Source of the DNA: Thermincola carboxydiphila
Lineage (GTDB): Bacteria > Bacillota > Thermincolia > Thermincolales > UBA2595
Length of the DNA stretch: 64,000 nucleotides
Reading direction: 5' to 3'
Assembly: GCA_016841725.1 (NCBI GenBank)
Contig: JAENYP010000004.1
Span: forward strand, 1 to 64,000
Shown here: in pieces, positions 1 to 64,000 of the stretch
How the letters are laid out: the number at the start of each line of letters is the position of its first letter
Numbering within the stretch: the stretch's first letter is position 1
Translations under genes and position numbers: made by a program
The notes under the pieces: generated by a model
Seen by the model: the letters and a program-made list of their open reading frames with translations, nothing else
Told to the model about the DNA's origin: nothing
Databases searched by the model: none

Positions 1-206
1 CGAGTCAACTGGTAATCTCTGCTGTTTTTCAAAATCTCCCCGTGCTCTCTCAAGCCCGGATTTACATCTTACCACAACCGTGGCTCATCAATCAACCGGC
101 AATTTCTGGATAAGTAATTATCCTGTTTTATAACCGTGTTTATAATGAAAACGGGATCTGACTTCTTCCCGGCTTCTCTGCCTTTGGTGTGGCGTCGACA
201 TTGACT
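1..206 (-). other. Transcribed leader and possible 5' end of a gene running off the left edge
   Basis: This stretch lies downstream of a minus-strand promoter at 207-236 and would be the leader of a gene mostly outside the window. A minus-strand frame starting with TTG near position 54 is open to the edge for about 18 codons, but its ribosome-binding site is weak. The leader holds short GC-rich inverted repeats. I recognise no known riboswitch class in it. Confidence 0.3.
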
Positions 207-236
207 AATATAGCACACCTGTAAGCATCTTGTCAA
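207..236 (-). promoter_or_regulatory. Sigma-A promoter, TTGACA-N18-TATATT
   Basis: The minus strand shows TTGACA (231-236) and TATATT (207-212) separated by 18 nt. It would start transcription near position 200, leftwards out of the window. The 237-378 stretch to its right holds nothing else I can name. Confidence 0.55.
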
Positions 237-378
237 CAACTTTCCTCAAAAATATCTGTTTATTCTATGATAATATTACCCTGCCCTGTTTTACCCCTTT
301 AGATACCTTTCATCTGATATCTGTACGATAGGGGCAGCTATATTTAGGAAGGGAATTCTGTCATCCGTCCGATTCGCC

Positions 379-411
379 GAAAAGGCTCTCTGCGAATTAG
401 CGCAAAGAGCC
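379..411 (-). terminator. Intrinsic terminator after malic enzyme gene
   Basis: An 11-bp stem (384-394 against 401-411) is followed on the minus strand by a short T-run. It closes the fumarase/succinate dehydrogenase/malic enzyme operon. Confidence 0.75.
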
Positions 412-432
412 CAACATAACATATTCACAGGC

Positions 433-1665
433 TTATTTCCCGACGAGTTTCCTTGTTACTTCTTTTATCTTTTCATAATCCACCGGTGTCTTTACCCGGG
501 CGACACCTGATTCCACTGCTGCCCTGGCAACAGCTGCAGCAACCTCAGGAGCTACTCTCGGGTCAAAAGCCCTGGGTAAGATATAATCCCTCCGTCTTTC
601 ATCATCACCAATTAAGCCTGCAATAGCATATGATGCGGCTACCTTCATTTCCTCATTTATATCAGATGCACGCACTTCAAGGGCACCCCTGAATATTCCC
701 GGAAATGCCAGCACATTATTGACCTGGTTGGCATAATCAGATCGCCCTGTACCTACCACAGCCGCCCCTGCCTCCAAAGCCTCATCCGGGTTTATTTCCG
801 GTACCGGATTGGCCATTGCAAAGACTATCGGGTCAGTGTTCATTAAAGCAACCATTTCTTTCGTCAAAACACCCGGAGCAGAAACACCGATAAATACATC
901 TGCCCCTTTAATGGCATCAGTCAGTGTTCCCCTGATTTTGTCCCGGTTAGTTACCTCAGCCATTTTAGTCTGGGCCGGATTCATCCATTCCTCACCCTCA
1001 CAGACTACCCCGAAGCGGTCAACAAGAACCCCATTTTTTAAACCTGCCTGAAGCAGCAGTTTTGTAATGGCAATACCGGCTGAGCCTGCTCCGTTAAGGA
1101 CTAGCTTTATTTCATCCAGCTTCTTGTTGACGACTCTCAAAGCATTAACCAGGGCTGCCAGGACCACCACCGCCGTACCGTGCTGATCATCATGGAATAT
1201 TGGGATACTGGTTTCCTTCTTTAACCTGGCCTCTATCTCAAAACACCTGGGCGCTGATATGTCTTCCAGGTTAACTCCGCCAAAGCTTGGCTCCAGGGCT
1301 TTGACCACCCTGACGATTTCATCTACATCTTTTGTTGCAATACAAAGTGGAAAGGCATCCACTCCGGCAAATTTTTTGAAAAGAACGCATTTGCCTTCCA
1401 TAACCGGCATAGCCGCAAGGGGCCCGATATCTCCAAGCCCGAGAACAGCAGTACCGTCAGAAATTACAGCTACCATATTACCCCGCGCAGTATATTCATA
1501 TACTGCATCCGGGTTTTGATGGATAACCTTACAGGGTTCTGCAACCCCGGGTGTATATGCCAGGCTTAAAGCATCCATGCTGTCAACTTCAACTTTACTG
1601 GTCACCTCAATTTTCCCAACCAGTTCCTTATGCAGTTGCAGCGCCCTTTCCTTAAGGTCACTCAC
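433..1665 (-). CDS. NAD(P)-dependent malic enzyme (oxaloacetate-decarboxylating)
   Basis: This 410-residue protein matches short bacterial malic enzymes, which convert malate to pyruvate, CO2 and NAD(P)H. Visible signatures are the N-terminal [11 protein letters not shown] segment, the HDDQHGTA region near residue 160 with metal and catalytic residues, and a Rossmann motif GAGSAGIA near residue 195. I start it at GTG 1665, 9 nt after a GGGGG ribosome-binding site; a TTG two codons earlier sits too close to that site. It is the last gene of the fumarase-sdh operon. It delivers the carbon of propionate as pyruvate, or runs in reverse during fermentation. Coenzyme preference cannot be read from the sequence. 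Confidence 0.93.
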
Positions 1666-1680
1666 TTTCAACCGCCCCCT

Positions 1681-2427
1681 TTATTTTCTGAACCAATTCT
1701 TGATTCCGTGTATTGTGGTATCCCTGTTCAATTGAGCTATGGCTGTAGTCAGGGGAATGTTTTTTGGGCATGCCTCAATGCAGTTTTGGGAATTGCCACA
1801 ATCTGTGATACCCCCTTCTCCCATAATCGTTTCCATACGCTCTTCCTGGGTCATGGCTCCAATGGGGTGTTTGTTGAAACGCAATACCTGGGCAAGAGGC
1901 GCCGGCCCAATAAAGCTTGACCTGGAATTAAAGTTTGGACATGCTTCATAACAGCAGCCACAGGTCATACAGCGGGAAATTTCGTACATCCATCGCCTTT
2001 CCCGTTCCGGTACCCGGGGACCTGGTCCCAGATCAAAAGCTCCGTCAATATTGACCCAGGCCTTGACCTTTTTAAGATGTTCAAAAAGGAGTTCCCGGTC
2101 AACCTTGAGATCACGTACTACCGGAAACTTACTCAATGGTTCCAGTGTAATCGGCTGTGGCATTTTATCAATTAATGCACTGCAGGCCTGTCTGACATTA
2201 CCGTTAATAATCATTGTGCAGGCCCCGCACACCTCTTCCAGGCACGAACAATCCCAGACTACTGGTGTAGTTTTTTCGCCGTTTGCATTGACCGGTTTTT
2301 TCCGAATTTCCATTAATACCGATAATACGTTCATATTTGGCTTATATGGAACTTTAAATTCTTCCCACCTGGGGAAATCCCTGCTGCCGTTTTGTCTTTT
2401 TATTTTGAGGTGAATATAATCAAGCAT
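1681..2427 (-). CDS. sdhB: Succinate dehydrogenase/fumarate reductase iron-sulfur subunit
   Basis: The 248-residue electron-transfer subunit carries a [2Fe-2S] plant-ferredoxin-type domain with the cluster cysteines around CSCLEEVCGAC. A C-terminal ferredoxin domain has CMTCGCCYEACPNF and CGNSQNCIEACP for the [4Fe-4S] and [3Fe-4S] clusters. It passes electrons between the SdhA flavin and the SdhC hemes. The start at 2427 follows a GGGGGG ribosome-binding site and lies 13 nt after sdhA. A longer in-frame reading back to 2682 only overlaps sdhA and is not the protein. The operon order sdhC-sdhA-sdhB is that of the Bacillus-type three-subunit enzyme. Confidence 0.95.
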   Translation of the reverse strand: MLDYIHLKIKRQNGSRDFPRWEEFKVPYKPNMNVLSVLMEIRKKPVNANGEKTTPVVWDCSCLEEVCGACTMIINGNVRQACSALIDKMPQPITLEPLSKFPVVRDLKVDRELLFEHLKKVKAWVNIDGAFDLGPGPRVPERERRWMYEISRCMTCGCCYEACPNFNSRSSFIGPAPLAQVLRFNKHPIGAMTQEERMETIMGEGGITDCGNSQNCIEACPKNIPLTTAIAQLNRDTTIHGIKNWFRK

Positions 2428-2440
2428 ATTAATCCCCCCA

Positions 2441-4168
2441 TCAATCATATTTTCTGGCCCTGGGTTTAAGCAGCGAAACATCCACATCTTCATACTCAAA
2501 CCTGGGTCCGGATTCAGTCCAGTATGCTTTGGTTGTTTTGAGCCACTGGTCGTCATTACGTTCAGGATAATCGGGCATATAGTGTGAACCCCTGCTTTCC
2601 TTCCTGTTAAATGCTCCCAAAGTAATAACTCTGGCCAGTTGAAGCATATTCCATAACTGCCGGACAAACGGCACAACCTCATTGGCCCAGCGGCCTGTAT
2701 CGTGGATACCGATATTTTTAAACCGCTCCATCAATTCCTGTAACTTATTATCACCCCTCATCAGGCTCTTTTCATACCTGACAACGCCTACATCTGTTAT
2801 CATGACTTCGCCCAGTTCCTCATGGATAACATAAGGGTTTTCAATCCCATCCATACGATAGATTGATTCCGCAATATCCTTTTGGCGGGTCAATTCCCTG
2901 TCAAATACCGACTGGGGGACATCTGCCGCCGACTTCTTCATCCCCTTCATGTATTTGATTGCATTGGGCCCGCAAATATAGCCACTGTAAGACGCCGACA
3001 ACAGGGAATTGGCTCCCAGGCGGTTGGCCCCGTGGTACATATAATCACACTCTCCGGCTGCAAACAGGCCGGGAATATCGGTCATGTGGTTAGAGTCGAC
3101 ATACATCCCACCCATAAAATAGTGCGGTGCCGGGAAGATCTTCATTGGTACCTTGACAGGATCCTCTCCATAGAAATTGCGGTATATCTCCATAATCCCG
3201 CCAAGGCGCACCTCCAGGAATTCGGGGTCTTTATGGGTCAGGTCCAGGTAAACCTGGTTTTTACCATCAACCCCTAGTCCCATCTCGACACACACCTTGT
3301 AGATAGCCCTTGAGGCAATATCCCTTGGCACCAGATTACCATAGGCCGGATACCACTCCTCCAGAAAATACCATGGCTTGCCGTCTTTATAGGTCCAGAT
3401 ACGCCCTCCTTCACCCCTTGATGCCTCAGACATCAACCTAAGCTTATCATCACCCGGCATTGCAGTTGGGTGAAACTGTACAAACTCGCCATTAGCAAAA
3501 GACACTCCTTGCTGATACACCGCTCCGGCAGCGCTCCCGGTACAGATTACCGAATTGGTGCTTTTACCATATATCATGCCTTCTCCGCCGGTTGCCAGAA
3601 TTACTGCATCTGCAGGAAATGCATGTATTTCCATTGAATTAAGGTCCTGTGCGGTTATGCCGCGGCATAATCCCTCATCATCAATAACTGCAGAAAGAAA
3701 CTCCCAGCCAATATATTCCTTGACCTTACCGGCCGCGACCCACTTTCTGACCTGTTCATCAAGAGCATAAAGCAGCTGTTGGCCTGTAGTCGCTCCGGCA
3801 AAGGCAGTTCTCCGATTTTTGACACCACCAAACATCCTTAGATCAATAAAACCCTCAGAAGTCCTGTTAAACATCACTCCCATGCGGTCAAAAGCGTAAA
3901 TCAATCCCGGAGCCGCTTCCACCATCCCTTTAACCGGTGTCTGGTTGGCCAGGAAATCCCCTCCGACAATGGTATCCTCAAAGTGCTGCTGAATACTGTC
4001 ATTTTCACCTTTGGTATTCAGAGCCGCATTAATTCCTCCCTGAGCACAAATGGAGTGCGAACGTTTAAACGGCACCAGGGAAAAAGCGTCTACTTCAGCC
4101 CCTGCTTCTGCAGCCTTTATTATACTCAGAAGGCCTGCCAGCCCACCGCCGATAACAATGACTTTCAT
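2441..4168 (-). CDS. sdhA: Succinate dehydrogenase/fumarate reductase flavoprotein subunit
   Basis: The 575-residue catalytic subunit interconverts succinate and fumarate at the cytoplasmic membrane face. The FAD-binding GGGLAG motif is at residues 8-13. The HSICAQGGINAA segment near residue 38 contains the expected covalent-flavin histidine. QFHPTA near residue 240 and the SEASRGEGG loop carry active-site residues, and the GECDYMYHGANRLGANSL region lies near residue 370. Length and motifs fit the Bacillus/Wolinella class. In a propionate oxidiser this step works energetically uphill against menaquinone. Confidence 0.96.
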   Translation of the reverse strand: MKVIVIGGGLAGLLSIIKAAEAGAEVDAFSLVPFKRSHSICAQGGINAALNTKGENDSIQQHFEDTIVGGDFLANQTPVKGMVEAAPGLIYAFDRMGVMFNRTSEGFIDLRMFGGVKNRRTAFAGATTGQQLLYALDEQVRKWVAAGKVKEYIGWEFLSAVIDDEGLCRGITAQDLNSMEIHAFPADAVILATGGEGMIYGKSTNSVICTGSAAGAVYQQGVSFANGEFVQFHPTAMPGDDKLRLMSEASRGEGGRIWTYKDGKPWYFLEEWYPAYGNLVPRDIASRAIYKVCVEMGLGVDGKNQVYLDLTHKDPEFLEVRLGGIMEIYRNFYGEDPVKVPMKIFPAPHYFMGGMYVDSNHMTDIPGLFAAGECDYMYHGANRLGANSLLSASYSGYICGPNAIKYMKGMKKSAADVPQSVFDRELTRQKDIAESIYRMDGIENPYVIHEELGEVMITDVGVVRYEKSLMRGDNKLQELMERFKNIGIHDTGRWANEVVPFVRQLWNMLQLARVITLGAFNRKESRGSHYMPDYPERNDDQWLKTTKAYWTESGPRFEYEDVDVSLLKPRARKYD

Positions 4169-4184
4169 GTAAATACACTCCCTT

Positions 4185-4802
4185 CTACCCTGCTAAAGCT
4201 ATTAATCCAACAGTGCCGGCGCCGGACATTATCAAAAACAATGCTGTACATACATTCTGTAAAATCTTTTGCGACCTTGGCCCCAAAGTAATTCCCCAAC
4301 TGATGGCAAAGGTGTAAATCCCGTTTGAAAAGTGAAACACTGCAGCCAACAACCCCACTAAATATATAATGAAGAAAAGCGGTTGAGATAAAATGCCGTT
4401 CATAAACTCGTATGATATTTCTATACCTGATATTGCTCTGGCAATCCTCGCTGTATAGGCATGGTATATCACAAACAGGAAGGTAACGATTGCCGTTATC
4501 CGCTGCAGGTAAAACATGTAGTTGCGGAAATACTTATAATGAAGCACATTATTCTTTGAAAGATATACATAATATAGACCTAATATAGTATGGAATGCCA
4601 GGGGTATTGCTATCAGCAGAATTTCAATGGGAACCAGAAAGGGAATCTGCTGGAATGCTTCAATTTTTTGATTGTAATATTCCGGTCCTTTCAGGGCAAA
4701 GGAGTTTGTTATCAGATGTTCCAGCAGGAAAACCCCTATCGGAATAATTCCAGTGAAGGAATGTATTTTTCTTTCAAGAAAATTACCGGTGATAAATCCC
4801 AT
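4185..4802 (-). CDS. sdhC: Succinate dehydrogenase cytochrome b subunit, diheme
   Basis: This 205-residue membrane anchor has five hydrophobic helices. Histidines at 29, 71, 114 and 157 match in spacing the four heme ligands known for Bacillus subtilis SdhC (28, 70, 113, 155), so two b hemes are expected, linking SdhB to menaquinone. The start at 4802 lies 9 nt after AGGAGG. An ATG at 4811 abuts that site and the frame upstream overlaps the fumarase gene, so both are rejected. Diheme anchors of this type are associated with coupling to the membrane potential. Confidence 0.93.
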   Translation of the reverse strand: MGFITGNFLERKIHSFTGIIPIGVFLLEHLITNSFALKGPEYYNQKIEAFQQIPFLVPIEILLIAIPLAFHTILGLYYVYLSKNNVLHYKYFRNYMFYLQRITAIVTFLFVIYHAYTARIARAISGIEISYEFMNGILSQPLFFIIYLVGLLAAVFHFSNGIYTFAISWGITLGPRSQKILQNVCTALFLIMSGAGTVGLIALAG

Positions 4803-4833
4803 AACCCACATCCTCCTTTCGGGAAATGTATTT

Positions 4834-5388
4834 TTATCCGCCCTGGTACTGTTCACGGCCCATATTGTACATATCTCCCCCATGGGCATCATTAACGACA
4901 ATCACCGGGAAGTTTTCGACCTCCAACCGGTATATTGCTTCCGGACCCAGCTCAGGATAAGCAACAACTTCTGATTTGATGATGCGTTTGGAAATAAGGG
5001 CAGCCGCCCCTCCTGTAGCTGCGAAGTAAATTGCTTTGTTTTTTTCGATGGAATCGAGCACTTCCCGGGAACGCAGGCCCTTGCCAATCATACCCTTTAA
5101 ACCAAGGTCCAACAGTGCCGGTGTGTACGCATCCATACGCCCGCTGGTTGTGGGTCCCGCAGAACCAATTACCTGTCCCGGCCTGGCCGGAGAAGGTCCC
5201 ACATAATATATTATCTGGCCTTCGAGATCCACAGGCAGCTCTTTGCCTTCCTGTATCAATTCAAATAGTTTTTTATGCGCCGCATCCCTGCCTGTATAAA
5301 CTATGCCATTAAGATACACCAGGTCTCCCGCTTTTAGTTTTTCAGTCATCTCATCATTCAAAGGCGCTGCCACTGTATATTCAGCCAA
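4834..5388 (-). CDS. Class I fumarase beta subunit (C-terminal domain)
   Basis: This 184-residue protein matches the C-terminal half of iron-sulfur class I fumarases, with the GPTTSGRMD motif near residue 74 and a VNDAHGGD segment near the end. It pairs with the alpha subunit encoded 15 nt upstream to interconvert fumarate and malate. The start is TTG 5388, after a GAGGGTGG ribosome-binding site. The split two-gene form is usual in anaerobic clostridia and archaea. Confidence 0.92.
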   Translation of the reverse strand: MAEYTVAAPLNDEMTEKLKAGDLVYLNGIVYTGRDAAHKKLFELIQEGKELPVDLEGQIIYYVGPSPARPGQVIGSAGPTTSGRMDAYTPALLDLGLKGMIGKGLRSREVLDSIEKNKAIYFAATGGAAALISKRIIKSEVVAYPELGPEAIYRLEVENFPVIVVNDAHGGDMYNMGREQYQGG

Positions 5389-5403
5389 TCAGACCACCCT
5401 CTC

Positions 5404-6246
5404 TCATAAAATAATAGTTTTGTGCCGTGCTGAATGACAGTTGATGTTTACTGCCACCGGCAGACTTGCGATATGTGCCGGAAAAATCTCGACATTCACG
5501 GCCAGGGCAGTTGTCCTGCCGCCAAGACCCTGGGGCCCAATGCCCAATTTGTTTATTTCCTCCAGCAGGTCCTCTTCCAAAGCAGCTATTGACGGGTCAT
5601 CATGGCAATGGTCCAGAGGCCTTAAGAGAGCCTGTTTGGCCAGGAGCGCCGCCTTTTCCATCGTTCCCCCGATTCCTACCCCCACAACAATAGGCGGGCA
5701 GGGATTGGACCCGGCCTTATCTACAGTCTCCACAACAAAACTCTTCACACCCTCGACTCCCTGGGCCGGCTTCAGCATTCTGACACCGCTCATGTTCTCA
5801 CTGCCGCCTCCCTTGGGAGCAATAGTGATTTTCAGTTTATCCCCGGCCACCAGGGTGGTATAAACTATGGCCGGAGTGTTATCCCCGGTATTTTTTCTCT
5901 CCAGGGGATGCCCAACTATGGATTTCCTCAGGTAGCCCTCAGTATAACCCTGCCGTACACCTTCATTGATTGCATCTTCCAGGACACCCCCTTCAAGGCG
6001 GAGATCCTGACCGACTTCCACAAAAAATACCGCAAAACCCGTGTCCTGACACATTGGCAGCCGTTCTTCCCGGGCTATTTTCGCATTTTCAATCAACTGG
6101 TCGAGAATATTGATGCCAAGGGGAGAATCTTCCTGTTCCCGGCTTTTCTTGATAGCTTCCAGAACATCTTCTTCCAGATAGTAATTTGCCTCCTGACACA
6201 ATCCGCTAACTACACTGACAATGTCCTCATACTTGATTGTTTTCAT
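5404..6246 (-). CDS. Class I fumarase alpha subunit (N-terminal domain)
   Basis: The 280-residue iron-sulfur subunit shows the cluster cysteines in LPMCQDTG (about residue 62), NPCPP (about 182) and a HCHDD segment (about 213). It is the first gene of the fumarase-sdh-malic enzyme operon. The ATG at 6246 follows a run of seven G at 5-nt spacing, and a sigma-54 promoter lies 44 nt upstream. Oxygen-labile class I fumarase fits an anaerobe. Confidence 0.94.
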   Translation of the reverse strand: MKTIKYEDIVSVVSGLCQEANYYLEEDVLEAIKKSREQEDSPLGINILDQLIENAKIAREERLPMCQDTGFAVFFVEVGQDLRLEGGVLEDAINEGVRQGYTEGYLRKSIVGHPLERKNTGDNTPAIVYTTLVAGDKLKITIAPKGGGSENMSGVRMLKPAQGVEGVKSFVVETVDKAGSNPCPPIVVGVGIGGTMEKAALLAKQALLRPLDHCHDDPSIAALEEDLLEEINKLGIGPQGLGGRTTALAVNVEIFPAHIASLPVAVNINCHSARHKTIIL

Positions 6247-6289
6247 GCAAACCCCCCCAAAACTTTTCTATATCTTTTCTATATGTTAA

Positions 6290-6305
6290 TGCAAATACCA
6301 TGCCA
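6290..6305 (-). promoter_or_regulatory. Sigma-54 (-24/-12) promoter of fumarase-sdh-malic enzyme operon
   Basis: The minus strand reads TGGCATGGTATTTGCA. It matches the RpoN consensus TGGCACG-N4-TTGCA with GG and GC at exact spacing and one mismatch. It places the transcription start about 33 nt before the fumarase ATG. The activator gene ends 180 nt upstream. Confidence 0.85.
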
Positions 6306-6422
6306 GACCTCATTATCCCCTGTTTCCCCGAGTTTCCGGCATTTCAGACTCCCTTGATAGTTTTAATTCTTATAACACCATGAGACAAGACAGGGTATGA
6401 ACGTTACAGCCACAAGCCATTC

Positions 6423-6456
6423 TAATTATTGCAATAATTATTCTAAAGTTTAGAAT
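6423..6456. promoter_or_regulatory. Paired palindromes, candidate upstream activator site
   Basis: A perfect 18-nt palindrome, TAATTATTGCAATAATTA (6423-6440), adjoins a 17-nt palindrome with a central G, ATTCTAAAGTTTAGAAT (6440-6456). They lie about 120-150 nt upstream of the -24 element, the usual position of enhancer sites for sigma-54 activators. Binding by the activator encoded next door is inferred. Confidence 0.5.
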
Positions 6457-6485
6457 AACATAGTGAGGCCCTTACGTCTTAAATC

Positions 6486-8186
6486 TTAGTAACCAAATTT
6501 CTTCATCTTGTTATAGAGAGTAGCCAGGGAAATCCTCAAGGTAGAGGCTGCCTGCTTTTTGCCTTCCAAACTGCCTCCGAATTCATCTAAAGCCCTTTTG
6601 ATCATTTTCTTTTCCATTTCTTCGATAGGGACAATTTCACCGGGACACCAGGATCCTGTCTCTAATACTCTTCCCGCCAATTGTCCAATATGCAAATGGG
6701 TAATGACCTCTTCCCCGTTGTCCATTTTTATTATGGCACTCTCAAGGACATTTTCGAGTTCCCTTATATTTCCTGGCCAGTGATATGCATAAAGGCGTTC
6801 ATATGCTTTCTGGGAGACCCCTTTAACCTTTTTGCCAAGTTTCCGGCTAAACCTGCTAATAAAATAATCTATTAATAATTTCAGGTCTTCCTTCCTCTCC
6901 CTAAGGGGAGGTATGTGAAGCTCCACTACATTAAGCCTGTAAAAAAGGTCTTGCCTGAAATCGCCCTTTTTGACCATCTCTTTCAGGTTTCTGTTAGTAG
7001 CGGAAATTACCCGAACATCGGTCTTGATAGTAACAGACCCGCCAATCCGCTCTATTTCCTTTTCCTGAAGAACCCTGAGCAGCTTTGACTGTAAAGAAAG
7101 GTTCATATCACCTATTTCATCCAGAAAAATGGAGCCTCCCTGAGCCAATTCAAATTTGCCGAGTTTTGTTTTCGTCGCTCCCGTAAATGCGCCTTTCTCA
7201 TGCCCAAAAAACTCACTTTCCAGCAGGGTCTCCGGTATAGCGGCACAATTGACCTTGATAAATGGCGCTCCGCTGCGGTTGCTTGCCTTGTGCAGGGCAT
7301 GGGCAAAAAGCTCTTTCCCTGTCCCGCTTTCACCGTAAATTATTACCGTGGAATCTGTCAAGGCTGCTTTCCTGCCCATCAGTTTGGCTTCTATCATACC
7401 CTGAGAGCGTCCCGCTAAATCATCAAAGGAGTATTTGCTGCCACTAACCTGCCCCAGCCTGTTCTGCAGGTTACGGATCATGTTACAGCTATCTTTTAGT
7501 TCGTCCATAAGCTTCATTATATCTGTAATGGGTTGAAAAGAAACCACCGCACCATATATACTGCCATCAATCGCTATTGGGCATGCATTAGAGACAACCT
7601 CGGAATCGGAACCGCCAACTTTCCTCTGGCCGGTCACAGGCTTTTGAGTTAGGATAGCCTGTGCCAAGGCTCCATCCGGTGAGACCTCAAAAATATTCTG
7701 CCCTATCCGGGTCTCTTCCGGTATGCCGGTAACCCTGCTGAAGGCCGGGTTGACGTATTTGATAAGCCCGTTCATATCGGCAACTTCTATGGCCTCCTGG
7801 ACAGAATTCAGAATAGCTGAGAGTTCCCCTTTTATTTTTTTAATTTCCAGCAGCTTTTCTTTTTCTTCCAGTATTAACATCATCAGGTCGGCAGCCTGTG
7901 CTTCCATTACTGCGGTGTCACCATGCTTGACGTGATGAATCCTGCTCTGCACCTCATTTTGACCGGTTGCTTCTATAATTACATCAATTCCAGGTTTTCT
8001 TATGAGTTCCACAAAGTCCGTAGTGTTGAAGACACCGTCCTTTTTGGCCAGCAACATTCCGGGGGCATGAAGGTTTTTGTCAGCAATGCCCATAATATTA
8101 ATTTTATCCATGGTTTTCAGTATCCTATACAGCGTAGCTCCACCGGAACCGGCACCGACAATGGCAACATTGAAATCAGCCAACAT
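6486..8186 (-). CDS. Sigma-54-dependent activator with Rossmann-like and PAS sensor domains
   Basis: The 566-residue enhancer-binding protein is read in four parts. Residues 5-110 form a Rossmann-like domain starting [10 protein letters not shown], about 123-225 a PAS domain, and about 255-485 an AAA+ domain. That AAA+ domain has Walker A GESGTGKE (285-292), the sigma-54 contact loop GAFTGA (332-337) and Walker B FLDEIGD. A Fis-type helix-turn-helix lies at the C-terminus. The start at 8186 follows a GGGGGGG site; the upstream frame overlaps meaB. It is the last gene of the methylmalonyl-CoA operon and most likely activates both sigma-54 promoters here, as does the MmcA-type regulator in Pelotomaculum. 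The ligand is unknown; NAD(H) or an acyl-CoA is conceivable. Confidence 0.9.
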
Positions 8187-8199
8187 GACCCCCCCTTCC

Positions 8200-9195
8200 C
8201 TATTTTTTGAAGGCCTCCTGGCCGCTAAAAGAATATCCCTCTTCTTTAAGCCCTCCGGCAAATATCTCCTGTAAAACCGCCATAGCTGCGCCGTAAAGGT
8301 CAACCTGCCCGGAGGCAATTTGTTTCGCTGCACTTGTAAGCAGTCCTTGTTGTTGTCCCTGCCGTCCTAACCACTCGCCAAATAATGAAATAATTGTCTC
8401 CGATAGTTCATCAAGGACACGCTGCCGCCTTTGCTCTTCCAGTTTACCGCTCTCAGTCAGGTATTGGCAATGATTTTCTATCGCCTGGACCAGTTCAGTG
8501 ACACCCTGTCCATTGATTGTTACAGTCTCAATCACGGGAGGACACCAGGGGGCCCCGTGACAGTTCGTTTCAACCATTACCCTGACCTCTCTGGCCATTC
8601 GCCTGGCACCGGGAAGGTCAGCCTTGTTTAAGGCAAATACATCGGCAATCTCCATTATTCCGGCCTTTATGGTTTGAATACTGTCACCTGCCCCCGGCGT
8701 CAGAACCACTACGGTGGTATCTGCGATTTTCATTATTTCCATTTCAGACTGCCCGACTCCAACGGTTTCTATTAAAATGATATCTTTACCGCCGGCAGCC
8801 AGAATCTGTGCCGCTTCCCCGGCAGCCCGGGACAGTCCTCCAAGACTGCCCCGGGTGCCCATACTGCGGATAAACACACCGGGGTCTGTAGCGTGCTGCT
8901 GCATCCGGATACGGTCCCCGAGAAGGGCGCCCCCGGTAAAGGGACTGCTGGGGTCAACTGCGATTATGCCCACAGTCAGCCCCTTGCGGCGATACTCGGT
9001 GGTAAGACGGTCTACCAAAGCGCTCTTTCCCGCGCCCGGAGAACCTGTAATGCCGACAACTAAAGCATGGGAAGCCTTTGAACGCAGCCCTGCCAGCATT
9101 CTATACCTCCGGGGATCCCTGTTTTCAACCATGGTAATTGCCCGCGCTACCGTTCTCCGGTCTCCGGAAAACACCTTTTTCAGTATTTCCTCCAT
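8200..9195 (-). CDS. meaB: MeaB/ArgK-type GTPase, methylmalonyl-CoA mutase chaperone
   Basis: This 331-residue G3E-family GTPase has Walker A GSPGAGKS near residue 50, the ETVGVGQSE switch segment and the NKAD guanine-specificity motif. MeaB proteins gate adenosylcobalamin loading and protect methylmalonyl-CoA mutase from inactivation; the mutase genes are in the same operon. I prefer the ATG at 9195 because AGGTGG precedes it by 5 nt; the ATG five codons upstream lacks a site. It ends 13 nt before the regulator gene. Confidence 0.93.
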
Positions 9196-9237
9196 TAATA
9201 CCACCTGCATTTCAACCGGTTAATTATGTAACAAAGC

Positions 9238-11193
9238 TTAGCCGCGCATCTTTTGGATAGCTTCCTTAATTTCAGTGACTGAGGCTTCCTCCTCAATAGT
9301 TGACAGGTCTCCCAGTTCTGCATTCGACCAGAGGGTGCGCATAACCCGGCGCATGATTTTACCGCTGCGGGTCTTGGGCAAGATTTTAACAAACTGGATA
9401 TCCCGCATTACCACTATTGGACCCATGGTATTGCGAACATGGGTAATTAGTTCTTTAGTAAGTTCTTCGGAAGGCTCATAGCCGGTTTTGAGGACTACAA
9501 AAGCACAGGCTACCTCACCGCGCAGTTCATCAGGTACCCCGGAAACGCCACTTTCTGCTACAGCCTCATGGGATATCAGGGCATTTTCCACCTCAATTGT
9601 GCCAATCCGGTGGGCAGCAATCTTCATCACTTCATCAGAGCGGCCGGCAAACCAGATATAACCATCTTCATCCATTGTAGCCGCATCACCGCAATAGTAG
9701 GCTCCCTTTGTGGCCGGGTATTTCTCCCAATATGAAGTCAAATAAGTTTCCGGGTCTCCCCACAGCGTTGACACCAGGCCAGGGAATGGTCTTTTTATCA
9801 GCATGGCGCCCTTATCGCCAATCGGTGTCTTTTCACCGGTCTTGTCATCTATGATCTCCATTACCACTCCGGGAACCGGGATACCAGCAGAACCAGGCTT
9901 GATAGGTATCATTCCCAGTCCGTAGGGATTGGCAAAAATCGGGCCCGAGGTCTCAGTCTGCCACATATGATCTATAACCGGAATACGGTTTTCAAACACT
10001 TCCTCCTGCAGCCACTTCCATGCCGGCGGATTCAGCACCTCACCGGCACAGAAGATCCGTTTCACTGTGCTTAAGTCGTGACTTGTCGCCTGGTCCAGGC
10101 CAAGCCTCATCAGACCGCGTACACCGGTAGGGGATAACCATAATGCAGTGGCTTTGTATTTCTCCGCAATGGCCCACCACATGTCTTTACGCGGGTAATC
10201 GGGGGTTCCTTCATAGATCACCGATGTACAGCCATGAAGCAGCGGGCCGTAGACATTATAGCTGTGCCCCACAATCCATCCGATATCTGAAGTACAGAAC
10301 CAGATATCAGTTTCATCAAGACCATAAATCCACTTGGCCATGTTGTAAACATACATCTGGTAACCGCCGTGTTTTTGCACAGTTACTTTAGGCTTGGCCG
10401 TCGTTCCCGAGGTAGGAAGCATGAACAGAGGTTCATTTGATTCCATAAGTTCCACTTCAGAACTCTGTCCCTCGCCACCGGCCAAAAAATCATCCCAGAA
10501 AATGTCCCGGCCGTCCTTCATCTCAGGGTTGGCGCCCTTTTTAAGCACAACCACCTTTTTAATCTGGTCAGGCGGGCACCTATCCAATCCTTCATCAACT
10601 ATTTTCTTCAGATTTACCGGTTTGCCGCGGCGCAGATTCTCATCCTGCAGGATTACGTACTGGGCTCCGGAGATGTTGACCCGGTCAGCTACCGCCCCAG
10701 CGGAAAAACCGGCAAATATCACCACATGGATTGCGCCTATCCGGGCACAGGCCAGCATTGTTGCTATGGAATCTATACAGGTGGGCATGTAGACAACTAT
10801 CCGGTCACCTTTTTTTGCTCCCATGCCGCGCAGAGCTGCGGCAATTTTTTGCACCCTGTAAAGAAGTTCCGCATATGTAACCGTATGAACCTCACCGGTT
10901 TCTCCCGATTCAGCTATCAGAGCCGCCCGTCCGGCACGCCCTCTCTCGATATTATAATCCAGGCAGTTATAGCTGATGTTGGTAAGCCCGCCTTCGAACC
11001 ACCTGAATGTCGGGTAGTCCCATGTGAATACCTTATCCCACTTCTTGAACCAGTGGATGTCATCAGCAGCTTTAATTGCTGCATCCTCCCAGAACCCCTC
11101 CGGGTCTTCTTCAGCCCATTTCATAAAAGCTCTTACGTGCGGCGGGATTAGACCGGTTCCCATAGTCTTCACTCCCTCAAAATTGTCTCCCAT
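9238..11193 (-). CDS. Acetyl/propionyl-CoA synthetase (AMP-forming)
   Basis: This 651-residue ANL-superfamily enzyme makes acyl-CoA from a short fatty acid, ATP and CoA. It shows the adenylation motif PTSGTTAKPK near residue 265, the WQTET motif near residue 387, and the C-terminal PKTRSGK lysine that is acetylated in Acs proteins. Length matches AcsA. Its position inside the methylmalonyl-CoA operon suggests that propionate is a physiological substrate, but the acyl pocket does not let me decide between acetate and propionate. AGGAGG lies 8 nt before the ATG at 11193. Confidence 0.92.
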   Translation of the reverse strand: MGDNFEGVKTMGTGLIPPHVRAFMKWAEEDPEGFWEDAAIKAADDIHWFKKWDKVFTWDYPTFRWFEGGLTNISYNCLDYNIERGRAGRAALIAESGETGEVHTVTYAELLYRVQKIAAALRGMGAKKGDRIVVYMPTCIDSIATMLACARIGAIHVVIFAGFSAGAVADRVNISGAQYVILQDENLRRGKPVNLKKIVDEGLDRCPPDQIKKVVVLKKGANPEMKDGRDIFWDDFLAGGEGQSSEVELMESNEPLFMLPTSGTTAKPKVTVQKHGGYQMYVYNMAKWIYGLDETDIWFCTSDIGWIVGHSYNVYGPLLHGCTSVIYEGTPDYPRKDMWWAIAEKYKATALWLSPTGVRGLMRLGLDQATSHDLSTVKRIFCAGEVLNPPAWKWLQEEVFENRIPVIDHMWQTETSGPIFANPYGLGMIPIKPGSAGIPVPGVVMEIIDDKTGEKTPIGDKGAMLIKRPFPGLVSTLWGDPETYLTSYWEKYPATKGAYYCGDAATMDEDGYIWFAGRSDEVMKIAAHRIGTIEVENALISHEAVAESGVSGVPDELRGEVACAFVVLKTGYEPSEELTKELITHVRNTMGPIVVMRDIQFVKILPKTRSGKIMRRVMRTLWSNAELGDLSTIEEEASVTEIKEAIQKMRG

Positions 11194-11269
11194 TCAAATA
11201 CCTCCTACAAATTTTGGTAAAGTTGTCAGTACCTCTCCCCCCGCAACGAGCATATAACAATTATTAAAA

Positions 11270-11668
11270 CTAGTCAATAACCATTATTACTTCTCCCACT
11301 GATACGGTTTGACCTTCCTTAACCTGTATTGCCCTAACAACACCCCCTTTTTTGGCAGTTATTTCGTTTTCCATTTTCATAGCCTCAAGAACTGCCACAA
11401 CATCTCCCACCTTTACCGGGTCACCCTCCTTGACCTTTACGTTCAGAATCACACCCGGCATGGGAGAAACCACCCCGGTCCCCGCCTCATTTCTGGAGGT
11501 ATCAACAAGAGCCGGTTTAGATGGCAGCGGTCGTATCGAAGGACGTGAAGCAACCGGTCTGGCTGCTATTCCCTGTGGCTCCACAGCCTGCAGTGCAGAT
11601 TCCCTTACTTCTTCCACGGTAACCAGGTAGCTCTGGTTATTGATGGTTATTTTCAGTTTTTTCTTCAC
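11270..11668 (-). CDS. Biotin carboxyl carrier protein
   Basis: This 132-residue carrier has a C-terminal biotinyl domain with the biotin-lysine motif EAMKM near residue 98. A Pro/Ala linker precedes it, and the N-terminal segment resembles glutaconyl/propionyl-CoA carboxylase gamma subunits. It shuttles carboxybiotin between the biotin carboxylase and the carboxyltransferase encoded directly upstream. I start at GTG 11668, 6 nt after a G7 ribosome-binding site; a GTG at 11695 lies inside the carboxylase gene. Confidence 0.92.
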   Translation of the reverse strand: MKKKLKITINNQSYLVTVEEVRESALQAVEPQGIAARPVASRPSIRPLPSKPALVDTSRNEAGTGVVSPMPGVILNVKVKEGDPVKVGDVVAVLEAMKMENEITAKKGGVVRAIQVKEGQTVSVGEVIMVID

Positions 11669-11679
11669 GATTACCCCCC

Positions 11680-13287
11680 CTATCTTATTGACCACCGGTC
11701 AATCATAAGCTTATTAATTCCCATTAATCTCCAGGGAGTAAACTCATCAGCCGCAATCTGCCGCTCCGGCTGAATGTCTGTAATGGCCAGGTTCTGCCCC
11801 TGGCTGTTTCCATATACTGCTACTGCCGCTCCCAACACAGCTACGGTTTCCGGGGCAGCCGGTGCAGCGCCTGCCCCGGCAGTATGCCTTTTCAGCAATG
11901 ATTCTTTTATTTGGGACAGGCTGACCATGTGATTCTGCCCCTTCTCTTGGGGAACCTCTTCAACGTATTTCCTGACAAAGTTGGTATAAGCCTCGCCATT
12001 CAAAAAGATTTCGTGGTCTAATACCAGCAGGTGAAATGGGATGGTGGTAGGCACACCCTCGATGATAAACTCCTTAAGAGCCCTCCGCATCCTGACAATA
12101 GCTTCATTGCGGTCCTTTCCCCATACGATCAGTTTTCCAATCATCGAATCATAATAGGGAGATATATGATAACCCGAGTATACCGCGCTGTCACACCTTA
12201 CGCCAAAGCCGCCGGGGGGGCGGTAATATGCCACCTGTCCCGGTCCCGGCATAAAGTTCTGTTCCGGGTCTTCTGCATTTATCCGGCATTCTATGGCATG
12301 GCCTCTAATAACAACATCTTCCTGGCAGAAGCTGAGAGGTTCACCTGCGGCAACACTGACCTGTTCTTTTACGATGTCAATCCCTGTAATCAATTCAGTA
12401 ACCGGGTGCTCCACCTGAATCCGTGTATTCATTTCCATGAAATAAAACTGGCCTTCTTTGGTATAAAGGAATTCTACCGTCCCTGCGCCAACATAGTCTA
12501 CAGCCCGGGCTGCCATAATGGCAACTTCACCCATCTGCCCCCTCTTTTCCGGTGTCAGAATACATGCAGGGGCTTCTTCTATCAGCTTCTGGTTACGCCG
12601 CTGCACGGAACAGTCCCGTTCTCCCAGATGGACCACATTTCCACTGCTATCGGCGAGTATCTGGAACTCTATATGGCGGCACTCATCGAGGTACTTTTCA
12701 ATATAGACTTCAGAGGAACCAAAACATGAGAGTGATTCTGAGCGGGCGCTTTTTACTGCATCAAGGATTTCTTTCTTGCTGTGGGCAACCCGCATACCGC
12801 GCCCCCCACCGCCTGCAGCCGCCTTAACCAGTACCGGGTAACCAATTTTCTCTGCCACCCTGACAGCCTCCCTGTCTTTACTGATGGGACCGTCAGAACC
12901 AGGAACAACAGGCACTCCTGCCCGCAGCATGGTATCACGCGCAACAGCCTTATCTCCCATCGATTTAATTGCTTCAGAAGAAGGGCCAATAAATGTGATC
13001 CCGCTTTCTTGGCATTTCCGGGCAAAATCCGGGTTTTCCGACAGGAACCCGTATCCCGGATGAATTGCGTCAGCATTAGCCTCCCGGGCAACTTCAATAA
13101 TTGTCTCCTGATTGAGGTATCCCTTGGGAGAGCCAATATCATAAGATTCATCAGCAATCTCAACATGAAGGGAATCTTTATCTACCTCGGAATGGACGGC
13201 AACTGTCCTGATATTCATTTCCTGACATGCCCTGATAATCCGTACGGCAATCTCGCCCCGGTTAGCTATAAGCACCTTTCTGAACAC
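11680..13287 (-). CDS. Biotin carboxylase subunit (acyl-CoA carboxylase)
   Basis: This 535-residue ATP-grasp enzyme carboxylates biotin with ATP and bicarbonate. Residues 1-450 match AccC/PccA, beginning [16 protein letters not shown], with the glycine-rich ATP loop [11 protein letters not shown] near residue 158 and [13 protein letters not shown] near residue 287. About 80 C-terminal residues extend beyond AccC; they include an Ala/Pro-rich linker and resemble tails of biotin carboxylases in syntrophs. The start is GTG 13287 after GGGGGG. With the neighbouring carrier and carboxyltransferase it makes an ATP-dependent propionyl-CoA carboxylase likely. Confidence 0.93.
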
Positions 13288-13299
13288 TGCCTTCCCCCC

Positions 13300-14844
13300 T
13301 TATAACGGAATATTGCCGTGTTTCTTGCCCGGCCTTGATTCGCGCTTATTTGCCAGCATATTAAGGCTATTAATTAACCTGTTCCGGGTATCCCGGGGAT
13401 CAATGACATCATCCACCATTCCCTGGGAACAGGCAATGTACGGATTGGCGAATTTCTCCCTGTACTCAGTTATTTTCTGTGCCCTTACTTCTTCCGGTTT
13501 TTCGGCATTGTTGATATCCTCGCGGAAGATGATATTTGCCGCCCCTTCGGGCCCCATGACGGCAATTTCCGCATTGGGCCAGGAAAGGGCAATATCAGCT
13601 CCGATTGACCGGCTGCACATGGCCACATAGGCCCCGCCGTAAGCCTTCCTAAGAATGATGCTTACCTTGGGTACTGTGGCCTCAGAGTAAGCATACAGTA
13701 TTTTAGCCCCATGCCGGATAATCCCGCCATACTCCTGCCCGGTTCCGGGCAAAAAACCGGGTACATCCACAAATGTAATCAACGGGATATTAAAGGAGTC
13801 ACAAAACCTGACAAACCGCGCAATCTTATCTGACCCGTTGATATCAAGACATCCTGCCAGTACCCGTGGCTGATTGGCGATGATTCCCACTGACCGGCCG
13901 TCAATTCTGGCTAATCCTGTGACTACATTTTCTGCAAAATAGCGGTGTATTTCAAACAGCTCACTGTTATCGACAACTGCACGGATGACATCCCTGACAT
14001 CATACTGCTTATTGGGACTCTCCGGGACTATGGAGTCAATCTCCTTATCAAACAGGGGTTCTCGCGGATCAACCCTTGGGGGGTCACTGAGGTTGTTCTG
14101 GGGAATGAACTCCAGAAGGTGCCTAATCATATCCAGGCATTCCTCTTCATCCTGGGATACAAAATTGGCCACGCCGCTGGTCTGGTTATGGGTCATGGCC
14201 CCGCCCAGTTCGTCTGTGGACACATCCTCACCCGTTACAGCCTTGATGACCTGAGGACCGGTAATAAACATCTGGCTGGTATTGGCTACCATGAATATGA
14301 AGTCAGTAATTGCCGGCGAATAGACCGCGCCTCCGGCACAAGGCCCCATGATAACAGATATTTGGGGGATTACGCCTGATGCCAGGGTATTCCGGTAAAA
14401 TATTTCTCCATAAGCGCTCAGTGCAGATACGCCTTCCTGAATCCGGGCGCCCCCGGAATCATTAAGCCCGATAAACGGAGCCCCTACCTTGACGGCCAGG
14501 TCCATTACCTTGCATATTTTCAATGCATGCTTTTTACCCAAAGCCCCGCCATAAGCAGTAAAATCTTGAGAAAACAGGTAAACCAAGCGCCCGTTAATCA
14601 TCCCGTAACCGGTAACCACACCCTCGCCAAGCTGTTCATCACCCTCTTTGGCAAAATCCGGGGCCGGTCCCTGGACAAACATGTCAAGTTCCATAAATGT
14701 CCCGGGGTCAAGTAACCGTTCGATTCGTTCCCTGGCAGTGAGCTTGCCGGCCATATGCTGGCGCTGTATCCTGCGCTCACCTCCGCCGGCTTTAACTTTC
14801 TCGCGGCGGACCTCAAGTTGGGCCAATTTATCCTCTGTTGCCAT
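13300..14844 (-). CDS. Propionyl/methylmalonyl-CoA carboxyltransferase subunit
   Basis: This 514-residue crotonase-fold carboxyltransferase is of the PccB/MmdA/12S family and moves CO2 between carboxybiotin and propionyl-CoA. Visible segments are [11 protein letters not shown] near residue 125, the oxyanion-hole [12 protein letters not shown] near residue 160 and [11 protein letters not shown] near residue 400. The ATG at 14844 lies within the last codons of the epimerase gene (17-nt overlap), suggesting translational coupling. No gene for a membrane sodium-pump subunit or a 5S transcarboxylase subunit is nearby, so a soluble carboxylase fits best. Confidence 0.93.
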
Positions 14845-15253
14845 CAGATGCACCCCCGCGTTCACAAAGTTCTATTAAAATCCCATTGGCTGCCGTTGGA
14901 TGAAGAAAAGCAATCCTGGCCCCGCCGGCACCCCTGCGCGGCACTTCATCAATAAGGCGGACTTTTTTGGACTTCAGTGTCCTCAGCGTTGCATCAATAT
15001 CATCAACCCTGAAAGCAATATGCTGTATTCCTTCACCCCGCTGGGCGATAAACTTTGCTATGGGTCCATCGGGGCTCGTTGATTCCAGCAGTTCCAGTTC
15101 ACTGTCTCCCACCGGAATAAAGGCCACCTTCACCTGCTGTTCCTCAACAACCTCTATGTCCGTTATCTTTAACCCTAATGTATCTTCATAAAACTCCCTG
15201 GCAGTATCAATACTCTGCACCGCAATCCCGATGTGGTCAATCCGGGTGATCAT
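14828..15253 (-). CDS. mce: Methylmalonyl-CoA epimerase
   Basis: This 141-residue vicinal-oxygen-chelate protein interconverts (S)- and (R)-methylmalonyl-CoA. Metal-ligand candidates are His7 in RIDHIGIAV, Gln/His in the [11 protein letters not shown] segment and Glu in LIELCE near the C-terminus. Its start codon overlaps the stop of the mutase small subunit (ATGA), and its end overlaps the carboxyltransferase start, so three genes are translationally linked. Confidence 0.95.
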
Positions 15254-15660
15254 AACACACCTCCCACGGGCCCGGTGTTTTCATTGATAAACTCAAGCAT
15301 TACTTTTATAGGTGTGCCTGAAGTGAAGACCTCTCTGATCCCCGCTTCCTTCAGGTTTGCAATATCCTCTTCAGGGATTACTCCGCCGGCAAGGACAATA
15401 ATATCATCAACCCCTTCGCTTTTTAAAAGTTCCATTACTTTAGGAAACAGGTAGCGATGTGCTCCGGAAAGACAGCTTAAGGCAATTACCTGTACATCCT
15501 CCTGTATTGCCGTATGCACAATTTGTTCCGGGGTCTGCCTCAGACCGGTATAAATCACTTCCATGCCGGCATTCCGAAAGCCCTGGGCGATTACCTTTGC
15601 TCCGCGGTCATGCCCATCCAGGCCGGGTTTTGCTACCAGTATCCGAACAGGGTTTGTCAT
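15250..15660 (-). CDS. Methylmalonyl-CoA mutase, cobalamin-binding subunit
   Basis: The 136-residue B12-binding Rossmann domain carries the DxHxxG signature (DGHDRG, residues 15-20), whose histidine ligates cobalt. The SCLSG and GG motifs for the nucleotide tail follow. It forms one mutase with the separately encoded large subunit upstream, the split arrangement found in archaea and many clostridia. Confidence 0.95.
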   Translation of the reverse strand: MTNPVRILVAKPGLDGHDRGAKVIAQGFRNAGMEVIYTGLRQTPEQIVHTAIQEDVQVIALSCLSGAHRYLFPKVMELLKSEGVDDIIVLAGGVIPEEDIANLKEAGIREVFTSGTPIKVMLEFINENTGPVGGVL

Positions 15661-15707
15661 AGCACTTCCTCCTTTGTCTAAACGGCTTCTGCACTGGAAA
15701 TTAGGTC

Positions 15708-17381
15708 TCAGAATATGGCCTTCTGCTGATATTCACCGAAAACATCCCTTAGGACATCACATATTTCCCCAAGGGTGGCATATGCCCTGACAGCTTCCAG
15801 AATGAGAGGCATCAGATTCCCAGTACCCGTGGCAGCTTCCTTCAGCCTGTCAAGGGACCCGGAAACTGCCAGGGGGTCTCTCTCCTGTTTCAGCTGACTG
15901 AGTTTCCGGCGCTGGTTTTCTTCCAGGACCGGGTCTACCCTGAGCAAATCTTGGGGAGACCTTTCTTCTATCTGAAACCTGTTGACACCGATGACAACCC
16001 GTTCTTCTGATTCAATTTCCAATTGATACTTGTAAGCGCTGTCCATGATTTCCATCTGCTGAAACCCTTCTTCAATGGCCCTGACAGCACCGCCTATGGC
16101 TTCTATCCTGTTGATATAATCCATGGCGGCTTTTTCCACCCGATTGGTCAGGTCTTCTACAAAGTAGGACCCACCCAGAGGGTCGACCGTATCTGTCACC
16201 CCGGTTTCATATGCAATTACCTGCTGGGTCCTTAATGCTATCAAGACCGAATCCTCAGAAGGCAGGGCCAGGGCCTCATCCCGCGAATTGGTATGCAGTG
16301 ACTGGGTGCCACCAAGGACTGCACTCAGCGCCTGACAGGCCACCCTGATTATATTGACATCAGGCTGCTGCGCTGTCAGCGTACACCCGGCAGTCTGGGT
16401 ATGAAACCTCAGCATCAGTGACTTGGGGTTTTTAGCCCCAAAACGATCTTTCATTATCCTGGCCCAGATACGGCGGGCTGCCCGGAATTTGGCAATTTCC
16501 TCAAAGAAATTCAGGTGGGCATTAAAGAAGAATGACAGCCTGGGGGCAAATTCATCGATATCTAAACCTGCCTTAATAGCAGCTTCCACGTAAGCAATTC
16601 CATTGGCAATGGTAAAGGCCATTTCCTGAACGGCAGTCGAACCGGCCTCCCTGATATGATAACCACTGATACTGATACTGTTCCAGTTGGGAAGATGCGC
16701 AGAACAATATTCAAATGTATCTGTTATCAGCCTCATTGAAGGTTCCGGTGGGTATATATAGGTTCCCCGGGCAATATACTCCTTTAAAATATCATTCTGG
16801 ATTGTCCCTGAAAGCTGCTCCATGCTAACACCCTGTTTCTCGCCAACAACAATATACATAGCCATGAGAACTGCTGCCGGTGAATTGATGGTCATGGATG
16901 TGCTTACCTTATCAAGGGGGATACCCTTAAAGAGCGTCTCCATATCTTTGAGGGAATCAATAGCCACTCCCACTTTGCCCACTTCACCAAAAGACAGGGG
17001 GTGATCAGAATCATAACCAATCTGTGTCGGCAGGTCAAAAGCCACACTCAGGCCCATCTGGCCCCGGTCCAGCAGGTATTTAAACCTCCGGTTGGTTTCC
17101 TCGGCCGTCCCGAAGCCCGCATACTGGCGCATTGTCCAGGTACGCCCCCGGTACATCGTAGGCTGCACTCCCCGGGTGTAAGGGTATTCTCCCGGCATTC
17201 CCAGTTCTTCCAGGTAGTCAGTGTTTTCGGTATCCAACGGGGTATACAGTGTTTCCACCGGGATTTCTGAATGGGTCAAAAACCGCTCTTTTCGTTCCGG
17301 AAACCTTGGCAGAATCTTTTCTCTTAAGTTCTTTTCCCATTGTTCTTTGGCAGCAGCCAGTTCTCTGTTCTTCTGTTCCAT
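15708..17381 (-). CDS. Methylmalonyl-CoA mutase, large (catalytic) subunit
   Basis: This 557-residue TIM-barrel subunit rearranges methylmalonyl-CoA to succinyl-CoA by radical chemistry with adenosylcobalamin. The [17 protein letters not shown] segment near residue 77, containing the expected active-site tyrosine, and the [16 protein letters not shown] segment near residue 345 are typical. It ends about where the barrel ends; the B12 domain is the next gene, 47 nt downstream. Confidence 0.96.
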
Positions 17382-17429
17382 ACAGTTTCCCCCTTTGGGT
17401 TATAGTGCTTCAGACTATTTTGCTTTAAG

Positions 17430-18293
17430 TTACAGTGCTTTCTTTAAAAGTTCCGGGACTTCCCAGGGAAGTTGGGCCACATAAGCCCCGGCAGCGCTTA
17501 GGGCAGCCGCTTTGCCGTCATATGTACCCATACCCCGCTCGATAATTGCCCCGGCATGGCCCATCCTTTTTCCCGGAGGCGCGCTCTTTCCTGCCAGAAA
17601 AGCAACCACCGGTTTCGTCATCCTCCGGATATAATCTGAGGCGACTTCTTCGGCATTGCCTCCGATTTCCCCAACCAACACAACTGCTTCTGTTTCCGGA
17701 TCAACCTCAAACCGCTCCAGGACATCAATAAACGAGAGCCCTACAATGCGGTCACCTCCCAGTCCGATAACAGTGGACTGACCCATTCCGGCTGCAGTCA
17801 GGCTGTTGGCTATTTCATAGCTAAGTGTCCCACTGCGCGCCACAATTCCCATTTTCCCCGGTTTATATATTTGGTTTGGCATAATCCCTATTTTACACTT
17901 GCCCGGTGAAATCAGTCCAAAGGTGTTTGGGCCCACAACGGTAACACCCTTATCAGAGGCATAAGCCATAATATCTATAGCGTCATGTACCGGGACGTGC
18001 TCGGTAATAATAACAACAGTTTTAACCCCATTCTCCATATTCTCAAATGCCGCATCTTTAACTGCGGGAGCCGGAATAAAGAGCACGGCTGCATTGATTC
18101 CGCACTCTTCCTTTGCCTCGGCAACAGTATTGTAAACAGGCACCCCGTGGACTTCCTGACCCCCTTTTCCGGGTGATACCCCGGCCGCAATACTGCTCCC
18201 ATATGCCAGCATCTGTCCCGTATGAAACCTGCCCTGATTTCCCGTGATACCCTGTACCAGAACCCTGGTGTTTTCATCAATAATTATGGCCAC
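17430..18293 (-). CDS. sucD: Succinyl-CoA synthetase alpha subunit
   Basis: This 287-residue subunit has an N-terminal CoA-binding Rossmann domain (VQGITGNQGRFHT) and the phospho-histidine region GHAGAI near residue 245. It couples succinyl-CoA cleavage to substrate-level phosphorylation. The start is GTG 18293, 6 nt after GGGGGG and 12 nt after sucC. Confidence 0.95.
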   Translation of the reverse strand: MAIIIDENTRVLVQGITGNQGRFHTGQMLAYGSSIAAGVSPGKGGQEVHGVPVYNTVAEAKEECGINAAVLFIPAPAVKDAAFENMENGVKTVVIITEHVPVHDAIDIMAYASDKGVTVVGPNTFGLISPGKCKIGIMPNQIYKPGKMGIVARSGTLSYEIANSLTAAGMGQSTVIGLGGDRIVGLSFIDVLERFEVDPETEAVVLVGEIGGNAEEVASDYIRRMTKPVVAFLAGKSAPPGKRMGHAGAIIERGMGTYDGKAAALSAAGAYVAQLPWEVPELLKKAL

Positions 18294-18305
18294 AATGTTC
18301 CCCCC

Positions 18306-19418
18306 TTAAGATACTGCTGCAATTTCAACAGCCTTTGCTGCCGCTTCTCTGATATCACTGTAACTGGCAATTCCTATTCCCTGCAGGATGGCAATCCCCT
18401 CATCTTCGTTGGTTCCGCTCAGCCTGATGACTACAGGGACCGGTATACCGGCGCCTTCCTTCACCCTGACAAAAGCCCTGGCAACCTCATCACACCTGGT
18501 AATCCCGCCAAAGATATTGACTAAGATTACTTTAGGCTCTGTAGAGATAAGTATTTCAATGGCCTGAGCTGTGGCTTCAGAATCTGCGCCGCCTCCGGCA
18601 TCCATAAAGTTACGCGGTTTTCCGCCAAAGTGTTCTATTATATCAAGGGTTGCCATTGTGATTCCTGCCCCGTTGGCCATCACGGCAATATTCCCCTCCA
18701 GTTCCACATAAGAAATGCCTATCCCATGGGCTTTTTTCTCCAGGGCTGTGCGCTCCTCGACAACTGGAGTCCCTGCCGGATACCGGCATCCGGCCTCATC
18801 ATCAATGTTCATTTTGGAATCTGCAGCAATCAATTCATCACCACTGATGACCAGGGGATTTATCTCAACCAGTTCACAGTCATATTTTTTAAATACCTGA
18901 TAGAGTTTTAATATCAGGTCTGCCCCCTGTTTAGCCAAACTGCCCGTAAGTCCCAGCCTGTGAACAACCTCCCGGCAAAAATGCGGCATTACCCCCACTT
19001 CCGGGTCTATGTGCTTTTTAACTATTTTTTCTTCAGGAACTGCCTCAATGTCCATCCCGCCGCTGACTGAAGCTATCAGCACGGGCTTCCTGGCGCTCCC
19101 GTCAAGAGTTATGGAAAGGTATAATTCCTTATCAATCCTAATCTTTTTTTCCACCAGCAGAGTTTCTGTTTTGAAGCCCTTCAGATCTGTTCGGAAAAGT
19201 TCTGCAGCCAATTTATATGCTGCATCAGGAGAGTCTGCGAATTTAATTCCCCCTGCCTTGCCCCTGCCTCCTGATAGCACCTGAGATTTAAGCACCACTT
19301 CTCCCAGACTTGCGGCAACAGCAGCGGCCTCATCCGGACTTGCTGCCATTTTCCCAGGCGGTACTTTAATACCGTTTTGAGCAAAAATTTCTTTTCCCAT
19401 GTATTCAAACAGTTTCAT
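18306..19418 (-). CDS. sucC: Succinyl-CoA synthetase beta subunit
   Basis: This 370-residue subunit has an N-terminal ATP-grasp domain (KSQVLSGGRGKAGG near residue 44) and a C-terminal ligase domain with GGITRCDEVA near residue 315. It is the first gene of the methylmalonyl-CoA operon. The ATG is preceded by AAAGGAG, and a sigma-54 promoter lies 100 nt upstream. The specificity for ADP or GDP is not evident. Confidence 0.95.
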   Translation of the reverse strand: MKLFEYMGKEIFAQNGIKVPPGKMAASPDEAAAVAASLGEVVLKSQVLSGGRGKAGGIKFADSPDAAYKLAAELFRTDLKGFKTETLLVEKKIRIDKELYLSITLDGSARKPVLIASVSGGMDIEAVPEEKIVKKHIDPEVGVMPHFCREVVHRLGLTGSLAKQGADLILKLYQVFKKYDCELVEINPLVISGDELIAADSKMNIDDEAGCRYPAGTPVVEERTALEKKAHGIGISYVELEGNIAVMANGAGITMATLDIIEHFGGKPRNFMDAGGGADSEATAQAIEILISTEPKVILVNIFGGITRCDEVARAFVRVKEGAGIPVPVVIRLSGTNEDEGIAILQGIGIASYSDIREAAAKAVEIAAVS

Positions 19419-19517
19419 TTTGCCGGGACTCCTTTCACTATAGCATTTTAAGTGTGTATTAAATTTACATCTATTAACATTTCAGCAGTTCTTCAGGAAT
19501 ACTCAAACAGATAATAA

Positions 19518-19533
19518 AGCAACTTATATGCCA
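19518..19533 (-). promoter_or_regulatory. Sigma-54 (-24/-12) promoter of methylmalonyl-CoA operon
   Basis: The minus strand reads TGGCATATAAGTTGCT. The GG and GC doublets have the spacing required for RpoN promoters, and it shares the TGGCAT core with the promoter at 6290. Expected transcription start is about 90 nt before sucC. Confidence 0.83.
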
Positions 19534-19752
19534 GGAGAAAAAGAAAAATATTACATGGCTGTTTTTTTCATTTAATGGTTAAAATTTATCCTCCAGTTGA
19601 AAACCGGTTATTCGGCGAACTGCCGGTTTGCAATTTTATGCAGGACTTTCCCTGCATCGTCTTGCACACCCTGCATTATTTTGCATGAAATGAGGTATAA
19701 AAAGTGACGGCACGTCTGTTAACATACCGCCCTTGTTACACGTTGATACAAA
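19534..19752. promoter_or_regulatory. Upstream region with inverted repeats, candidate activator sites
   Basis: The region between this sigma-54 promoter and the next gene has a 7-bp inverted repeat AAACCGG/CCGGTTT (19601-19629), an inverted TGCAGG/CCTGCA pair (about 19639-19655) and further CTGCA and TTGCA copies. These are plausible activator sites. The first repeat could alternatively end the upstream gene, although no T-run follows. Confidence 0.35.
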
Positions 19753-20574
19753 TTATTCTCCGATGTCAACTTTACTAACGATAATATCAATAGTTATTAA
19801 TTGTAGTCCAGTTAAGTACTCGATCCGGTTTTTCAACAACTCCTGAACCTGCCTCAGCAGCCGGTGTATGTTATTTCCGAATTTCACCTGAACTGTAAGG
19901 TTAATGCGCACCCCACCCTCGCCCTGTTTCACCAGCGCCTTGCCTACCTTTACCGGAACCCCTGATTCCCGGACTGTTTTCTTTATCAGCATATCGATGA
20001 CATTATCTGCGATACTGATTTTACCAAGCCGGAAATAAGTCGGCCTGACCAGGGTTTTTTCTACGGCCTTTTTGGGTTTGGGCCTGTTTTTTAATCTTAG
20101 CAGAACATGAACCGGATCCAGCAAAAACCCGGAAAAGCTCTTCCTGACTTCGGCAGTGGGGGCAGGAATAATATGTTTACCATAAGTGTTACGCATATAC
20201 CGGGCAACTTTTATATCCTTTTCAGTAGCAATATCTTCAATTGTTATTGTTCTCATTGGTTCAGGCAGTTCCAACCTGTTAGCAATCTTTCTTACCATTT
20301 CTGCTGATGTCCCCAGGATCAACACTTTTGCCGGCTGCAGAGCCTTTAATAACTCAATTGCCTTACCTGCATGATCAGCATCGGTAAACAGCGCAGTCCT
20401 GACCGCGCCCAGCATTGTACTCCGGCTTTTTGCCGAAACCCCTCCCAATATATTGCTTCCTTTAATTATCAAGCCATCATCAATTATGACATCAACCCCG
20501 TGCTCCCCGGCAACAAAAGCAGCCCGATGGCTTTTGCCGGTGCCGCTGGGCCCTACCAGCGCATATACTTCCAT
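19753..20574 (-). CDS. P-loop ATPase fused to an Asp23/Gls24-like domain
   Basis: The 273-residue protein begins with a Walker A motif GPSGTGKS (residues 8-15). A nucleotide-kinase-like domain follows to about residue 165. The C-terminal 100 residues (from about TLVRPTYFRLG) resemble the Asp23/DUF322 fold, with GGVRINLTVQVKFG near residue 215. Related fusions occur in Desulfotomaculum-type genomes with no known role; Asp23 proteins act at the envelope. It has its own promoter (20645-20673) and is a single-gene unit. Confidence 0.75.
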   Translation of the reverse strand: MEVYALVGPSGTGKSHRAAFVAGEHGVDVIIDDGLIIKGSNILGGVSAKSRSTMLGAVRTALFTDADHAGKAIELLKALQPAKVLILGTSAEMVRKIANRLELPEPMRTITIEDIATEKDIKVARYMRNTYGKHIIPAPTAEVRKSFSGFLLDPVHVLLRLKNRPKPKKAVEKTLVRPTYFRLGKISIADNVIDMLIKKTVRESGVPVKVGKALVKQGEGGVRINLTVQVKFGNNIHRLLRQVQELLKNRIEYLTGLQLITIDIIVSKVDIGE

Positions 20575-20644
20575 AGTTGCCCTCCGTTTTCCCCTTATAT
20601 GTAGACTAGTAGTCCTTTGCAGATTATTTTACTGGATTATTTTA

Positions 20645-20673
20645 ATTGTACATTAATTCCTGGTTGTTTACAA
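20645..20673 (-). promoter_or_regulatory. Sigma-A promoter overlapped by an inverted repeat
   Basis: Minus-strand TTGTAA-N17-TACAAT reads toward the P-loop/Asp23-like gene. An inverted repeat GTTTAC-N5-GTAAAC (20666-20682) covers the -35 region and could be an operator. Confidence 0.5.
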
Positions 20674-20720
20674 ACGGTAAACATATTCAGATTAGCATGC
20701 TCCTCTTTTAAGAAAATACG

Positions 20721-20900
20721 CAGGGGCTAAAAACGTGGGCGAGCTAATGAAGATATGGGTAGATGTGTTCCGGAAGGCGGTGTCGGTCGTCCGTCCGGCC
20801 CACGACCCGCGAAGCGGGAGTGGATGCCGGCGGAGACGTAGCCCGCCGTAGGAATTCATCTACCCATATCCATTAGTAGCTTCTTATCGTTTTTAGACGC
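20721..20900. repeat. Long, nearly full-length hairpin element (about 175 nt)
   Basis: The ends are a perfect 9-bp inverted pair, CTAAAAACG (20727-20735) and CGTTTTTAG (20888-20896). Inside lies a 13-bp pair ATATGGGTAGATG/CATCTACCCATAT, then GGCGG/CCGCC, then a GC-rich core with CCCGC-GAA-GCGGG at the tip. It sits directly after the oxidoreductase operon (last stop at 20904). No reading frame fills it. It may be a MITE-like insertion, a structured RNA or an elaborate terminator. Confidence 0.65.
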
Positions 20901-20903
20901 TAC

Positions 20904-21149
20904 TTATTTATTTTTTTCCACCGTAATCGCACAGTCCGGGCATACATTTGCACAAATACCGCAAGCGATACATTGATCCATATCGGGTTGGATTGTAGGT
21001 GTCCCATATACACCGAGCTGGTCTGACCACTTCAGGCAGTCTTTGGGGCACTTTTCGACACAAAGCCCACAACCCTTGCACAATCCGGGGAAAACAGTCC
21101 AGGAACCTTTTTCTCCTTCATGGGAGAAGGTCTTTAATGCAACGTTCAC
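20904..21149 (-). CDS. 2-oxoacid:ferredoxin oxidoreductase, ferredoxin-type delta subunit
   Basis: The 81-residue protein has two [4Fe-4S] motifs, CKGCGLCVEKCP and CIACGICANVCP. It carries electrons from the TPP subunit to external ferredoxin. I start at GTG 21149, preceded by AAGGAGGT at 8 nt. A TTG further upstream overlaps the gamma gene and has no site. It is the last gene of the four-gene operon. Confidence 0.9.
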   Translation of the reverse strand: MNVALKTFSHEGEKGSWTVFPGLCKGCGLCVEKCPKDCLKWSDQLGVYGTPTIQPDMDQCIACGICANVCPDCAITVEKNK

Positions 21150-21165
21150 AGTACTTACCTCCTTG

Positions 21166-21732
21166 TTATTGGGCCTTTTCCACAAGTTCCATCCCCCGGG
21201 TAATAGCCTTAAAGTTAAGCTCCCTCAGTTTAGGGTTCTGTTCAAATTTATATCCGAGTTTCTTTTCAATGGCAGCACGGGCCTGGTCTTCGGAAACAAC
21301 ATTTGTAGCCTTGATGACAGCCCCCATGATTATGATATTAAATACGCGCGGGTGCAGCTCTGATCTTGATGTTTCCACAGCGGGAATCGCTAAGATACGT
21401 CCTGCATTTCGGGGGATATCGTTTTCAATCCCTTCGATGGAGCTGTCATAAACAAAAGTGGTATTGCCGTCAACATACTGACTGGTCCTTCTTACTGCAC
21501 GGTCACTCAAAGCAACAACTATATCCGCTGTCTGAAACTTGGGAGACCCGATTTTTTCGTCTCCTATCTGAAGAAACGCCACGGAAACCCCGCCCCTCTG
21601 TTCAACCCCGAAGTTCGGTATATAGAGCGCTTCCCTTCCTTCTTCATTGGCTGCTTCAGCAATTATTTGAGCTACTGATTGAACACCTTGTCCACCTTCC
21701 CCGGCCAAGGCAATTTTGACTGCTTTTGCCAC
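21166..21732 (-). CDS. 2-oxoacid:ferredoxin oxidoreductase, gamma subunit
   Basis: This 188-residue gamma domain begins with GEGGQGVQS, and FGVEQRGGVSVAFLQ near residue 42 is typical of the family. It is needed for CoA binding in four-subunit pyruvate, 2-oxoglutarate and 2-oxoisovalerate oxidoreductases. It lies 2 nt after the beta gene. Confidence 0.92.
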   Translation of the reverse strand: MAKAVKIALAGEGGQGVQSVAQIIAEAANEEGREALYIPNFGVEQRGGVSVAFLQIGDEKIGSPKFQTADIVVALSDRAVRRTSQYVDGNTTFVYDSSIEGIENDIPRNAGRILAIPAVETSRSELHPRVFNIIIMGAVIKATNVVSEDQARAAIEKKLGYKFEQNPKLRELNFKAITRGMELVEKAQ

Positions 21733-21734
21733 GA

Positions 21735-22487
21735 CTATTCATCCCCCTTTTCAGCAGGGTTCTTGAGTTCGCCTACTTTAAAGTACTTTGGCATCTCTTG
21801 TTCAACAAATGCCCATGTATCCTTGGCATTAGTCCTCCAGTTGGTAGGACAGCTGGCCAGCGCCTCCACAAACGAAAAACCATTTCCGGCCAACTGGTTT
21901 TCCAGGGCCTTTTTCAGGTAACTCTTAAGCTGTTTGAGGTTGGCAATTGTTCCCCTGGCTACATAGGCACCGTCTCGGGTAATGGCCGCTACCATTTCCG
22001 GCCCCTGGGTAGGATATCCTGACTGTTCCACATCCCTGCCATAAGGGGTGGTTTCAGTTTTCATTCCAGGTAGTGTTGTTGGTGCCATTTGGCCGCCGGT
22101 CATAGCGTAATTGCAGTTATTGACAAGAATAGCGGTGATTTTCTCATTCCTTGCCGCCGCATTAACCAAGTGCTGGGATCCAATGGCATACCCGCCTCCA
22201 TCACCCATGTATGCAATACATATAACATCAGGGTTAGCCCTCTTAACACCTGTCATTACCGGAGTGGTCCTGCCATGGTGTGTCTGTACGGTATCTACAT
22301 TGAAAAAGTCCCAGGCCAGCAGGGAACAGCCGATATCACAGCCGAAGGCAACCTTATCCTGGATTCCCAGTTCATCAATAGCCTCTCCAAGGGCCTTTAG
22401 CACCAGGCCATGCCCACAACCCGGGCAAAATTTATGGGGTTTAGATTCAAGACGCCAGCTTTTAGGCATCTGTGGTAATGTACTCAT
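21735..22487 (-). CDS. 2-oxoacid:ferredoxin oxidoreductase, beta (TPP) subunit
   Basis: This 250-residue subunit has CPGCGHG near residue 22 and a thiamine-diphosphate motif beginning GDGGGYAIG near residue 94 and ending NNCNYAMTGGQ. It performs the decarboxylation step. The family includes 2-oxoglutarate and branched-chain enzymes; the sequence alone does not settle the substrate. The full set may make or use succinyl-CoA with reduced ferredoxin. Confidence 0.93.
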   Translation of the reverse strand: MSTLPQMPKSWRLESKPHKFCPGCGHGLVLKALGEAIDELGIQDKVAFGCDIGCSLLAWDFFNVDTVQTHHGRTTPVMTGVKRANPDVICIAYMGDGGGYAIGSQHLVNAAARNEKITAILVNNCNYAMTGGQMAPTTLPGMKTETTPYGRDVEQSGYPTQGPEMVAAITRDGAYVARGTIANLKQLKSYLKKALENQLAGNGFSFVEALASCPTNWRTNAKDTWAFVEQEMPKYFKVGELKNPAEKGDE

Positions 22488-22508
22488 TTTCTCTATTGCC
22501 TCCCTTCC

Positions 22509-23591
22509 CTAAAGCACTCCTTTGACTTTGGCCACTATTTCTTCTGATGTGATTCCAACCCCCGGTTTATAGAGGGTTTCCACATTTACGGTGGAACCGA
22601 AGATGCTTTCTTTGGCCAATTTAGCCATTTGCCCGAAAGCGGACTCAACAAACAACAGGGTTTTTGTCTTATCAGCAACTGACCTTAACTGGTCAGCAGG
22701 GAAAGGACGCAGTGTTACCGGTCTGAAGAAGCCGGCTTTCAGCCCCTCCTGGCGCAGTTCCTGTACAGCTACTTTGGCAGCCCTGGCAACAACGCCGTGG
22801 CTGACAACAACAATATCAGCATCATCACAGTCGAATTCCTGATACTCCGTAACCTCCGGGGCACATTTCTGGTAATCTTCCATATATCCGGTGAGAACCT
22901 CAAACAGTTCTTCCTCGGTGTTATATGTATTTCGCACATGGACGGGTTCTTTTACGCCATTGACCGCAGGCTTTCCAATGGTAGCCTCAGGCTGGATCAA
23001 TTTAACGCCCTTTTCTTCAGGGTCATAGATTTTAAGTGATTCACGCATTTTCGCCTGATAGCCATCAGCCAGCACAAAGGTCGGGAACCGGTATTTCCAG
23101 GCTGTGTTAAATGCCTTTATGGTGTAATCAAACAATTCCTGGTGTGTTGAAGTCGAATAAACAATCCTGAAACCTTCCCCATTACCCCCAAAGGTAGTCA
23201 TGGTGACTTCCTGCTGAGAATAAATAACGGTAGCAGTAGAAGGACCCCCTCTCTGCTGGATAACTACCACAGATGGAATGCGCATCATTTCAGCCATGGA
23301 CAGTGGTTCTTGCATTAATGTATTACCGGGTCCGGCAGTAGCTGTAAAAGCTTTTCGCCCTGAGAGTACTCCCCCCAAAGTAGTAAAGCCGGCAGACAGT
23401 TCATCTTCGGTCTGCAAAAATTTCCTCCCAAATTTGGGCGCCATCCGTGTCCAGTAATGCATAATTTCATTTTGTGGTGTGATCGGATACCCGTACATTA
23501 TGTCGGCTTTAGCAGCCAGGGCAGCCCAGGCAACAACTTCGTTACCGGTCATAAAGACTCGTTTCTCCCCCTGGATGGGCTTTTCGGACAT
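22509..23591 (-). CDS. 2-oxoacid:ferredoxin oxidoreductase, alpha subunit
   Basis: This 360-residue subunit binds the pyrimidine side of TPP. Typical segments are GYPITPQNEIMHYW near residue 36 and GPGNTLMQEPLSMAE near residue 84. The first ATG (23591) follows AGGAGG at 11 nt; a GTG at 23603 overlaps that site. Operon order alpha-beta-gamma-delta matches the Vor/Kor type. Confidence 0.92.
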   Translation of the reverse strand: MSEKPIQGEKRVFMTGNEVVAWAALAAKADIMYGYPITPQNEIMHYWTRMAPKFGRKFLQTEDELSAGFTTLGGVLSGRKAFTATAGPGNTLMQEPLSMAEMMRIPSVVVIQQRGGPSTATVIYSQQEVTMTTFGGNGEGFRIVYSTSTHQELFDYTIKAFNTAWKYRFPTFVLADGYQAKMRESLKIYDPEEKGVKLIQPEATIGKPAVNGVKEPVHVRNTYNTEEELFEVLTGYMEDYQKCAPEVTEYQEFDCDDADIVVVSHGVVARAAKVAVQELRQEGLKAGFFRPVTLRPFPADQLRSVADKTKTLLFVESAFGQMAKLAKESIFGSTVNVETLYKPGVGITSEEIVAKVKGVL

Positions 23592-23653
23592 TAGAATTAA
23601 CACCTCCTGAAGTTAACACCTTTAATTTTATTATAAATGGGAAATCCTTTCTT

Positions 23654-24319
23654 TTACCAAAACGCATCCGCCATATAGCGGGTCAGAAAACGGATTGGAT
23701 TGCCCAGATAATCAGTTTCACGGGTTACCTCGTTTTTTAACTTAATGTCCATGTAAGTGGCTATCACAGGGAGATTCAGCATCCCTGCAGCGGCGGAAAC
23801 AATTCCCGAGCCTTCCTGGACAAAATCTACGGTTGTCTCATCACCCAAGTGGGAATTATTAATCAGACCGTCTACCGGTCCCAATTCCCTAACATAATTT
23901 ACTATATCATCAACAGAAGCAGTCATCGGCCTTCCCACATTGAGAACCACATAAATCTTAAGATCTGATTCGAACGCTCCTTCAATAAGGTTAAGTATCT
24001 TGACCCCTTCAACACCATAGCCGATATCGAGAATGATATCCCCCGGTCTCCTGAGCACCCAGCGCATTTCAGGTTTAAGCGTGCTTCCCGCTTCTCCCAG
24101 TCCCACGGTTTCACTGGTTTCCCAGGCAACCACATCGATGCCCATTTCCAAAAGCTTTTTTCTGATAGGACGGAGTGTATAAAACGGTTCCACCAGGTCA
24201 AGGTCGGTAATGGTAACCCTGCGTCCGGTATTATGTAATTCTATCGCCCTGTTAACAGCAATTTCACTTTTACCGCTGGCATATTCACCAATATAGGATT
24301 CTAAAATTCTATCCTCTAT
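23654..24319 (-). CDS. P-loop nucleotide-binding protein with a non-standard start codon
   Basis: A continuous frame encodes GEYASGKS (Walker A) followed by ITDLDLVEPFYTLRP and a GYGVEGVKIL segment, a MinD/CobQ-like NTPase fold of about 220 residues. No ATG, GTG or TTG precedes the Walker motif in this frame. Candidate starts are ATA at 24319, 6 nt after GGGGGG, or ATT at 24307 after GAGG. A start at the GTG at 24193 would cut off the P-loop. It ends 62 nt before the oxidoreductase operon and may be its first gene. The role is unknown. Confidence 0.7.
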   Translation of the reverse strand: MEDRILESYIGEYASGKSEIAVNRAIELHNTGRRVTITDLDLVEPFYTLRPIRKKLLEMGIDVVAWETSETVGLGEAGSTLKPEMRWVLRRPGDIILDIGYGVEGVKILNLIEGAFESDLKIYVVLNVGRPMTASVDDIVNYVRELGPVDGLINNSHLGDETTVDFVQEGSGIVSAAAGMLNLPVIATYMDIKLKNEVTRETDYLGNPIRFLTRYMADAFW

Positions 24320-24396
24320 GGGGATCCCCCCAAACCTATTTCTTCTTATTATATATAATATAAAACAAAATTATCAAAAAATGAACTTGCTTTATG

Positions 24397-24430
24397 ATAA
24401 AAAAATAAAAGCTTGTACCTGAAGCAGGTT
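24397..24430 (-). terminator. Intrinsic terminator after bofA
   Basis: A short inverted repeat ACCTG-CTT-CAGGT (24417-24429) is followed on the minus strand by a T-rich tract. The rest of 24320-24544 is AT-rich with no gene seen. Confidence 0.45.
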
Positions 24431-24544
24431 CAATCAGCAAAATTGAATCGCCCCTAAGCCTTCATAAATAATAGTATACTAAATGGGTTTATCGTAGTCA
24501 AGCTAAATTATTCCGTTTTCGGCAAGTAACCTACAAATTTCTCA

Positions 24545-24811
24545 TTATTTCACAATAATCTGTTGAATTACTATTAATAATACTATTCCAGGAATGCCGA
24601 GAAACCCTGCCGTTAAGGCTGTGACCGGATTGAGGGGTATATGCAAACTTAAAAATGCTCCAAAATAATTTACTACCCAGAGGACCAGTCCCCCAACTAT
24701 TCCATTAACAAGCAGTTTCATAATCAGTTTGATAGGAACAACCATCACTCTTCCTACCAGGTAAAGCAGCAGCAGTCCAAGAACAAATGCAATGACAATA
24801 TTCAGTTCCAT
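24545..24811 (-). CDS. bofA: BofA-like pro-sigma-K processing inhibitor
   Basis: This 88-residue, highly hydrophobic protein has two or three membrane helices and the conserved VNGIVGGLVLWVVN and ALTAGFLGIPGI segments. In Bacillus, BofA holds the SpoIVFB protease inactive in the forespore membrane until sigma-K is needed. The ATG at 24811 follows GGGAGGTG. Its place beside the DUF2508 gene and downstream of recR matches Bacillus gene order and indicates a spore former. Confidence 0.9.
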   Translation of the reverse strand: MELNIVIAFVLGLLLLYLVGRVMVVPIKLIMKLLVNGIVGGLVLWVVNYFGAFLSLHIPLNPVTALTAGFLGIPGIVLLIVIQQIIVK

Positions 24812-24869
24812 ATTATCACCTCCCAACCAGGTTTACAGTCTAGCCTTATCTGGTTCTCTGCAAATTATT

Positions 24870-25178
24870 CTATTCCAGTATACCTTTAGGCACATCCAGG
24901 GTTATTTTTTCATTCCGGGCCTTTTTTATCAGGTAAGCATATTTTTTTTCTGCGGCATTAACATGAAAAATGGCATAATCAACCATATCCTCTTCAATAG
25001 GATAGTTGAAGTTCGCCAGGGCATGGACCCATTCCCGATGAGCCTCCTTAACCTGATCTATAAGCTCCGGCTGCTGGCGGAGCGGTCGTTCCCGGGCATG
25101 TCCGACTTCAAAAAAAACTATAATCCTACTTAGTGCTTTCCCACTTATTTGTCTGACTTTAACGAGTATATTACTCAT
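24870..25178 (-). CDS. DUF2508 (YaaL-like) family protein
   Basis: This 102-residue soluble protein is rich in charged residues, with the segment EAHREWVHALANFNY near residue 47 and YAYLIKKARNEK near the end. Its neighbour bofA and the nearby recR-ybaB-dnaX set match the Bacillus yaaL position. Function is unknown. The ATG at 25178 follows GGGAGG. Confidence 0.8.
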   Translation of the reverse strand: MSNILVKVRQISGKALSRIIVFFEVGHARERPLRQQPELIDQVKEAHREWVHALANFNYPIEEDMVDYAIFHVNAAEKKYAYLIKKARNEKITLDVPKGILE

Positions 25179-25268
25179 AAACAACCTCCCCTCCGGTATT
25201 AATAAAATATATTGAAGGGGGGTTCATGTTATTCATCTTTTTTTAGAACCCAGGGACATGTTATTCTT

Positions 25269-26414
25269 TCACAGGCAAGTCTGCTGCTTCACCTGTAAAT
25301 CAACAAAATGTTCAAACAAAACATTATAAACCCGTTCCATCAGGTTCGGATCAACTCCCTTACGAAGCGCATTCTGCCTGACTCTTTCCAGAACTTCCTG
25401 TTCCCGTTTTTTGTCCTTTACAGCCTGAATCCCTTGTTTCAGACTGCCAATCAGAGAAACCATCTGTGTTCTCTGGGCAAGCAGGTCAACAATCTGGTAA
25501 TCGATGATATCAATGTTTTGTCTCAATTCATCGACTGACGGGACCGGCTGATCTTCAGACCGTTTGTCGCCCCTGCCGGCGCTCCCCCATACAGGATAGC
25601 AGCCAAGTATCCTAAATGATGCCGACATATCCTTTACCGCCTGGAGACAATCTTTAGTCACAGAGTCTTCAAGGTTACCTGCAAAATCTATAAAGAACAG
25701 GTATTCACCGAGCCTTCTTTTAGCGGGCCTGGATTCTATCCGGGTCAGGTTAATATTGTTTAAAGCAAATTCCTTCAATACCTGATACAGGCCGCCGGGC
25801 CTGTCAGTGATGGATATAACCAGAGAAATTTTGCCTACTCCTGCCGCAGCAGGATTCTCCTGTCTTGACAACATAACAAACCTGGTGCAGTTTTCCTTAC
25901 AGTCATGGATGTCTGCATCTATAATTTCCAGGCCGTATTTTACGGATGCCACTCCATTGCCAATTGCCGCAACACAGTCCCCGTGGCCGGCCGCTACCCG
26001 GGCAGCTTCTGCCGTACTGCCAACCTCATAGACAGATGCCTGGGGCAAGTATTCTGTAAGGTAATTTCGGCACTGGGCTAATGCCTGGGGATGGGAAATT
26101 ACTGCAGTAATAGCCCCCTTTTTTGTACCCCGCCTTGCCAGCAGGTTGTGCCTGATGGGCAGAATAATTTCACCTGTAATTTTTAACTCCGGGGCCGTCA
26201 TCATCAGGTCAAGTGTGATATTAACAGTCCCTTCTGTGGAGTTCTCCAGGGGAACTAATCCATAAGTTATTTCACCGGCCAGTAATGCTAAAATAACCCG
26301 GTCAATTCCAGAGTAGGGCACAGCCTTTTCTTTGCTGCTGCCCTCCAGATAAACTGAAAGCGCTTCTTCACAATAGGTACCCTCCGGCCCTAGATATCCG
26401 TATTTTTCTGCCAT
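25269..26414 (-). CDS. pheA: Bifunctional prephenate dehydratase-ACT-chorismate mutase
   Basis: The 381-residue protein makes phenylpyruvate. Residues 1-180 are a prephenate dehydratase domain starting GYLGPEGTYCEEA, with the ENSTEGTVN motif near 57 and CTRFVML near 176. An ACT domain with ESRP for phenylalanine feedback follows at about 195-275. A C-terminal AroQ chorismate mutase domain occupies about 290-375 (VDELRQNIDIIDYQIVDLL). The mutase is at the C-terminus, the reverse of the enterobacterial order. It is co-transcribed after aroF, 16 nt apart, under the T-box leader at 27472-27882. Confidence 0.92.
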   Translation of the reverse strand: MAEKYGYLGPEGTYCEEALSVYLEGSSKEKAVPYSGIDRVILALLAGEITYGLVPLENSTEGTVNITLDLMMTAPELKITGEIILPIRHNLLARRGTKKGAITAVISHPQALAQCRNYLTEYLPQASVYEVGSTAEAARVAAGHGDCVAAIGNGVASVKYGLEIIDADIHDCKENCTRFVMLSRQENPAAAGVGKISLVISITDRPGGLYQVLKEFALNNINLTRIESRPAKRRLGEYLFFIDFAGNLEDSVTKDCLQAVKDMSASFRILGCYPVWGSAGRGDKRSEDQPVPSVDELRQNIDIIDYQIVDLLAQRTQMVSLIGSLKQGIQAVKDKKREQEVLERVRQNALRKGVDPNLMERVYNVLFEHFVDLQVKQQTCL

Positions 26415-26430
26415 TGATATGTTTCTCCTT

Positions 26431-27444
26431 TCAAATGTCTCTGCCTACCGCGTGGGCTACCGGACGCAGCTCTTTCATAAGGAGCCTGAAATTTTCCGGT
26501 GTCAGTGACTGGGGACCGTCACACAGGGCCTTAACCGGATCTGGATGAACCTCTATCAGCAAACCGTCAGCCCCGACCGCAACAGCGCCCTTGGACAGCG
26601 GCGGTACGAGCCGCCATTCACCTGTGGCATGGCTCGGGTCAACAATAACCGGAAGATGACTCAACTGCTTGATTAATGGCACGGCGCTCAGATCAAGGGT
26701 ATTCCTGGTATAGTTTTCAAAAGTGCGGATACCCCTTTCACATAATATTACATTATAGTTCCCTTCTGACATTATGTACTCTGCAGCCATTAACCATTCC
26801 TCCATGGTGGCTGACAGCCCCCTTTTCAGAACCACAGGCTTGCTGATTCTGCCGGCAGCCTTCAACAGCTGGAAATTCTGCATGTTTCGGGCCCCGATTT
26901 GAATAATGTCCACATAATTTACAGCCAGGCCAAGGCTCTTTTCGTCGATAACCTCGGTAATAGTTGCCAGTCCGGTTTCTCTCCCAGCCTCAGCCAGGAG
27001 CTGCAGGCCATCCTCTTCCATGCCCTGGAAGCTGTAGGGCGAGGTCCTGGGTTTATAGGTTCCCCCTCTGATAGCCCTGGCTCCTGCCTCCGCAACCAAC
27101 CGGGCAGTTTCCATCAGCTGCTCCCTGCTCTCTACAGCACACGGCCCGGCAATAACTGTAATCTCTTTAGCGCCAATATTAAAATCCTTCACCCTTATCA
27201 CTGTATCCTCAGGTTTAACATCCCTGCCAACCAATTTGAACGGCTTCATAATAGGGACCAGTTTTTCAACTCCGGGCATAATCTCTATCCCCGAATTCAG
27301 AATCTGTTTACGGTCACCGATTGCACCAATAACCAGGCGCTCAACACCCCTTATGAGGTGGGTCTTAAAGCCCAGTTCCTCCAGTCTATTGTCAACTGCC
27401 TCAACCTGTTCTTCAGTTGCCCGCAAATCCATCACAACAATCAT
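26431..27444 (-). CDS. aroF: 3-deoxy-7-phosphoheptulonate synthase (type I beta)
   Basis: This 337-residue enzyme commits carbon to the shikimate pathway. An N-terminal ferredoxin/ACT-like regulatory domain (1-70) precedes the barrel, with [11 protein letters not shown] near residue 98, [15 protein letters not shown] near 130 and DPSHATGEW near 265. Type I beta enzymes of this form are common in Firmicutes. It is the first gene of the aroF-pheA pair, and the Phe T-box leader ends close to its ATG. Confidence 0.94.
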
Positions 27445-27471
27445 GTTATTTCCCCCTTAAGTTTTAGTAAA

Positions 27472-27545
27472 TAAAAAAAGCCCTCGCCCCACAACGGGAC
27501 GAAAGCCTTCACTTCCGCGATACCACCCGGATTGTTACAACCGTT
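27472..27545 (-). promoter_or_regulatory. Second (gene-proximal) T-box/antiterminator-terminator module
   Basis: The T-box core GGGTGGTATCGCGG (27515-27528) is followed by a GC-rich terminator stem (27480-27509) and a T7 run. It duplicates the module at 27588-27640 but has no stem I of its own that I can find. Confidence 0.75.
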
Positions 27546-27587
27546 ATTTCCAAAATTTGAGCCACCGCGTTTTTATGAATAGAAAGC

Positions 27588-27882
27588 AAAAAAGCCTTCA
27601 TCCATAAAGGGACGAAAGCCTGGTTCCGCGATACCACCCAATTTGGTTACAACTGTAACCCGCTCATTGCAGGTACGAGATTCGGCTGCCGGGTGCCGGC
27701 TGCTTATCTGATACCCTCTTCCTGATAACGGTGGAGTTCCGGCCTGGTCTACTCACGATTAAATAATCTTTTCAACCGACAGCTCGGGAGGGAATTTGGG
27801 CCTGACCATATCTTAAGGGGCTTTCAGTCCATGGCCCCTCTTCCCTGTCAAGACAGGTACTCAGCTTACTTATCTCCGTCAA
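27588..27882 (-). promoter_or_regulatory. T-box riboswitch, phenylalanine-type specifier
   Basis: A complete T-box leader is present: stem I region from about 27882, a candidate specifier codon UUC (complement at 27792-27794), the conserved CACCGTTA segment near 27730, the T-box core GGGTGGTATCGCGG (27626-27639) and a terminator with T6 (27588-27622). Uncharged tRNA-Phe should promote readthrough into aroF-pheA. UUC is read by position relative to the conserved flanks, not by modelling. Confidence 0.85.
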
Positions 27883-27996
27883 TGCTTTTAAATATAATTA
27901 TGTATTGGATATTTTAGCACACATTCAGGCATATGTAAATATTAATTTGAAATAACCTTATGGAAATTTCCGGAATCGCGCCCTAAAATTTTGCGG

Positions 27997-28596
27997 CTAT
28001 AATTCCCGGCGCCCCTCAAATGCTTTAGAGAGGGTCACCTGATCAGCATATTCCAGGTCTCCCCCAACCGGCAGCCCATGAGCAATCCGGGTAACCTTTA
28101 TGCCAAGCGGCTTAATCAGCCTTGCCAGGTACATTGCCGTAGCCTCACCCTCGATGTTAGGATTGGTGGCGACAATTATTTCCGCGACATTACTATCCTT
28201 AAGCCTCTCCATCAGTTCTCTTACCTTTAGCTGGTCAGGCCCGATTCCCTCCATAGGTGAAATCGTCCCCTGGAGCACATGATACAACCCCTTATATTCA
28301 CCGGTACGCTCAATAGCCACAACATCACGCGGTTCTTCGACTACACAGATAATGGTTCTGTTGCGGGACGGGTTTTGACACATCCGGCACGGGTCTTCAT
28401 CTGTTAGGTTGCTGCACACAGAGCAGTACCTGATTTTTTCCCTGGCCTCGATAATCGCTCCGGCAAGTTCCTTGGACTCCCGGACATCGGAATTAAGGAG
28501 GTGAAAAGCCAGCCGTTGGGCCGTCTTGGGCCCTATGCCGGGCAGCTTCCCAAGCTGTTCAATAAGTCTGGCCACCGGCTCTGCATAATACAGCAA
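27997..28596 (-). CDS. recR: Recombination mediator protein RecR
   Basis: This 199-residue protein has a helix-hairpin-helix ([17 protein letters not shown]), a four-cysteine zinc finger ([16 protein letters not shown], residues 57-72) and a TOPRIM domain ([13 protein letters not shown]). It acts with RecF and RecO in loading RecA. It follows ybaB by 14 nt. Confidence 0.97.
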
Positions 28597-28610
28597 ATAA
28601 TGTCACCTGC

Positions 28611-28922
28611 CTAAAATAATCCGGGAATATTCATTCCGCCGGTAATCTTGCTCATTTCCTTTGCTGTCATTTCCTGGGACTGGCGAATAGCTTCATTTAC
28701 AGCAGCCAGTACCATATCCTGCAGCATTTCTACATCTTCAGGGTCAACAGCTTCAGGATTTATTTCAATTGACTTTATTTCCTGTTTTCCATTGACAACC
28801 ACTTTAACCATCCCTCCACCGGAAGTAGCCTCAACAGTCTTATCTGCCAGTTCTTCCTGAAGTTTGGCCATATCAGCCTGCATTTTCTGGACCTGTTTCA
28901 TCATTTTACCCATATTCATCAT
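28611..28922 (-). CDS. YbaB/EbfC nucleoid-associated protein
   Basis: This 103-residue YbaB-family DNA-binding protein has the N-terminal [22 protein letters not shown] helix and a central [11 protein letters not shown] strand pair. It lies between dnaX and recR as in most bacteria. AAGGAGGAG precedes the start. Confidence 0.95.
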
Positions 28923-28979
28923 AATCGAATCTCCTCCTTATAGATGGATAAAGCTCCCGGAAATAAAATATCCGTTATT

Positions 28980-30701
28980 TTAATCTTCAATTTCGATTAC
29001 ATCCCCGCCAAACAGGCTGACAGCTTTCTCCAGAAGAGGGTCTTTTTTGGTATCAGACCCGGAATCAGCAGTGGGACGCATATCTAATTCATTTTTAAAC
29101 TTACACTTTATTTTCAGGCTGGCGCCCGTAACTTCTTTAATCACCTGTTCAATAGCATTCCGGTTTTCCGGCTGTTCAACCTTTTCCCTATGAAACCCGT
29201 ATTCCGGAGCAAAACCTAACACCAGGCAGTTATTATACACCTCTACAGGCTCTCCTTCTATGAGAAAAGCCCTTGCCGACATCCGTACCTTCTTAATACG
29301 ATCCAGAATCTCCTGCCAGCACTTTTTAACGGTTTCGGTGTCCACTGACTGAGTCTCGCCGGCGCTGTCTCCGGTTTCTTTTTGTACCCCTGGTAACGTT
29401 TCGGCTTTAGATTTCTTTTGCATATTTATTTTTTGTGTGCCTATTGGCTGTTTACCCGCTGACTGCATGCCTGCTGACTGCATGACTGCTGACTGTACGC
29501 CTGGTGCCTGCATGCCTGGTGCCCGGCTGACCGTCTGCCCGCCTGTTGACATGGCCGCCAAAAGCTCCTCAAGCTTGGCAATCCTTGAATTTAATTCCTC
29601 ATAATCTGCAGTTTGTGTCTTTTCCCCTGCTTTTATTACTGCAAGCTCTAATAAAAGTCGCGGCTGGGACGTCCATTTCATTTCCCGTTCGGCAGCCGAA
29701 AAAGTGTCAATAAATGACGTAATCCGTTTTTTCCCCAAAGCGGATGCCTGGTTTTTCATCTGCTCCAGAATTTGCTCCGTTACCGCCACCAATTCACCGG
29801 TATCGGTACAGACCTCTGTAAGCAGTAAATTGCGAAAAAACTCAGTAAGATCTTTGGTAAACTGTCTGACATCTTTTCCCTGCCGCACCAGCTGGTCAAC
29901 CAATCTGAGACTTTGAGTAACATCATTTTCGAGGAAACATCCGGTCATTTGAAACATATAGTCGCTGTTGACTGTGCCCAGGACATCATTTACATCAGAA
30001 ACGGTTACACTCTTCTCCCCAAAAGATATACACTGGTCCAAAACACTCAAGGCATCCCTCATTCCGCCTTCAGCGCTGCGGGCAATAAGGCCAAGTGCCT
30101 CCTCATCAGCTTGTATTCCCAAGTCATCAACAACTACTTTTAATCTGTTGACGATGTCAGCCAGACTTATCCTTCTGAAATCAAACCTTTGGCATCTTGA
30201 CAGGATGGTCAGGGGTATCTTATGGGGCTCTGTAGTCGCCAGGACAAAGATGACATGTGCCGGCGGTTCCTCAAGCGTTTTCAGCAGAGCATTAAAAGCT
30301 TCTGTTGTCAGCATATGCACTTCATCAATAATATATATTCTATATCTGCCTTCAGTAGGGGCAAACTTGACTTTTTCCCTTAAATCTCTGATTTCATCAA
30401 TTCCCCGGTTTGAAGCTGCATCTATTTCCATTACATCCATAGAACTCCCGCCTGTCACCCTGCGGCAGTTTTCACAATCATTGCAGGGTTCAACTCCGGG
30501 ACCGTTCAAGCAATTTAAGGCTTTTGCCATAACTTTTGCCGTAGTTGTTTTTCCGGTGCCCCGCGGCCCACAGAAAAGATATGCATGTGCAGTCCTATTA
30601 TTCTTGAGTGCATTCTGCAGGGTACGGCTGATATGTTCCTGTCCCACTATATCGAAAAAATTCTGTGGTCTCCACTCACGGTACAGAGCCACATAGCTCA
30701 T
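28980..30701 (-). CDS. dnaX: DNA polymerase III gamma/tau subunit
   Basis: This 573-residue clamp-loader ATPase has Walker A GPRGTGKTT near residue 45, a zinc site CNDCENCRR near 74, IIDEVHML and the sensor SRCQRFDFRR. Residues about 390-435 form a low-complexity linker with repeated GMQ/GVQ units, encoded by imperfect tandem DNA repeats around 29430-29530. The C-terminal domain would contact the polymerase. It heads the dnaX-ybaB-recR set. Confidence 0.95.
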   Translation of the reverse strand: MSYVALYREWRPQNFFDIVGQEHISRTLQNALKNNRTAHAYLFCGPRGTGKTTTAKVMAKALNCLNGPGVEPCNDCENCRRVTGGSSMDVMEIDAASNRGIDEIRDLREKVKFAPTEGRYRIYIIDEVHMLTTEAFNALLKTLEEPPAHVIFVLATTEPHKIPLTILSRCQRFDFRRISLADIVNRLKVVVDDLGIQADEEALGLIARSAEGGMRDALSVLDQCISFGEKSVTVSDVNDVLGTVNSDYMFQMTGCFLENDVTQSLRLVDQLVRQGKDVRQFTKDLTEFFRNLLLTEVCTDTGELVAVTEQILEQMKNQASALGKKRITSFIDTFSAAEREMKWTSQPRLLLELAVIKAGEKTQTADYEELNSRIAKLEELLAAMSTGGQTVSRAPGMQAPGVQSAVMQSAGMQSAGKQPIGTQKINMQKKSKAETLPGVQKETGDSAGETQSVDTETVKKCWQEILDRIKKVRMSARAFLIEGEPVEVYNNCLVLGFAPEYGFHREKVEQPENRNAIEQVIKEVTGASLKIKCKFKNELDMRPTADSGSDTKKDPLLEKAVSLFGGDVIEIED

Positions 30702-30832
30702 TTAGGCCACCTTCTTTTTGTCTGGGCTGATATTGATATTATCTCATAAACCAAATATATATCGCAACTCGTTATTTAATTCGCTGTCAATAATCCAATT
30801 CCTTTTCAATCACAAAAGTAAAAGTAAAATAT

Positions 30833-30870
30833 GAAAAAGACCTTGATGGTAATCCACACAAAGGCCTTTT
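30833..30870 (-). terminator. Intrinsic terminator after SRP RNA
   Basis: An inverted repeat (about 30836-30843 against 30861-30868) is followed by T5 on the minus strand, 20 nt after the SRP RNA 3' end. Confidence 0.65.
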
Positions 30871-30889
30871 ACATGTTTATAAAATTTAA

Positions 30890-31156
30890 GCCGTGCACCC
30901 GTCTTTGACAAACATCTCCCAAGCGTTACCGGCGCAGTTAACTCGGATCAGGCACCCTTACGGCACACGCGGTGGTCTGCTTACCGCTGCTTCCTTCCGG
31001 ATCTGACGGGGTTCACAGGTTCGCGTTGCGTAAGACCCGGTCTTCAACGCCACTTGCGACGGTCAGACCTTAAGAAATGAAGCCGGGGACAGGAATTCCA
31101 CCCTGCTATAGCGGATTGCAGGTACAGGGCACCGCTACCTCCCCATGTAGCACGGC
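30890..31156 (-). ncRNA. ffs: Signal recognition particle RNA, large Gram-positive type
   Basis: The 267-nt RNA contains the domain IV core with GGAAGGAAGCAGCGG and the preceding CCCCGTCAGATCC. The 5' end GCCGTGC (31150-31156) pairs with the 3' end GCACGGC (30890-30896), which sets the boundaries. The length matches the Bacillus-type RNA with an Alu domain. It lies upstream of dnaX, a common location. Confidence 0.92.
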
Positions 31157-31257
31157 AAAAAGTATACTTTTTATAATGTCTTATAGCCTGTTAAGATGTA
31201 ACAGCCAGTGACTATTAGCTATAAGCACGAGGTCACTGGCCTGGTAATAGTCAATTA

Positions 31258-31351
31258 TGGCGGAGAGAGAGGGATTCGAACCCTCGAGCCAGGTTATCCC
31301 CGGCTACACGATTTCCAGTCGTGCTCCTTCGACCAACTCGGACACCTCTCC
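31258..31351 (-). tRNA. tRNA-Ser (GGA)
   Basis: The 94-nt class II tRNA has 7-bp acceptor GGAGAGG, the anticodon GGA within CTGGAAA, a long variable arm, the T-loop GGTTCGAATCC and an encoded CCA. Confidence 0.95.
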
Positions 31352-31369
31352 GAACCGTTTCGCTTAACT

Positions 31370-31398
31370 ATTATACAATTTATTTTGTTTCGATGCAA
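31370..31398 (-). promoter_or_regulatory. Sigma-A promoter of tRNA-Ser(GGA)
   Basis: Minus-strand TTGCAT-N17-TATAAT ends 18 nt before the tRNA. The remaining 31399-31565 holds no gene that I can see. Confidence 0.7.
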
Positions 31399-31565
31399 GT
31401 GGTTTCAACCTGTTATCAGGACTTTCGTTCATAAAATTAATGGTCAAATTGGTATAATATTACCGCTTCCTACTCGCCCAGTTTATCCGCGGTTTCCTGC
31501 AGGCCCTGGAGAGGTGGTCATTTACATTCCTGTCCGTACTCTTCTGGGAACTGAAAATCAGCTGT

Positions 31566-32063
31566 CTACCGGGCAACTCTAAACCCATAATAAAGATGTC
31601 CAACTTCATTACCCATGAAATCAGCTACTTTGGGTAAAAAGCCCCATTTTTCAAATTTGAATTTTTCTACTAAATTGATACTAGGATAATTGTGTTCCAG
31701 TATTATGGCAAAAATAGTTTTAATACCGATTTTGGGACTTTCGGCAATAATTAAATCCAGCAGCTTAGTTCCTATTCCTTTTCTCTGATAGTCAGTATGA
31801 ATATAAAAACTTACTTCTGCGGTGAATCCTAAAGCCTCTCTGCCGCTGCGGTAAGGACTCAAAGATATCCAGCCCGCAACGATATTTTCCGTTTCTGCAA
31901 TAAAAATAGGATACCTGTCCGGAGTATGCTGGTTAAACCACTCTACCCTGGAATTAGGCGTAACCGGCGTTAAATCCGCGGTTGATTTCTTGGTTAAAAT
32001 CGCCTGGTTATATATCTCAACAATAGCTTTTAAATCATGGATATTTGCTCTTCTGATTATCAT
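31566..32063 (-). CDS. GNAT-family N-acetyltransferase
   Basis: This 165-residue protein is of the phosphinothricin/YncA-like acetyltransferase group, with the acetyl-CoA loop YQRKGIGTKLL near residue 95 and the typical WFNQHTPDRYPIFIAE segment near 44. It acetylates an amino group of an unknown small molecule. It stands alone between a tRNA gene and a decayed transporter gene. Confidence 0.88.
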   Translation of the reverse strand: MIIRRANIHDLKAIVEIYNQAILTKKSTADLTPVTPNSRVEWFNQHTPDRYPIFIAETENIVAGWISLSPYRSGREALGFTAEVSFYIHTDYQRKGIGTKLLDLIIAESPKIGIKTIFAIILEHNYPSINLVEKFKFEKWGFLPKVADFMGNEVGHLYYGFRVAR

Positions 32064-32159
32064 TTCCCGCTCCTCTAAATTTATAGCTGCCTTGATTCTT
32101 ACAACTTTCCCATATACTCCAGTCGTTTAATATTGGTAAAAATTTGGCCACCCGTTTTG

Positions 32160-32691
32160 CTACTGCCCTGGTTTTAAGATTGGCTTCCCGGCCTCAATCA
32201 GCGCTTTGCTTCCTAACATGAAGAAGCTCTCAACAAACAGCAGAAAACCGGTTCCTATTAACAGCCATTCAATTTTTACAAAGTCGGATACCGGCCCAAA
32301 CAACAGCATTCCCAGCGGCATCATACTACTTGATATCATCCCTAAAACCCCAAATACCCTGCCTAGAAAATCTCCCTCTATTTTCTGCTGTAATAATACC
32401 GTAAAGGGTGTATTAAATACCGGCATAGCAATCCCTATTAGTCCCATGAAAAATAGATATATCCAAAAAACAGGAATAATTCCAAGCACAAAAGTACAGA
32501 AGCCAAAAACAAGGACCACATATAATTGCTATTGTCATCATTATTCCAGATTGAGTTTTTAATGTAATATGCCACCCAATTGCATATTGGACCAGTAACG
32601 TTCCAAAAAGTGATACGGTCTGGCTGGCTAAAAAGAGAATTAAGTTCTTCTTCCATTTTTTATTCATAGGCAGCATATTGTCTCCCACCAT
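32160..32691 (-). pseudogene. MFS transporter remnant with internal deletion and frameshift
   Basis: The right part (32413-32691 frame) encodes a typical N-terminus, NKKWKKNLILFLASQTVSLFG, through the first helix and into the second. The left part (32160-32519, another frame) encodes the last helices including GRVFGVLGMISSSMMPLG. Together they cover under 200 of about 400 expected residues, so the middle is missing and the frames do not join. It is a dead drug-efflux-type (MFS_3) gene. Confidence 0.8.
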
Positions 32692-32712
32692 TTTTGGGCC
32701 ATTACCCAGCTC

Positions 32713-34203
32713 TTAATTCTTCTCTGTTTTCGTAATCTGCGGCAATTCGATTGTTACCCTTGTTCCAATATCCACGCGGCTTATAACTTCGAAATTTCCC
32801 CCGTGTTTTTCAATAATCCACTTTGCTATGGATAAACCAAGCCCTGCCCCGCCGGCCTTGCCGCCACGGGCATCAGCCGAACGATAAAAACGGTCAAATA
32901 TGCGGGGAACATCTTCAGGCTTGATACCCACCCCTTTATCCTGAACCTGAATATAGGCCTTGCCATCCTTTGGAAAAATCTTAAGACTTATCTCTTCACC
33001 TTCCGGAGTATACTTGATACTGTTATCAATCATTATCCGAATGGCCTGTTTCATCAACTGCTGATCCGCTCTGATAAATACTGGTGACTTAAAATCCACT
33101 CTGAACCTGTGGCCGGAATCGATGAGTCTTGCTTCACCAATAATTTCATCACCAAGTTTACAAATATCTATTACCGTTTTTTGCAGCGGCAGATTTTCAC
33201 TGTCCCCCCGGGCCAGGAAAAGCAGCTGTTCTACCAGGGCTTTCATGTTTTCGGCCTCGCTCTTAATGGCCTGAATTGATTCTTCCAGGGTATTAGGGTC
33301 TTTTTTGCCCCATCTGTCCAATAAATTGGCATATCCCTGAATAACAGAAATTGGTGTGCGCAATTCATGGGAGGCATCGGAAACAAATCGCACCTGGGCT
33401 TGATAAGACTGACTGATTCGGTTAAGCATATCATTAATAGCCCTTGCCAGATCCTTCAGTTCGTTTTGTGTCTGGTCTATCGATATGCCTTTATCTATCT
33501 CACTGGTATCAAGTTTACTGATAGCTCCGGCCAATTGCTTCAAATTCTCCCGGTTGGTTCCAGTACCACCTGAATTCAGACCTTCCTGAAGGCTTTTCGC
33601 AGTTTCAGCCAGGTCTGACAGTGGTTTCAGGATTTTTCTTATACCTCGCCGGTTTCTTCCCAGGGCAGACATTAAATAGAGGAATTCGAATCCACCGCTG
33701 AATATCAAAAGCATTAAAAAAAACTTTATATCTGCCGCCAGGGGATAGGTAATCTGATAAAAGACAGCTCCCTTTGGGATTGTCATAATATATCCTACCC
33801 CTTCAAGGCGCCGGTTCAGGGTAATTTGGGGACTGATATCCGGTCCTTTAAAGCTTCGAATGGCGTTTGTGGATTCCAGGGGAAGCCTGTCCTGGAAAGT
33901 CTTGTCAATATCCAATCCATCGGGAGCCTTCGCAGTGGCCTTTACCAGATAATGCTCCTTTGATAAATCCTCTGCTGCCAGCAAATTAAGTTTTCCATCA
34001 TACCGGTCTATCAGCTCCTGGGCTCCAATTTCTGCTCTCCATAGTACTGTTGCAAAGTATAAGAGGCTAAGTAAAATATTTATTATAAAGAATGCCCGAA
34101 GCAGAACTCCCGCCATCCTTAAATTCAACCTTAATACCAGGGAAGAGCGGATTTTTTCCGCAACTACAGGCGGCTTGGCATAGGTCCATTTTTGCTTACT
34201 CAT
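32713..34203 (-). CDS. Sensor histidine kinase
   Basis: The 496-residue membrane kinase has TM helices near residues 30-55 and 160-185 flanking an extracytoplasmic sensor. A HAMP-like linker, the HisKA box DASHELRTPISVIQGY near 280, and the ATPase domain with N and G boxes (DNSIKYTPEG, GGAGLGLSIAKWI) follow. Its start overlaps the response regulator stop by 8 nt. The signal is unknown. Confidence 0.93.
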   Translation of the reverse strand: MSKQKWTYAKPPVVAEKIRSSLVLRLNLRMAGVLLRAFFIINILLSLLYFATVLWRAEIGAQELIDRYDGKLNLLAAEDLSKEHYLVKATAKAPDGLDIDKTFQDRLPLESTNAIRSFKGPDISPQITLNRRLEGVGYIMTIPKGAVFYQITYPLAADIKFFLMLLIFSGGFEFLYLMSALGRNRRGIRKILKPLSDLAETAKSLQEGLNSGGTGTNRENLKQLAGAISKLDTSEIDKGISIDQTQNELKDLARAINDMLNRISQSYQAQVRFVSDASHELRTPISVIQGYANLLDRWGKKDPNTLEESIQAIKSEAENMKALVEQLLFLARGDSENLPLQKTVIDICKLGDEIIGEARLIDSGHRFRVDFKSPVFIRADQQLMKQAIRIMIDNSIKYTPEGEEISLKIFPKDGKAYIQVQDKGVGIKPEDVPRIFDRFYRSADARGGKAGGAGLGLSIAKWIIEKHGGNFEVISRVDIGTRVTIELPQITKTEKN

Positions 34204-34888
34204 CTTTTATCACATATCCCACACCCCTGACGGTATGAATCACCTTAATTCCGAAGGGGTCTTCTATTTTCGAACGCAGATATCGGATATATACATCTAC
34301 TGCATTAGTTTCACCGGAAAAATCATAACCCCAGATTCTCTCCAAAATTATCTCTCTTTTCAATACAATATTTTTATTTTCAATTAAATACTGTAATAAA
34401 TCAAATTCTCTCTTTGTAAGCTCCAGGGGCTCTGATCCAACCCAGGCACTTCTCCTCTCTGCATCCAGTTTTAAGGGCCCCGCCTCCAAAGTACCGGAAG
34501 TGCTTTGGAGTGAGCGGCTTGCCTTTGTTCTAAGGACCGCCCGAATTCTGGCCAGCAGTTCTTCAATGGCAAAGGGTTTTGTGATATAGTCATCTGCACC
34601 TCCGTCCAAGCCCATGACCTTATCCACAACGGCATCTCTGGCTGTCAAAAGGATAATGGGAATCTGAGAAAACTGCCTGATTCTTCGAAGGACTTCAAGA
34701 CCGTTAAGTTCCGGCAGCATGATATCGAGTAAAATCAAATCAAAGGGATGGGCTTTGGCAAGAGCCAGCCCATCCCTTCCATTGGAAGCTTTTTCAACCA
34801 GATACCCTTCAAATTGCAGTTCAAGCTCAACAAAACGGGCAATTTTATCTTCATCCTCAATAATCAGAATTCTTTCCATTCTCATCAT
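34196..34888 (-). CDS. OmpR-family response regulator
   Basis: This 230-residue regulator has a receiver domain with acidic pocket EDED, phospho-acceptor Asp in LILLDIMLP (about residue 55) and Lys in DYITKPF. A winged helix with VDVYIRYLRSKI and IHTVRGVGYVI follows. It overlaps the end of the DUF4342-type gene upstream by 32 nt and the kinase gene downstream, so the three genes are one unit. Confidence 0.93.
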   Translation of the reverse strand: MMRMERILIIEDEDKIARFVELELQFEGYLVEKASNGRDGLALAKAHPFDLILLDIMLPELNGLEVLRRIRQFSQIPIILLTARDAVVDKVMGLDGGADDYITKPFAIEELLARIRAVLRTKASRSLQSTSGTLEAGPLKLDAERRSAWVGSEPLELTKREFDLLQYLIENKNIVLKREIILERIWGYDFSGETNAVDVYIRYLRSKIEDPFGIKVIHTVRGVGYVIKDE

Positions 34889-35456
34889 GATCCTTTTTAT
34901 TTTTATAGTCTCCTACAGCTTTTTTAGCTGCATCAGATACAGATTCCACTGCCTGTAAAGCTGCTTCGGAAACTTTATGCAGCTCCTGGTTTGCCTGATT
35001 TACATCTGGCCCTTTAAAGCTGTACCGGTATCCAAAAACAAGCCCCAGAATCAATAATGGAATAACAATCCACATCCCAAATATCAGCAGGATAGCCAAA
35101 AGATTTAGAGGAATCTTCAGGATTCTCTCCCCGCCTTTTTTGGCTTCAAAGCTGTTAACATTCCCTTTGTGAATAATCTTTCTTACCCAGCCCCATATAT
35201 CTCCCATCACGTCACCAAAGGATATTTTATCTGTTTTATCATTCCCCGGTGTTCTGCCATCTTTTCCGGAAGCCGCTGCTGCCGGGTTTAAATTGAAAGT
35301 GCCGACACCTTCAGGGCTGTTGATCCGGTTCTGCTTTTCAAGGATGATAACCGCATCCAATAAATCTCCGTTCGCCTGCTCTAAAACTTCTTTTGCCTCT
35401 TCATAAGTAATATTTGCATACTCTTTTAATTTTTTCACTTCATCGAAACCTGTCAT
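34857..35456 (-). CDS. DUF4342-type protein with UBA-like N-terminus and a membrane segment
   Basis: The 199-residue protein begins with a UBA/CUE-like helix bundle (residues 1-45, TYEEAKEVLEQANGDLLDAVIIL). A linker and a DUF4342-like segment with KGGERILKIPLNLLAILLIFG follow, then one membrane helix (about 115-140) and a charged tail. It is first in a transcript with the two-component system and may feed it a signal or be its target. Function is not established. Confidence 0.75.
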   Translation of the reverse strand: MTGFDEVKKLKEYANITYEEAKEVLEQANGDLLDAVIILEKQNRINSPEGVGTFNLNPAAAASGKDGRTPGNDKTDKISFGDVMGDIWGWVRKIIHKGNVNSFEAKKGGERILKIPLNLLAILLIFGMWIVIPLLILGLVFGYRYSFKGPDVNQANQELHKVSEAALQAVESVSDAAKKAVGDYKNKKDHDENGKNSDY

Positions 35457-35706
35457 TACGATAACCTCCTCTCTTTATTACGGTTATCATAACAGTTAAA
35501 GATTTGAATCCCATTGATACTTCATTAAAATTAGATTAAAATTCATGTTTCATTATAATTTCCTTATCTCATCTTGTCAATTACCGGAAACCAAATATTG
35601 GATTTCTGACCACGCCAGCTCCAAGTCAATGGAGATAGAAGGGGAAAACCACCGGTGTGTCGAAAAAAGTAAACTTAATCATTGCCTTAAAGGAGTTGAA
35701 GAGAAT

Positions 35707-38349
35707 TTGCTAAGCCCGATACTAAAAACAAAACTATTTTTACCGGCATCAAGGCCCAATTCGGTCTCTCGCTCCTTATTGATTCGCAAAATCTCTGAAG
35801 GGATAGAACAGGGAGGGAAACTTACACTGGTTTCTGCCCCGGCGGGGTATGGCAAAACAACATTAATTACAGAATGGCTAAAAACCGTTAACCGTGAGTG
35901 TGCCTGGGTTTCCATGGATACCGGGGACAATGATCCCAAGAGATTCTTCACATATCTGATTGCATCACTAAAGAGCATCCTGGAGGGGTTTGACCAGGAC
36001 CTCAGCAGCCTGATAGAATCCCCACAGCTGCCAACTCCCGAGATTTTAGCAACACTGCTGCTTAACCGATTGGTAAGTATGGATAGCCCGTCAGTTTTGG
36101 CAATAGATGATTATCATGTGATTACTAATGATTATCTGCACCGGACTATAGAATTCATGATTGAGAATTGTCCGCCGTTATTCCATATAATAATTATTTC
36201 GCGTCTCGACCCTCCTCTGCCCCTTGGAAAATGGCGGGTGAGAAGTTTGCTGACAGAGGTCCGGGTAAATGATTTAAGGTTCTCTGACGAAGAGGTGAGG
36301 GCATTTTTTGCTCAGACTATGCAGCTCAGTCTAAAACCGGAACACATTGTTTCCCTTAAGACCAGAACCGAGGGATGGATTGCCGGTCTCCAACTGGCAG
36401 CCCTTTCCCTGCGGGGCAAAGAAGAACAGGGGATAGCGGAGTTTATTGAACGATTTAGGGGAAGCCACAGGTTTGTCATAGACTACCTGTTTGATGAAGT
36501 TTTTCACCTGCAAACAGATGAAGTGAAAGAATTTCTTTGCAGCACAGCTATATTAAACCGGCTGTGTGCTGATTTATGTAATGAATTAACAGACAGAAAA
36601 GACAGTATGAATATCCTGCTAAACCTGGAACAAAACAACCTTTTTCTGATTCCTCTGGATGAAGAGCGTCAATGGTATCGCTATCATCACCTGTTCGCAG
36701 ATTTCCTCCGTACAGAGTTAGAGGCAAAGCAACAAGCAGTTTTACATCAAAAAGCTGCTAAATGGTATGAAAGTAACGGTTATCAAAATGAAGCCATAGA
36801 CCATTCTTTAGCTGCCGGAGATAAAGAAAAAGCGGTCGGCTTAATAAAGAGACAACTCAGTCAGAGCATTATCAGGGGAGACTTATATACTCTGATTGAA
36901 TGGTTGGAAGGTTTAGATGAAAACCTTGTCCGCAAGGACGGGGAGCTTTGTTCAACCAAAGCCTGTGCCCATTTTCTCCTGTCCCAAATTGAACAGGCCT
37001 GTTCTTATGTAAAAGATTTTAAGCAAATAAAAAATGCAGACAGGTTGAGCTTGGGAAGGGTTAAAACACTGGAAGCCTGGCTCGCAAATATTCGCGAAGA
37101 TAAAATGACCATAGACCTGGCAAAGGAGGCTATAGGGCTGATGGGCAATCAGGACCTTGGATTGAAGGTTTTTGCTCTGGTGGCATTGGCTCAGTCTCTG
37201 AGAAGCAGAGGTTATTTGGATAGATCCACTGACGCCTTTAAAGAGGCATTGCAGATTAGCAGGCAGTTCGGATACACCTTATCCATTTGTACCGTAACAA
37301 TGGATTTGGTTTATAATTACTATATCCAGGGCGATTTGCAGTATGCAATTCAATTGTGCCTGGATATGCTGGCGGTTAAGAACACCGAAAACAGGCCTTT
37401 GCCGGCGGCAGGAATTCTTAACATCCCTCTGGCTGCCTTTTATTTTGAGTCTAATCAGATTGAATTGGCAGAAGAAACTGTGCTCAGAGGAATCGAAACC
37501 AGCCGAAAGCTGGCAATGCACAATATCTTCGGCGGAGATGGGGAAAGAACTCTGGCCAAAATCAAATCCTTACAGGGAAGCCATGAAGATGCTTCAGCTA
37601 TAATTCAAAACGCTCTTAATAGCGCCAGATCCGCAGGTTTGCCCATTATTACCCTGAGATTTGAGGCGCTTCTTGCAGAATTCAAACTTGCTGCAGGTGA
37701 TGTACAATGGGTAGAAGATTGGATTAGGAGAAGCGAATTATCCCCAGAGGGTGAGATTACTTCATTAAAAGAACAGTCCTACCTGGTCTTTGTGCGGCTC
37801 CTGATGACCAAAAAACTTTGGCAGAAAGCAGAGGCTCTCCTGGCAAGGCTGGAGAATTTCTCACACAAGGGTCAGAGGAAAGGGCGCCTGGTTAGTATTT
37901 TGGTTCTGCAGGCTATCTTAAGTGGTGCAGTGGGCAATGCAGATGGCGCAAAGATGAAGCTCCGGGAGGCTGTTAATATCGCGGCCCCACATAACTACCG
38001 CCGGTCTTTTCTGCAAGAGGGAGAGCAGGTTCTACACCTGCTGCCTTTAGTACAGGACACTGCTCCGGAGTTCGTTGCCAGCCTGATTGAGGACTTTCAC
38101 CCGGAATTAAACTTAAACCATTTGGTCTCCAGGATTAATACAGCTGGTGGTTTGGCGGAACCCCTCAGTGAAAGGGAGTTAGAAGTTTTAAAGTTAGTTG
38201 CCACCGGGTTGCCAAATACAGAAATTGCCGGAAAGCTCTATATTAGTTTAGGAACTGTCAAATGGCACACTAACCATATATACGCAAAACTCGGAGTGAA
38301 AAACAGGACCCAGGCTGTCAACAAAGCAAAGGAACTGAAGATTATTTAG
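35707..38349 (+). CDS. LuxR-family (MalT-type, LAL) ATP-dependent regulator
   Basis: The protein has about 880 residues: an N-terminal STAND-type NTPase with Walker A APAGYGKTT, a central helical/TPR-like region, and a C-terminal LuxR helix-turn-helix (LSERELEVLKLVATG ... GTVKWHTNHIYAKLG). I start at TTG 35707, after AAAGGAG; LSPILKTKLFLPASRP then matches the usual LAL beginning. An ATG at 35545 has no ribosome-binding site. It is the first plus-strand gene and probably controls the genes that follow. Confidence 0.88.
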   Translation: MLSPILKTKLFLPASRPNSVSRSLLIRKISEGIEQGGKLTLVSAPAGYGKTTLITEWLKTVNRECAWVSMDTGDNDPKRFFTYLIASLKSILEGFDQDLSSLIESPQLPTPEILATLLLNRLVSMDSPSVLAIDDYHVITNDYLHRTIEFMIENCPPLFHIIIISRLDPPLPLGKWRVRSLLTEVRVNDLRFSDEEVRAFFAQTMQLSLKPEHIVSLKTRTEGWIAGLQLAALSLRGKEEQGIAEFIERFRGSHRFVIDYLFDEVFHLQTDEVKEFLCSTAILNRLCADLCNELTDRKDSMNILLNLEQNNLFLIPLDEERQWYRYHHLFADFLRTELEAKQQAVLHQKAAKWYESNGYQNEAIDHSLAAGDKEKAVGLIKRQLSQSIIRGDLYTLIEWLEGLDENLVRKDGELCSTKACAHFLLSQIEQACSYVKDFKQIKNADRLSLGRVKTLEAWLANIREDKMTIDLAKEAIGLMGNQDLGLKVFALVALAQSLRSRGYLDRSTDAFKEALQISRQFGYTLSICTVTMDLVYNYYIQGDLQYAIQLCLDMLAVKNTENRPLPAAGILNIPLAAFYFESNQIELAEETVLRGIETSRKLAMHNIFGGDGERTLAKIKSLQGSHEDASAIIQNALNSARSAGLPIITLRFEALLAEFKLAAGDVQWVEDWIRRSELSPEGEITSLKEQSYLVFVRLLMTKKLWQKAEALLARLENFSHKGQRKGRLVSILVLQAILSGAVGNADGAKMKLREAVNIAAPHNYRRSFLQEGEQVLHLLPLVQDTAPEFVASLIEDFHPELNLNHLVSRINTAGGLAEPLSERELEVLKLVATGLPNTEIAGKLYISLGTVKWHTNHIYAKLGVKNRTQAVNKAKELKII

Positions 38350-38372
38350 TTGGAAAATTATCAAAACCATGA

Positions 38373-38398
38373 GAGGGGCAGAGAACATTCTGCCCCTC
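38373..38398 (+). terminator. Strong hairpin after the LuxR-type gene
   Basis: A perfect 10-bp stem (38373-38382 with 38389-38398) and a 6-nt loop lie 23 nt after the stop codon. No long T-run follows, so it may stabilise the 3' end rather than terminate efficiently. Confidence 0.5.
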
Positions 38399-38420
38399 CC
38401 TGTATATGAAAAATTACAAA

Positions 38421-38464
38421 AACCTAACCTGATACCTGAACTTTGGTTAGGTTACAACCTAACC
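38421..38464. promoter_or_regulatory. Triple 9-mer operator-like repeat
   Basis: AACCTAACC (38421-38429), its inverse GGTTAGGTT (38445-38453), and AACCTAACC again (38456-38464) form two nested inverted repeats just upstream of the 68-residue gene. The LuxR-type regulator upstream is the obvious candidate binder, by inference. Confidence 0.5.
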
Positions 38465-38511
38465 TCCTATGAGTTATAAATGATATATAGCGATGTGAGG
38501 AGGAGGTACTA

Positions 38512-38718
38512 ATGAACTATGAAATTGTTATACTCGGCCATATCGATAAACGGCGGCTTCGAGAGTTAGATGGAATTGAACTGGAGTTTTTACCTGGTGG
38601 GGAAACCAAAATTACGTGCCGAGAGTTTGACCAGGCTTCACTGCATGCCATAATAAACCGAATCTATAATCTGGGACTAACTCTAAAAGTTGTTAAGGAA
38701 GTTGCACTGGATAAATGA
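38512..38718 (+). CDS. Small conserved protein associated with LAL regulators
   Basis: The 68-residue soluble protein has an initial YEIVILGHID segment and a C-terminal DQASLHAIINRIYNLGLTL segment. From memory, similar small proteins with a GHxD start and DQAALHGxLxRIRDLGL end lie beside LAL regulators in Actinobacteria and Chloroflexi, function unknown. A strong ribosome-binding site (GAGGAGGAGG) precedes the ATG. Confidence 0.75.
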   Translation: MNYEIVILGHIDKRRLRELDGIELEFLPGGETKITCREFDQASLHAIINRIYNLGLTLKVVKEVALDK

Positions 38719-38782
38719 GAAAAATGATATCCCGGCAACACACAGTTAGCAGGTAAATACAAATGGAAATGGAGGAAAAGAA

Positions 38783-38968
38783 ATGTTCTGGTGGATTAGT
38801 GCTTTTATTGTTTGGTTAGTTTCAGCTGCTTGAATTTTCTCTATTCTTGCGGGCGTGTTCCGCGGCAAAACTGCTGCATTCAGCGGGAAGGTATTACCTT
38901 GGTACGGTTTTCATGGAATTACAGCTATTTTGGCTGTTTTCCTGATGTTAATTGCTCAAAGATCTTAA
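38783..38968 (+). CDS. Small membrane protein with in-frame UGA (putative selenoprotein) 1
   Basis: The frame runs from ATG 38783 (GGAGG, 7-nt spacing) to TAA 38966 and is interrupted only by TGA at codon 17 (38831-38833). Read through, it gives a 61-residue protein with two membrane helices; the UGA falls inside the first (LVSAA-U-IFSILAG). A hairpin follows with loop GCGTGTT at positions 20-26 after the UGA, as expected for a bacterial SECIS. A TGG-to-TGA nonsense mutation is the main alternative. No homolog is recognised. Confidence 0.6.
38844..38870 (+). promoter_or_regulatory. SECIS-like hairpin 1
   Basis: Stem TTGCGG (38847-38852) pairs with CCGCGG (38860-38865), with two G-U pairs. 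The 7-nt loop GCGTGTT begins 20 nt after the UGA, the position where the E. coli fdhF SECIS presents its apical loop. Confidence 0.5.
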
Positions 38969-38984
38969 TAAGGAGGAAGCCGCT

Positions 38985-39188
38985 TTGTTGAAAATTCTTG
39001 GTTATTTATTACTGTCAATTGGTCTTGTCTGAGTTATTTGGATAATGGGAGGGGTCTTCTCCCATACATTTTCCAATATAAATGAACTCTGGGGCGCCTT
39101 TGCTTTCCATACTGTCAGCATGATTCTTGGAACAGCCTGTGTTGCCCGGTCTGTCAAGTCAAAAAGCTCAAAAGCGATTAATCGATAG
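38985..39188 (+). CDS. Small membrane protein with in-frame UGA (putative selenoprotein) 2
   Basis: The frame runs from TTG 38985 (AGGAGG, 8-nt spacing) to TAG 39186 with one TGA at codon 16 (39030-39032). The product would be 67 residues with two membrane helices; the UGA is in the first (SIGLV-U-VIWIMGG), at nearly the same place as in the preceding gene. The second helix contains WGAFAFHTVSMILG. A 7-bp hairpin with loop GGGTCTT and an outer 5-bp stem follows, again with the loop at +20 to +26. The alternative is a mutated Trp codon. Confidence 0.62.
39038..39076 (+). promoter_or_regulatory. SECIS-like hairpin 2
   Basis: Inner stem ATGGGAG/CTCCCAT (39045-39051, 39059-39065), loop GGGTCTT containing the GGTCT of the fdhF SECIS loop, and outer stem TTGGA/TCCAA (39038-39042, 39072-39076). 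It starts 5 nt after the UGA. Confidence 0.6.
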
Positions 39189-39202
39189 GAAGGTAATTTA
39201 CA

Positions 39203-40162
39203 ATGAAAAGAAGAATAATAGCTATGCTAGTGGGTATGTTTTTTGTTTTAACTACTCTGATATGGGTGAAATATCAAAGAGATATGCGAGTATCCTATGA
39301 GCGTGTCCAGGGGAAGAGCAGTATAATCTCTACGCCTTATGGCAATGTTGAATATACTGAGGGTGGAGTTGGCCCTGATGTTTTAGTAATCCATGGAGGC
39401 GGTGGTGGTTATGATCAGGGAGAACTGCTTACCCATACTGTATTGGGTGACAAATTTAGATGGATTACTCCCTCGCGTTTTGGCTATCTGGGATCAAGTC
39501 TACCGGAGGGGGCCACTTATGATGATCAGGCTCATGCATATGCAAAGTTGTTAGACCATCTCAAAGTTGAAAGAGCTGCCGTGGTCGGCTTTTCAGCCGG
39601 CGGTCCCTCAGCGCTTCTTTTTGCACTGCTTCACCCTGACCGGGTTTCTTCCCTTACTCTCATTTCAGCCGGGGCTACAAATGTAGCTGAAGAAGCAGGA
39701 AAACAGGGTGAAAAAAAGGGTAAGATGTTATCAAATTTAATGCAAAGAGACTTTCCCTACTGGGTTTCGGTAAACCTGTTTAAGAAACAGATTATGCAGT
39801 TGATGGGGGCCAACAAAGAAGTGATAGCAACCCTCAGCCCGGAACAAATAAAAGTAATGGATCAAGTCATTGATTATATGAACCCTGCTGCGCTGCGCAA
39901 GTCAGGTGCTGCTTTTGATCACTACGCTGCGTTACCTAATGAGCGAATTGCCGGAATCCGCACACCGACTCTGGTCGTGCATGCTGAAGATGACACTTTA
40001 CAGCCGTATCAGAATGCTGTCTTTACATCTTCCACCATTCCGGGTGCCCGCTTGCTCAGTTTCGAAAATGGTGGGCATTTCCTTGTGGCCGTTGAACAGT
40101 CTACAGTCAGCAGGGAGGTATATATGCACATTTCTGATTCAGTATTTGAAACTAAAGAATAA
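39203..40162 (+). CDS. Membrane-anchored alpha/beta hydrolase
   Basis: The 319-residue protein has an N-terminal signal-anchor helix (residues 4-22) and a hydrolase fold with oxyanion segment VIHGGGGGYDQ near 72. The nucleophile elbow GFSAGG places Ser near residue 131; Asp in HAEDDTLQPYQ and His in ENGGHFLVAVE complete the triad. The substrate is unknown. It is the last gene of the plus-strand cluster, 14 nt after the second UGA-containing gene. Confidence 0.88.
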   Translation: MKRRIIAMLVGMFFVLTTLIWVKYQRDMRVSYERVQGKSSIISTPYGNVEYTEGGVGPDVLVIHGGGGGYDQGELLTHTVLGDKFRWITPSRFGYLGSSLPEGATYDDQAHAYAKLLDHLKVERAAVVGFSAGGPSALLFALLHPDRVSSLTLISAGATNVAEEAGKQGEKKGKMLSNLMQRDFPYWVSVNLFKKQIMQLMGANKEVIATLSPEQIKVMDQVIDYMNPAALRKSGAAFDHYAALPNERIAGIRTPTLVVHAEDDTLQPYQNAVFTSSTIPGARLLSFENGGHFLVAVEQSTVSREVYMHISDSVFETKE

Positions 40163-40211
40163 ACTTTTAACTGTAGAGTGTTCGATTACATGCCAAATTT
40201 GACCAAAAAAC

Positions 40212-40330
40212 AAACAAGGGATTCCCGCCCCAAAATGCTGGAATCCCTTGACTTATGTTCATTATGGCGGAGAGACAGGGATTCGAACCCTGGGTACCGT
40301 GAGGTACACTCGATTTCGAGTCGAGCGCTT
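40212..40330 (-). repeat. tRNA-Ser(CGA) 3' fragment plus terminator, diverged copy
   Basis: The minus strand keeps a tRNA-Ser from the anticodon stem (CTCGACTCGAAATCGAG) through variable arm, T-arm and CCA (40265-40330), but lacks the acceptor 5' strand and D-arm. The downstream terminator hairpin (40212-40255) resembles those at 42169 and 45574 with several differences. It marks an old junction and also ends the flanking convergent transcripts. Confidence 0.8.
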
Positions 40331-40345
40331 TTGACAATAGGTCTA

Positions 40346-41023
40346 CTAAGCAGGTGCCTGCGTCAAATCCCAAAGTTTAATCACACTTCCTGGTGAAACG
40401 ACCTGGAATCTTTCATCCCACTGCCCCTTAACAAGCTTTCGCAAAACATCCAGCGTCCCGTGAATGCGATAAGTTTGCAGATCAAAGAATTGCGCCTGCT
40501 CTTTCATTTCCCTAAAAACAGCCTCTTGATCGTCAGCCTCGGTTTGAATTAATGCGAATCGTTTATAGTTTGCTAAAACACGCTTGGAAAACCGCAGGGA
40601 TTTCTCATGTCCCAGTTTGGGAACTAAAACCTCGTAAAATTTGTGTTTAGGATTAAAATGCTTCATCCACCCCCCGGTTAAAAAAAGCGCCCCCATTTCT
40701 GTTCCTAAATTAGCGCGATACCTTTCATCAGAACCTAATAACATAGCCAGGCAATCATGGTACTGAGGCAGAACCAGGGAAGACTGTTTACTTGTCAACC
40801 CAAGTAAACCATTACCGCACAGAGCATAGGCCAGTAAAATAAAATCTACATTGCTGATGCCATCAATTGTTTCCTGAAGGGCATCTCTCAACTTGTCCGG
40901 CTTCTCATGCAGTCCGGGTTGCATATAAATCACCGGGAACCCTATCTCGTTTTCCTCCAATACGTAATTAATCTCCTCTTCAATAGTGCGGCATGCGCAA
41001 ATTATAGCCTTAACTTTTAACAC
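40346..41023 (-). CDS. DUF1638 domain protein
   Basis: The product has about 225 residues and starts AIICACRTIEEEINYV. It has the LLAYALCGNGLLGL segment near residue 65, LPQYHDCLAMLLGS near 85 and GALFLTGGWMKHF near 115, typical of DUF1638. In methanogens and acetogens such genes accompany corrinoid methyltransferases; none is visible here. The start is uncertain: GTG 41023 sits directly after a G-run, and an in-frame ATG at 41077 has no site. It follows the 57-residue gene and marR on the same strand. Confidence 0.78.
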   Translation of the reverse strand: MLKVKAIICACRTIEEEINYVLEENEIGFPVIYMQPGLHEKPDKLRDALQETIDGISNVDFILLAYALCGNGLLGLTSKQSSLVLPQYHDCLAMLLGSDERYRANLGTEMGALFLTGGWMKHFNPKHKFYEVLVPKLGHEKSLRFSKRVLANYKRFALIQTEADDQEAVFREMKEQAQFFDLQTYRIHGTLDVLRKLVKGQWDERFQVVSPGSVIKLWDLTQAPA

Positions 41024-41212
41024 CCCCCGTTTCCATGATAGAAGAACAAACACAGTATTGGCATAAAGACATTTCATCGTTCAACCACTTATGTTTTACC
41101 GGGCAAAGAAAGTTATTGTCTTGACCAATAATTTTTTGCTCCTCTTTAAAGAACATGCCGGGTGGATGCAGCGGCTTCTTGACGATAAAAGCCAGATAAA
41201 TAGAAACAATCC

Positions 41213-41386
41213 TTATACAAGAAACATCTTCAGATCATACTTAGCAATCAGCTGGAAATTATACTCTAAACTTCCTGGAGGGTGTTGCAACTCTTGCCCG
41301 TCAACCTTATGCTTTTGCGCAAGCTCCTCTTCAGTAAAACATTCGGCTTCCTTTTTTAGTAGCTTGAACAACTCTCCAGAGTTCAT
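41213..41386 (-). CDS. Small hypothetical protein (57 aa)
   Basis: ATG 41386 is preceded by GAGGTG at 5-nt spacing, and the frame ends at TAA 41213. The product is charged at the start (SGELFKLLKKEAECFTEEEL) and ends EYNFQLIAKYDLKMFLV. I do not recognise it. It lies between marR and the DUF1638 gene, downstream of the second MarR-type palindrome, so it is probably part of the same regulon. Confidence 0.6.
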   Translation of the reverse strand: MNSGELFKLLKKEAECFTEEELAQKHKVDGQELQHPPGSLEYNFQLIAKYDLKMFLV

Positions 41387-41486
41387 TGCAGCACCTCGTT
41401 ATCCAATAAAATAATTGCAGTTCTTATCAAGTCTTTCGTCAACATCTCCCCATTCCTTTTAGTTTTGACAGTCCTTGCCGGAACAC

Positions 41487-41498
41487 GTGTATATACAC
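41487..41498. promoter_or_regulatory. MarR-type operator half of a matched pair
   Basis: The perfect palindrome GTGTATATACAC recurs at 41977-41988 just upstream of marR. Here it lies between marR and the 57-residue/DUF1638 genes. Confidence 0.6.
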
Positions 41499-41515
41499 TC
41501 TTTTGAGAAAAAATA

Positions 41516-41974
41516 TTAAGGCACAAGAGCCTCAATTTTAGAGAGTAATTCCGTCAAAGCAGCCACTTCTTCTTTCCCCAGATAGTTCACCAGCGAATTC
41601 TGAGCTTCTGACCAGACTGCCTCAGCTTCCAAAGTCAACTTGAGGCCTCTTTCCGTTAATTTCAGCTGACGGCTCCGGGTACCCGTTGCCGCTATGTCCT
41701 CAATGAAACCTTGCTCTTCGAGTGACCTAAGATTCCTTACAAGGGTGGTTCGATCAAGTCGCATTGCCAAAGCCAAATCGCTTACACTGACTGGCTCTAG
41801 GCTCTTTATGTGCGCCAAAAGTGAAAATTGGTTGACCCTCAATCCGCAAGGCTTAAGCAATTCATCGTACACGTGGGTTATGGCTTGGGAAGCCCGGCGC
41901 AAGTTAAGGCAATTGCAGACCGAAGGTTTCTTATTACGGGTCGTAAATTCCAAAACACCACCTGCTTCTGTCAT
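41516..41974 (-). CDS. MarR-family transcriptional regulator
   Basis: The 152-residue winged-helix protein has LRVNQFSLLAHIKSLEPVSV, recognition region LALAMRLDRTTLVRNLRSLE and wing GTRSRQLKLTERG. Cysteines in SVCNCLNLRR near residue 20 could be redox- or metal-sensitive. A perfect palindrome overlaps its transcription start, suggesting autorepression. Confidence 0.92.
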   Translation of the reverse strand: MTEAGGVLEFTTRNKKPSVCNCLNLRRASQAITHVYDELLKPCGLRVNQFSLLAHIKSLEPVSVSDLALAMRLDRTTLVRNLRSLEEQGFIEDIAATGTRSRQLKLTERGLKLTLEAEAVWSEAQNSLVNYLGKEEVAALTELLSKIEALVP

Positions 41975-42024
41975 TAGTGTATATACACTATTTAAATTAT
42001 ATTATAAGTAACCCTTCTTGTCAA
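41975..42024 (-). promoter_or_regulatory. marR promoter and operator
   Basis: Minus-strand TTGACA (42019-42024), 17-nt spacer, TATAAT (41996-42001) is a full consensus promoter. The 16-nt palindrome TAGTGTATATACACTA (41975-41990) covers the start site and touches the marR ATG. Nothing else is seen up to 42168. Confidence 0.8.
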
Positions 42025-42168
42025 AAGAAGGCCTTTATGCTTTTTGCTTGCCCCGGATAATTGCAGGTGGTCGTAGAATTTACCAGTATTGCTTATAGTT
42101 TGTTTTTTGACTAATTGGCTGCCACCGCGTCTGCTCCTCGTCGCTTTTGGCCCACTTGCAAATAAACT

Positions 42169-42248
42169 AAACAAGGGATTCCTGCCCCAATAGCAGAAAT
42201 CCCTTGACTTATATTCATTATGGCGGAGAAGGTGGGATTCGAACCCAC
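42169..42248 (-). repeat. 80-nt direct repeat: tRNA-Ser 3' end plus terminator (copy 2)
   Basis: Identical over 80 nt to 45574-45653. It contains only the T-arm/acceptor 3' strand and CCA of tRNA-Ser(CGA) and the following terminator hairpin. It borders the islet carrying the radical-SAM and WG genes and serves as their terminator. Confidence 0.9.
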
Positions 42249-42301
42249 TAGACCCTTCAACAGATGGAACCCCTTTTGGGTTTTTTCCTTTCCTGTACAA
42301 A

Positions 42302-43711
42302 TCACCCTCCCGCAGCCAAATTCCAGAATAGCTCCTGTAGGACTGTTTTGCTTACCGTGCATGATATTTCACGCACATATTCTTTTAATTCATTGGGAGC
42401 TTTGGGATTTCCCTCTATAGAAAAAATCCCTATAGGACATCCCCCTCCGCAAAGGTATCTGTAACTACATTCCCGGCATTTCTTTCTATTATCGACGTTA
42501 ACGATATCAAGCATTCTTGCCAGCACATTTTTTCTGGGGAAATCATCCATTAGAATATTGCCCACTTCATACTGTTTGTTTCCGACCAGATAAATGCAGG
42601 AATATATCTCGCCGTTGCTGGTAATAACAGGAGTATTTCCAATGGGAGCACCACACCCCCAGGGGTTTTTAAATGAAGGCTGAAGACGGTGATTATATTC
42701 ATTGAAGGGGTAAAGGCTTGTAATTGGCCAAATACCTGAATGAAATACTTCTCTAAGGCCTTCTGCATATTTTTGGGGTGACGGGCACAACTCAAGGTCC
42801 AGCAGCTTAATATCTGAATCTACGGGATTTAAGGGAACAAAAGCGCAGCCAGCTGCCCCAAGCTCCTGATGCGTTTTCGCCACATCCATCATTAAGGAAT
42901 CAGTATAGCTGGTCACGGTTGCCCGTAAGGAAACTTTAAGACCGGCTTTGATAAGTTTTTCAACGTTACCTGCGGTTGTCCGGAAGCTTCCTTGGCCATT
43001 AATAAAAGGCCGTGTTTTGTTGTGAATTTCTTCAGGTCCATCAATATCAACCAAGAATGTGATGTTATTTTGCAAAGCAACTTCAATAAGGTCATCAGGG
43101 AATAATGTAAGATTGGTTGTCAGGTGATAAGCAATTTGCTTGCCGGGATTTCTAGGAATCAGGTTATTATTGCAATAATCAATTACCTTTTTTGCTAGAT
43201 TCCAATTCATCAGAGGTTCGCCGCCAAAAAATACTATTTCCAATTTGCCAAATTCAGCAATTGAATCAAGTATGTTGTCAAGAGACTTGAACGCAACTTC
43301 CTCTGACATCATTAAAGATTCGTGTTTTTGGTATGTATTCTTTCCGTTAAAACAATAGATACAAGCTTGGTTGCAGCTATGAGTTAATAAGAGATATACA
43401 CTGCGCGAAAACGATAACCTCTCTGCCATTTCATACCCGCAGCACTTTTTTTGTTCTATGGTTTTGCTGGAATCTTCCGGGATTATAAGAAAATGTGCAC
43501 AAAAAAAATCAAATGCCTCCTGTGAGCAAAAATCAGGCAGGCAAGCGGCAGAAATAGGCCCCATTTTTTTTAATTCCGCAAGTAAATCTAGGGCTTGATT
43601 TCCGCCAACAGGAAAATATATTGGGTTCACCTGAACTGCATTGAAAATAATTATTTCTTCTCCGCGTTTGAGGACTTCGATCTCATCAGCAACAACAAAA
43701 TGTGCTTGCAT
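42302..43711 (-). CDS. Radical-SAM/SPASM peptide maturase-like enzyme
   Basis: This 469-residue enzyme has an N-terminal region of about 90 residues that may bind a precursor. The radical-SAM cluster motif CNQACIYC follows near residue 113, with FFGGEPLMN near 170. A SPASM domain has cysteines in NPWGCG, EIYSCIY and CRECSYRYLCGGGCP near 345-430. Such enzymes install thioether or carbon-carbon links in ribosomal peptides; Cys-rich peptide maturases of the CcpM type are the closest class I can think of. It lies 22 nt after the WG-repeat gene, whose C-terminus is the candidate substrate. Confidence 0.9.
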   Translation of the reverse strand: MQAHFVVADEIEVLKRGEEIIIFNAVQVNPIYFPVGGNQALDLLAELKKMGPISAACLPDFCSQEAFDFFCAHFLIIPEDSSKTIEQKKCCGYEMAERLSFSRSVYLLLTHSCNQACIYCFNGKNTYQKHESLMMSEEVAFKSLDNILDSIAEFGKLEIVFFGGEPLMNWNLAKKVIDYCNNNLIPRNPGKQIAYHLTTNLTLFPDDLIEVALQNNITFLVDIDGPEEIHNKTRPFINGQGSFRTTAGNVEKLIKAGLKVSLRATVTSYTDSLMMDVAKTHQELGAAGCAFVPLNPVDSDIKLLDLELCPSPQKYAEGLREVFHSGIWPITSLYPFNEYNHRLQPSFKNPWGCGAPIGNTPVITSNGEIYSCIYLVGNKQYEVGNILMDDFPRKNVLARMLDIVNVDNRKKCRECSYRYLCGGGCPIGIFSIEGNPKAPNELKEYVREISCTVSKTVLQELFWNLAAGG

Positions 43712-43733
43712 AGAGTTTTTCTTCTCCTTTACC

Positions 43734-45374
43734 TTAAACGTAAGTACAGACTGCAGTGCAGCCCATTGTACAGCCCATGGTGCAGCTCCAGTCGCAGGGA
43801 TTGTTTATGGGGCCGACGTTTAAGTCAGGTGCTGATTCTTCTATCGAAATCAACTCCCCCTGCTTGTCATAATATTTTATGAGCATTCCCTTTTTGTCTA
43901 TAAAGGCACTTGTATCACCAACTTTAACAGGTGCCAATCCACCTGAAAAAGCCCCGGCCTCATCAAAGATGGTACTGATCACCATCTTTCCATCGTAGTC
44001 TATATAACCCCATTTATCACCACGTTTAACTGTCGCCAATCCTTCTGAATATTCGACATTTTGTGTTTCTGATTGAGAGCTGCCGTTGTCCTGATTGATA
44101 GGCTCCGGGGATTGTAATTCAGATGTCGGTTCTTCCATAGTTGGTTCTGGTGCTGGCGTCTGTTCTAAAAAGGACAAAACAATATTACCCTTCTTATCAA
44201 TGTACCTCCAGTTGTCCCCAACCTTGACAGCCGCCCAGCCTTCCGAAAATGTAAAGGCATCGTCATATTGGGCACTTATCACCAGCTTTCCCTGCTTATC
44301 TATATAGCCCCATTTATCACCAAGCCTAACTCTGGCCAATCCTTCAAAAAAAGACCAAGAACCATCATCAAACTGAGCATTGATCACCATATTCCCCTTC
44401 TTGTCTATATACCCCCATTTATCACCACTTTTAACCGCAGCCAAGCCTTCCGAAAAAGACCAGGAACCTTCATCAAACTGGGTGCTTATGACCATATTTC
44501 CCTTCTTGTCTATATAGCCACATTTATCACCACGTTGAACTACTGCCAGCCCTTCAGCAAAAGAACCGGCCCAATCAAACTGAGCACTTATCACCATTTT
44601 CCCCTTCTTGTCTACATACCCATATTTATCACCACTTTTAACCGCAGCCAAGCCTTCCGAAAAAAGAGAGGCATAATCAAACTGGATACCTATCACCAGA
44701 TTCCCCTTCTTATCTATATAGCCAAATTTATCACCACGTTTAACCGCGGCCAATCCTTCCGAAAAAGCCCAGGAACCATCATCAAACTGGGCGCTTATGA
44801 CCATATTTCCCTTCTTGTCTATATAGCCATAATTATCCCCATATTGAACTACTGCCAATCCTTCGGAAAAAGACCAGGAACCTTCACCAAACTCGGCACT
44901 TATGACCATATTTCCCTTCTTATCTATATAGCCATATTTATCACCGAGTTTAACTCTGGCCAAGCCTTCGGAAAAAGGCCAAGTATTATCAAACTGGGCA
45001 CTTATGACCATATTCCCCTTCTTATCTATATAGCCATATTTATCACCACGTCTAAACATTGCCAACCCTTCCGAAAAAGAACCGGCAAAATCAACCGCGA
45101 ATTTCTCTTTAGCATTTTGGGTAGCAAAAAGAGAGTAACCCCCGCCCTGATTTTTTGAGCCAGGTTCCAGGGAACACCCATAAAGAGATATTCCGATTAT
45201 GCCTATGCCTATCAAACCTGTGGTTACCAGTGTTTTCGTTGATACTGAGTTGAAATTTGCTGTAATAATCAAACATTTTCTTGGCGTATTGTCTTTGGTC
45301 ACTATGGTGCACTTTTTCTGGCAATCGGTTCCTTCTCCAGAGACTTTTTGTCCTTCTGAATTCTGACTATCCAT
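43734..45374 (-). CDS. WG-repeat protein with C-terminal CX3 repeat tail
   Basis: The 546-residue protein has a Cys-containing N-terminus, a hydrophobic helix (about 49-68, ending LYGC) and eleven WG-type repeats of about 34 residues (FSEGLA..GDKYGYIDKKGNMVISAQF). A Pro/Glu linker separates repeats 9 and 10. The last 20 residues (527-546, DNA 43737-43796) are five CX3 units: CDWS, CTMG, CTMG, CTAV, CTYV. WG repeats are usually extracytoplasmic binding modules. The tail looks like a ribosomal peptide core for the adjacent radical-SAM enzyme. Confidence 0.88.
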   Translation of the reverse strand: MDSQNSEGQKVSGEGTDCQKKCTIVTKDNTPRKCLIITANFNSVSTKTLVTTGLIGIGIIGISLYGCSLEPGSKNQGGGYSLFATQNAKEKFAVDFAGSFSEGLAMFRRGDKYGYIDKKGNMVISAQFDNTWPFSEGLARVKLGDKYGYIDKKGNMVISAEFGEGSWSFSEGLAVVQYGDNYGYIDKKGNMVISAQFDDGSWAFSEGLAAVKRGDKFGYIDKKGNLVIGIQFDYASLFSEGLAAVKSGDKYGYVDKKGKMVISAQFDWAGSFAEGLAVVQRGDKCGYIDKKGNMVISTQFDEGSWSFSEGLAAVKSGDKWGYIDKKGNMVINAQFDDGSWSFFEGLARVRLGDKWGYIDKQGKLVISAQYDDAFTFSEGWAAVKVGDNWRYIDKKGNIVLSFLEQTPAPEPTMEEPTSELQSPEPINQDNGSSQSETQNVEYSEGLATVKRGDKWGYIDYDGKMVISTIFDEAGAFSGGLAPVKVGDTSAFIDKKGMLIKYYDKQGELISIEESAPDLNVGPINNPCDWSCTMGCTMGCTAVCTYV

Positions 45375-45453
45375 AAGTTATCACTCCCAGTTTCCCGAAT
45401 CGCTATTCTAATGAATCAATTTACCTGCAAATAATTACCGTTATTACAGTTAT

Positions 45454-45481
45454 GTTATATTATACCCTTAGCAACTGTCAA
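45454..45481 (-). promoter_or_regulatory. Sigma-A promoter of the WG/radical-SAM operon
   Basis: Minus-strand TTGACA (45476-45481), 16-nt spacer, TATAAC (45454-45459). It lies about 80 nt before the WG gene start. No other feature is seen in 45375-45565. Confidence 0.6.
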
Positions 45482-45565
45482 TACTAGCACACTGCTTAGG
45501 TAAAATACCGGCAAAAATGCCGAGATTAAAATTACCGTTACATGTTCATGAATAACCTGCTCTTC

Positions 45566-45653
45566 CAAACAAAAAACAAGGGATTCCTGCCCCAATAGCA
45601 GAAATCCCTTGACTTATATTCATTATGGCGGAGAAGGTGGGATTCGAACCCAC
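45566..45653 (-). repeat. 80-nt direct repeat copy 3 and tRNA-Ser terminator
   Basis: 45574-45653 equals 42169-42248 exactly. Here it belongs to an intact tRNA-Ser gene: the T-arm and acceptor end, then a hairpin AAGGGATT/AATCCCTT with inner CTGC/GCAG pairing and T6. Confidence 0.9.
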
Positions 45654-45714
45654 GTGCCCTTGCGGACAACCGCATTTCGAGTGCGGCGCGTTACAGCCTC
45701 TTCGCTACTTCTCC
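45626..45714 (-). tRNA. tRNA-Ser (CGA)
   Basis: The intact 89-nt class II tRNA has acceptor GGAGAAG, anticodon CGA in ACTCGAAAT, a long variable arm and an encoded CCA. Its 3' end is the likely integration target that generated the duplicated ends at 42169. Confidence 0.95.
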
Positions 45715-45766
45715 GTGTAATATTTAACAGATCCCGCCTCCCCTTACGAGGGAGTTTCACCTGTAT

Positions 45767-46237
45767 TTACTCTTCCTGTCCTCCCGGCTTCCTTAACCGC
45801 CGGAAAAAATCCTTCATCAGCTCACTGCATTCCTGCTCCATTACCCCTGCCAGTACCTCAACCCGATGATTCAGCCTGGGGTCCTGGACTATATTCATCA
45901 ATGAGCGGACAGCGCCGGCCTTGGGATCATCTGCCCCATAAACCAGCAGCTTTATCCGTGACTGGACAATAGCCCCGGCACACATTGGACAGGGTTCCAG
46001 AGTCACATAGAGCGCTGCTTCCCTGAGGCATCTCCAATGGCCCAACTGCTTTACAGCCCTGTTTATAGCCACTATTTCCGCATGGGCTGTGGCATCCTTC
46101 CACTGTTCCTTCATATTATGTGCCCTGGAAACAACTTCTCCATCCAGCACTATAACTGCCCCAATAGGCACTTCCCCTAATTCAAATGCAGCCCTGGCCT
46201 CTTCGAGGGCCATTGACATATAATCGTAATGGTCCAA
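45767..46237 (-). CDS. tadA: tRNA-specific adenosine deaminase
   Basis: This 156-residue deaminase makes inosine 34 in tRNA-Arg(ACG), whose gene is 300 nt away. The zinc site is HAEIVAINRAV with PCPMCAGAI. I start at TTG 46237, which gives the usual MDHYxYM beginning, after GAGGTTTGG; a TTG at 46243 is possible. Its target tRNA lies in the adjacent tRNA cluster. Confidence 0.94.
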   Translation of the reverse strand: MDHYDYMSMALEEARAAFELGEVPIGAVIVLDGEVVSRAHNMKEQWKDATAHAEIVAINRAVKQLGHWRCLREAALYVTLEPCPMCAGAIVQSRIKLLVYGADDPKAGAVRSLMNIVQDPRLNHRVEVLAGVMEQECSELMKDFFRRLRKPGGQEE

Positions 46238-46330
46238 AACCAAACCTCATCCTGAAAGTTAATAATTCCTATTTAAAATTAATATAGCCACTGGCCCATT
46301 GGTAACGGCCACTGGCCCATTTAACAAAAA

Positions 46331-46405
46331 TGGTGCCCTCGCCAGGAGTCGAACCTGGATCTACCGCTTAGGAGGCGGCTGTACTATCCATTGTACTACG
46401 AGGAC
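46331..46405 (-). tRNA. tRNA-Arg (CCT)
   Basis: 75 nt, acceptor GTCCTCG, anticodon CCT in CTCCTAA, T-loop GGTTCGACTCC, encoded CCA. Confidence 0.95.
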
Positions 46406-46530
46406 ATGTTGTTTACACAGTTCTACCATGGCTGTCACCATGGCAGTTTGTTATCTTCATATAAAATAAAACTGCATTCTGGTATTCCAAATGTAAAACT
46501 ACATTTCGGAATTTCATACCAAGATTTAAG

Positions 46531-46607
46531 TGGCGCGCCCGACAGGATTCGAACCTGTGACCTTCTGATTCGTAGTCAGACACTCTATCCAACTGAGCTA
46601 CGGGCGC
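46531..46607 (-). tRNA. tRNA-Arg (ACG)
   Basis: 77 nt, acceptor GCGCCCG, anticodon ACG in CTACGAA, encoded CCA. A34 is the substrate of the adjacent tadA product. Confidence 0.96.
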
Positions 46608-46614
46608 ATAAATA

Positions 46615-46708
46615 TGGCGGAGAGAGTGGGATTCGAACCCACGATACAGGTTTTGCCCGTATAATCGCTTAGCAGGCGATCGCCTTCGACCTACTCGGCC
46701 ATCTCTCC
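46615..46708 (-). tRNA. tRNA-Ser (GCT)
   Basis: 94 nt class II tRNA, acceptor GGAGAGA, anticodon GCT in CTGCTAA, long variable arm, encoded CCA. Confidence 0.96.
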
Positions 46709-46723
46709 ATATTGTGCATTTTA

Positions 46724-46813
46724 TGGCGGAGGAGGTGGGATTCGAACCCACGGAACCCGTAAGAGTTCAACGGTTTTCAAGACCGCCTCCTTAAACCGCT
46801 CGGACACCCCTCC
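46724..46813 (-). tRNA. tRNA-Ser (TGA)
   Basis: 90 nt class II tRNA, acceptor GGAGGGG, anticodon TGA in CTTGAAA, long variable arm, encoded CCA. First of the cluster after its promoter. Confidence 0.96.
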
Positions 46814-46829
46814 GTCCGATACATTCTAG

Positions 46830-46858
46830 AGTATAACATAGATAAAAAACGTTGTCAA
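46830..46858 (-). promoter_or_regulatory. Sigma-A promoter of the tRNA cluster
   Basis: Minus-strand TTGACA (46853-46858), 17-nt spacer, TATACT (46830-46835), 16 nt before tRNA-Ser(TGA). Confidence 0.8.
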
Positions 46859-46874
46859 CAGAAGCATTCTGCTA

Positions 46875-48233
<1,359 letters not shown>

Positions 48234-48264
48234 TCATCGGGAAAACTGCATTTTTCCCTGTTTA

Positions 48265-48293
48265 ATTATACTATATAGATACCTGTTTTTCAA
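48265..48293 (-). promoter_or_regulatory. Sigma-A promoter of serS
   Basis: Minus-strand TTGAAA (48288-48293), 17-nt spacer, TATAAT (48265-48270). Between it and serA (to 48377) an inverted repeat CCGGCAA/TTTGCCGG may mark the end of the serCA transcript. Confidence 0.8.
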
Positions 48294-48377
48294 ACACCCG
48301 CACATATCTTTACCAGTTTCCGGCAAACTTATTCCGCACATTGCCGGTATTTCAACCATTTTTGTGGGTGGCTAATT

Positions 48378-49964
48378 TTACAGGGTAACCATTTTTACAT
48401 CATAAACGCCATTAACCTTGGCAATTTCAGCCACAGTAGCATCAGGCAGGGCTGCATCAACTTCCAGGATCATGATTGCTTTTCCGCCCACTACCTTGCG
48501 GCCTACCTGCATTCCGGCAATATTAATATCATGTTCACCAATCAGGTTGGCAACCGGTCCGATTATCTTCGGTTTATCCTGATGCGGCACTACCAGGATA
48601 TTCCCTGCAGGAACGACATTAATCCGGTAACCGTCTATCATGACAATCCTCGGATCATCATCACCAAACAGGGTTCCCGATACCTCCTTGACACAGTCAG
48701 CTTCTATCTTCACAGAAATATATGCCTTATAGTCACCGGCCTCTGCAATCTTAGCCTCTTCAATCGCAATGCCCCTTTCTTTAGCCAGAATAGGTGCATT
48801 GACAAAATTGACAGAACCGGCTTCTTCCACCATCGGCTCAAGGAATCCTTTAAGGAATGAAGTAGTCAGAGGAGATATCTCTACTTGTGCCAGTTCACCA
48901 CTGTATGTTATTTTAATCCTCTTAACTGATCCGTTAATCAGCTGTGCCTGCATTTTGCCAATTTTCTCCGCAAGCGTCAGATATGGTTTAATCGCAGCCA
49001 AAACATCCGGCTTAATTGGGGCAAGATTAACGGCATTTTTAGCCATTTCACCCTTAACCAGTATACTCACAAACTCTTCGGCCACATCCAGGGCCACATT
49101 AACCTGAGCTTCCTTGGTTGACGCCCCCAGATGAGGAGCCACAATAACATTGTTGAGCTCAAACAGAGGACTCTCGGTGGTAGGTTCGGCTGCCCAAACA
49201 TCAAGTGCAGCTCCGGCCAATTTGCCGCTTTTCACAGCTTCATAAAGGTCTTCTTCATTGACAACACCGCCGCGGGCCACATTGATTATCCTTGCACCGT
49301 CCTTCATCGTGGCAATGGTTGCTTTATTAATCATATTAAGCGATTCCTTTGTTTTGGGAATATGCAGGGTCAGAAAATCAGACTCTTTGATAACATCTTC
49401 CAGGGACTTAAAGGTAATCCCATTAGCCGCAGCAGCTTCAGCCGATACCATAGGGTCATAACCGATGGTCTTCATTTCAAAGGCCTGTGCCCTTTTAGCA
49501 ACAGCTGTTCCGATTCTCCCAAGTCCTATAACTCCCAGGACCTTATTCCTTAATTCGACCCCAAGGTATTCCTTACGCATCCACTTGCCTTCCTTGAGAT
49601 CTTTATGAGCTTGGGGAAGATTACGGGCCAGGCCCAGCATGAGGGCTAGGGTCTGTTCTGTAGCGGCTATGGTATTCCCATCAGGAGCATTGACTACAAT
49701 TAAACCCGCATTGGTGGCCGCAGGAATATCAATATTATCAACTCCTACTCCGGCACGACCGATTATTTTAAGGTTTTTGGCTGCAGCAACCACAGGTGCA
49801 GTGATTTTGGTCGCGCTTCTTACTATAACCCCTTCATACTCGCCAATAATCCCACAAAGCTCTTCCTCTGTCATCTTGTTGTTATTAACTATAGCCTCAA
49901 TCCCGCCTTCTGACAGAATTTTCACTGCCTTTTCAGAAACATTGTCCAGTACTAAAACTTTCAT
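48378..49964 (-). CDS. serA: D-3-phosphoglycerate dehydrogenase
   Basis: This 528-residue enzyme is of the long type. The catalytic and NAD-binding domain has GLGRIGTAVAKRAQAF near 146 and catalytic residues in RGGVVNEEDL and HLGAST. An intervening domain (about 320-450) and a C-terminal ACT domain (about 455-528) follow for serine feedback. It is 27 nt after serC. Confidence 0.96.
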   Translation of the reverse strand: MKVLVLDNVSEKAVKILSEGGIEAIVNNNKMTEEELCGIIGEYEGVIVRSATKITAPVVAAAKNLKIIGRAGVGVDNIDIPAATNAGLIVVNAPDGNTIAATEQTLALMLGLARNLPQAHKDLKEGKWMRKEYLGVELRNKVLGVIGLGRIGTAVAKRAQAFEMKTIGYDPMVSAEAAAANGITFKSLEDVIKESDFLTLHIPKTKESLNMINKATIATMKDGARIINVARGGVVNEEDLYEAVKSGKLAGAALDVWAAEPTTESPLFELNNVIVAPHLGASTKEAQVNVALDVAEEFVSILVKGEMAKNAVNLAPIKPDVLAAIKPYLTLAEKIGKMQAQLINGSVKRIKITYSGELAQVEISPLTTSFLKGFLEPMVEEAGSVNFVNAPILAKERGIAIEEAKIAEAGDYKAYISVKIEADCVKEVSGTLFGDDDPRIVMIDGYRINVVPAGNILVVPHQDKPKIIGPVANLIGEHDINIAGMQVGRKVVGGKAIMILEVDAALPDATVAEIAKVNGVYDVKMVTL

Positions 49965-49991
49965 TTGTGTCTGTCTCCCCTCGTAATATAT

Positions 49992-51080
49992 TTAAGCCTT
50001 TTTGTTTCTAAAATCATTCATAAACGCAACCAGCTTTTCACAGCCGGCAACAGGCATCGCATTATAAATGGAAGCCCGGATACCGCCCACTTCCCGGTGT
50101 CCTTTAAGACCTGAAAGACCTGCTTTGGCTGCTTCAGCGATAAACTCCTTATCAAGTTCCTCATTTGGAAGCCTAAAGGTGATATTCATCAGTGACCTGC
50201 TGGACAATTCTGCATGTCCCTTATAGAAATCATTGCTTTTGTCGATGGCATCATACACGAGACCAGCTTTATGCTCATTGCGTTGTTCAATAACTTCGAG
50301 CCCGCCCTGAGCTTTAACCCACTCCAGCATAAGCTTAATCATGTAAATTGTGAATGATGCCGGGGTATTATACAAAGAATTGTTTTTTGCATAAATATCA
50401 TATTTCAACATTGTAGGCAGGTCCTGATTGGACTTCTCAATCATATCTTCCCTGATTATTACAACTGCAGCTCCTGCAGGACCCAGGTTCTTCTGTGCTC
50501 CGGCATAAATCAGGGCAAACTTGGAAACATCCACCTGCTTGGAAAGGATATCACTGGACATATCAGCAATCAGGGGTACGTTTCCCGTTTCAGGGAAAAC
50601 CTTCCACTGGGTGCCGAAAATTGTGTTATTCGAAGTTATATGAAGATAAGCAGGATTATCGCTCATCTTTATTTCATCAGGATTGGTTACCCGGGCAAAG
50701 TTTATTTCTTTTGTGGTTGCAGCAACATGTGCTGCACCTATTTTGGCGCCTTCTTTATAAGCCTTGTTGGCAAAACTACCGGTAATTATATAGTTGCCCA
50801 CTTTACCGTCAACCAGGTAATTCATGGGAATCATATCAAACTGTCCTGTTGCTCCCATACCGATGAATAGAACCCGGTAATTTTCGGGAATTCCCATCAA
50901 TTCTTTGAGCAGCGCTTCAGCGCCAACAATTATCTCTTCAAACTGCTTGGAACGGTGGCTGATCTCCATAACCGACATTCCGGTTCCCTTATAGTTTAGC
51001 AGTTCCTTTTGAGCTTCTTCAAGAATTTCTACCGGCAGCATAGCCGGGCCTGGGTTGAAATTAAATACTCTTTCTGTCAT
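49992..51080 (-). CDS. serC: Phosphoserine aminotransferase
   Basis: The 362-residue fold type I PLP enzyme begins FNFNPGPAMLPVEIL, with the PLP lysine in YAGAQKNLGPAG near 195 and RASIYNA near 338. It converts phosphohydroxypyruvate to phosphoserine. It is the first gene after a leader of about 720 nt with a glycine riboswitch and a Ser T-box. Confidence 0.96.
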   Translation of the reverse strand: MTERVFNFNPGPAMLPVEILEEAQKELLNYKGTGMSVMEISHRSKQFEEIIVGAEALLKELMGIPENYRVLFIGMGATGQFDMIPMNYLVDGKVGNYIITGSFANKAYKEGAKIGAAHVAATTKEINFARVTNPDEIKMSDNPAYLHITSNNTIFGTQWKVFPETGNVPLIADMSSDILSKQVDVSKFALIYAGAQKNLGPAGAAVVIIREDMIEKSNQDLPTMLKYDIYAKNNSLYNTPASFTIYMIKLMLEWVKAQGGLEVIEQRNEHKAGLVYDAIDKSNDFYKGHAELSSRSLMNITFRLPNEELDKEFIAEAAKAGLSGLKGHREVGGIRASIYNAMPVAGCEKLVAFMNDFRNKKA

Positions 51081-51196
51081 TTTAAATAACCTCTCCCTTC
51101 AAATTGTGAATTAATATCGTATTAGCACTCATAATTTTTAGTATTTCTGGCCTTAACAAATTTATGTCTCCGGTTCTTTTCCACCCACCTCCTAAA

Positions 51197-51450
51197 CAGG
51201 CAATAAAAGTAATACCCCCCATCCCAAAGAAAGAATTTCACTTTCTCAGGGACGAGAGGTTATTTCCCGCGGTACCACCCTGTTTGACCGAACAAAATCG
51301 GCCCACTTTGAAAATGCAGTAACGGGCATCAACCGTTGAAGCTTAAATGACTTCCCACTCCGGGGTGGATTCAACATCAGATTTTACCGGTTCGCACCTC
51401 CCACCGGCTCTCTGCAAAAATCGTCCGCTTACTGTCCCCTTCATAGTGTT
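51197..51450 (-). promoter_or_regulatory. T-box riboswitch, serine (UCC) specifier
   Basis: Stem I contains the AGTAAGCGGACG-type start, the distal CCGGTGGGAGGTGCGAACCGG loop region (near 51375-51400) and GAA-TCC-ACC, placing specifier UCC at 51367-51369. The T-box core GGGTGGTACCGCGG is at 51267-51280, and a terminator stem follows (about 51215-51255). It should respond to uncharged tRNA-Ser. Confidence 0.93.
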
Positions 51451-51478
51451 TTCCTATATTCATATTTAAAACAGTTTT

Positions 51479-51516
51479 CCAGCAAAAAAGTCCAGCAAAA
51501 AAGTCCAACAAAAAAG
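51479..51516 (-). repeat. Three 13-nt tandem repeats with T6 runs
   Basis: The minus strand shows three copies of a CTTTTTTG(C/T)TGGA unit directly after the glycine-riboswitch terminator, so its U-tract is repeated three times. Confidence 0.8.
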
Positions 51517-51539
51517 AGGTCTACCTGACGGTGACCTCT
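51509..51539 (-). terminator. Intrinsic terminator of the glycine riboswitch
   Basis: A 7-bp stem AGAGGTC/GACCTCT (51533-51539, 51515-51521) is followed by T6. It lies between the glycine aptamers and the Ser T-box. Confidence 0.85.
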
Positions 51540-51584
51540 GAAGACACAGAAGAATACGCTTCTCCTACTTTCGTAGGAAAAACG

Positions 51585-51782
51585 GCCCCTTCACTCTGTC
51601 CTTTTGCCTGAGAGATTCGCCGGAAAACCCGGTTTTGCTCCTTCGGCGCTTGCTAACAAGTCTCTCCAGAGGTCTGTCCTGTTACAGTAACATACACATG
51701 GTATACCTGAGAGTTTTGATCCGGTTTGGGACTACCGGACCTTGCCCCTTCGGCGGGTTTCCCCTTCTTCTGTAACATTCAT
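51585..51782 (-). promoter_or_regulatory. Tandem glycine riboswitch
   Basis: Two aptamers are visible. Aptamer 1 (about 51664-51780) has CCGCCGAAGGGGCAAGG, CTCTCAGG and AACAGGACAGA. Aptamer 2 (about 51587-51663) has CTGGAGAGAC, GCGCCGAAGGAGCAA, CTCTCAGGCAAAAGGAC and AGAG. The short linker between them is typical of the gcvT class. Here it precedes serC, not a glycine-cleavage operon. Confidence 0.95.
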
Positions 51783-51809
51783 TCAGCCAATATGCTGTTT
51801 CAATTTCAT

Positions 51810-51838
51810 ATTATATTCTTCTTGTTGTGGATTGTCAA
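51810..51838 (-). promoter_or_regulatory. Consensus sigma-A promoter of the serCA leader
   Basis: Minus-strand TTGACA (51833-51838), 17-nt spacer, TATAAT (51810-51815); the -35 box overlaps the pdxT stop codon. Confidence 0.88.
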
Positions 51839-52419
51839 CGCAAATTGTGAAAAGTTTTACAACAATTCAAAAATAGCTCATGAACCCTTGTGTCATCAGT
51901 CAATTCAGGATGAAAAGCAGCTGCCATAAAATTCTTTTCCCTGGCAAAAACAATCTTCTCATCCACTGTTGCCAGCACTTCGACCCCTTCGTTCACAGTC
52001 TCGATATAGGGAGCCCGGATAAAAACAGCCCTGAAAGGCTCCTGACCCAGCCCCTCTATGTGAAGATCGGTTTCAAAACTGTCTACCTGTCTGCCAAAAG
52101 CATTACGATGCACACTAATATTCATCATTCCCAGGCACGGCTGACTGCTGTTGGTAATTTCCTTAGCCATTATAATCAGACCGGCACAGGTCCCAAATAT
52201 AGGCAGACCTTTTTCAGCAAGTTCCTTGATCGGGCCGGTAAGGTTAAAATCATTCATCAGCTTACCTATTGTGGTACTTTCCCCACCCGGAATAATTAAC
52301 CCATCTATGTTTTCCAGATGTTCCCTTTTCCTCACCTGGATAGTCTCACACCCCAGGTTTTTCAGGGTCTTTTCATGTTCGATAAAAGCTCCCTGTAGAG
52401 CAAGAACTCCAACCCGCAT
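51835..52419 (-). CDS. pdxT: Pyridoxal 5'-phosphate synthase glutaminase subunit
   Basis: This 194-residue class I amidotransferase has GGESTTIG near 46, the nucleophile cysteine in FGTCAGLIIMA near 76 and the His-Glu pair AFHPELT near 170. It feeds ammonia to PdxS. The ATG at 52419 is chosen because RVGVLALQGAF is the conserved start; the frame upstream overlaps pdxS. Confidence 0.96.
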   Translation of the reverse strand: MRVGVLALQGAFIEHEKTLKNLGCETIQVRKREHLENIDGLIIPGGESTTIGKLMNDFNLTGPIKELAEKGLPIFGTCAGLIIMAKEITNSSQPCLGMMNISVHRNAFGRQVDSFETDLHIEGLGQEPFRAVFIRAPYIETVNEGVEVLATVDEKIVFAREKNFMAAAFHPELTDDTRVHELFLNCCKTFHNLR

Positions 52420-52426
52420 AATTATC

Positions 52427-53311
52427 TTACCATCCTCTTTCCTGCATACGATCCACATCGGCCAGTGAGGAAATATTAATTCCAACCATGGGCTCTCCAA
52501 GGTCTTTTGACACTTCTGCCAGCATCTGAGGGTCATTGTAGTGCGTAGTGGCAGCCACAATGGCTTTGGCCCTCTTTGCAGGGTCACCTGATTTAAAGAT
52601 ACCTGAACCCACAAAAATACCGTCACAGCCAAGCTGCATCATTAAGGCTGCATCAGCCGGAGTAGCTATCCCACCGGCTGCAAAGTTGACTACCGGCAGC
52701 CTGCCCAGCTTAGCCACTTCTACAACCAAATTGTAAGGCGCTCCCATCTCCTTAGCTGCGCTCATTAATTCTTCTTCAGGCAAATTCTGCAGCTTGCGTA
52801 TTTCACTCATAACCTTGCGCATATGCCGTACGGCCTCCACAACATCGCCGGTTCCCGGTTCCCCTTTGGTACGGATCATCGCAGCCCCTTCTCCGATTCT
52901 TCTCAGGGCTTCTCCCAGATTTCTGGCGCCACAGACAAACGGGACCTTAAAGGCATTTTTGTTAACATGAAACTGTTCATCTGCAGGTGTCAGAACCTCA
53001 CTCTCATCAATATAATCAACTCCGAGTGATTCCAAAATCTGTGCCTCAACAAAATGTCCTATCCTGCATTTAGCCATAACCGGAATGGTAACTGCATCCA
53101 GGATTTTTTGAACTACCGTGGGATCAGCCATCCGGGCAACTCCTCCTGCAGCCCGTATATCTGCCGGAACTCTTTCAAGAGCCATAACGGCACATGCCCC
53201 TGCTTCTTCTGCAATTTTGGCTTGTTCCGGTGTAGTTACATCCATGATAACCCCGCCTTTTAACATTTCTGCAAGGCCTTTTTTTACTTTCCATGTACCC
53301 TGTTCAGCCAT
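52427..53311 (-). CDS. pdxS: Pyridoxal 5'-phosphate synthase lyase subunit
   Basis: This 294-residue barrel condenses ribose phosphate, triose phosphate and ammonia to PLP. The [20 protein letters not shown] start, lysine in MAKCRIGHF near 81 and [21 protein letters not shown] near 210 are diagnostic. It lies 7 nt before pdxT. The 236-nt gap upstream carries the cytochrome terminator and AT-rich sequence with no confident promoter. Confidence 0.97.
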
Positions 53312-53495
53312 AATTAATATTCCCTCCTGTTTATGTAAACATTGTCTTTATTCTTATGTCAAATATACTACATAGACATTTCTATTAGGGTTTACCAATA
53401 GTCTTTTTAAATGTACAACTATTGATACTTAAATATTTTACTACAGTTTTTTACAACAAACAAGGGGCGGGAATAAACAAGCGATATTCTTTCGG

Positions 53496-53529
53496 AACAA
53501 AAAGAAAACCACGAAAATATATTTCGTGG
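53496..53529 (-). terminator. Intrinsic terminator of the cytochrome operon
   Basis: An 8-bp stem CCACGAAA/TTTCGTGG (53509-53529) is followed on the minus strand by a T-rich run, 19 nt after the stop of the hexaheme gene. Confidence 0.85.
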
Positions 53530-53547
53530 AAACTCAAATATTTCCTA

Positions 53548-54177
53548 TTATTCATTAACAACTATTTTATCTTCTGCTTTGATGTTTTTATGGCATGCAT
53601 TGCATGCATCTGTTGCCATATCCCCGTTGTGGCAGCGCATACACACCGGCATCAATATCTGATTATCTTTTTTAATAAGTTGTCTTGCCTGGGTGTCTGT
53701 AAACACAGCCGGTGTAAATTCCTTCTGCTTTTCCACATAATTAGTTTTGATATATTCTGATACGTGAAGGTGGGTTACATTGCTGTGACAGTCCACACAA
53801 TCAATTTGCTTAACAACATGCAATTCATGTGGGAAAATAATATCACCGGGCGGAGAGACGTTACGGGTATTGGTATGACAAGACCTGCAGACATCGTCTG
53901 GAATTATGCCTTTTTTCTCAACCGGGGCAGGGATAACGTTTCTCCAGTGTTTGTACGCAAAGGTACCAATCGTGATATCCTGATGACATCTTAAGCATCC
54001 AAATTGATTGTGAGACGTCACCAGCCAGGTGAAATAATTTGGTTTCATTTCATGGCAATTGGCACAAAACCCCACTTCTTTGTTAAAACTCTTATCTGTA
54101 AATGCTTGAATATTGAACAGGAATGCTGCTGTTACAGCAACTGCAAACATTGCCACCATTAATTTTATAAATCTCAT
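53548..54177 (-). CDS. NapC/NirT-like membrane-anchored hexaheme cytochrome c
   Basis: The 209-residue protein has an N-terminal membrane anchor (residues 4-24) and six CXXCH motifs at residues 38, 61, 97, 127, 179 and 192. The first two sit in a NapC/NrfH-like context (FCANCHEMKPNYFTWL, FGCLRCHQD). NapC-type proteins take electrons from menaquinol outside the membrane; six hemes exceed the usual four. It is the last gene of the cytochrome operon. Confidence 0.88.
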   Translation of the reverse strand: MRFIKLMVAMFAVAVTAAFLFNIQAFTDKSFNKEVGFCANCHEMKPNYFTWLVTSHNQFGCLRCHQDITIGTFAYKHWRNVIPAPVEKKGIIPDDVCRSCHTNTRNVSPPGDIIFPHELHVVKQIDCVDCHSNVTHLHVSEYIKTNYVEKQKEFTPAVFTDTQARQLIKKDNQILMPVCMRCHNGDMATDACNACHKNIKAEDKIVVNE

Positions 54178-54237
54178 TTATCACCGGACCTCCTTTCCTA
54201 AAAAGGCTGGATGGTATATCATTTTGCCGGATATTTT

Positions 54238-54357
54238 TTAATGAAATTTCCCAAATCCTATGGGAAGCATCCATGTTAGAAAGCTAATTAATATAATACT
54301 GTAGAATATGAACTCCGCCATAATGAGGGGTTTGCTTTTGGAAAAACGACCAGCCAT
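54238..54357 (-). CDS. Small membrane protein (39 aa) in the cytochrome operon
   Basis: ATG 54357 follows AGGAGG at 8 nt, and the frame ends at TAA 54238. The product has a basic start (AGRFSKSKP) and one membrane helix (about 13-34). Its place between cytochrome b and the hexaheme protein suggests a small subunit of the complex. I recognise no family. Confidence 0.65.
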   Translation of the reverse strand: MAGRFSKSKPLIMAEFIFYSIILISFLTWMLPIGFGKFH

Positions 54358-54390
54358 CTACTTTTCCTCCTTTCACATCAGGAAGTCCAA

Positions 54391-55158
54391 TCAACCGGAA
54401 CTGGGAAACTTTTTGTCTGGAGAAATTGTGCCCCTTCCCGGCATCACCTGCTGTTGTTCCGTAAGCATCTCTAATTCCAATCCATGTTCAAGTTCCATAG
54501 TATCTACAGTCATTTTGCCATCCCACCATACCCAGCTCATGGGGAAAAACTCCGGTTGGAAATGAACATTATAGAAATGCCAGGTGAAAATAAAGACTAC
54601 TGCGAGTACAGCCTCATCACTGTGAGCCCACCGATAAGCATCAACAAACCACTTGGGAAAATACTGAAAGGTAAATTCCGGGAACCACATCAAAAGACCG
54701 GAACCGCCAATCATGAACATCCCCCAGAAAACCGCCCAGTAGTCAAACATCTCTTTCCACTGGTAGCGCCCAAATTTAGGATGTTCGTCACTTTTGCCCA
54801 ACTGGTAGGCAAAATACTGTTTTAATGCCGTCCAGGTTCCTTTTGACCATGGCAGCATCGGTATCGTCAAATTATGGCGGTACTTGACGGCCCAAAGAAG
54901 CGAATACCCTAAATGGTAAATACACGTTAAAAAAATCACTACTCCCGCAAACAGGTGCCAAAATAAGAGTCCATCCCCACCGCCGAAAAAGGAAGCAAGA
55001 GCTTGTGCCCAGGCTTTATGATGGAATTTAATGGGCAATCCTGTGATAGCACATACAATAAACGGAGCGTAAATTCCAAAATGTACCAGACGGTGGTGTA
55101 TGTTCCAGCGCTGATAAACTGTTTTGTTTTGCGGAAAACCGGAATTAATGTCAGCCAT
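54391..55158 (-). CDS. Membrane cytochrome b (FdnI/HyaC-like)
   Basis: This 255-residue protein has four membrane helices. Candidate heme-ligand histidines are in WNIHHRLVHFGIY (helix 1), LLFWHLFAGVV and TCIYHLGYSL (helix 2) and FTWHFYNVHF (helix 4). Such subunits connect extracytoplasmic hemes or iron-sulfur centres to the quinone pool. The ATG at 55158 follows AGGTG. Together with the flanking multiheme proteins it suggests a membrane quinol:cytochrome c module. Confidence 0.88.
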   Translation of the reverse strand: MADINSGFPQNKTVYQRWNIHHRLVHFGIYAPFIVCAITGLPIKFHHKAWAQALASFFGGGDGLLFWHLFAGVVIFLTCIYHLGYSLLWAVKYRHNLTIPMLPWSKGTWTALKQYFAYQLGKSDEHPKFGRYQWKEMFDYWAVFWGMFMIGGSGLLMWFPEFTFQYFPKWFVDAYRWAHSDEAVLAVVFIFTWHFYNVHFQPEFFPMSWVWWDGKMTVDTMELEHGLELEMLTEQQQVMPGRGTISPDKKFPSSG

Positions 55159-55217
55159 AATTATCACCTACTCCCCTTTTATTCTCCGGGATAATTAATT
55201 GCCTCTTCTGAATCTTT

Positions 55218-56111
55218 CTAATGACTGCCGGGCTTGTTAACATCAGCCCACTTACGGCGCAGCTCAAGCAATATACATATTAAAACGAAGCTAATACATG
55301 CTATTACCAGCCACGAAAAAACGATCAGTACCCAAAACGATACAGCCCCATCACCTGTCGGTGTTAAGCTATAATGCATCTTACCCTTGGCAAAGTTCTC
55401 CAGGGGAAAGAGGTGACACTTGGCGCAAGTCTTGGGGGTATTTTCGGTAGACACCATTGACTCTTTTTCTTCTGGGCCAAGAATATTATGACTGCCGTGA
55501 CAGCTGACACAGCTGGCAGCTTCTTGGCCGCCTAAAAGTACTGCTTTTGCGTGAAAATCAAGTTCATATTGCTCCAAAAGTTCTTCATGGCAGTTACCAC
55601 AGGTGTGTGGTACTTGATTGTGATTTATGGCTGCCTCAGGTACTTCTTTTTTATAAATATTATGAATGCCATGACAGTCACTGCAAAATGCATTTTGCCT
55701 GCCTTCGGCGCTGTTCACCTGCCCATGCACACTCTTGTTGTAATCAGGAACTACATCTTTATGACACCTTTGGCATTCGCCGTTAACCTGTGCAACAAGC
55801 GCTTTTCCCTTTAAGGCTCCGGTATGAGGGTAGTCGGTAATATTGGTGTGGCAGTATGTACATGGCATTGTACCGTGCATGGAAACCTCATATTTAGCCT
55901 TATCCACATAAAGGGATACGGTCTTACCGTCAAAATTGGCATTTAACCCCTGGGCTGCGTGGCAGCGTAAGCATCCTTCATTTATAATAACTGCTTTCTG
56001 TAGCAGGTCTTCTGCGAAAGCAGCCGGACCAAACGCAAGACAAATTACTGCAACAAGTGCGGCTATAACAAGAGTTTTTGCGGTGCAGCTTTTATTTGTG
56101 CCCATGAGCAT
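55218..56111 (-). CDS. Heptaheme cytochrome c with C-terminal membrane anchor
   Basis: The 297-residue protein has an N-terminal signal peptide (cleavage near AFAED, residue 34) and seven CXXCH motifs at residues 47, 84, 113, 143, 171, 201 and 229. A C-terminal membrane helix (about 258-282) and a basic tail follow, so the heme domain is extracytoplasmic. The start may be ATG 56111 or 56105. It heads the cytochrome b and hexaheme genes. Confidence 0.9.
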   Translation of the reverse strand: MLMGTNKSCTAKTLVIAALVAVICLAFGPAAFAEDLLQKAVIINEGCLRCHAAQGLNANFDGKTVSLYVDKAKYEVSMHGTMPCTYCHTNITDYPHTGALKGKALVAQVNGECQRCHKDVVPDYNKSVHGQVNSAEGRQNAFCSDCHGIHNIYKKEVPEAAINHNQVPHTCGNCHEELLEQYELDFHAKAVLLGGQEAASCVSCHGSHNILGPEEKESMVSTENTPKTCAKCHLFPLENFAKGKMHYSLTPTGDGAVSFWVLIVFSWLVIACISFVLICILLELRRKWADVNKPGSH

Positions 56112-56137
56112 CTCACCCCTTTCTTGTTCACAAAAAC

Positions 56138-56181
56138 GCCAGCATCGGATGCTGGCCTCTGGACTGGTTTGCCTCAGGACT
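56138..56181 (-). repeat. AGUCC-GAG hairpin repeat R5
   Basis: The minus strand has AGTCCTGAGGC, a 5-nt spacer, AGTCCAGAGGC leading into an 8-bp hairpin GCCAGCAT/ATGCTGGC, then GTTTTT. It lies 30 nt after the 64-residue membrane-protein gene and before the heptaheme gene. Confidence 0.85.
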
Positions 56182-56210
56182 AAAGTCCGGGTATTCTTTT
56201 AAAAGGTTTG

Positions 56211-56405
56211 TCACATTACCGGCGGCCAAATCAATGTTAAGGAAATAGTGAATGTTACAGTTGAAAAAATCACACCCAGTAACACGAATACCACCAGTTT
56301 GCCAATAAAGTTTTGAATCGAAAACTTATAGTAGGTAAGATAAGCACTGACACTGAAACCAAAGAGGACAATTAATAGTACACCAATTATAAACAGAGCT
56401 GACAT
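56211..56405 (-). CDS. Small two-helix membrane protein (64 aa)
   Basis: The product has two hydrophobic helices separated by a YYKFSIQNFIGK loop and ends LIWPPVM. It is clearly paralogous to the 65-residue product of the next gene upstream, including the WPPVM end. A G-rich ribosome-binding site precedes the ATG. It lies upstream of the heptaheme cytochrome. Function is unknown. Confidence 0.75.
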   Translation of the reverse strand: MSALFIIGVLLIVLFGFSVSAYLTYYKFSIQNFIGKLVVFVLLGVIFSTVTFTISLTLIWPPVM

Positions 56406-56436
56406 TAGCCTTCCCCCCTTCCCTAAAACAATTTTT

Positions 56437-56634
56437 TTACATCATTACAGGCGGCCATAAAATCGTGAGACAAAGTATGAAGGTAAATACTGAAGCAGCC
56501 GCCCCGACCATCATAAAAACCGCTACTTTTAATTTAGGATCCCTTAACGGAAATTTGAAAAATGAAATATACCCGCTGATACAGAAGCTGAATAAGCCTA
56601 TCAAGACCATAATAATTAAGAACAAAGTTTTCAT
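56437..56634 (-). CDS. Small two-helix membrane protein (65 aa)
   Basis: It shares the plan of its neighbour: helix, FFKFPLRDPKLK loop, helix, ILWPPVMM end. AGGAGGGG precedes the start. The pair arose by tandem duplication and probably belongs to the cytochrome complex, perhaps as partners of cytochrome b. Confidence 0.75.
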   Translation of the reverse strand: MKTLFLIIMVLIGLFSFCISGYISFFKFPLRDPKLKVAVFMMVGAAASVFTFILCLTILWPPVMM

Positions 56635-56752
56635 ACAATAGCCCCTCCTTTCAAGGAACCAGTTTACTACCTTCCGAAAAAATACCCGGTTACTTTACCT
56701 TGGACCTTAGAGTCCGAATCAAAACAAACTAAAAACTGGCCTTACAGAATCA

Positions 56753-56796
56753 GCCAGCATACATTTGCTGGCCTCTGGACTTGTTGTCTCCGGACT
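56753..56796 (-). repeat. AGUCC-GAG hairpin repeat R4
   Basis: Minus strand: AGTCCGGAGAC, 4-nt spacer, AGTCCAGAGGC into a 7-bp hairpin GCCAGCA/TGCTGGC. It begins 3 nt after the stop of the 57-residue Com-like gene. No strong T-run follows. Confidence 0.85.
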
Positions 56797-56799
56797 ATC

Positions 56800-56973
56800 T
56801 TATTTGTATTCAATTTTTGGTCTGTTTTGCTTTAGCGCTGTTTCACCGTCCTGTCCTTCAGGGTCGGCAAATTCAAGGATAACAAATCTTTTACAGTGAC
56901 GACACTTTACCAAAACCACATTACCCTTCAACTGACAAACAATCTTGCCACATCTGCACCTAACATTTTCCAT
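56800..56973 (-). CDS. Com-like zinc-ribbon mini-protein (57 aa)
   Basis: ATG 56973 follows AAGGTG. The product starts ENVRCRCGKIVCQ and continues VLVKCRHCKRFVI, giving CxC...C and CxxC cysteine sets as in Mu Com-type zinc fingers, then a charged tail. Mu Com is a small RNA-binding translational activator. It is similar to the 61-residue product at 57242, and each gene is followed directly by an AGUCC-GAG repeat. Confidence 0.75.
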   Translation of the reverse strand: MENVRCRCGKIVCQLKGNVVLVKCRHCKRFVILEFADPEGQDGETALKQNRPKIEYK

Positions 56974-57094
56974 AAAAATTCACCTTCTTTGCTAATAGTT
57001 TTACCCCCTTTACCGGTGGATGCCTTAGAACATTGCCTCCGCGGAACCATAAGATGGTTTTTATGGGTCACCTCCCCATCAAGGTATACAAAAA

Positions 57095-57137
57095 GCCAGC
57101 ATGTTTGCTGGCCTCTGGACTGGTTCGTCTCTGGACT
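57095..57137 (-). repeat. AGUCC-GAG hairpin repeat R3
   Basis: Minus strand: AGTCCAGAGAC, 5-nt spacer, AGTCCAGAGGC into a 7-bp hairpin GCCAGCA-AACA-TGCTGGC and T5. It has the same hairpin and 3' motif as R2, 60 nt away, indicating a local duplication. Confidence 0.88.
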
Positions 57138-57195
57138 TTCGGGCTTTTACTTTTTAATTTAGTTGATACTTCTTCATTTCTAGGGATAAAAAAAG

Positions 57196-57238
57196 GCCAG
57201 CATGTTTGCTGGCCTCTGGACTCGAAAGTCTCCGGACT
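57196..57238 (-). repeat. AGUCC-GAG hairpin repeat R2
   Basis: Minus strand: AGTCCGGAGAC, 5-nt spacer, AGTCCAGAGGC into the same 7-bp hairpin as R3 and T7. It starts 3 nt after the stop of the 61-residue Com-like gene and looks like its terminator. Confidence 0.88.
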
Positions 57239-57241
57239 ACT

Positions 57242-57427
57242 TTACATTGTCTTATGACAATTGCGTTGATCACTATTCACCCTGCTAATCAAGTGTGGTG
57301 AAATCGAGAGCTTATTATCTTCAGCTTTTATAAAAACAAACCTTTTACAGTGGCGACACTTTATTACCACAAACTCATGGTCTGACTGGCAAACTAATTT
57401 TCCGCAATCACATCTTACATCTAGCAT
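57242..57427 (-). CDS. Com-like zinc-ribbon mini-protein (61 aa)
   Basis: The product starts LDVRCDCGKLVCQ and continues FVVIKCRHCKRFVFI, matching the 57-residue paralog in all five cysteines; the C-terminal tails differ. GGAGGG lies 8 nt before the ATG. By analogy with Mu Com it may bind RNA or DNA. Confidence 0.8.
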   Translation of the reverse strand: MLDVRCDCGKLVCQSDHEFVVIKCRHCKRFVFIKAEDNKLSISPHLISRVNSDQRNCHKTM

Positions 57428-57834
57428 TCTCTCATCCCTCCAATATTCTATTAAACTTTTACAAATGTGCTAAATTTTTCACTTACTGTCTGTTGCCTGA
57501 ATATTCTGATTTCCCCCCAAAGTGTTAACCTAGTCGCAGACAGAATATCATTTGTATTTAGAAGGCCGTTTTTAAAAAATTGCTTTTCCAAAGAATCGCA
57601 TACCCTCAGTGTCTTGATTTGTGTACACTTCTTTACTCTTCTGAAAAATCCTCTTTTTTTGCGAAGGTTAGTGTCACTTTTCACAAATGCCGCGCAGCTT
57701 TGTGTTTTTATGTGCTTATTATATTGTATTCTTACGCTAAGATAAAACTCCTTGTTTTTCTATTAAAGAAAAATATTCCTTATTCTGAGCTTTTTCGACA
57801 AAAAAACCGTTTATTAGATTGACCTGCACACAAG
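57428..57834. other. AT-rich intergenic stretch without a convincing gene
   Basis: The 407 nt between the 61-residue Com-like gene and repeat R1 have no frame with a ribosome-binding site and no recognisable product. It presumably holds the promoter of the Com-like gene, but I see no clear -35/-10 pair. Confidence 0.5.
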
Positions 57835-57838
57835 GAAA

Positions 57839-57895
57839 GACCGGTTAACAAACCGGTCTCTGGACTTTTTGTCGCGGGACTCTTGCCTCGGGACT
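57839..57895 (-). repeat. AGUCC-GAG hairpin repeat R1, triple motif
   Basis: Minus strand: AGTCCCGAGGC, AGTCCCGCGAC and AGTCCAGAGAC with spacers of 3 and 4 nt, the last running into an 8-bp hairpin GACCGGTT/AACCGGTC. The hairpin sequence differs from R2-R5 while the AGTCC motifs are kept. It lies 100 nt after gyrA. Confidence 0.85.
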
Positions 57896-57995
57896 ATATT
57901 TTCGATTTTAAAGTCAGGATTTTTTATTTCAGTTAATTCTATTCGCATTTACATCAAAAATTCCTTCTGCTATCTGCCATTTTTCTGAAAAATAT

Positions 57996-60440
57996 TTATT
58001 CTTCTTCTTTTGTGACCACTTTTGCAAGCGCTACAACAGAATCCTTCTTATCAAGTCTCATCAAGGTTACGCCCTGAGTAGTTCTTCCCATGGAGGAAAT
58101 ATCTTTTACGTCCATCCGTATAATTATGCCCTCAGCCGTAATCATCATAATTTCCTCATCTACATTGAGAATCTTGATTCCGACCAATGGCCCGTTCCGT
58201 TTGGTCCGCTTTATTGTCATCATACCTTTGCCGCCGCGTCCCTGGGTCCGGTATTCCTTCAGTTTGGTTCTTTTGCCATAACCATTAGCGGAAACCACCA
58301 AAAGATGTGTCCCTTTATTTACGAGGTCCATCCCAACAAGACGGTCATCGCCTGATAAGGTAATTCCCCTGACACCCCTGGCAGTTCTCCCCATACTTCT
58401 TACTTCTATTTCAGGGAATCTTATTGACATCCCATTGGCTGTACCAATAATGATCTCATCATCACCTGAAGTAAGCTTGACATCTATTAGTTCATCCCCT
58501 TTATCAAGGGTCAGGGCTATCAGGCCGTCTTTTCTGGAAGAAATGTATTCACCTATAGGCGTTTTCTTAACAATACCTTTCCTTGTTGCAGTAAACAGGA
58601 ATAACTCTGTCTCAAAAGATTTCACCGGGATAACAGAAGTTATCGTATCATCACCCGCTATCTGCAGAAGATTGACAATCGCAGTTCCTTTAGCCTGCCT
58701 CCCTGCTTCCGGAATTTCGTGGACTTTTAACTTGTATACTCTTCCTTTTTTGGTGAAGAAGAGAATGTAGTGGTGTGTTGTTGTAATAAACAGGTGTTCC
58801 ACAAAATCCTCTTCTTTTGTTCCCATAGCCGTAACACCCCGGCCTCCGCGTTTCTGGCTCCTGTATGTATCCAGTGAGATGCGTTTAATATATCCATAAT
58901 GAGTAACAGTAATAACCATATCCTCTTCGGCAATCAAATCTTCATCATCAATTCTGGTATCATCGTCAGTGATTAGAGTCCTTCTCTCATCAATGTATTT
59001 ATTCCTGATCTCCAGTAATTCCTCTTTGATTATGTCCAGGACCATCTGCTCATTTGCCAGTACAGCCTTAAGATATGTGATTTTTTCGATAAGATTTTTA
59101 TATTCTTCTTCCAGTTTATCTCTTTCAAGACCTGTCAGCCTTTGGAGACGCATTTCCAGGATTGCCTGTGCCTGCTTTTCTGAAAGACCGAATCTTTCCA
59201 TCAAAGCAGCTCTGGCAACATCAACTGTACGTGATTCTCTAATTGTCTTTATTACAGCATCCAAATTATTCAGGGCAATTCGCAGGCCTTCTACAATATG
59301 TGCCCTTGCCTCAGCCTTATTAAGTTCATACCTCGTTCTCCGTGTAGTAACATCCTTTTGGTGTTCAATGTAATAAAACAATACTTCTTTCAGATTCAAG
59401 GTCCGGGGCTGCCCATCGACCAATGCAATCATTATTACTCCAAAGGTCTCCTGCATCTGAGTATGCTTATAAAGCTGATTCAGAATTACATTGGCATTGG
59501 CATCACGCCTAAGTTCAATAACAATCTGCATTCCGGTACGGTCTGACTCATCGCGCAGGTCTGTTATGCCATCTATCTTCTTATCCCTAACCAAGTCTGC
59601 AATTTTTTCTATAAGTCTCGCTTTGTTTACCTGATAAGGGAGTTCGGTAACAAGTATTCTCATTTTACCATTGGACATTCGTTCTATTCTGGCTTGTGCC
59701 CTTACCCTGATGACTCCCCGACCGGTTGTATAGGCATTGTTTATCCCCTCACGGCCCATAATGATTCCACCTGTGGGAAAGTCCGGACCTTTGATTGTCA
59801 TCATGAGTTCTTGTGGGGTTATATCTGGGTTTTCAATAACCGCAACTACACCATCAATTACCTCCCCAATATTGTGGGGCGGAATATTTGTAGCCATTCC
59901 TACAGCAATACCCGATGACCCGTTTATCAGCAAATTTGGTATCCTTGAAGGCAGCACAACAGGTTCTTTAAGGCTGTCATCAAAGTTTGGCATGTATTCA
60001 ACCGTGTCTTTATCAATATCCTTGAGAAGTTCAGTGGCAATTTTTGACATCCTGGCTTCAGTGTAACGCATGGCCGCTGCTGAATCACCGTCAACAGAAC
60101 CGAAGTTACCGTGGCCATCGATAAGAGGATACCTGGATGCAAAATTCTGAGCCAACCTTACCATGGCATCATAAACGGCCGAATCTCCATGGGGATGGTA
60201 CTTACCCAGTACTTCCCCGACAATCCTGGCTGATTTCTTATGCGGTTTATCGGGAGTCATCCCCAATTCATGCATTGCATATAAAATACGCCTATGTACC
60301 GGTTTCAGGCCATCCCTGACATCAGGAAGGGCCCTGCCGACAATAACACTCATGGCGTAATCTATATACGAATTCTTCATTTCAACATTAATGTCAATAG
60401 GCAGTATTTTTCCTGCACTTATTTCTGTCAAGTTTTTCAC
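57996..60440 (-). CDS. gyrA: DNA gyrase subunit A
   Basis: This 814-residue subunit has the [36 protein letters not shown] region with catalytic Tyr near residue 122. Six C-terminal beta-pinwheel blades include the GyrA-box QKRGGRG near residue 533. It follows gyrB by 20 nt. Confidence 0.98.
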
Positions 60441-60460
60441 CTCTTGGTTAGTTCAATTCT

Positions 60461-62389
<1,929 letters not shown>

Positions 62390-62406
62390 TTAATCTCCAA
62401 ATCAAT

Positions 62407-62435
62407 ATTTTACCACATTATTCCGTTAACCACAA
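62407..62435 (-). promoter_or_regulatory. Possible sigma-A promoter of gyrBA
   Basis: Minus-strand TTGTGG-N17-TAAAAT, 39 nt before gyrB and just after the remB terminator. The -35 match is weak. Confidence 0.4.
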
Positions 62436-62442
62436 GAATAAC

Positions 62443-62479
62443 ACAAAAACCGTGGCTTTTAATGCTTACCACGGCTTGT
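62443..62479 (-). terminator. Intrinsic terminator after remB
   Basis: Stem CCGTGG/CCACGG with a 13-nt loop is followed by T5 on the minus strand, 7 nt after the remB stop. Confidence 0.8.
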
Positions 62480-62486
62480 CTTTTAT

Positions 62487-62747
62487 TTATCTTTCATTTT
62501 TGCCAATCTCCTCTTTTGATCTCTTTTTCAGGGTGCTTGGTGAAATAGGAGATAGAAAAATTTTTTTTGTTGTTATTATAAAAGACTTTGAGGCTGCATT
62601 ATCTGCGATACTGTTTATAAACCCTTCTTCTTTAGCAAGTCCCATAAATTCTCGATTTATATCTGATTTATTTACCAGTTTTAAATTAAGAATAGCTATT
62701 ACTTCTTCTTTGGGTACAACAGTGTCTCCTCCCAGATGAATAAACAT
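62487..62747 (-). CDS. remB: RemB-like extracellular matrix regulator (DUF370)
   Basis: The 86-residue protein starts FIHLGGDTVVPKEEVIAIL, diagnostic of the DUF370/YaaB family. In Bacillus the gene lies between recF and gyrB, as here, and its product relates to RemA, a DNA-binding regulator of matrix genes. It starts 1 nt after the recF stop. Confidence 0.9.
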   Translation of the reverse strand: MFIHLGGDTVVPKEEVIAILNLKLVNKSDINREFMGLAKEEGFINSIADNAASKSFIITTKKIFLSPISPSTLKKRSKEEIGKNER

Positions 62748-62748
62748 G

Positions 62749-63873
62749 TTAACCCTCCTGTATTATAGTTATGGTTCCTGATTGTGCTTCAAATATTCGA
62801 CTGTTTTCTATAATAGTATCAAAGACATCTTTTATTCCTGTAGAAGTAACAAAAGTCTGTACCTTTCCTTTTACTACCTTAAGAAGATATTTTCTTCTGT
62901 TAGTATCAAGTTCAGACATAACATCATCAAGGAGTAATACCGGATATTCTCCTGTTTCATTTTTCATAAATTCTATTTCAGAAAGCTTCATGCTAAGAGC
63001 CCCGGTCCGCTGTTGACCTTGTGATCCGAATGCTTTAACGTTAATATTACCTATTCTGATATCAATATCATCTCTGTGCGGTCCTAATAACGTTATTCCT
63101 TTTAGTATTTCCACTTTCCTGTTTTCTTTAAGCTTTTTTAAAAAATTATCTTCAGCAGACCCGTTTGAAGTTCCTATATCTAAATTTACGGAAGGTAGAT
63201 ATGTAAGATTAAGCTCTTCATTTCCCTCAGTGATATTAAGATGTATTTTTTGGGCAATAGGTAAGAGCTTTTTAATAACTTCATCTCTCTTCCTGATAAT
63301 GGTTACTCCATATTCTGCAAGCTGCATATCCCATACACCAAGAAGATCGTCGCTTTCTTCACCTTCCCTGACAGCCTTTAAAAGAGAGTTTCTCTGAGAT
63401 AATATCCTGTTATAATTGGCCAGGCAGTGACAATAATAAGAACTCACCTGGGAAATTTCTATATCCAGGTATCTTCTCCTTACTGAAGGACCGCCTTTAA
63501 CCAGCATCATGTCTTCCGGTGAGAAAAGAACAGCATTAATAATACCTATGAGATCACTAAGTTTCTTTCTGGGCTGCCCATTTACTTTAAGAATTTTTTT
63601 TCCGTCTGACCGTGTTGATATTTCAATTTTTACTCTGCCGGAAAACCTTTCTCCATATAAGATTATCCTAAAAAATTTTTCTCCCCAAAAAATCAGTTCC
63701 GCATCAAAACCTGTACGATGTGACTTGCCCGTAACAGTATAAAAAATCGCTTCCAGGATATTGGTTTTTCCCTGTGCATTCCTGCCTGTAATAATATTTA
63801 ACATCGGATGGAAATCTGCCTGTGTTTCCCGGTAATTTCTGTAATTATTTAGAGAAATGCCGCTTACCAGCAA
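62749..63873 (-). CDS. recF: DNA replication and repair protein RecF
   Basis: This 374-residue SMC-like ATPase has Walker A GRNAQGKTN near residue 30, the signature region FGSQGQQRTGALSMKL near 280 and Walker B LLLDDVMSELD near 315. The start is TTG 63873, with GAGGAG 10 nt upstream. No yaaA/S4-domain gene separates it from dnaN. Confidence 0.95.
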   Translation of the reverse strand: MLVSGISLNNYRNYRETQADFHPMLNIITGRNAQGKTNILEAIFYTVTGKSHRTGFDAELIFWGEKFFRIILYGERFSGRVKIEISTRSDGKKILKVNGQPRKKLSDLIGIINAVLFSPEDMMLVKGGPSVRRRYLDIEISQVSSYYCHCLANYNRILSQRNSLLKAVREGEESDDLLGVWDMQLAEYGVTIIRKRDEVIKKLLPIAQKIHLNITEGNEELNLTYLPSVNLDIGTSNGSAEDNFLKKLKENRKVEILKGITLLGPHRDDIDIRIGNINVKAFGSQGQQRTGALSMKLSEIEFMKNETGEYPVLLLDDVMSELDTNRRKYLLKVVKGKVQTFVTSTGIKDVFDTIIENSRIFEAQSGTITIIQEG

Positions 63874-63903
63874 TTAAAAACATCTCCTCACCCAGAAACA
63901 GCG

Positions 63904-64000
63904 CTAAACTACCCTTATGGGCAATATCAGGTAAATATAGCTTTCGTCATCTATAGGCTTTATTATTCCCGGGCTTAATGGTCCTGTTAGCTCTAATATC
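63904..64000 (-). CDS. dnaN: DNA polymerase III beta clamp, C-terminal end (partial)
   Basis: The last 31 codons before the TAG at 63904 read LTGPLSPGIIKPIDDESYIYLILPIRVV, the conserved C-terminus of DnaN. The rest lies beyond the right edge and places the origin just outside the window. Confidence 0.92.
   Translation of the reverse strand, partial: ILELTGPLSPGIIKPIDDESYIYLILPIRVV

Follow-up and report, generated by a model that had tools for sequence, protein, structure and literature searches.

Do two adjacent short genes of Thermincola carboxydiphila, each interrupted by a single in-frame UGA, encode a pair of membrane selenoproteins? Both lie on the + strand of the window, by which we mean the whole 64,000-nucleotide stretch of contig JAENYP010000004.1 that was analyzed. 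Gene A (38783-38968, 61 codons) runs from an ATG at 38783 to a TAA at 38966-38968 and has its UGA at 38831-38833 (+ strand, codon 17), whereas gene B (38985-39188, 67 codons) runs from a TTG at 38985 to a TAG at 39186-39188 and has its UGA at 39030-39032 (+ strand, codon 16). The initial annotation of this DNA, which had proposed selenocysteine insertion, described two frames with proper ends and one UGA in each, and the sequence bears this out: each frame is preceded by a good Shine-Dalgarno sequence, that of gene B (38969-38975, + strand) lying within TAAGGAGGA. With both UGAs read as selenocysteine (Sec, U), the products, as judged from their homologues and from AlphaFold2 models, are two-helix membrane proteins of 61 residues for gene A (MFWWISAFIVWLVSAAUIFSILAGVFRGKTAAFSGKVLPWYGFHGITAILAVFLMLIAQRS) and 67 residues for gene B ((M)LKILGYLLLSIGLVUVIWIMGGVFSHTFSNINELWGAFAFHTVSMILGTACVARSVKSKSSKAINR, with the initial TTG taken as Met). 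The two genes are probably cotranscribed.

The UGAs could in principle be decoded without selenium, as tryptophan or cysteine through a suppressor or a reassigned code, or by plain readthrough, and tryptophan would indeed fit a hydrophobic helix. A code in which UGA has been reassigned should not use it as a stop, but TGA terminates 7 of the 34 open reading frames of at least 200 amino acids in the window, in agreement with the earlier remark that it is a normal stop here. A sister Thermincola genome (G001; contig labelled Thermincola ferriacetica) carries A and B at the same locus with 82-84% identity and both UGAs. A motif-pattern scan over 84,980 species genomes, with a pattern that demands a short conserved peptide, gave eight confirmed loci labelled Thermincola, Desulfotomaculaceae, Pelotomaculum, Actinomycetota/Actinomycetes (two), Chloroflexi, Krumholzibacteriota, and Candidatus Aquidulcis (Chloroflexota), and all eight are tandem pairs with both UGAs. 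A search of 350 Chloroflexota genomes with the A profile identified 8 carriers, each match containing exactly one TGA, and in the 7 carriers that were new the pair was again present with a UGA in both genes. Profile searches of 398 genomes from the phylum of the window, 296 from that of the Actinomycetota locus, and 77 from that of the Krumholzibacteriota locus returned known UGA forms only.

The total is 16 distinct tandem pairs, or 32 UGAs (the window, the sister Thermincola, and 14 further loci), spread over the Bacillota, Actinomycetota, Chloroflexota, and Krumholzibacteriota. In alignments of the homologues the UGA occupies the same protein column in 16/16 A and 16/16 B sequences; the A homologues are 33-84% identical (n=16), and both UGAs are retained in all 16 pairs, across the four phyla, even where protein identity falls to 28-38%. 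A check for homologues with tryptophan or cysteine at this position, suggested with the initial annotation, found UGA in every homologue: no cysteine, tryptophan, or other sense codon occurs at the UGA in the 1,121 genomes scanned with A profiles or among the confirmed hits of the 84,980-species motif scan. The absence of any homologue with TGG, TGC, or TGT in this column argues against selenium-free decoding. Metagenome assemblies are the source of most of the homologues. Searches with B alone used only a narrow profile, so that B-only relatives are covered less deeply than those of A.

Other searches added little. When 149 relatives were searched for protein matches to A only, the sister Thermincola gave the one real match, the others (E 0.005-1) being hydrophobic noise. 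The narrow B profile, run over 348 relatives, added only a B remnant in a third Thermincola; a match in genome G240 and the remaining ones (E 2e-5 to 0.008) came from longer open frames and were judged to be parts of unrelated membrane ORFs. Among viral contigs, 27 pattern matches included no relative of the pair.

The genes might also be pseudogenes, or might encode short peptides of 16 and 15 residues that end at the UGAs, the downstream frames being fortuitous. What speaks for this is that the pair can be dispensed with. In the third Thermincola (genome G002; locus L039 on G002:C13), 367 bp between two ATAAATGA repeats (left end point at 38711-38718, + strand, and right repeat at 39078-39085 in the window) have been deleted, which took out all of A together with the first half of B, and a remnant of B is left before the hydrolase gene (window equivalent 38711-39085); the two genes were thus lost together and are not indispensable. 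The intact copies give a different picture, since all 16 pairs have one identical interruption per gene, and pairwise comparisons between relatives gave dN/dS values of 0-0.31 for the part 3' of the UGA. The strongest motifs, YxxHGxxAxL in A and the H and G of helix 2 in B, lie 3' of the UGA, and the FHG and FH motifs are kept across the four phyla. The coding sequence 3' of the UGA is thus, as far as sequence comparison can establish, real and under purifying selection, and we give the pseudogene or short-peptide explanation almost no credence.

The SECIS-like hairpins that follow the UGAs provide evidence of another kind for selenocysteine. In gene A the element UUGCGGG-CGUGU-UCCGCGG lies at 38847-38865 (+ strand), with a core stem formed by nucleotides 19-23 and 29-33 counted from the U of the UGA, and in gene B the element AUGGGAGG-GGUCU-UCUCCCAU, with the apical loop GGUCU, lies at 39045-39065 (+ strand). 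The initial annotation had placed 7-nucleotide loops (GCGTGTT and GGGTCTT) at +20 to +26 after the UGA, exactly as in fdhF. The position was right, but because the outer bases of each 7-nucleotide loop can pair (G.U), the loops are better read as the pentaloops CGUGU in A and GGUCU in B, and the likeness to fdhF is approximate only, the loops of A and B being 2 nucleotides further from the UGA than those of the formate dehydrogenase (FdhA) genes in the same genome.

Loss of the hairpin in related species would have spoken against selenocysteine, and the hairpins are in fact kept across the four phyla. The apical GU falls at nucleotides 25-26 from the U of the UGA in 32/32 elements, with a fixed hairpin offset. 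The B stem of five divergent Chloroflexota is wholly different, GGGAGG/UCUCCC being replaced by CGCGGC/GCCGCG around GGUC at an unchanged offset, while the peptide has gone from GGVFS to AAVAA, and so the RNA element has been kept though the B peptide changed. In 11/11 nondivergent loci, the B stem is frozen in the codons GGA, GGG, and TCC, each of which is a minority choice in its host; multiplied together, the host frequencies come to ~1e-8 in each case, without correction for shared descent. The 7-bp stem of the gene A hairpin in the window stands out against synonymous recoding (p=0.008). Single-sequence folding measured in this way gave modest results overall, with most p values at 0.01-0.2 and weak ones at L052, L056, and L064 A; because folding energy by itself has little power when sequences are taken one at a time, the position of the stem, the freezing of codons, and covariation were used as well. 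Stem covariation in a joint alignment of A and B was 0.433, compared with 0.254 +/- 0.030 after shuffling and at most 0.199 when the stem was slid. The shuffle control mixes two paralogous groups, which inflates the value, and most of the two-sided changes are those between the A and B groups; we therefore treat covariation as supportive and not as independent evidence. The recurrence of both UGAs and both hairpins in 16 independently fetched pairs is more than chance would give.

The host genome has the machinery that selenocysteine insertion requires. All four genes for which a check had been proposed were found: selA adjoins selD, selB is full length (357.7 bits), and selC, the tRNA-Sec gene, scores 71.7 bits. 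The genome also contains four UGA-containing FdhA homologues (L076-L079), one of them on the same contig as selA-selD. Their UGA stands in the context AR(L/I)UHS(A/S)TVAGL, and the apical loop downstream is GGUCU, the pentaloop of gene B, in three of the four and GGGCU in the fourth. Together, the sel genes and the UGA-containing FdhA genes indicate that the organism makes selenoproteins. As in FdhA/FdhF, an in-frame UGA in A and B is followed by a short hairpin with an apical G-U in a genome with selA, selB, selC, and selD; the protein families are unrelated, however, and the Sec of A and B lies in a transmembrane helix without a CxxU or UxxC redox motif. selB is present in all 16 genomes that carry the pair (G000, which is the host, and G001; 7/7 for L050-L056; 8/8 Chloroflexota carriers). 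Within the Chloroflexota this co-occurrence is weak or uninformative evidence, because 271 of the 350 genomes have selB.

With a complete machinery, FdhA genes that contain UGA, and a positioned and selected hairpin 3' of each UGA added to UGA's ordinary use as a stop and the lack of sense-codon homologues, we consider decoding of the UGAs without selenium very improbable. The preference of the initial annotation for selenocysteine insertion over two independent Trp-to-stop mutations is supported, and none of the three outcomes named beforehand as refuting it (tryptophan at the UGA in all relatives, no selB or selC in the genome, loss of the hairpin in related species) was met. We are nearly certain that A and B are a Sec-encoded gene pair, with the reservation that actual insertion of selenocysteine is inferred and has no experimental proof. 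The hairpin just 3' of each UGA would recruit the SelB-Sec-tRNA(Sec) complex, so that selenocysteine is inserted there. This decoding mechanism is already known; the novelty lies in the family to which the proteins belong, in their pairing, and in the apparent lack of cysteine forms.

What the two selenoproteins might look like was approached through AlphaFold2, which predicts a two-helix hairpin for each: A with helices 2-26 and 38-60 (pLDDT 95.6) and B with helices 2-25 and 32-65 (pLDDT 86). The earlier placement of each UGA inside the first membrane helix agrees with these models. In both proteins helix 1 contains a Sec and helix 2 a His, each of them invariant, and an hhalign comparison of A with B (probability 96.3%, E 1.6e-9, 54 columns) sets Sec on Sec and His on His. 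On this profile evidence A and B are distant homologues, with the caution that comparing profiles easily overstates homology when the membrane proteins are short. The loop contains most of the Lys and Arg residues in 16/16 A proteins, whereas in 16/16 B proteins the ends do. The positive-inside rule assigns the parts rich in Lys and Arg to the cytoplasmic side, and it follows from the opposite bias that A and B are likely, as a prediction from charge, to be inserted in opposite orientations, A with a cytoplasmic loop and B with cytoplasmic ends. Sec17 and His44 of A, like Sec16 and His42 of B, are inferred from their position in the modelled helices to lie at similar depth, so that an antiparallel dimer would hold one Sec-His site towards each face, the A site nearer the cytoplasmic face and the B site nearer the outer face. 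The distance matrices of A and B are correlated (r=0.88, 0/5000 permutations), which shared species descent alone can produce. No complex was modelled, and that A and B pair as an antiparallel heterodimer is an inference that we favor without being sure of it. The broader reading, two selenoprotein genes whose homologous two-helix products are oppositely inserted and most likely paired, we hold with high confidence. The pair of tiny membrane selenoproteins foreseen in the initial annotation is therefore supported, while the homology of A and B, their likely opposite orientations, their wide spread, and the apparent absence of cysteine forms had been missed.

Upstream of the pair in the window are a LAL/MalT-type LuxR regulator of 934 amino acids (35545-38349, + strand) and, between it and the pair, a 68-amino-acid ORF of no family (38512-38718, + strand) that is found in three Thermincola genomes, was not seen beside the pair outside Thermincola, and is probably in the same operon. 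An alpha/beta hydrolase of 319 amino acids (39203-40162, + strand) begins 14 bp after gene B and is a probable operon partner in Thermincola. The regulator and the hydrolase, pointed out earlier as flanking the pair, are local neighbors, and neither belongs to the conserved unit. Alpha/beta hydrolases stand beside the pair in Thermincola, L053, and L056, FAD amine-oxidase type genes at L050 and L052, RibD_C/nitroreductase genes at L051 and L054, an ABC-2 permease gene at L055, and a coaBC-like gene nearby at L067-L071. There is thus no common gene context across the compared loci; because the neighbors differ between phyla, the pair itself is the conserved unit, and no conserved neighbor indicates a function for it. 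At one locus (L071, Chloroflexota G393, 1437-4861) the pair directly adjoins two reductive-dehalogenase-like genes, the second of which matches PF13486; these are absent at the other loci.

Two further features of the window are recorded here. At 42302-45374 on the - strand, a 546-amino-acid protein with many WG-type repeats (YGYIDKKGNMVISAQFD) and a short Cys-rich tail (CDWSCTMGCTMGCTAVCTYV) adjoins a radical-SAM/SPASM-like protein (42302-43711), an arrangement that looks like a modified-peptide type. An Rfam match to Burkholderia sRNA 2 (BcKCsr2; 42.9 bits, 27473-27601, - strand) lies just downstream of a T-box leader match, and in a Bacillota genome it is probably due to chance or mis-modelled.

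Known families offer no ready identification of A and B. No credible family was found in Pfam, NCBIfam 20.0, or PHROGs, and nothing significant in the PDB by sequence or by fold. No entry recognizable as theirs stands among the 119 families and subfamilies of prokaryotic selenoproteins inventoried in 2026 (PMC13188914), though only open papers were considered and an unindexed description is not excluded. The TsoA, TsoB, TsoC, TsoX, and TsoY proteins of NCBIfam are likewise small, operon-type, recently listed selenoproteins of unknown function, and none of their models matches A or B at E<=1.

Both proteins could contain Sec and yet not form a joint antiparallel complex; they might then work apart from each other, or serve larger membrane enzymes such as respiratory complexes as small regulators or accessory subunits. 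Proteins of this size are often accessory subunits. Weak, nonsignificant matches to small membrane subunits in the bcc-aa3 supercomplexes of actinobacteria were seen for the B profile (PDB 7qhm_J / 7qho_J, sequence E 0.0086) and for the A model (PDB 6hwh_S, fold E 2.1), and they can be cited for such a role, as can the general tendency of small proteins. Strict pairing in 16/16 loci while the neighbors change, correlated evolution, and opposite charge bias point instead to a mutual partnership, and no gene of a larger complex is a constant neighbor. We regard separate or accessory action as unlikely, while leaving it some room.

A membrane transporter or channel for a metal, metalloid, thiol, or selenium compound, akin to the paired small multidrug resistance (SMR) proteins and using Sec and His as substrate ligands, would also account for a homologous antiparallel pair of tiny proteins. 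SMR pairs share with A and B adjacent homologous genes and an opposite positive-inside bias. They have four helices, however, in place of two, and the Sec and His that are invariant in A and B set the latter apart; no significant match to the SMR family was obtained (a weak SugE match had E=0.024), and A and B lack the conserved membrane Glu and any conserved acidic residue within the helices. Metal transporters with Sec do exist among prokaryotic selenoproteins, namely, MerT-like and SO_0444-type Cu/Zn efflux proteins (PMC13188914). These (PF02411 and NF033936) are membrane proteins with Sec as well, but they carry Cys/Sec motifs (C/SxxU, UxC), whereas A and B have no Cys near the Sec and no Cys relatives that we could find. 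Neither A nor B matches the MerT/MerF mercuric transporter model PF02411 at E<=1, the vicinal Cys/Sec pair is absent, and no other transporter model gave a significant match. A transporter or channel accordingly seems to us improbable, though it is not dismissed.

Returning to the antiparallel heterodimer, its Sec-His sites may perform redox or metal/heme-ligand chemistry in which sulfur cannot replace selenium, for example, by carrying electrons, or a substrate bound to a thiol or metal, from one face of the membrane to the other. Such a transmembrane redox or metal role is inferred and remains tentative. No firmer is the proposal in its full form: an obligate antiparallel heterodimer of A and B, 128 residues in total, would have one Sec-His site within the membrane close to each of its faces and act as a minimal transmembrane selenoenzyme, conveying electrons or a thiol- or metal-bound substrate across the membrane; we offer it as a possibility, and one less likely than not to be right. 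What can be read from the DNA reaches as far as the conserved UGAs and hairpins, the Sec machinery, the pairing, the homology, and the charge bias. If the proposal is true, selenium would be irreplaceable in the heterodimer, which would explain the missing cysteine version.

To our knowledge, nearly all known selenoproteins have cysteine versions. Cysteine homologues are the usual support for selenocysteine insertion and do not define it, and A and B are without any that were found. Published selenoprotein pipelines depend on cysteine homologues, and deep-Sep, according to its authors, may fail to identify correctly those selenoproteins that lack them; A and B are a case of selenoproteins without the cysteine versions on which detection relies (PMC12013277). 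A pair of membrane proteins of 61-67 residues, seemingly selenium-only, always paired, and present in four phyla, suggests that there is an overlooked class of Sec-obligate small proteins, overlooked because standard gene prediction would cut such genes short or miss them. The pair also offers a very small system for asking what selenium, and not sulfur, can do inside a membrane.

Follow-up and report, generated by a model that had tools for sequence, protein, structure and literature searches.

Of the systems so far described, those lying closest to the locus considered here are the ranthipeptide systems, in which a radical-SAM enzyme of the SPASM subfamily introduces thioether cross-links into a cysteine-rich substrate encoded beside it. 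Even for the SCIFF peptide CteA, modified by CteB, the linkage is disputed, having originally been given as Cys32-Thr37 and later as Cys32-Thr34 (PMC8326336), while PapB is known to tolerate both varied spacing and nested links (PMC9413430). Nor need the substrate be a peptide that is subsequently released, since the SPASM enzyme QhpD is known from experiment to staple QhpC, a protein that is retained (PMC7876137).

The present analysis concerns a pair of genes within a window of 64,000 nucleotides (the whole stretch of DNA analysed) from Thermincola carboxydiphila, one coding for a distant relative of these enzymes and the other for a large WG-repeat protein with a remarkably regular array of cysteines at its C-terminus. 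The interpretation favoured here, with moderate confidence, is that the two constitute a protein-stapling cassette, in which the enzyme would cross-link the C-terminal tail of its partner so that what results is a surface protein with a stapled tail and not an excised peptide.

The two-gene islet and its tRNA-Ser locus

Both genes lie on the minus strand, the WG-repeat gene (43734..45374, 546 aa) being upstream of the enzyme gene (42302..43711, 469 aa) and separated from it by just 22 bp between the stop codon of the former and the ATG of the latter. The enzyme reading frame is intact and its ATG is preceded by an AAGGAG Shine-Dalgarno sequence, while a single promoter-like site, TTGACA-18-TAACAT (45452..45481, minus strand; a consensus match only), is found upstream of the WG gene. 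The view taken in the preliminary description, that these genes form a minimal two-gene unit, is borne out.

That description also held that the pair occupies a private islet bounded by repeats. This is correct in so far as exact 80-bp repeats are present; what had been missed is that the repeats derive from a tRNA-Ser gene. One end of the islet is formed by an intact tRNA-Ser(cga) gene (45626..45714, minus strand), the 3' end of which, together with a terminator hairpin, makes up the first repeat copy (45574..45653, minus strand), while the identical second copy (42169..42248, minus strand), consisting of a tRNA-Ser 3' fragment and terminator, forms the other end and doubles as a terminator following the enzyme gene. 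Between them the enzyme and WG genes alone fill the islet: it contains no integrase and, as had been stated earlier, no exporter or protease gene, nor is there any other precursor-like reading frame (small, Cys-rich and on the coding strand) in 42250-45570. The tRNA-Ser 3' end and terminator occur once more in a third copy, which has diverged (40206..40331, minus strand) and bounds the next islet.

In two congeners the tRNA-Ser locus is flanked by the same genes as here and carries different cargo, the enzyme being missing from both; the locus is an insertion hotspot. In one of these congeners (G002 C13, L156:2034-3150) a toxin-antitoxin-like pair, comprising an 88-aa protein and a ParE-like protein of 101 aa, is situated between the tRNA and a tRNA 3' fragment. 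The adjoining tRNA-bounded islet in the window holds a DUF1638 gene (40346-41077) and a MarR regulator gene (41516-41974), the latter having the palindrome GTGTATATACAC at both its ends (41487-41498 and 41977-41988) and a perfect TTGACA-17-TATAAT beside it (42024-41996).

Motifs and family placement of the enzyme

The enzyme scores 65.6 bits against the Pfam Radical_SAM model PF04055 (cut-off 29.5), which places it among the radical-SAM proteins. As previously reported, it has the cluster motif CNQACIYC (CX3CX2C; residues 113-120) and a full set of SPASM cysteines; in addition GGEP occurs at residues 163-166. The SPASM cysteines are residues 353, 372, 412, 415, 421, 425 and 451 which, together with G367, fit the seven-cysteine pattern C-x9-15-G-x4-C / C-x2-C-x5-C-x3-C / C corresponding to two auxiliary clusters, and in an alignment they coincide with the conserved cysteines of 37 relatives. 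The Pfam SPASM model gives 15.6 bits, under its cut-off of 21.5, so the assignment is based on the cysteine pattern and on the NCBIfam SPASM models; having all seven cysteines, the enzyme belongs to the SPASM subfamily.

An RRE had been envisaged in the first 90 residues but was not demonstrated: residues 1-100 are modelled with pLDDT below 50, in the order beta-beta-alpha-alpha, and comparison of the N-terminus with the RREs of relatives using hhalign gave a probability below 1% and no profile match. The N-terminus weakly resembles that of a FibroRumin enzyme, which is to be taken as a lead only.

Assigning the enzyme to a family is less straightforward. Its highest NCBIfam scores are for PapB and the nif11 maturase (181 bits each), followed by the SCIFF maturase (161), the ‘not ScfB’ model (159), QhpD (147), HxsB (126), CcpM (118) and the anaerobic sulfatase maturase (107.5), and all of these are far under the respective cut-offs, so that membership of any NCBIfam radical-SAM family was rejected. 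For PapB (NF047865) the cut-off is 340 bits and members score 359-390; for ScfB (TIGR03974) the corresponding values are 425 and 537-726. The cut-off for QhpD (TIGR03906) is 453 bits, and the islet is in any case without qhp genes; that for CcpM (TIGR04068) is 500, a value exceeded by the genome's true CcpM elsewhere, at 567 bits (L003), and that for the sulfatase maturase (TIGR03942) is 349. Other enzymes from the ranthipeptide side give the profiles in this order as well, while CcpM-type and TIGR04463-type controls rank otherwise; the order favours the thioether-forming ranthipeptide enzymes.

Searching the PDB by sequence places CteB on top (5wgg, E 1.5e-27), as does a Foldseek search with the enzyme model (1.7e-20), although the latter is biased because the alignment underlying the model is rich in ScfB sequences. 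Two maximum-likelihood trees both leave the enzyme by itself on a long branch, in the vicinity of PapB, nif11, QhpD, ScfB and viral enzymes. The first tree splits it from the sulfatase maturases with support of 88/74, whereas the second leaves the sulfatase maturases unresolved; this, with the PapB score of 181 bits as against 107.5, agrees with the expectation that the enzyme would not group with anaerobic sulfatase maturases. Four clades had been named for comparison, those of CcpM, QhpD, the ranthipeptides and the sactipeptides; the enzyme falls into none of them, the ranthipeptide group being the nearest. On the strength of these comparisons, the enzyme lies on the ranthipeptide side of the SPASM families (PapB, nif11, SCIFF, QhpD) and outside every defined family.

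The highest identity found, 30-31%, is to SCIFF maturases. No relative of more than 31% identity is present in 149 relative and 398 phylum genomes (sets that overlap), the sole match in a scan of GTDB genomes is distant (22% identity), and no second genome with the enzyme and WG pair was found among the genomes scanned. Whether relatives of the enzyme have WG proteins as neighbours had been proposed as a check. Their neighbours are SCIFF peptides instead or, at viral loci, large proteins of other kinds that end in Cys-repeat tails. The SCIFF maturases closest to the enzyme adjoin SCIFF peptides in five relative genomes and in its own genome (C14:110394), and the neighbouring SCIFF peptides of the nearest cellular homologues end in ...CQASCQSACKTSCTVGNQVC, with the same CX3C spacing as the WG tail.

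Other radical-SAM peptide loci also occur in this genome. On the islet's own contig, about 66 kb away, there is a canonical SCIFF precursor (46 aa) with an ScfB-type maturase of 489 aa (L065:9816-11492; G000 C14:109.8-111.5 kb). The true CcpM enzyme mentioned above lies at L068:6250-8879 (G000 C16), and a CcpM-like enzyme adjoins a Gly/Cys-rich peptide of 116 aa at L067:5730-8971 (G000 C19), a homologous locus being present in another genome (G003, L127).

The WG-repeat protein and its cysteine tail

The presumed substrate comprises a Cys-bearing N-terminal segment, a hydrophobic stretch near residues 47-67, ten WG repeats (385 bits) and a C-terminal CX3C tail, the sequence at the C-terminus being PCDWSCTMGCTMGCTAVCTYV. 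The hydrophobic stretch suggests a membrane anchor, and the protein is probably membrane-anchored, in a presumed orientation. Its structure model is of low confidence (pLDDT 54), and a fold search with that model, which gave only generic matches of the beta-propeller type, was discarded as evidence.

Attention centres on the tail, CDWSCTMGCTMGCTAVCTYV (C527-V546; 43737..43796, minus strand), presumed to be the site of cross-linking, in which every fourth residue is a cysteine (527, 531, 535, 539 and 543 of 546). The body of WG repeats is almost free of cysteine, having C285 only, and the remaining cysteines (C18, C22, C34 and C67) are in the N-terminal segment. With a local cysteine frequency of 1.28%, five cysteines spaced at a period of four would be expected by chance among the last 60 residues with a probability of about 1.5e-8 per protein. 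Within residues 18-34, ahead of the hydrophobic stretch, there is a further CX3CT unit, DCQKKCT, which might itself be modified or might act as a recognition element.

In its own genome the motif CX3CTX2CTX2C occurs in the WG tail only and, among the looser CX3C-array matches listed there, those whose surroundings were examined proved to be other radical-SAM loci. Of 26 WG proteins inspected this is the only one to combine a Cys-repeat tail with a radical-SAM neighbour, the 25 others from the phylum having neither more than one cysteine in the last 40 residues nor a radical-SAM-like reading frame within flanks of 1.5 kb. Comparison of the N-terminus and tail with plasmids gave no meaningful match, and comparison of the WG protein with viral contigs gave none at all. 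In 398 genomes the motif returned mostly chance or out-of-frame matches and one that is peptide-like, a 59-aa peptide ending in SCVTCKSTCTCNCTFNCTMLIC (L063:7012-7191, G313 C30; also L030); this adjoins a subtilisin-like gene, and no radical-SAM gene was found in the 15 kb examined. A Campylobacter plasmid (L072) carries, close to a FibroRumin locus, a WG fragment of 54 aa, which was regarded as incidental.

Large cysteine-tailed proteins in viral contigs and elsewhere

Scanning viral contigs with the enzyme alignment yielded 80 loci. CX3C-rich C-terminal tails were found in 20 of 489 reading frames of at least 120 aa at viral loci and in 0 of 234 controls (Fisher p 0.0004), an enrichment that is suggestive because the controls, taken from bacterial non-radical-SAM loci fetched for other reasons, are unmatched to the phage loci. 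When reading frames of at least 60 aa are considered, such tails occur in 10 of the 125 that directly adjoin a radical-SAM gene, as against 13 of 430 others (p 0.02). In five cases (L202:5308-6132, L208:5340-6323, L221:5344-5943, L232:5294-6442 and L234:5337-6902) the tail reads ...SCQVSCQ..CQ.SCQ.C; further examples are L203:655-1842, L242:620-3415 and L256:1902-3671. The enzymes accompanying these proteins score 147-200 bits against the PapB profile, comparable to the islet enzyme. Matches to PHROGs tail families were seen among the partners, the clearest being L256 with the tail protein phrog_400 (E 3e-14) and those for L234, L242 and L190 being weaker, and it is possible that the viral CX3C-tailed proteins are radical-stapled virion proteins.

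A further large protein with a cysteine tail, the annotated CefA, is encoded on a Methylomagnum plasmid (L111:94-2133; 679 aa, ricin-lectin/crystallin-like). Its tail, CGADACGADA, has a cysteine at every fifth residue, and it adjoins an enzyme of the TIGR04463 type, from a different SPASM branch.

Proposed function and alternatives

The operon would yield a WG-repeat protein, probably membrane-anchored and with a repeat domain of beta-strands, together with the SPASM radical-SAM enzyme. Acting in the cytoplasm, the latter would reduce SAM at its CX3CX2C cluster and take hydrogen from acceptor residues in the tail, whereupon the cysteine sulfur atoms, steered by the auxiliary clusters, would close thioether rings. 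The tail can be parsed as four [D/T]-x-x-C units or, equally, as four C-x4-T units, the former placing the acceptor three residues ahead of the cysteine, as for Asn20-Cys23 of NxxcA, and the latter corresponding to the Cys32-Thr37 linkage first assigned in CteA. Under either parsing there are four units, so that at most four links of the ranthipeptide type, with a mass loss of no more than 8 Da, are predicted; the acceptor spacing is ambiguous, since the CteA linkage is itself disputed (PMC8326336). Insertion or export would follow, giving a protein whose tail is rigid independently of disulfides. That the islet lacks protease and exporter genes is to be expected if the product stays attached, as leader cleavage and peptide export would then be needless.

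This reading draws on the compact two-gene layout, the intact motifs, the profile ranking, the concentration of cysteines in the tail and the precedents for a large partner (the phage proteins, CefA and QhpC). Weighing against it are the failure to find the pair in a second genome among those scanned, the low identity of the enzyme to its relatives and its scores under all family cut-offs, an N-terminus in which no RRE could be shown, a WG protein in which no leader was recognised, the ambiguous acceptor spacing, the low confidence of the WG model and the unmatched controls of the viral comparison.

There are other ways in which the same arrangement might be read. Because the cysteine array sits at the extreme C-terminus, as a RiPP core would, and has SCIFF-like spacing, it could be supposed to be a conventional core on an oversized leader, from which a host protease encoded elsewhere frees a small signal or bacteriocin peptide; the three other radical-SAM peptide loci of this genome (SCIFF on C14, CcpM on C16 and the Gly/Cys-rich peptide on C19) would be in keeping with this. 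However, a repeat protein of 520 residues would be unusual as a leader, an obvious cleavage motif is missing, the islet is without a protease or exporter and the analogous phage proteins appear structural, all of which makes this reading unlikely. A similarly small likelihood is attached to the enzyme carrying out some other modification of the WG protein (a sactionine, epimerisation, oxidation of Cys or Ser, or a C-C link), or to its acting on the N-terminal cysteines C18, C22 and C34 besides or instead of the tail. SPASM enzymes do vary in their chemistry, this one is isolated on a long branch in both trees, and the N-terminal DCQKKCT unit would offer an alternative site; against this, the profile ranking points to thioether formation, and cysteines are far denser in the tail than anywhere else in the protein.

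Regular CX3C arrays are able to ligate metals, and the tail could accordingly be thought to bind an Fe-S cluster or another metal, or to form disulfides, the enzyme having an unrelated substrate. No homologous pair was found that would prove the two genes to be linked, which speaks for this idea. It is nevertheless the least probable of the three, given that the islet and the operon consist of these two genes only and that the other such CX3C arrays followed up are substrates, or candidate substrates, of radical-SAM enzymes.

If the stapling interpretation is correct, ranthipeptide-type chemistry would serve to harden whole proteins at their tails, phage proteins among them, besides making small peptides. 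A two-gene system needing neither protease nor exporter would offer a simple tool for introducing irreversible C-terminal staples into proteins, and for the phage pairs it would become a testable matter whether virions bear radical-made thioether links. More tentatively, with confidence falling a little short of that attached to the cassette itself, SPASM radical-SAM enzymes may include a general class whose substrates are not released RiPPs but large proteins that are retained (WG proteins at the surface of cells, structural proteins of phages), modified in their C-terminal CX3C tails; the WG islet would then be a cellular member of this class at a tRNA hotspot. A literature search, with most subscription journals outside its scope, returned no mention of WG repeats together with radical-SAM enzymes, and a search within the same range of journals found nothing relevant on pairs of phage proteins and radical-SAM enzymes.

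Comparison with known systems

As in ranthipeptide systems generally, a Cys-rich candidate substrate is encoded beside the enzyme, in this case the WG protein with its CX3C tail, 22 bp upstream. To judge from the sequences, the system would resemble ranthipeptide systems in its working, yet it falls short of the score threshold of every defined family.

By pairwise identity SCIFF/ScfB is the closest system, and CteB the best solved relative; the layout of radical-SAM and SPASM domains is common to both, and the CX3C cysteines near the substrate C-terminus (CKTSCT in SCIFF, CTMGCT in the WG tail) are alike. The differences are that the SCIFF substrate is a peptide of about 45 aa and not a repeat protein of 546 aa, that the RRE region has no sequence match, and that the ScfB-specific GPCxxKR cysteine is missing from the enzyme. 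PapB, of the freyrasin system, is the joint top profile and makes many short links in a Cys-repeat core, but PapA is a short peptide with CX3D units, whereas the WG tail has Thr in place of Asp at all sites except one. QhpD resembles the proposed system in stapling a retained subunit (PMC7876137); QhpC, however, has a cleaved leader, a dedicated protease and an exporter, and its fold and link spacing are unlike those of the WG protein.

The remaining parallels concern the size of the partner. CefA, with its CefB-type enzyme, is likewise a large multi-domain protein having a Cys-repeat C-terminal region and a SPASM enzyme beside it, although its cysteine period is five, its tail exceeds 150 residues and its enzyme is of another branch. 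At the phage loci PapB-like enzymes are found near proteins of 160-930 aa with terminal CX3C arrays; these differ from the islet in having, in most of the tails, Q or E and not T after cysteine, in lacking WG repeats and in that their enzymes form separate clades, while sharing with it the placing of a CX3C array at the end of a large protein.

Follow-up and report, generated by a model that had tools for sequence, protein, structure and literature searches.

The locus examined here raises the question of why a long WG-repeat protein of Thermincola carboxydiphila should end in a regular run of cysteines directly beside a gene encoding a radical-SAM/SPASM enzyme. The two genes lie within the window, which is the whole stretch of DNA that was analysed (64,000 nt, positions 1 to 64,000 of contig JAENYP010000004.1, assembly GCA_016841725.1). 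The original prediction, made from the sequence, was that the tail is a possible RiPP core carried by a giant leader, and that after modification it could stay fixed to a surface protein. The features on which the discussion is based are listed in Table 1.

Table 1. Features of the WG-repeat/radical-SAM locus (window coordinates) and examples of comparable proteins on phage-type contigs
Feature	Position	Strand	Basis or remark
WG-repeat protein, proposed substrate carrying the tail	43734..45374	-	546 aa, ATG start, TAA stop
Tail CDWS-CTMG-CTMG-CTAV-CTYV, residues 527-546, proposed modified core	43737..43796	-	sequence; 501-546 pLDDT <50
Hydrophobic segment, residues 49-67, ends LYGC, putative N-terminal anchor	45174..45230	-	hydropathy
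Radical-SAM/SPASM enzyme, 469 aa	42302..43711	-	CX3CX2C at 113/117/120
Gap with AAAGGAG RBS-like sequence before the radical-SAM ATG, 22 nt	43712..43733	-	read by eye
Best promoter-like site upstream of the WG gene, TTGACA-18-TAACAT	45452..45481	-	10/12 matches
Direct repeat copy 1, 80 nt: 3' end of the intact tRNA-Ser(cga) and terminator	45574..45653	.	
Direct repeat copy 2, 80 nt, 100% identical: 28 nt of tRNA 3' end and terminator	42169..42248	.	
Intact tRNA-Ser(cga), apparent insertion target	45626..45714	-	
Third, diverged tRNA-Ser-like remnant and terminator	40212..40335	-	
Examples of CX3-run carriers (IMG/VR)	L204:15-2504, L215:189-2495, L239:806-2062, L264:852-1655		

The open reading frame of the WG protein had been placed correctly, and its eleven repeats were recovered as 11 stretches matching Pfam PF14903, with 385 bits against a gathering score of 25.6. 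Its last residues are NNPCDWSCTMGCTMGCTAVCTYV followed by the stop codon, and the five units CDWS, CTMG, CTMG, CTAV and CTYV do end the protein as had been described. The ten cysteines of the protein are found at residues 18, 22, 34, 67, 285, 527, 531, 535, 539 and 543, and the last five of these occupy every fourth residue of the tail. If ten cysteines were scattered randomly over the 546 residues, five-Cys runs at this spacing would have an expectation of 3e-7 anywhere in the protein and of 6e-10 exactly at the C-terminus, and chance was rejected as the origin of the tail. A sequencing or frame artefact was also ruled out, given the long open frame, the clean stop and the RBS-like site for the next gene.

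The membrane segment claimed for this protein is represented by a hydrophobic stretch at its hydropathy peak, residues 49-67 (19-residue Kyte-Doolittle mean 1.85). Its ending in LYGC, by comparison with the lipobox, is perhaps an untypical lipoprotein signal. The single-sequence AlphaFold model of the protein (mean pLDDT 54) presents a beta meander at residues 104-400 and 446-502 and pLDDT below 50 at residues 1-100, 401-444 and 501-546, and it was used for the disorder of the ends only. The tail, which lies within the low-confidence stretch 501-546, is predicted to be unstructured, which fits an accessible tail, low pLDDT being weak evidence of disorder. No relatives of the WG protein were found in the PDB.

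The tail was also expected to be like known thioether cores. It does resemble CX3 cores, and the arrangement CxxxCT occurs in it four times, with no Thr at i+2 and no Asp four residues after any of its cysteines. The likeness did not extend to the curated precursor models, none of whose cut-offs is passed by the last 45 aa: the best match, TIGR04118, gave 17.3 bits (E 0.0034, cut-off 35) and the CXXX-repeat target model TIGR04114 gave 9.7 bits (cut-off 20). The SCIFF peptide model TIGR03973 matched neither the whole protein nor its last 45 aa; the peptide of a true SCIFF pair (L002), which lies on the same contig about 67 kb away, scores 85.6 bits with this model.

The radical-SAM gene is indeed located 22 nt downstream of the WG gene. 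Besides the radical-SAM motif the enzyme has SPASM cysteines at residues 353, 372, 412, 415, 421, 425 and 444, and both groups of cysteines align with those of SCIFF maturases, the pattern being complete; the Pfam SPASM match alone gives 15.6 bits, below the cut-off of 21.5. None of the NCBIfam maturase cut-offs is passed. The best curated match is to PapB (NF047865, 181 bits, cut-off 340), and with the nif11-type model TIGR04064 (181 bits, cut-off 519), the SCIFF maturase model TIGR03974 (161 bits, cut-off 425) and the SCIFF-like orphan model NF040492 (159 bits, cut-off 855) it makes up the top four, all of them models of thioether-type maturases or of relatives of these. The QhpD-type model comes next, and the sulfatase-maturase model TIGR03942 gave 107 bits. 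In a PDB search with the enzyme the closest solved structure by sequence was CteB (5wgg, E 1.5e-27). Moreover, the best three fold matches to its AlphaFold model (24-row alignment, mean pLDDT 70, pTM 0.74) are CteB chains (5why/5wgg, E 1e-20 to 2e-18), and the sulfatase-maturase structure 4k36 is among the matches both by sequence and by fold. Residues 102-458 align to 20 SCIFF maturases in hhalign (E 4e-47). The N-terminal 100 residues fall outside this alignment and have pLDDT below 50, with no reliable RRE (winged helix) modelled. The assignment of the neighbour to the thioether-forming radical-SAM type thus agrees with the PapB, nif11 and SCIFF scores and with CteB as the best PDB match, and sequence and model together support its probable membership of the thioether-forming SPASM group. 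The pair also shows the general gene arrangement of ranthipeptides, a SPASM radical-SAM gene adjoining a Cys-rich C-terminus.

The pair is enclosed by the two 80-nt direct repeats, which have no other genes between them and delimit a cassette of 3.4 kb. Each copy consists of 28 nt of the tRNA-Ser(cga) 3' end followed by a terminator, and copy 2 sits just past the radical-SAM stop, its terminator being at 42172-42206. The cassette has three non-coding gaps, one of 53 nt at 42249-42301, the 22 nt between the genes and one of about 199 nt at 45375-45573, and promoter-like sites around the WG gene are no commoner than in shuffled sequences. When both strands of the cassette were read for ORFs of 25 aa or more, no other plausible precursor was found, and it is reasonable to regard the WG protein as the sole plausible substrate encoded there. 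The cassette also contains no gene for a protease, an exporter or immunity, and no integrase gene was found between the repeats. Between copy 2 and the third tRNA-Ser remnant lie a MarR gene and a DUF1638 gene (Pfam).

In three related genomes (G001, G002 and G003) different genes follow the same tRNA-Ser. The names given to this cargo are our own assignments of ORFs and do not come from a family search: a putative spore-coat-like ORF and others in G001; a short RelE-like ORF, two putative AbiE-like ORFs and methylase-like ORFs in G002; and putative relaxase-like and AbiE-like ORFs in G003. The backbone, at 34001-40321 of the window, can be aligned with G001 as far as its tRNA-like copy. As the pair lies between perfect tRNA-Ser repeats and the cargo varies in relatives, it looks like a cassette at an insertion hotspot, which would extend over 40212-45714 and comprise three tRNA 3'-end copies, insertion at the tRNA being the presumed mechanism. 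Direct repeats at both ends and variable content, which are traits of tRNA-targeted islands, are present, and the integrase is absent.

Several characterised or curated systems resemble this pair in part. One of them is SCIFF/thermocellin (TIGR03973 with TIGR03974, CteB/Tte1186), which has the CX3 run of cysteines, Ser/Thr spacers, CxxxCT and a SPASM enzyme. The SCIFF peptides located beside relatives of the enzyme contain CX3CX3CX3C, and CKTSCT was found in 12 of these 14 (32 loci were read, on the + strand only, which covers those whose enzyme gene is on that strand). The reviews PMC8172795 and PMC8326336 report that with Tte1186 and CteB in vitro Cys32 was joined to Thr37, five residues on, whereas the link formed on co-expression of peptide and maturase was Cys32-Thr34 and not Cys32-Thr37. 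The differences are that the peptide there has 46 aa and the repeat protein here 546, that the tail and the enzyme of the window fall below both curated cut-offs, and that residues 1-100 of the enzyme are unaligned. The CXXX-repeat target systems (TIGR04114/TIGR04115) and the Cys-repeat proteins of phages share with the pair long proteins, a Cys at every fourth residue and a SPASM neighbour. Nevertheless, here the carrier is a WG protein with five such cysteines only, and both models stay below cut-off (69.7 bits of 350 for the enzyme with TIGR04115, 9.7 of 20 for the tail). PapB/freyrasin provides the best curated enzyme match and also C-terminal Cys repeats, but the enzyme of the window is below the cut-off and the tail has no CX3D motif. 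QhpD is a radical-SAM enzyme that makes thioethers inside a protein which keeps its function, according to PMC8172795 and PMC11002830. It acts, however, on an enzyme subunit and not on the tail of a repeat protein, and the enzyme of the window reaches 147 of 453 bits with the QhpD-type model. Finally, the AC3_0185 family of radical-SAM-modified Cys-rich RiPPs (TIGR04118) gives the best precursor match of the tail, but the score is half of the cut-off and the model, with 46 positions, describes a short peptide.

The source organism is rich in systems of Cys peptides and radical-SAM enzymes, which makes a further one plausible. Apart from the SCIFF pair, its genome encodes a CLI_3235-type bacteriocin-type peptide beside a radical-SAM gene (L003:988-1191, G000:C16; 29.9 bits, cut-off 26). 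A short CX3 peptide with CGAVCGGGCSAGCGGGCVGGC is also found beside a radical-SAM gene (L004:770-1120, G000:C19) and has a weak match to the huazacin family, 16.8 of 35 bits. A 48-aa ORF ending ACSACTACTACR, a SACTACTAC peptide with no NCBIfam match, adjoins two radical-SAM genes (L005:2092-2238, G000:C35). The only other WG-repeat protein seen in this genome (L093-L099, G000:C21:18670-19974) is part of a long ORF cut by the end of the locus.

Searches for the same pair elsewhere gave few relatives. Two draws from the phylum, each of 398 genomes and perhaps sharing some of them, yielded no ortholog of the pair, and the enzyme query retrieved generic SCIFF-type relatives only, at about 30% identity. 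In one draw 4 of 398 genomes had a match to the enzyme (E 1e-42) and in the other 2 of 398 (E 1e-43), both counts including the own genome. A scan for close relatives of the enzyme gave one generic relative (L037) on genome contigs and none on viral contigs, and tblastn against plasmids and phages gave generic enzymes only, below 60% identity. With the C-terminal 99 residues of the WG protein as query, WG repeats were matched in 40 of 398 genomes, the own one among them; of the matches listed, the own alone extends past query residue 81, so that no other covers the Cys tail. On plasmids 14 records match this query, and among the 10 of them listed the best coverage likewise stops at residue 81. 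Twenty WG ORFs were read, some of them cut by locus ends, and none of the 19 non-own ones had more than one Cys in the last 30 residues. A search for the CX3-tail pattern gave matches in 71 of the 398 genomes, mostly of low complexity or out of frame; 23 distinct matches were translated and 11 loci inspected, among which the only convincing non-own tails belong to YlbF-like proteins of G004 and G007. One match, in G005, was rejected as antisense to a repeat-rich ORF. On viral contigs the CX3 tail with Thr was found in 47 stretches, and the 12 ORFs that end in this way are all of low complexity and without WG repeats. A TIGR04115 search of 299 genomes gave no matches, but its controls also gave none.

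The check that had been suggested, namely a search for WG proteins with CX3 tails next to SPASM genes in other genomes, thus found none in the phylum draw, the plasmids and the 19 non-own WG ORFs. As the searches with the enzyme likewise gave no ortholog, this negative result neither supports nor refutes the proposal, and with no ortholog of the pair there is no co-conservation to draw on. The pair may be very rare, or it may be present in groups outside the sample. Among the publications listed by our literature search, none joined WG repeats with radical SAM/SPASM enzymes or ranthipeptides, and none was evidently on a bacterial WG-repeat protein or on radical SAM with phage tails.

A parallel is provided by phage-type contigs. 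IMG/VR was scanned with the SCIFF-maturase alignment, which gave 80 loci (L194-L273) with SPASM relatives, several of the contigs being near-duplicates. A nearby protein of at least 60 aa with at least five cysteines at spacing 4 was present in 41 of them, and in none of 12 viral loci of seryl-tRNA synthetase, a small control. All 41 proteins are encoded on the same strand as the enzyme, which is weaker than it looks because phage genes often share one strand. These carriers mostly have 150-830 aa and their Cys part is usually C-terminal; by motif, no WG protein was found at the 80 loci. In PHROGs, four of the nine carriers scanned matched structural families: L264 (long tail fibre, 2e-10), L205 (virion structural protein, 7e-13), L239 (tail fibre, 2e-9) and L233 (tail protein, 1e-6). 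The L239 carrier also bears a GDSL lipase domain. Two of eight viral enzymes passed the TIGR04115 cut-off of 350 (L206 with 446 bits and L265 with 483), and the other six were nearest to PapB, below its cut-off. In 86 distinct viral runs, comprising 642 units, the residues between the cysteines are mostly Ser, Thr and Gly, and directly after Cys Gln and Glu are also common. On phage-type contigs, therefore, SPASM enzymes commonly and recurrently have a long protein with a CX3 run as a neighbour, and some of these may be thioether-knotted phage tail proteins. Part of this pairing is already known as the curated family TIGR04114/TIGR04115; no publication on long CX3 proteins beside SPASM enzymes was found in the literature searched. 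With regard to the giant leader of the original prediction, the size is real (546 aa), and its exceptional character is not sustained, since 41 of the 80 phage-type loci carry such proteins nearby.

The reading that is favoured for the locus, with a probability of about 0.62, is that the WG protein stays at the surface and that its tail carries thioethers. The two genes would constitute a cassette for a post-translationally modified protein, in which the SPASM radical-SAM enzyme would abstract hydrogen from residues of the unstructured tail and close ranthionine-type thioether bridges from the spaced cysteines. Since the tail has CxxxCT four times and no Thr at i+2, the favoured bond would be Cys(i)-Thr(i+5) within CxxxCT, comparable to the Cys32-Thr37 bond of SCIFF in vitro, with up to four bridges and a loss of 2 Da for each. 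The hydrophobic N-terminal segment would serve as a membrane anchor, the WG solenoid would face outwards, and the knotted tail would be displayed and not released, the cassette having neither protease nor exporter. The pair would travel, or would once have travelled, as a tRNA-Ser-targeted island, and its role may lie in surface structure or in microbial conflict.

That the neighbouring enzyme modifies the tail in some way is highly probable, and two alternatives to the favoured reading retain this step. In one of them the WG protein is a mere carrier, and the modified tail is cut off and freed as a short ranthipeptide acting as a signal or bacteriocin. Ranthipeptides are known mostly as short leader-bearing peptides, the residues before the tail (501-526) are flexible and of low confidence, and the putative toxin-antitoxin and AbiE-like cargo at the tRNA site would suit a role in conflict; but no GG-type site is seen before the tail, the cassette offers nothing for cleavage, export or immunity, and the N-terminal hydrophobic anchor argues for retention, which makes release quite unlikely. 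The other alternative concerns the chemistry: the enzyme could form S-to-alpha-carbon bridges, use other acceptors or perform another oxidation in place of Cys-Thr thioethers. SPASM enzymes do catalyse varied reactions, and sulfatase maturases are also matched (TIGR03942 and 4k36), yet the best matches are PapB, nif11, SCIFF and QhpD-type models, and as PapB, SCIFF and QhpD make thioethers, such a departure is considered very unlikely.

It could also be that the tail is left unmodified and binds a metal or an Fe-S cluster or forms disulphides, while the enzyme acts elsewhere. Two putative YlbF-like proteins from the same family (L071:5007-5510 and L073:3269-3703, in G004 and G007) end in CX3 tails of the CGSDCGPDCGTDCGPSCGCN type without a SPASM neighbour; their genes lie downstream of a MiaB-like gene, that of L073 also upstream of a MutS-like gene. 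As these tails occur without a SPASM maturase, a CX3 tail alone does not prove modification. Against an unmodified tail in the WG protein stand the enzyme gene 22 nt on with its own RBS-like site, the lack of another candidate substrate in the cassette and the Thr-rich spacers, which resemble radical-SAM cores, so that this explanation is regarded as unlikely. The thioether-modified, retained tail is thus kept as the preferred reading.

The chemistry and the idea of CXXX repeats are already known; new with respect to the literature searched are the WG carrier, the anchor and the tRNA cassette. Since RiPP mining usually seeks short precursors by their enzyme, a precursor of 546 residues is likely to be overlooked. 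Modification of the tail would mean that radical-SAM thioether chemistry reaches a repeat-protein scaffold, and would provide a genetically encoded means of placing stable knots on large displayed proteins. Whether there is a broad class of protein-scale, never-released "RiPPs" with radical-SAM-knotted ends, comprising phage tail fibres as well as the WG cassette, is a more tentative proposal, for which the odds are somewhat below even. Nonetheless, the phage-type parallel suggests that the principle is widespread and can be tested on several carriers, and the tRNA-Ser site illustrates how such gene pairs may spread.

What the first reader, a model, noticed from the sequence alone, without database searches (positions are those of the whole stretch)
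56138..57895. Family of five hairpin repeats with tandem AGUCC-GAG motifs
Within 1.8 kb, five elements share the minus-strand plan AGTCCNGAGRC, 3-5 nt, AGTCCNGAGRC running into a 7-8 bp hairpin, often with a T-run; R1 has three motifs. R1 keeps the motif while its hairpin sequence differs (ACCGGT versus CCAGCA), so the single-stranded AGUCC motif appears to be what is selected. Four of the five lie directly downstream of minus-strand genes (gyrA, both Com-like genes, the 64-residue membrane-protein gene). This looks like terminators with an attached recognition site, which I cannot match to a known RNA class.
Basis: seen in the sequence. Interest (0 to 1): 0.76.

Follow-up and report, generated by a model that had tools for sequence, protein, structure and literature searches.

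The report
Com-like zinc-ribbon attenuator RNAs
The five repeats are copies of an undescribed RNA switch: a short two-armed hairpin that competes with a transcription stop signal in front of genes and is probably controlled by small RNA-binding zinc proteins (relatives of phage Mu's Com) encoded beside it.

Summary
There are nine copies in this genome and over 100 distinct copies in about 30 of 398 sampled genomes of the phylum (Thermincola, Carboxydocella, Ca. Frackibacter and others). Rfam has no match.
(1) The two "tandem" motifs are the arms of one imperfect hairpin: outer stem GYC/GRC, a symmetric CNGA/CNGA internal loop, inner stem GRC/GYC and a loop of about 5 nt. Compensatory changes support pairing between the motifs (0 of 164 mispairs; inner-stem association p = 5e-11), not within each motif.
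(2) The 3' strand of this hairpin is also the foot of the intrinsic terminator (100 of 103 elements), so the two are mutually exclusive.
(3) The elements are leaders or intercistronic attenuators of the gene downstream. Several sit between divergently transcribed genes.
The likely partner is the adjacent Com-like zinc ribbon, present in 28 of 30 carrier genomes (the other two are about 60% complete). Its phage Mu relative is reported to bind CC(N)2-3GAG loops; here the core is CC(N)GAG. GK-type proteins neighbour CNGA elements, KK-type proteins a different loop.
Binding, and antitermination as the direction of control, are inferred and untested.

The parts
57836..57895 (-). Element R1: three motifs (AGTCCCGAGGC, AGTCCCGCGAC, AGTCCAGAGAC) running into terminator hairpin 57861-57836; antiterminator hairpin core 57880-57856 (motifs 2+3; motifs 1+2 are an alternative)
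57192..57238 (-). Element R2: antiterminator hairpin core 57237-57212, overlapping terminator stem 57217-57192; begins about 4 nt after the com1 stop
57091..57137 (-). Element R3: hairpin core 57136-57111, overlapping terminator 57116-57091; leader of com2
56735..56796 (-). Element R4 (three-armed): hairpin core 56795-56771; hairpin A 56773-56752 without a strong U-tract; alternative hairpin B 56758-56735 followed by a U-tract
56138..56181 (-). Element R5: hairpin core 56180-56155, overlapping terminator 56156-56138; about 27 nt before the cytochrome c start
57242..57427 (-). com1: 61-aa Com-like zinc ribbon (DVRCDCGKLVCQ...IKCRHCKRF), candidate RNA-binding regulator
56800..56973 (-). com2: 57-aa Com-like zinc ribbon (NVRCRCGKIVCQ...VKCRHCKRF), candidate RNA-binding regulator
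56437..56634 (-). 65-aa small membrane protein gene of the conserved cassette
56211..56405 (-). 64-aa small membrane protein gene of the conserved cassette
55218..56111 (-). Multiheme cytochrome c (Cytochrome_C7) gene downstream of R5
54391..55167 (-). Cytochrome b561-like gene of the cassette
53548..54177 (-). NapC/NirT-like multiheme cytochrome c gene of the cassette

Best explanation
The elements are protein-dependent transcription attenuators. In nascent RNA the two motifs (A-GYC-CNGA-GRC, ~5 nt, GYC-CNGA-GRC-C) can form one imperfect hairpin with a symmetric 4x4 internal loop. Its 3' strand GRC(C) is also the base of the following intrinsic terminator, so only one of the two can form. Alone, the hairpin is far weaker than the terminator, so transcription stops by default. 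A Com-like zinc-ribbon protein (com1 and com2 here) binds the CC-N-GAG internal loop, holds the hairpin and blocks the terminator foot, so polymerase reads on into the downstream gene: com itself (autoregulation), the membrane-protein and cytochrome genes, and unlinked AAA/VWA and MFS-transporter operons. Shown computationally: the element family, pairing between the motifs (strongest for the inner stem), mutual exclusion with the terminator, leader position, and co-occurrence and co-variation with Com-like proteins. Inferred: that Com-like protein binds, that binding favours read-through in simple elements, and the signal. Three-armed elements such as R4 may work in the opposite direction.
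For: Pairing between the motifs: 0 of 164 non-standard pairs against 7 for pairing within each motif; Y2-R1 association p = 4.9e-11; 100% of cells paired, 10 compensatory double changes, 0 of 500 shuffles reach this, whereas within-motif pairing does not beat shuffles. Exclusion: GRC of motif 2 lies in the terminator's 5' arm in 100 of 103 elements and its R matches the partner without exception (G-C 75, A-U 24, G-U 4). Energetics: blocking GRC weakens the median stem from -17.7 to -6.9 kcal/mol; the antiterminator alone is -2.8 to -4.2 in R1-R5. Leader position: divergent neighbours in L127, L120, L076 and, in this genome, at C38 and at C14:204.85k (two elements). Partner: Com-like genes in 28 of 30 genomes with elements at E <= 1e-3; the other two are 61% and 63% complete; for the strict pattern, 25 of 27, Fisher p = 4e-27 by genome and 2e-12 by family. 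58 of 75 Com-like genes have an element within about 400 nt; GK-type proteins neighbour CNGA/CNGA elements in 57 of 61 cases, KK-type neighbour other loops in 16 of 16. Profile match to phage Com: probability 96.4, P 1e-9; single phage Coms score up to 36.6 against 23.9 for the best unrelated zinc ribbon. Phage-type Com recognises CC(N)2-3GAG in a hairpin loop, in a bipartite site with two copies of the core (PMC6483171). Rivals: CAT_RBD absent from 19 of 21 carriers; ANTAR absent from 3 of 21.
Against: No binding, expression or 3'-end data. Other cassette members co-occur with the elements too. The curated Pfam Com model does not reach its cut-off, and only three of six phage Coms score clearly above the decoys. 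Here the core is CC(N)1GAG in an internal loop; phage Com prefers CC(N)2-3GAG in an apical loop. Three-armed elements such as R4 would predict the opposite outcome on binding. Some Com-like genes (families f48, f14) have no recognisable element nearby. Covariation for the outer stem is compatible but weak (p = 0.10). GK/KK pairs are related paralogues, not independent events.
Confidence: 0.66

Rival explanations
1. Same RNA and same protein partner, but Com-like binding causes termination (negative feedback): unbound RNA reads through via hairpin A, and bound RNA frees arm 2 to pair with arm 3 and form the real terminator, as an anti-antiterminator.
For: A third arm followed by a U-tract was scored in 29 elements, roughly 20 of them convincing by eye, including R4 and its counterparts at the com2/membrane-gene junction in other Thermincola-family genomes.
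Against: Most elements (57 of 101) have a strong U-tract directly after hairpin A and no third arm, so loss of the stem must favour read-through there. In some three-armed elements both hairpins end in U-tracts.
Confidence: 0.15
2. The partner is another known antitermination protein (ANTAR, BglG/LicT or PyrR type), and Com-like genes are only passengers.
For: The anatomy resembles ANTAR and RAT sites: a small hairpin structure overlapping a terminator (PMC3369931). The motif looks like the PyrR site as I remember it (a lead, not tested).
Against: CAT_RBD is absent from this genome and from 19 of 21 carriers. ANTAR is absent from three carriers, two of them 99% complete with several elements. 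Rfam finds nothing at E <= 1. The protein-type/loop-type association would be unexplained.
Confidence: 0.08
3. Ordinary constitutive terminators whose upstream motif is an mRNA 3'-end stability or processing site for the upstream gene.
For: R1, R2, R4 and R5 follow genes closely; a T-run within 10 nt of the stem in 94 of 103 elements.
Against: Elements in divergent intergenic regions have no co-oriented upstream gene. The base that pairs inside the motif hairpin is also the base that pairs in the terminator, with no exceptions.
Confidence: 0.08
4. Mobile or REP-like repeats spread by transposition.
For: Several copies per genome, clustered.
Against: Positions are conserved at orthologous loci across families (com/cytochrome cassette, AAA operon, MFS gene), and orientation agrees with the downstream gene in the inspected loci.
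Confidence: 0.02

Closest known systems
Phage Mu Com and its mom mRNA site (Pfam PF10122, Zn_ribbon_Com)
   Same: Small zinc-finger RNA-binding protein; recognised core CC(N)2-3GAG, two copies in a bipartite site, C-G pair closing the loop (PMC6483171); profile similarity P 1e-9.
   Different: Phage Com activates translation of mom; these are chromosomal, in Bacillota, next to transcription terminators. First knuckle CxC[GK]K instead of CxxC; core CC(N)1GAG in an internal loop; below the Pfam cut-off.
BglG/SacY/LicT with RAT antiterminator RNA
   Same: Antiterminator RNA overlapping and excluding an adjacent terminator, needing a small RNA-binding domain (described in PMC3369931).
   Different: No CAT_RBD protein in 19 of 21 carriers; the hairpin here has a twofold-symmetric 4x4 loop; no PTS genes among the examined targets.
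ANTAR antiterminators (EutV, NasR, AmiR)
   Same: Two short motifs before a terminator, the second overlapping it, in leaders and between genes.
   Different: ANTAR sites are two separate hairpins with hexaloops carrying A1 and G4 (PMC3369931). Here the motifs pair with each other, and three carriers lack ANTAR proteins.
PyrR attenuation (pyr operons)
   Same: Protein-controlled attenuator; the motif resembles the PyrR site as remembered.
   Different: No Rfam match at E <= 1; no pyrimidine genes among the examined targets.

Membership tests
Mu Com family (Zn_ribbon_Com) | Passes the curated Pfam model | tested here: not met
   2 of 36 members at E about 0.06; own com genes not recovered by PF10122
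Mu Com family (Zn_ribbon_Com) | Homology of the zinc knuckles at profile level | tested here: met
   hhalign probability 96.4, P 1.1e-9; three of six phage Coms above all unrelated decoys
Mu Com family (Zn_ribbon_Com) | RNA target core CC(N)2-3GAG in a loop, bipartite | tested here: inconclusive
   CC(N)1GAG, two copies, in a symmetric internal loop against PMC6483171
Mu Com family (Zn_ribbon_Com) | Specific RNA binding | not testable with these tools
   needs EMSA
ANTAR target RNA | Two separate hairpins with hexaloops A1/G4 | tested here: not met
   inter-motif pairing supported, intra-motif not; with GUC/GRC stems the loops are four bases and lack the A1/G4 pattern
ANTAR target RNA | ANTAR protein in every carrier genome | tested here: not met
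   absent in G047, G381, G090
BglG/LicT RAT | CAT_RBD protein in every carrier genome | tested here: not met
   2 of 21, own genome none
PyrR binding loop / any Rfam family | Match to a curated covariance model | tested here: not met
   no match at E <= 1 in 56050-58000
Protein-dependent transcription attenuator | Conserved structure mutually exclusive with an intrinsic terminator | tested here: met
   100 of 103 overlap; base matching on both alternative partners
Protein-dependent transcription attenuator | Located in the leader of, or between, regulated genes | tested here: met
   divergent intergenic and intercistronic positions
Protein-dependent transcription attenuator | Regulated read-through | not testable with these tools
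   needs Term-seq or reporters

The most novel reading that the evidence does not exclude
A new class of antitermination system: a chromosomal branch of Com-related zinc ribbons, each with its own RNA hairpin specificity (GK-type reads CNGA/CNGA, KK-type reads a different symmetric loop), wired as autoregulated, partly opposed attenuators that control quinol/multiheme-cytochrome cassettes and unlinked operons in anaerobic Bacillota.
Probability: 0.55. Interest if true: 0.85.

Novelty: new variant of a known kind. Interest (0 to 1): 0.78.

Why it matters
If right, this adds a new RNA/protein pair to the few known protein-controlled attenuators and gives the Com fold, which in phage Mu is a translational activator, a chromosomal role in transcription. 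The GK/KK pairs look orthogonal within single genomes, which makes a zinc-ribbon RNA recognition code directly testable and usable as a genetic switch. It also points to a regulatory layer for cytochrome cassettes in anaerobes that include Thermincola.

Tried and rejected
Two separate mini-hairpins (ANTAR-like): rejected by covariation. ANTAR and CAT_RBD proteins as partners: rejected by absence. Known Rfam families: none. Phage origin: no convincing phage relatives of com2; viral contigs gave two hits without a terminator-like hairpin. Plain sigma-70-type promoter scans were no better than chance in the window and at C14 and gave none on the element strand at C38. Literature searches found no description of the motif or of chromosomal Com-like regulators. 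The PyrR literature search gave nothing usable. A structure prediction of the zinc ribbon was still unfinished after repeated collection attempts and is not used.

Full report
Observation. The five elements exist as described. A single exact motif is expected about 0.14 times in 64 kb. The tandem pattern occurs 6-7 times in this genome and 53 times in 11 of 41 relatives, with no hit for the reversed control, and in 27 of 398 phylum genomes against one control hit. A covariance model of the copies finds two weaker ones here, making nine: five in the window, two at contig C38 and two at C14:204.85k/204.77k. Rfam has no match, even at E <= 1.

Structure. I began with two mini-hairpins per element (GUC-CNGA-GRC twice), the ANTAR-like anatomy. 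Collecting variants with the middle stem base left free shows otherwise. Whenever the Y of motif 2 is C, the R of motif 1 is G (15 of 15, against 8 of 67 when Y is U; p = 5e-11). Pairing between motifs gives 0 non-standard pairs in 164; pairing within each motif gives 7, and neither within-motif association is significant. On the 50 distinct spacer-5 sequences, inter-motif pairing is 100% standard with 10 compensatory double changes, reached by 0 of 500 shuffles; within-motif pairing is no better than shuffles. So the element is one imperfect hairpin: outer stem GYC/GRC, symmetric CNGA/CNGA internal loop, inner stem GRC/GYC, apical loop of mostly 4-7 nt. The outer stem has no violations but little statistical weight by itself (p = 0.10).

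Competition with the terminator. GRC(C) of motif 2 is at the same time the base of the terminator's 5' arm in 100 of 103 elements; its R always matches the base opposite in the terminator (G-C 75, A-U 24, G-U 4). Blocking GRC lowers the median stem from -17.7 to -6.9 kcal/mol. In the window the motif hairpin alone is worth only -2.8 to -4.2 kcal/mol. Termination should be the default, and something must hold the motif hairpin to prevent it.

Position. In other genomes, elements lie between a gene transcribed away and a gene transcribed in the element's direction (lrgA / AAA-VWA operon; argS region / MFS transporter), and the same is true of three elements in this genome. They are therefore leaders. 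Inside the cassette they are intercistronic: com1-E-E-com2-E-membrane-membrane-E-cytochrome c7-cytochrome b-NapC, recurring with variations in Thermincola, Carboxydocella, Ca. Frackibacter, UBA3576 and others. Automatic gene calling gave spurious antisense ORFs in some cases, so orientation rests on the inspected loci. The names lrgA and argS are mine, from the sequence, and were not tested against a library.

The partner. Nearly every carrier locus with the cassette holds one or more small zinc ribbons ([DN]VRCxCGKIVCQ...IKCRHCKR). In the 398-genome sample, Com-like proteins occur in 40 genomes. All genomes with an element at E <= 1e-3 (30) have one except two about 60% complete; single hits between 0.002 and 0.02 in other genomes are what chance gives over 398 searches. 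The strict pattern gives p = 4e-27 by genome and 2e-12 by family. Profile comparison links these proteins to phage Mu Com (probability 96.4, P 1e-9). Against about 180 unrelated zinc-ribbon-like decoys, three of six phage Coms stand clear. The curated Pfam model does not reach its cut-off, so I call them Com-like, not members. The published SELEX target of phage-type Com is CC(N)2-3GAG in a loop, usually as a bipartite site (PMC6483171); the element has CC(N)1GAG on each strand of the symmetric loop.

Co-variation of protein and RNA. Com-like proteins with CxCGK neighbour CNGA/CNGA elements (57 of 61 pairs). Paralogues with CxCKK neighbour elements with the same stems but other loops such as UAUA/AAAA and GUUA/AGGA (16 of 16). 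Both sets of elements coexist in single genomes. Proteins with N, D, S, E or H at that position do not follow one rule, and the pairs are related by descent, so this is suggestive and not a count of independent events.

Mechanism and limits. The best reading is antitermination by Com-like protein holding the motif hairpin. Shown computationally: structure, exclusion, position, association. Inferred: binding, direction, signal. R4 and other three-armed elements (roughly 20 convincing by eye) contain a second terminator that uses the 3' arm of hairpin A; there, binding should promote termination, so one protein might switch some genes on and others off. I could not resolve this. Com stop codons usually lie within a few bases of the next element, which hints at translation coupling or cis-preferential autoregulation.

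Known systems. It works like BglG/LicT-RAT and ANTAR systems but belongs to neither: CAT_RBD is missing from 19 of 21 carriers and ANTAR from 3 of 21, and the RNA structure differs from the ANTAR site. I found no description in the searched library; that library lacks most subscription papers.

Noticed in passing
window 51245-51679 (-): A glycine riboswitch aptamer (51679-51586) is followed by a T-box leader (51453-51245) upstream of a SerC-like aminotransferase gene: possibly a two-input leader.
   Followed up: no
window 56735-56796 (-) and counterparts in L158, L028, L064, L088, L137: The element between com2 and the membrane-protein genes is three-armed: the 3' arm of the first hairpin can pair instead with a third arm followed by a U-tract, suggesting a switch of opposite sign.
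   Followed up: partly
window 57242/57238, 56800/56796; many loci: Elements downstream of com genes mostly begin within about -15 to +27 nt of the com stop codon, often 4 nt after it, suggesting translation coupling or local autoregulation.
   Followed up: partly
L205, L206, L208, L209, L210: Com-like genes directly after a D-Ala-D-Ala ligase-like gene with no recognisable element; in carrier genomes the cassette also often follows a similar gene, so these may be reduced remnants.
   Followed up: no
window 27473-27601 (-): Marginal Rfam match to BcKCsr2 directly downstream of a T-box leader, probably a leader or terminator look-alike.
   Followed up: no
window 56211-56634 (-): Paired 64-65 aa membrane proteins ending in IWPPVM(M), conserved beside the com genes, with no Pfam family.
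   Followed up: no
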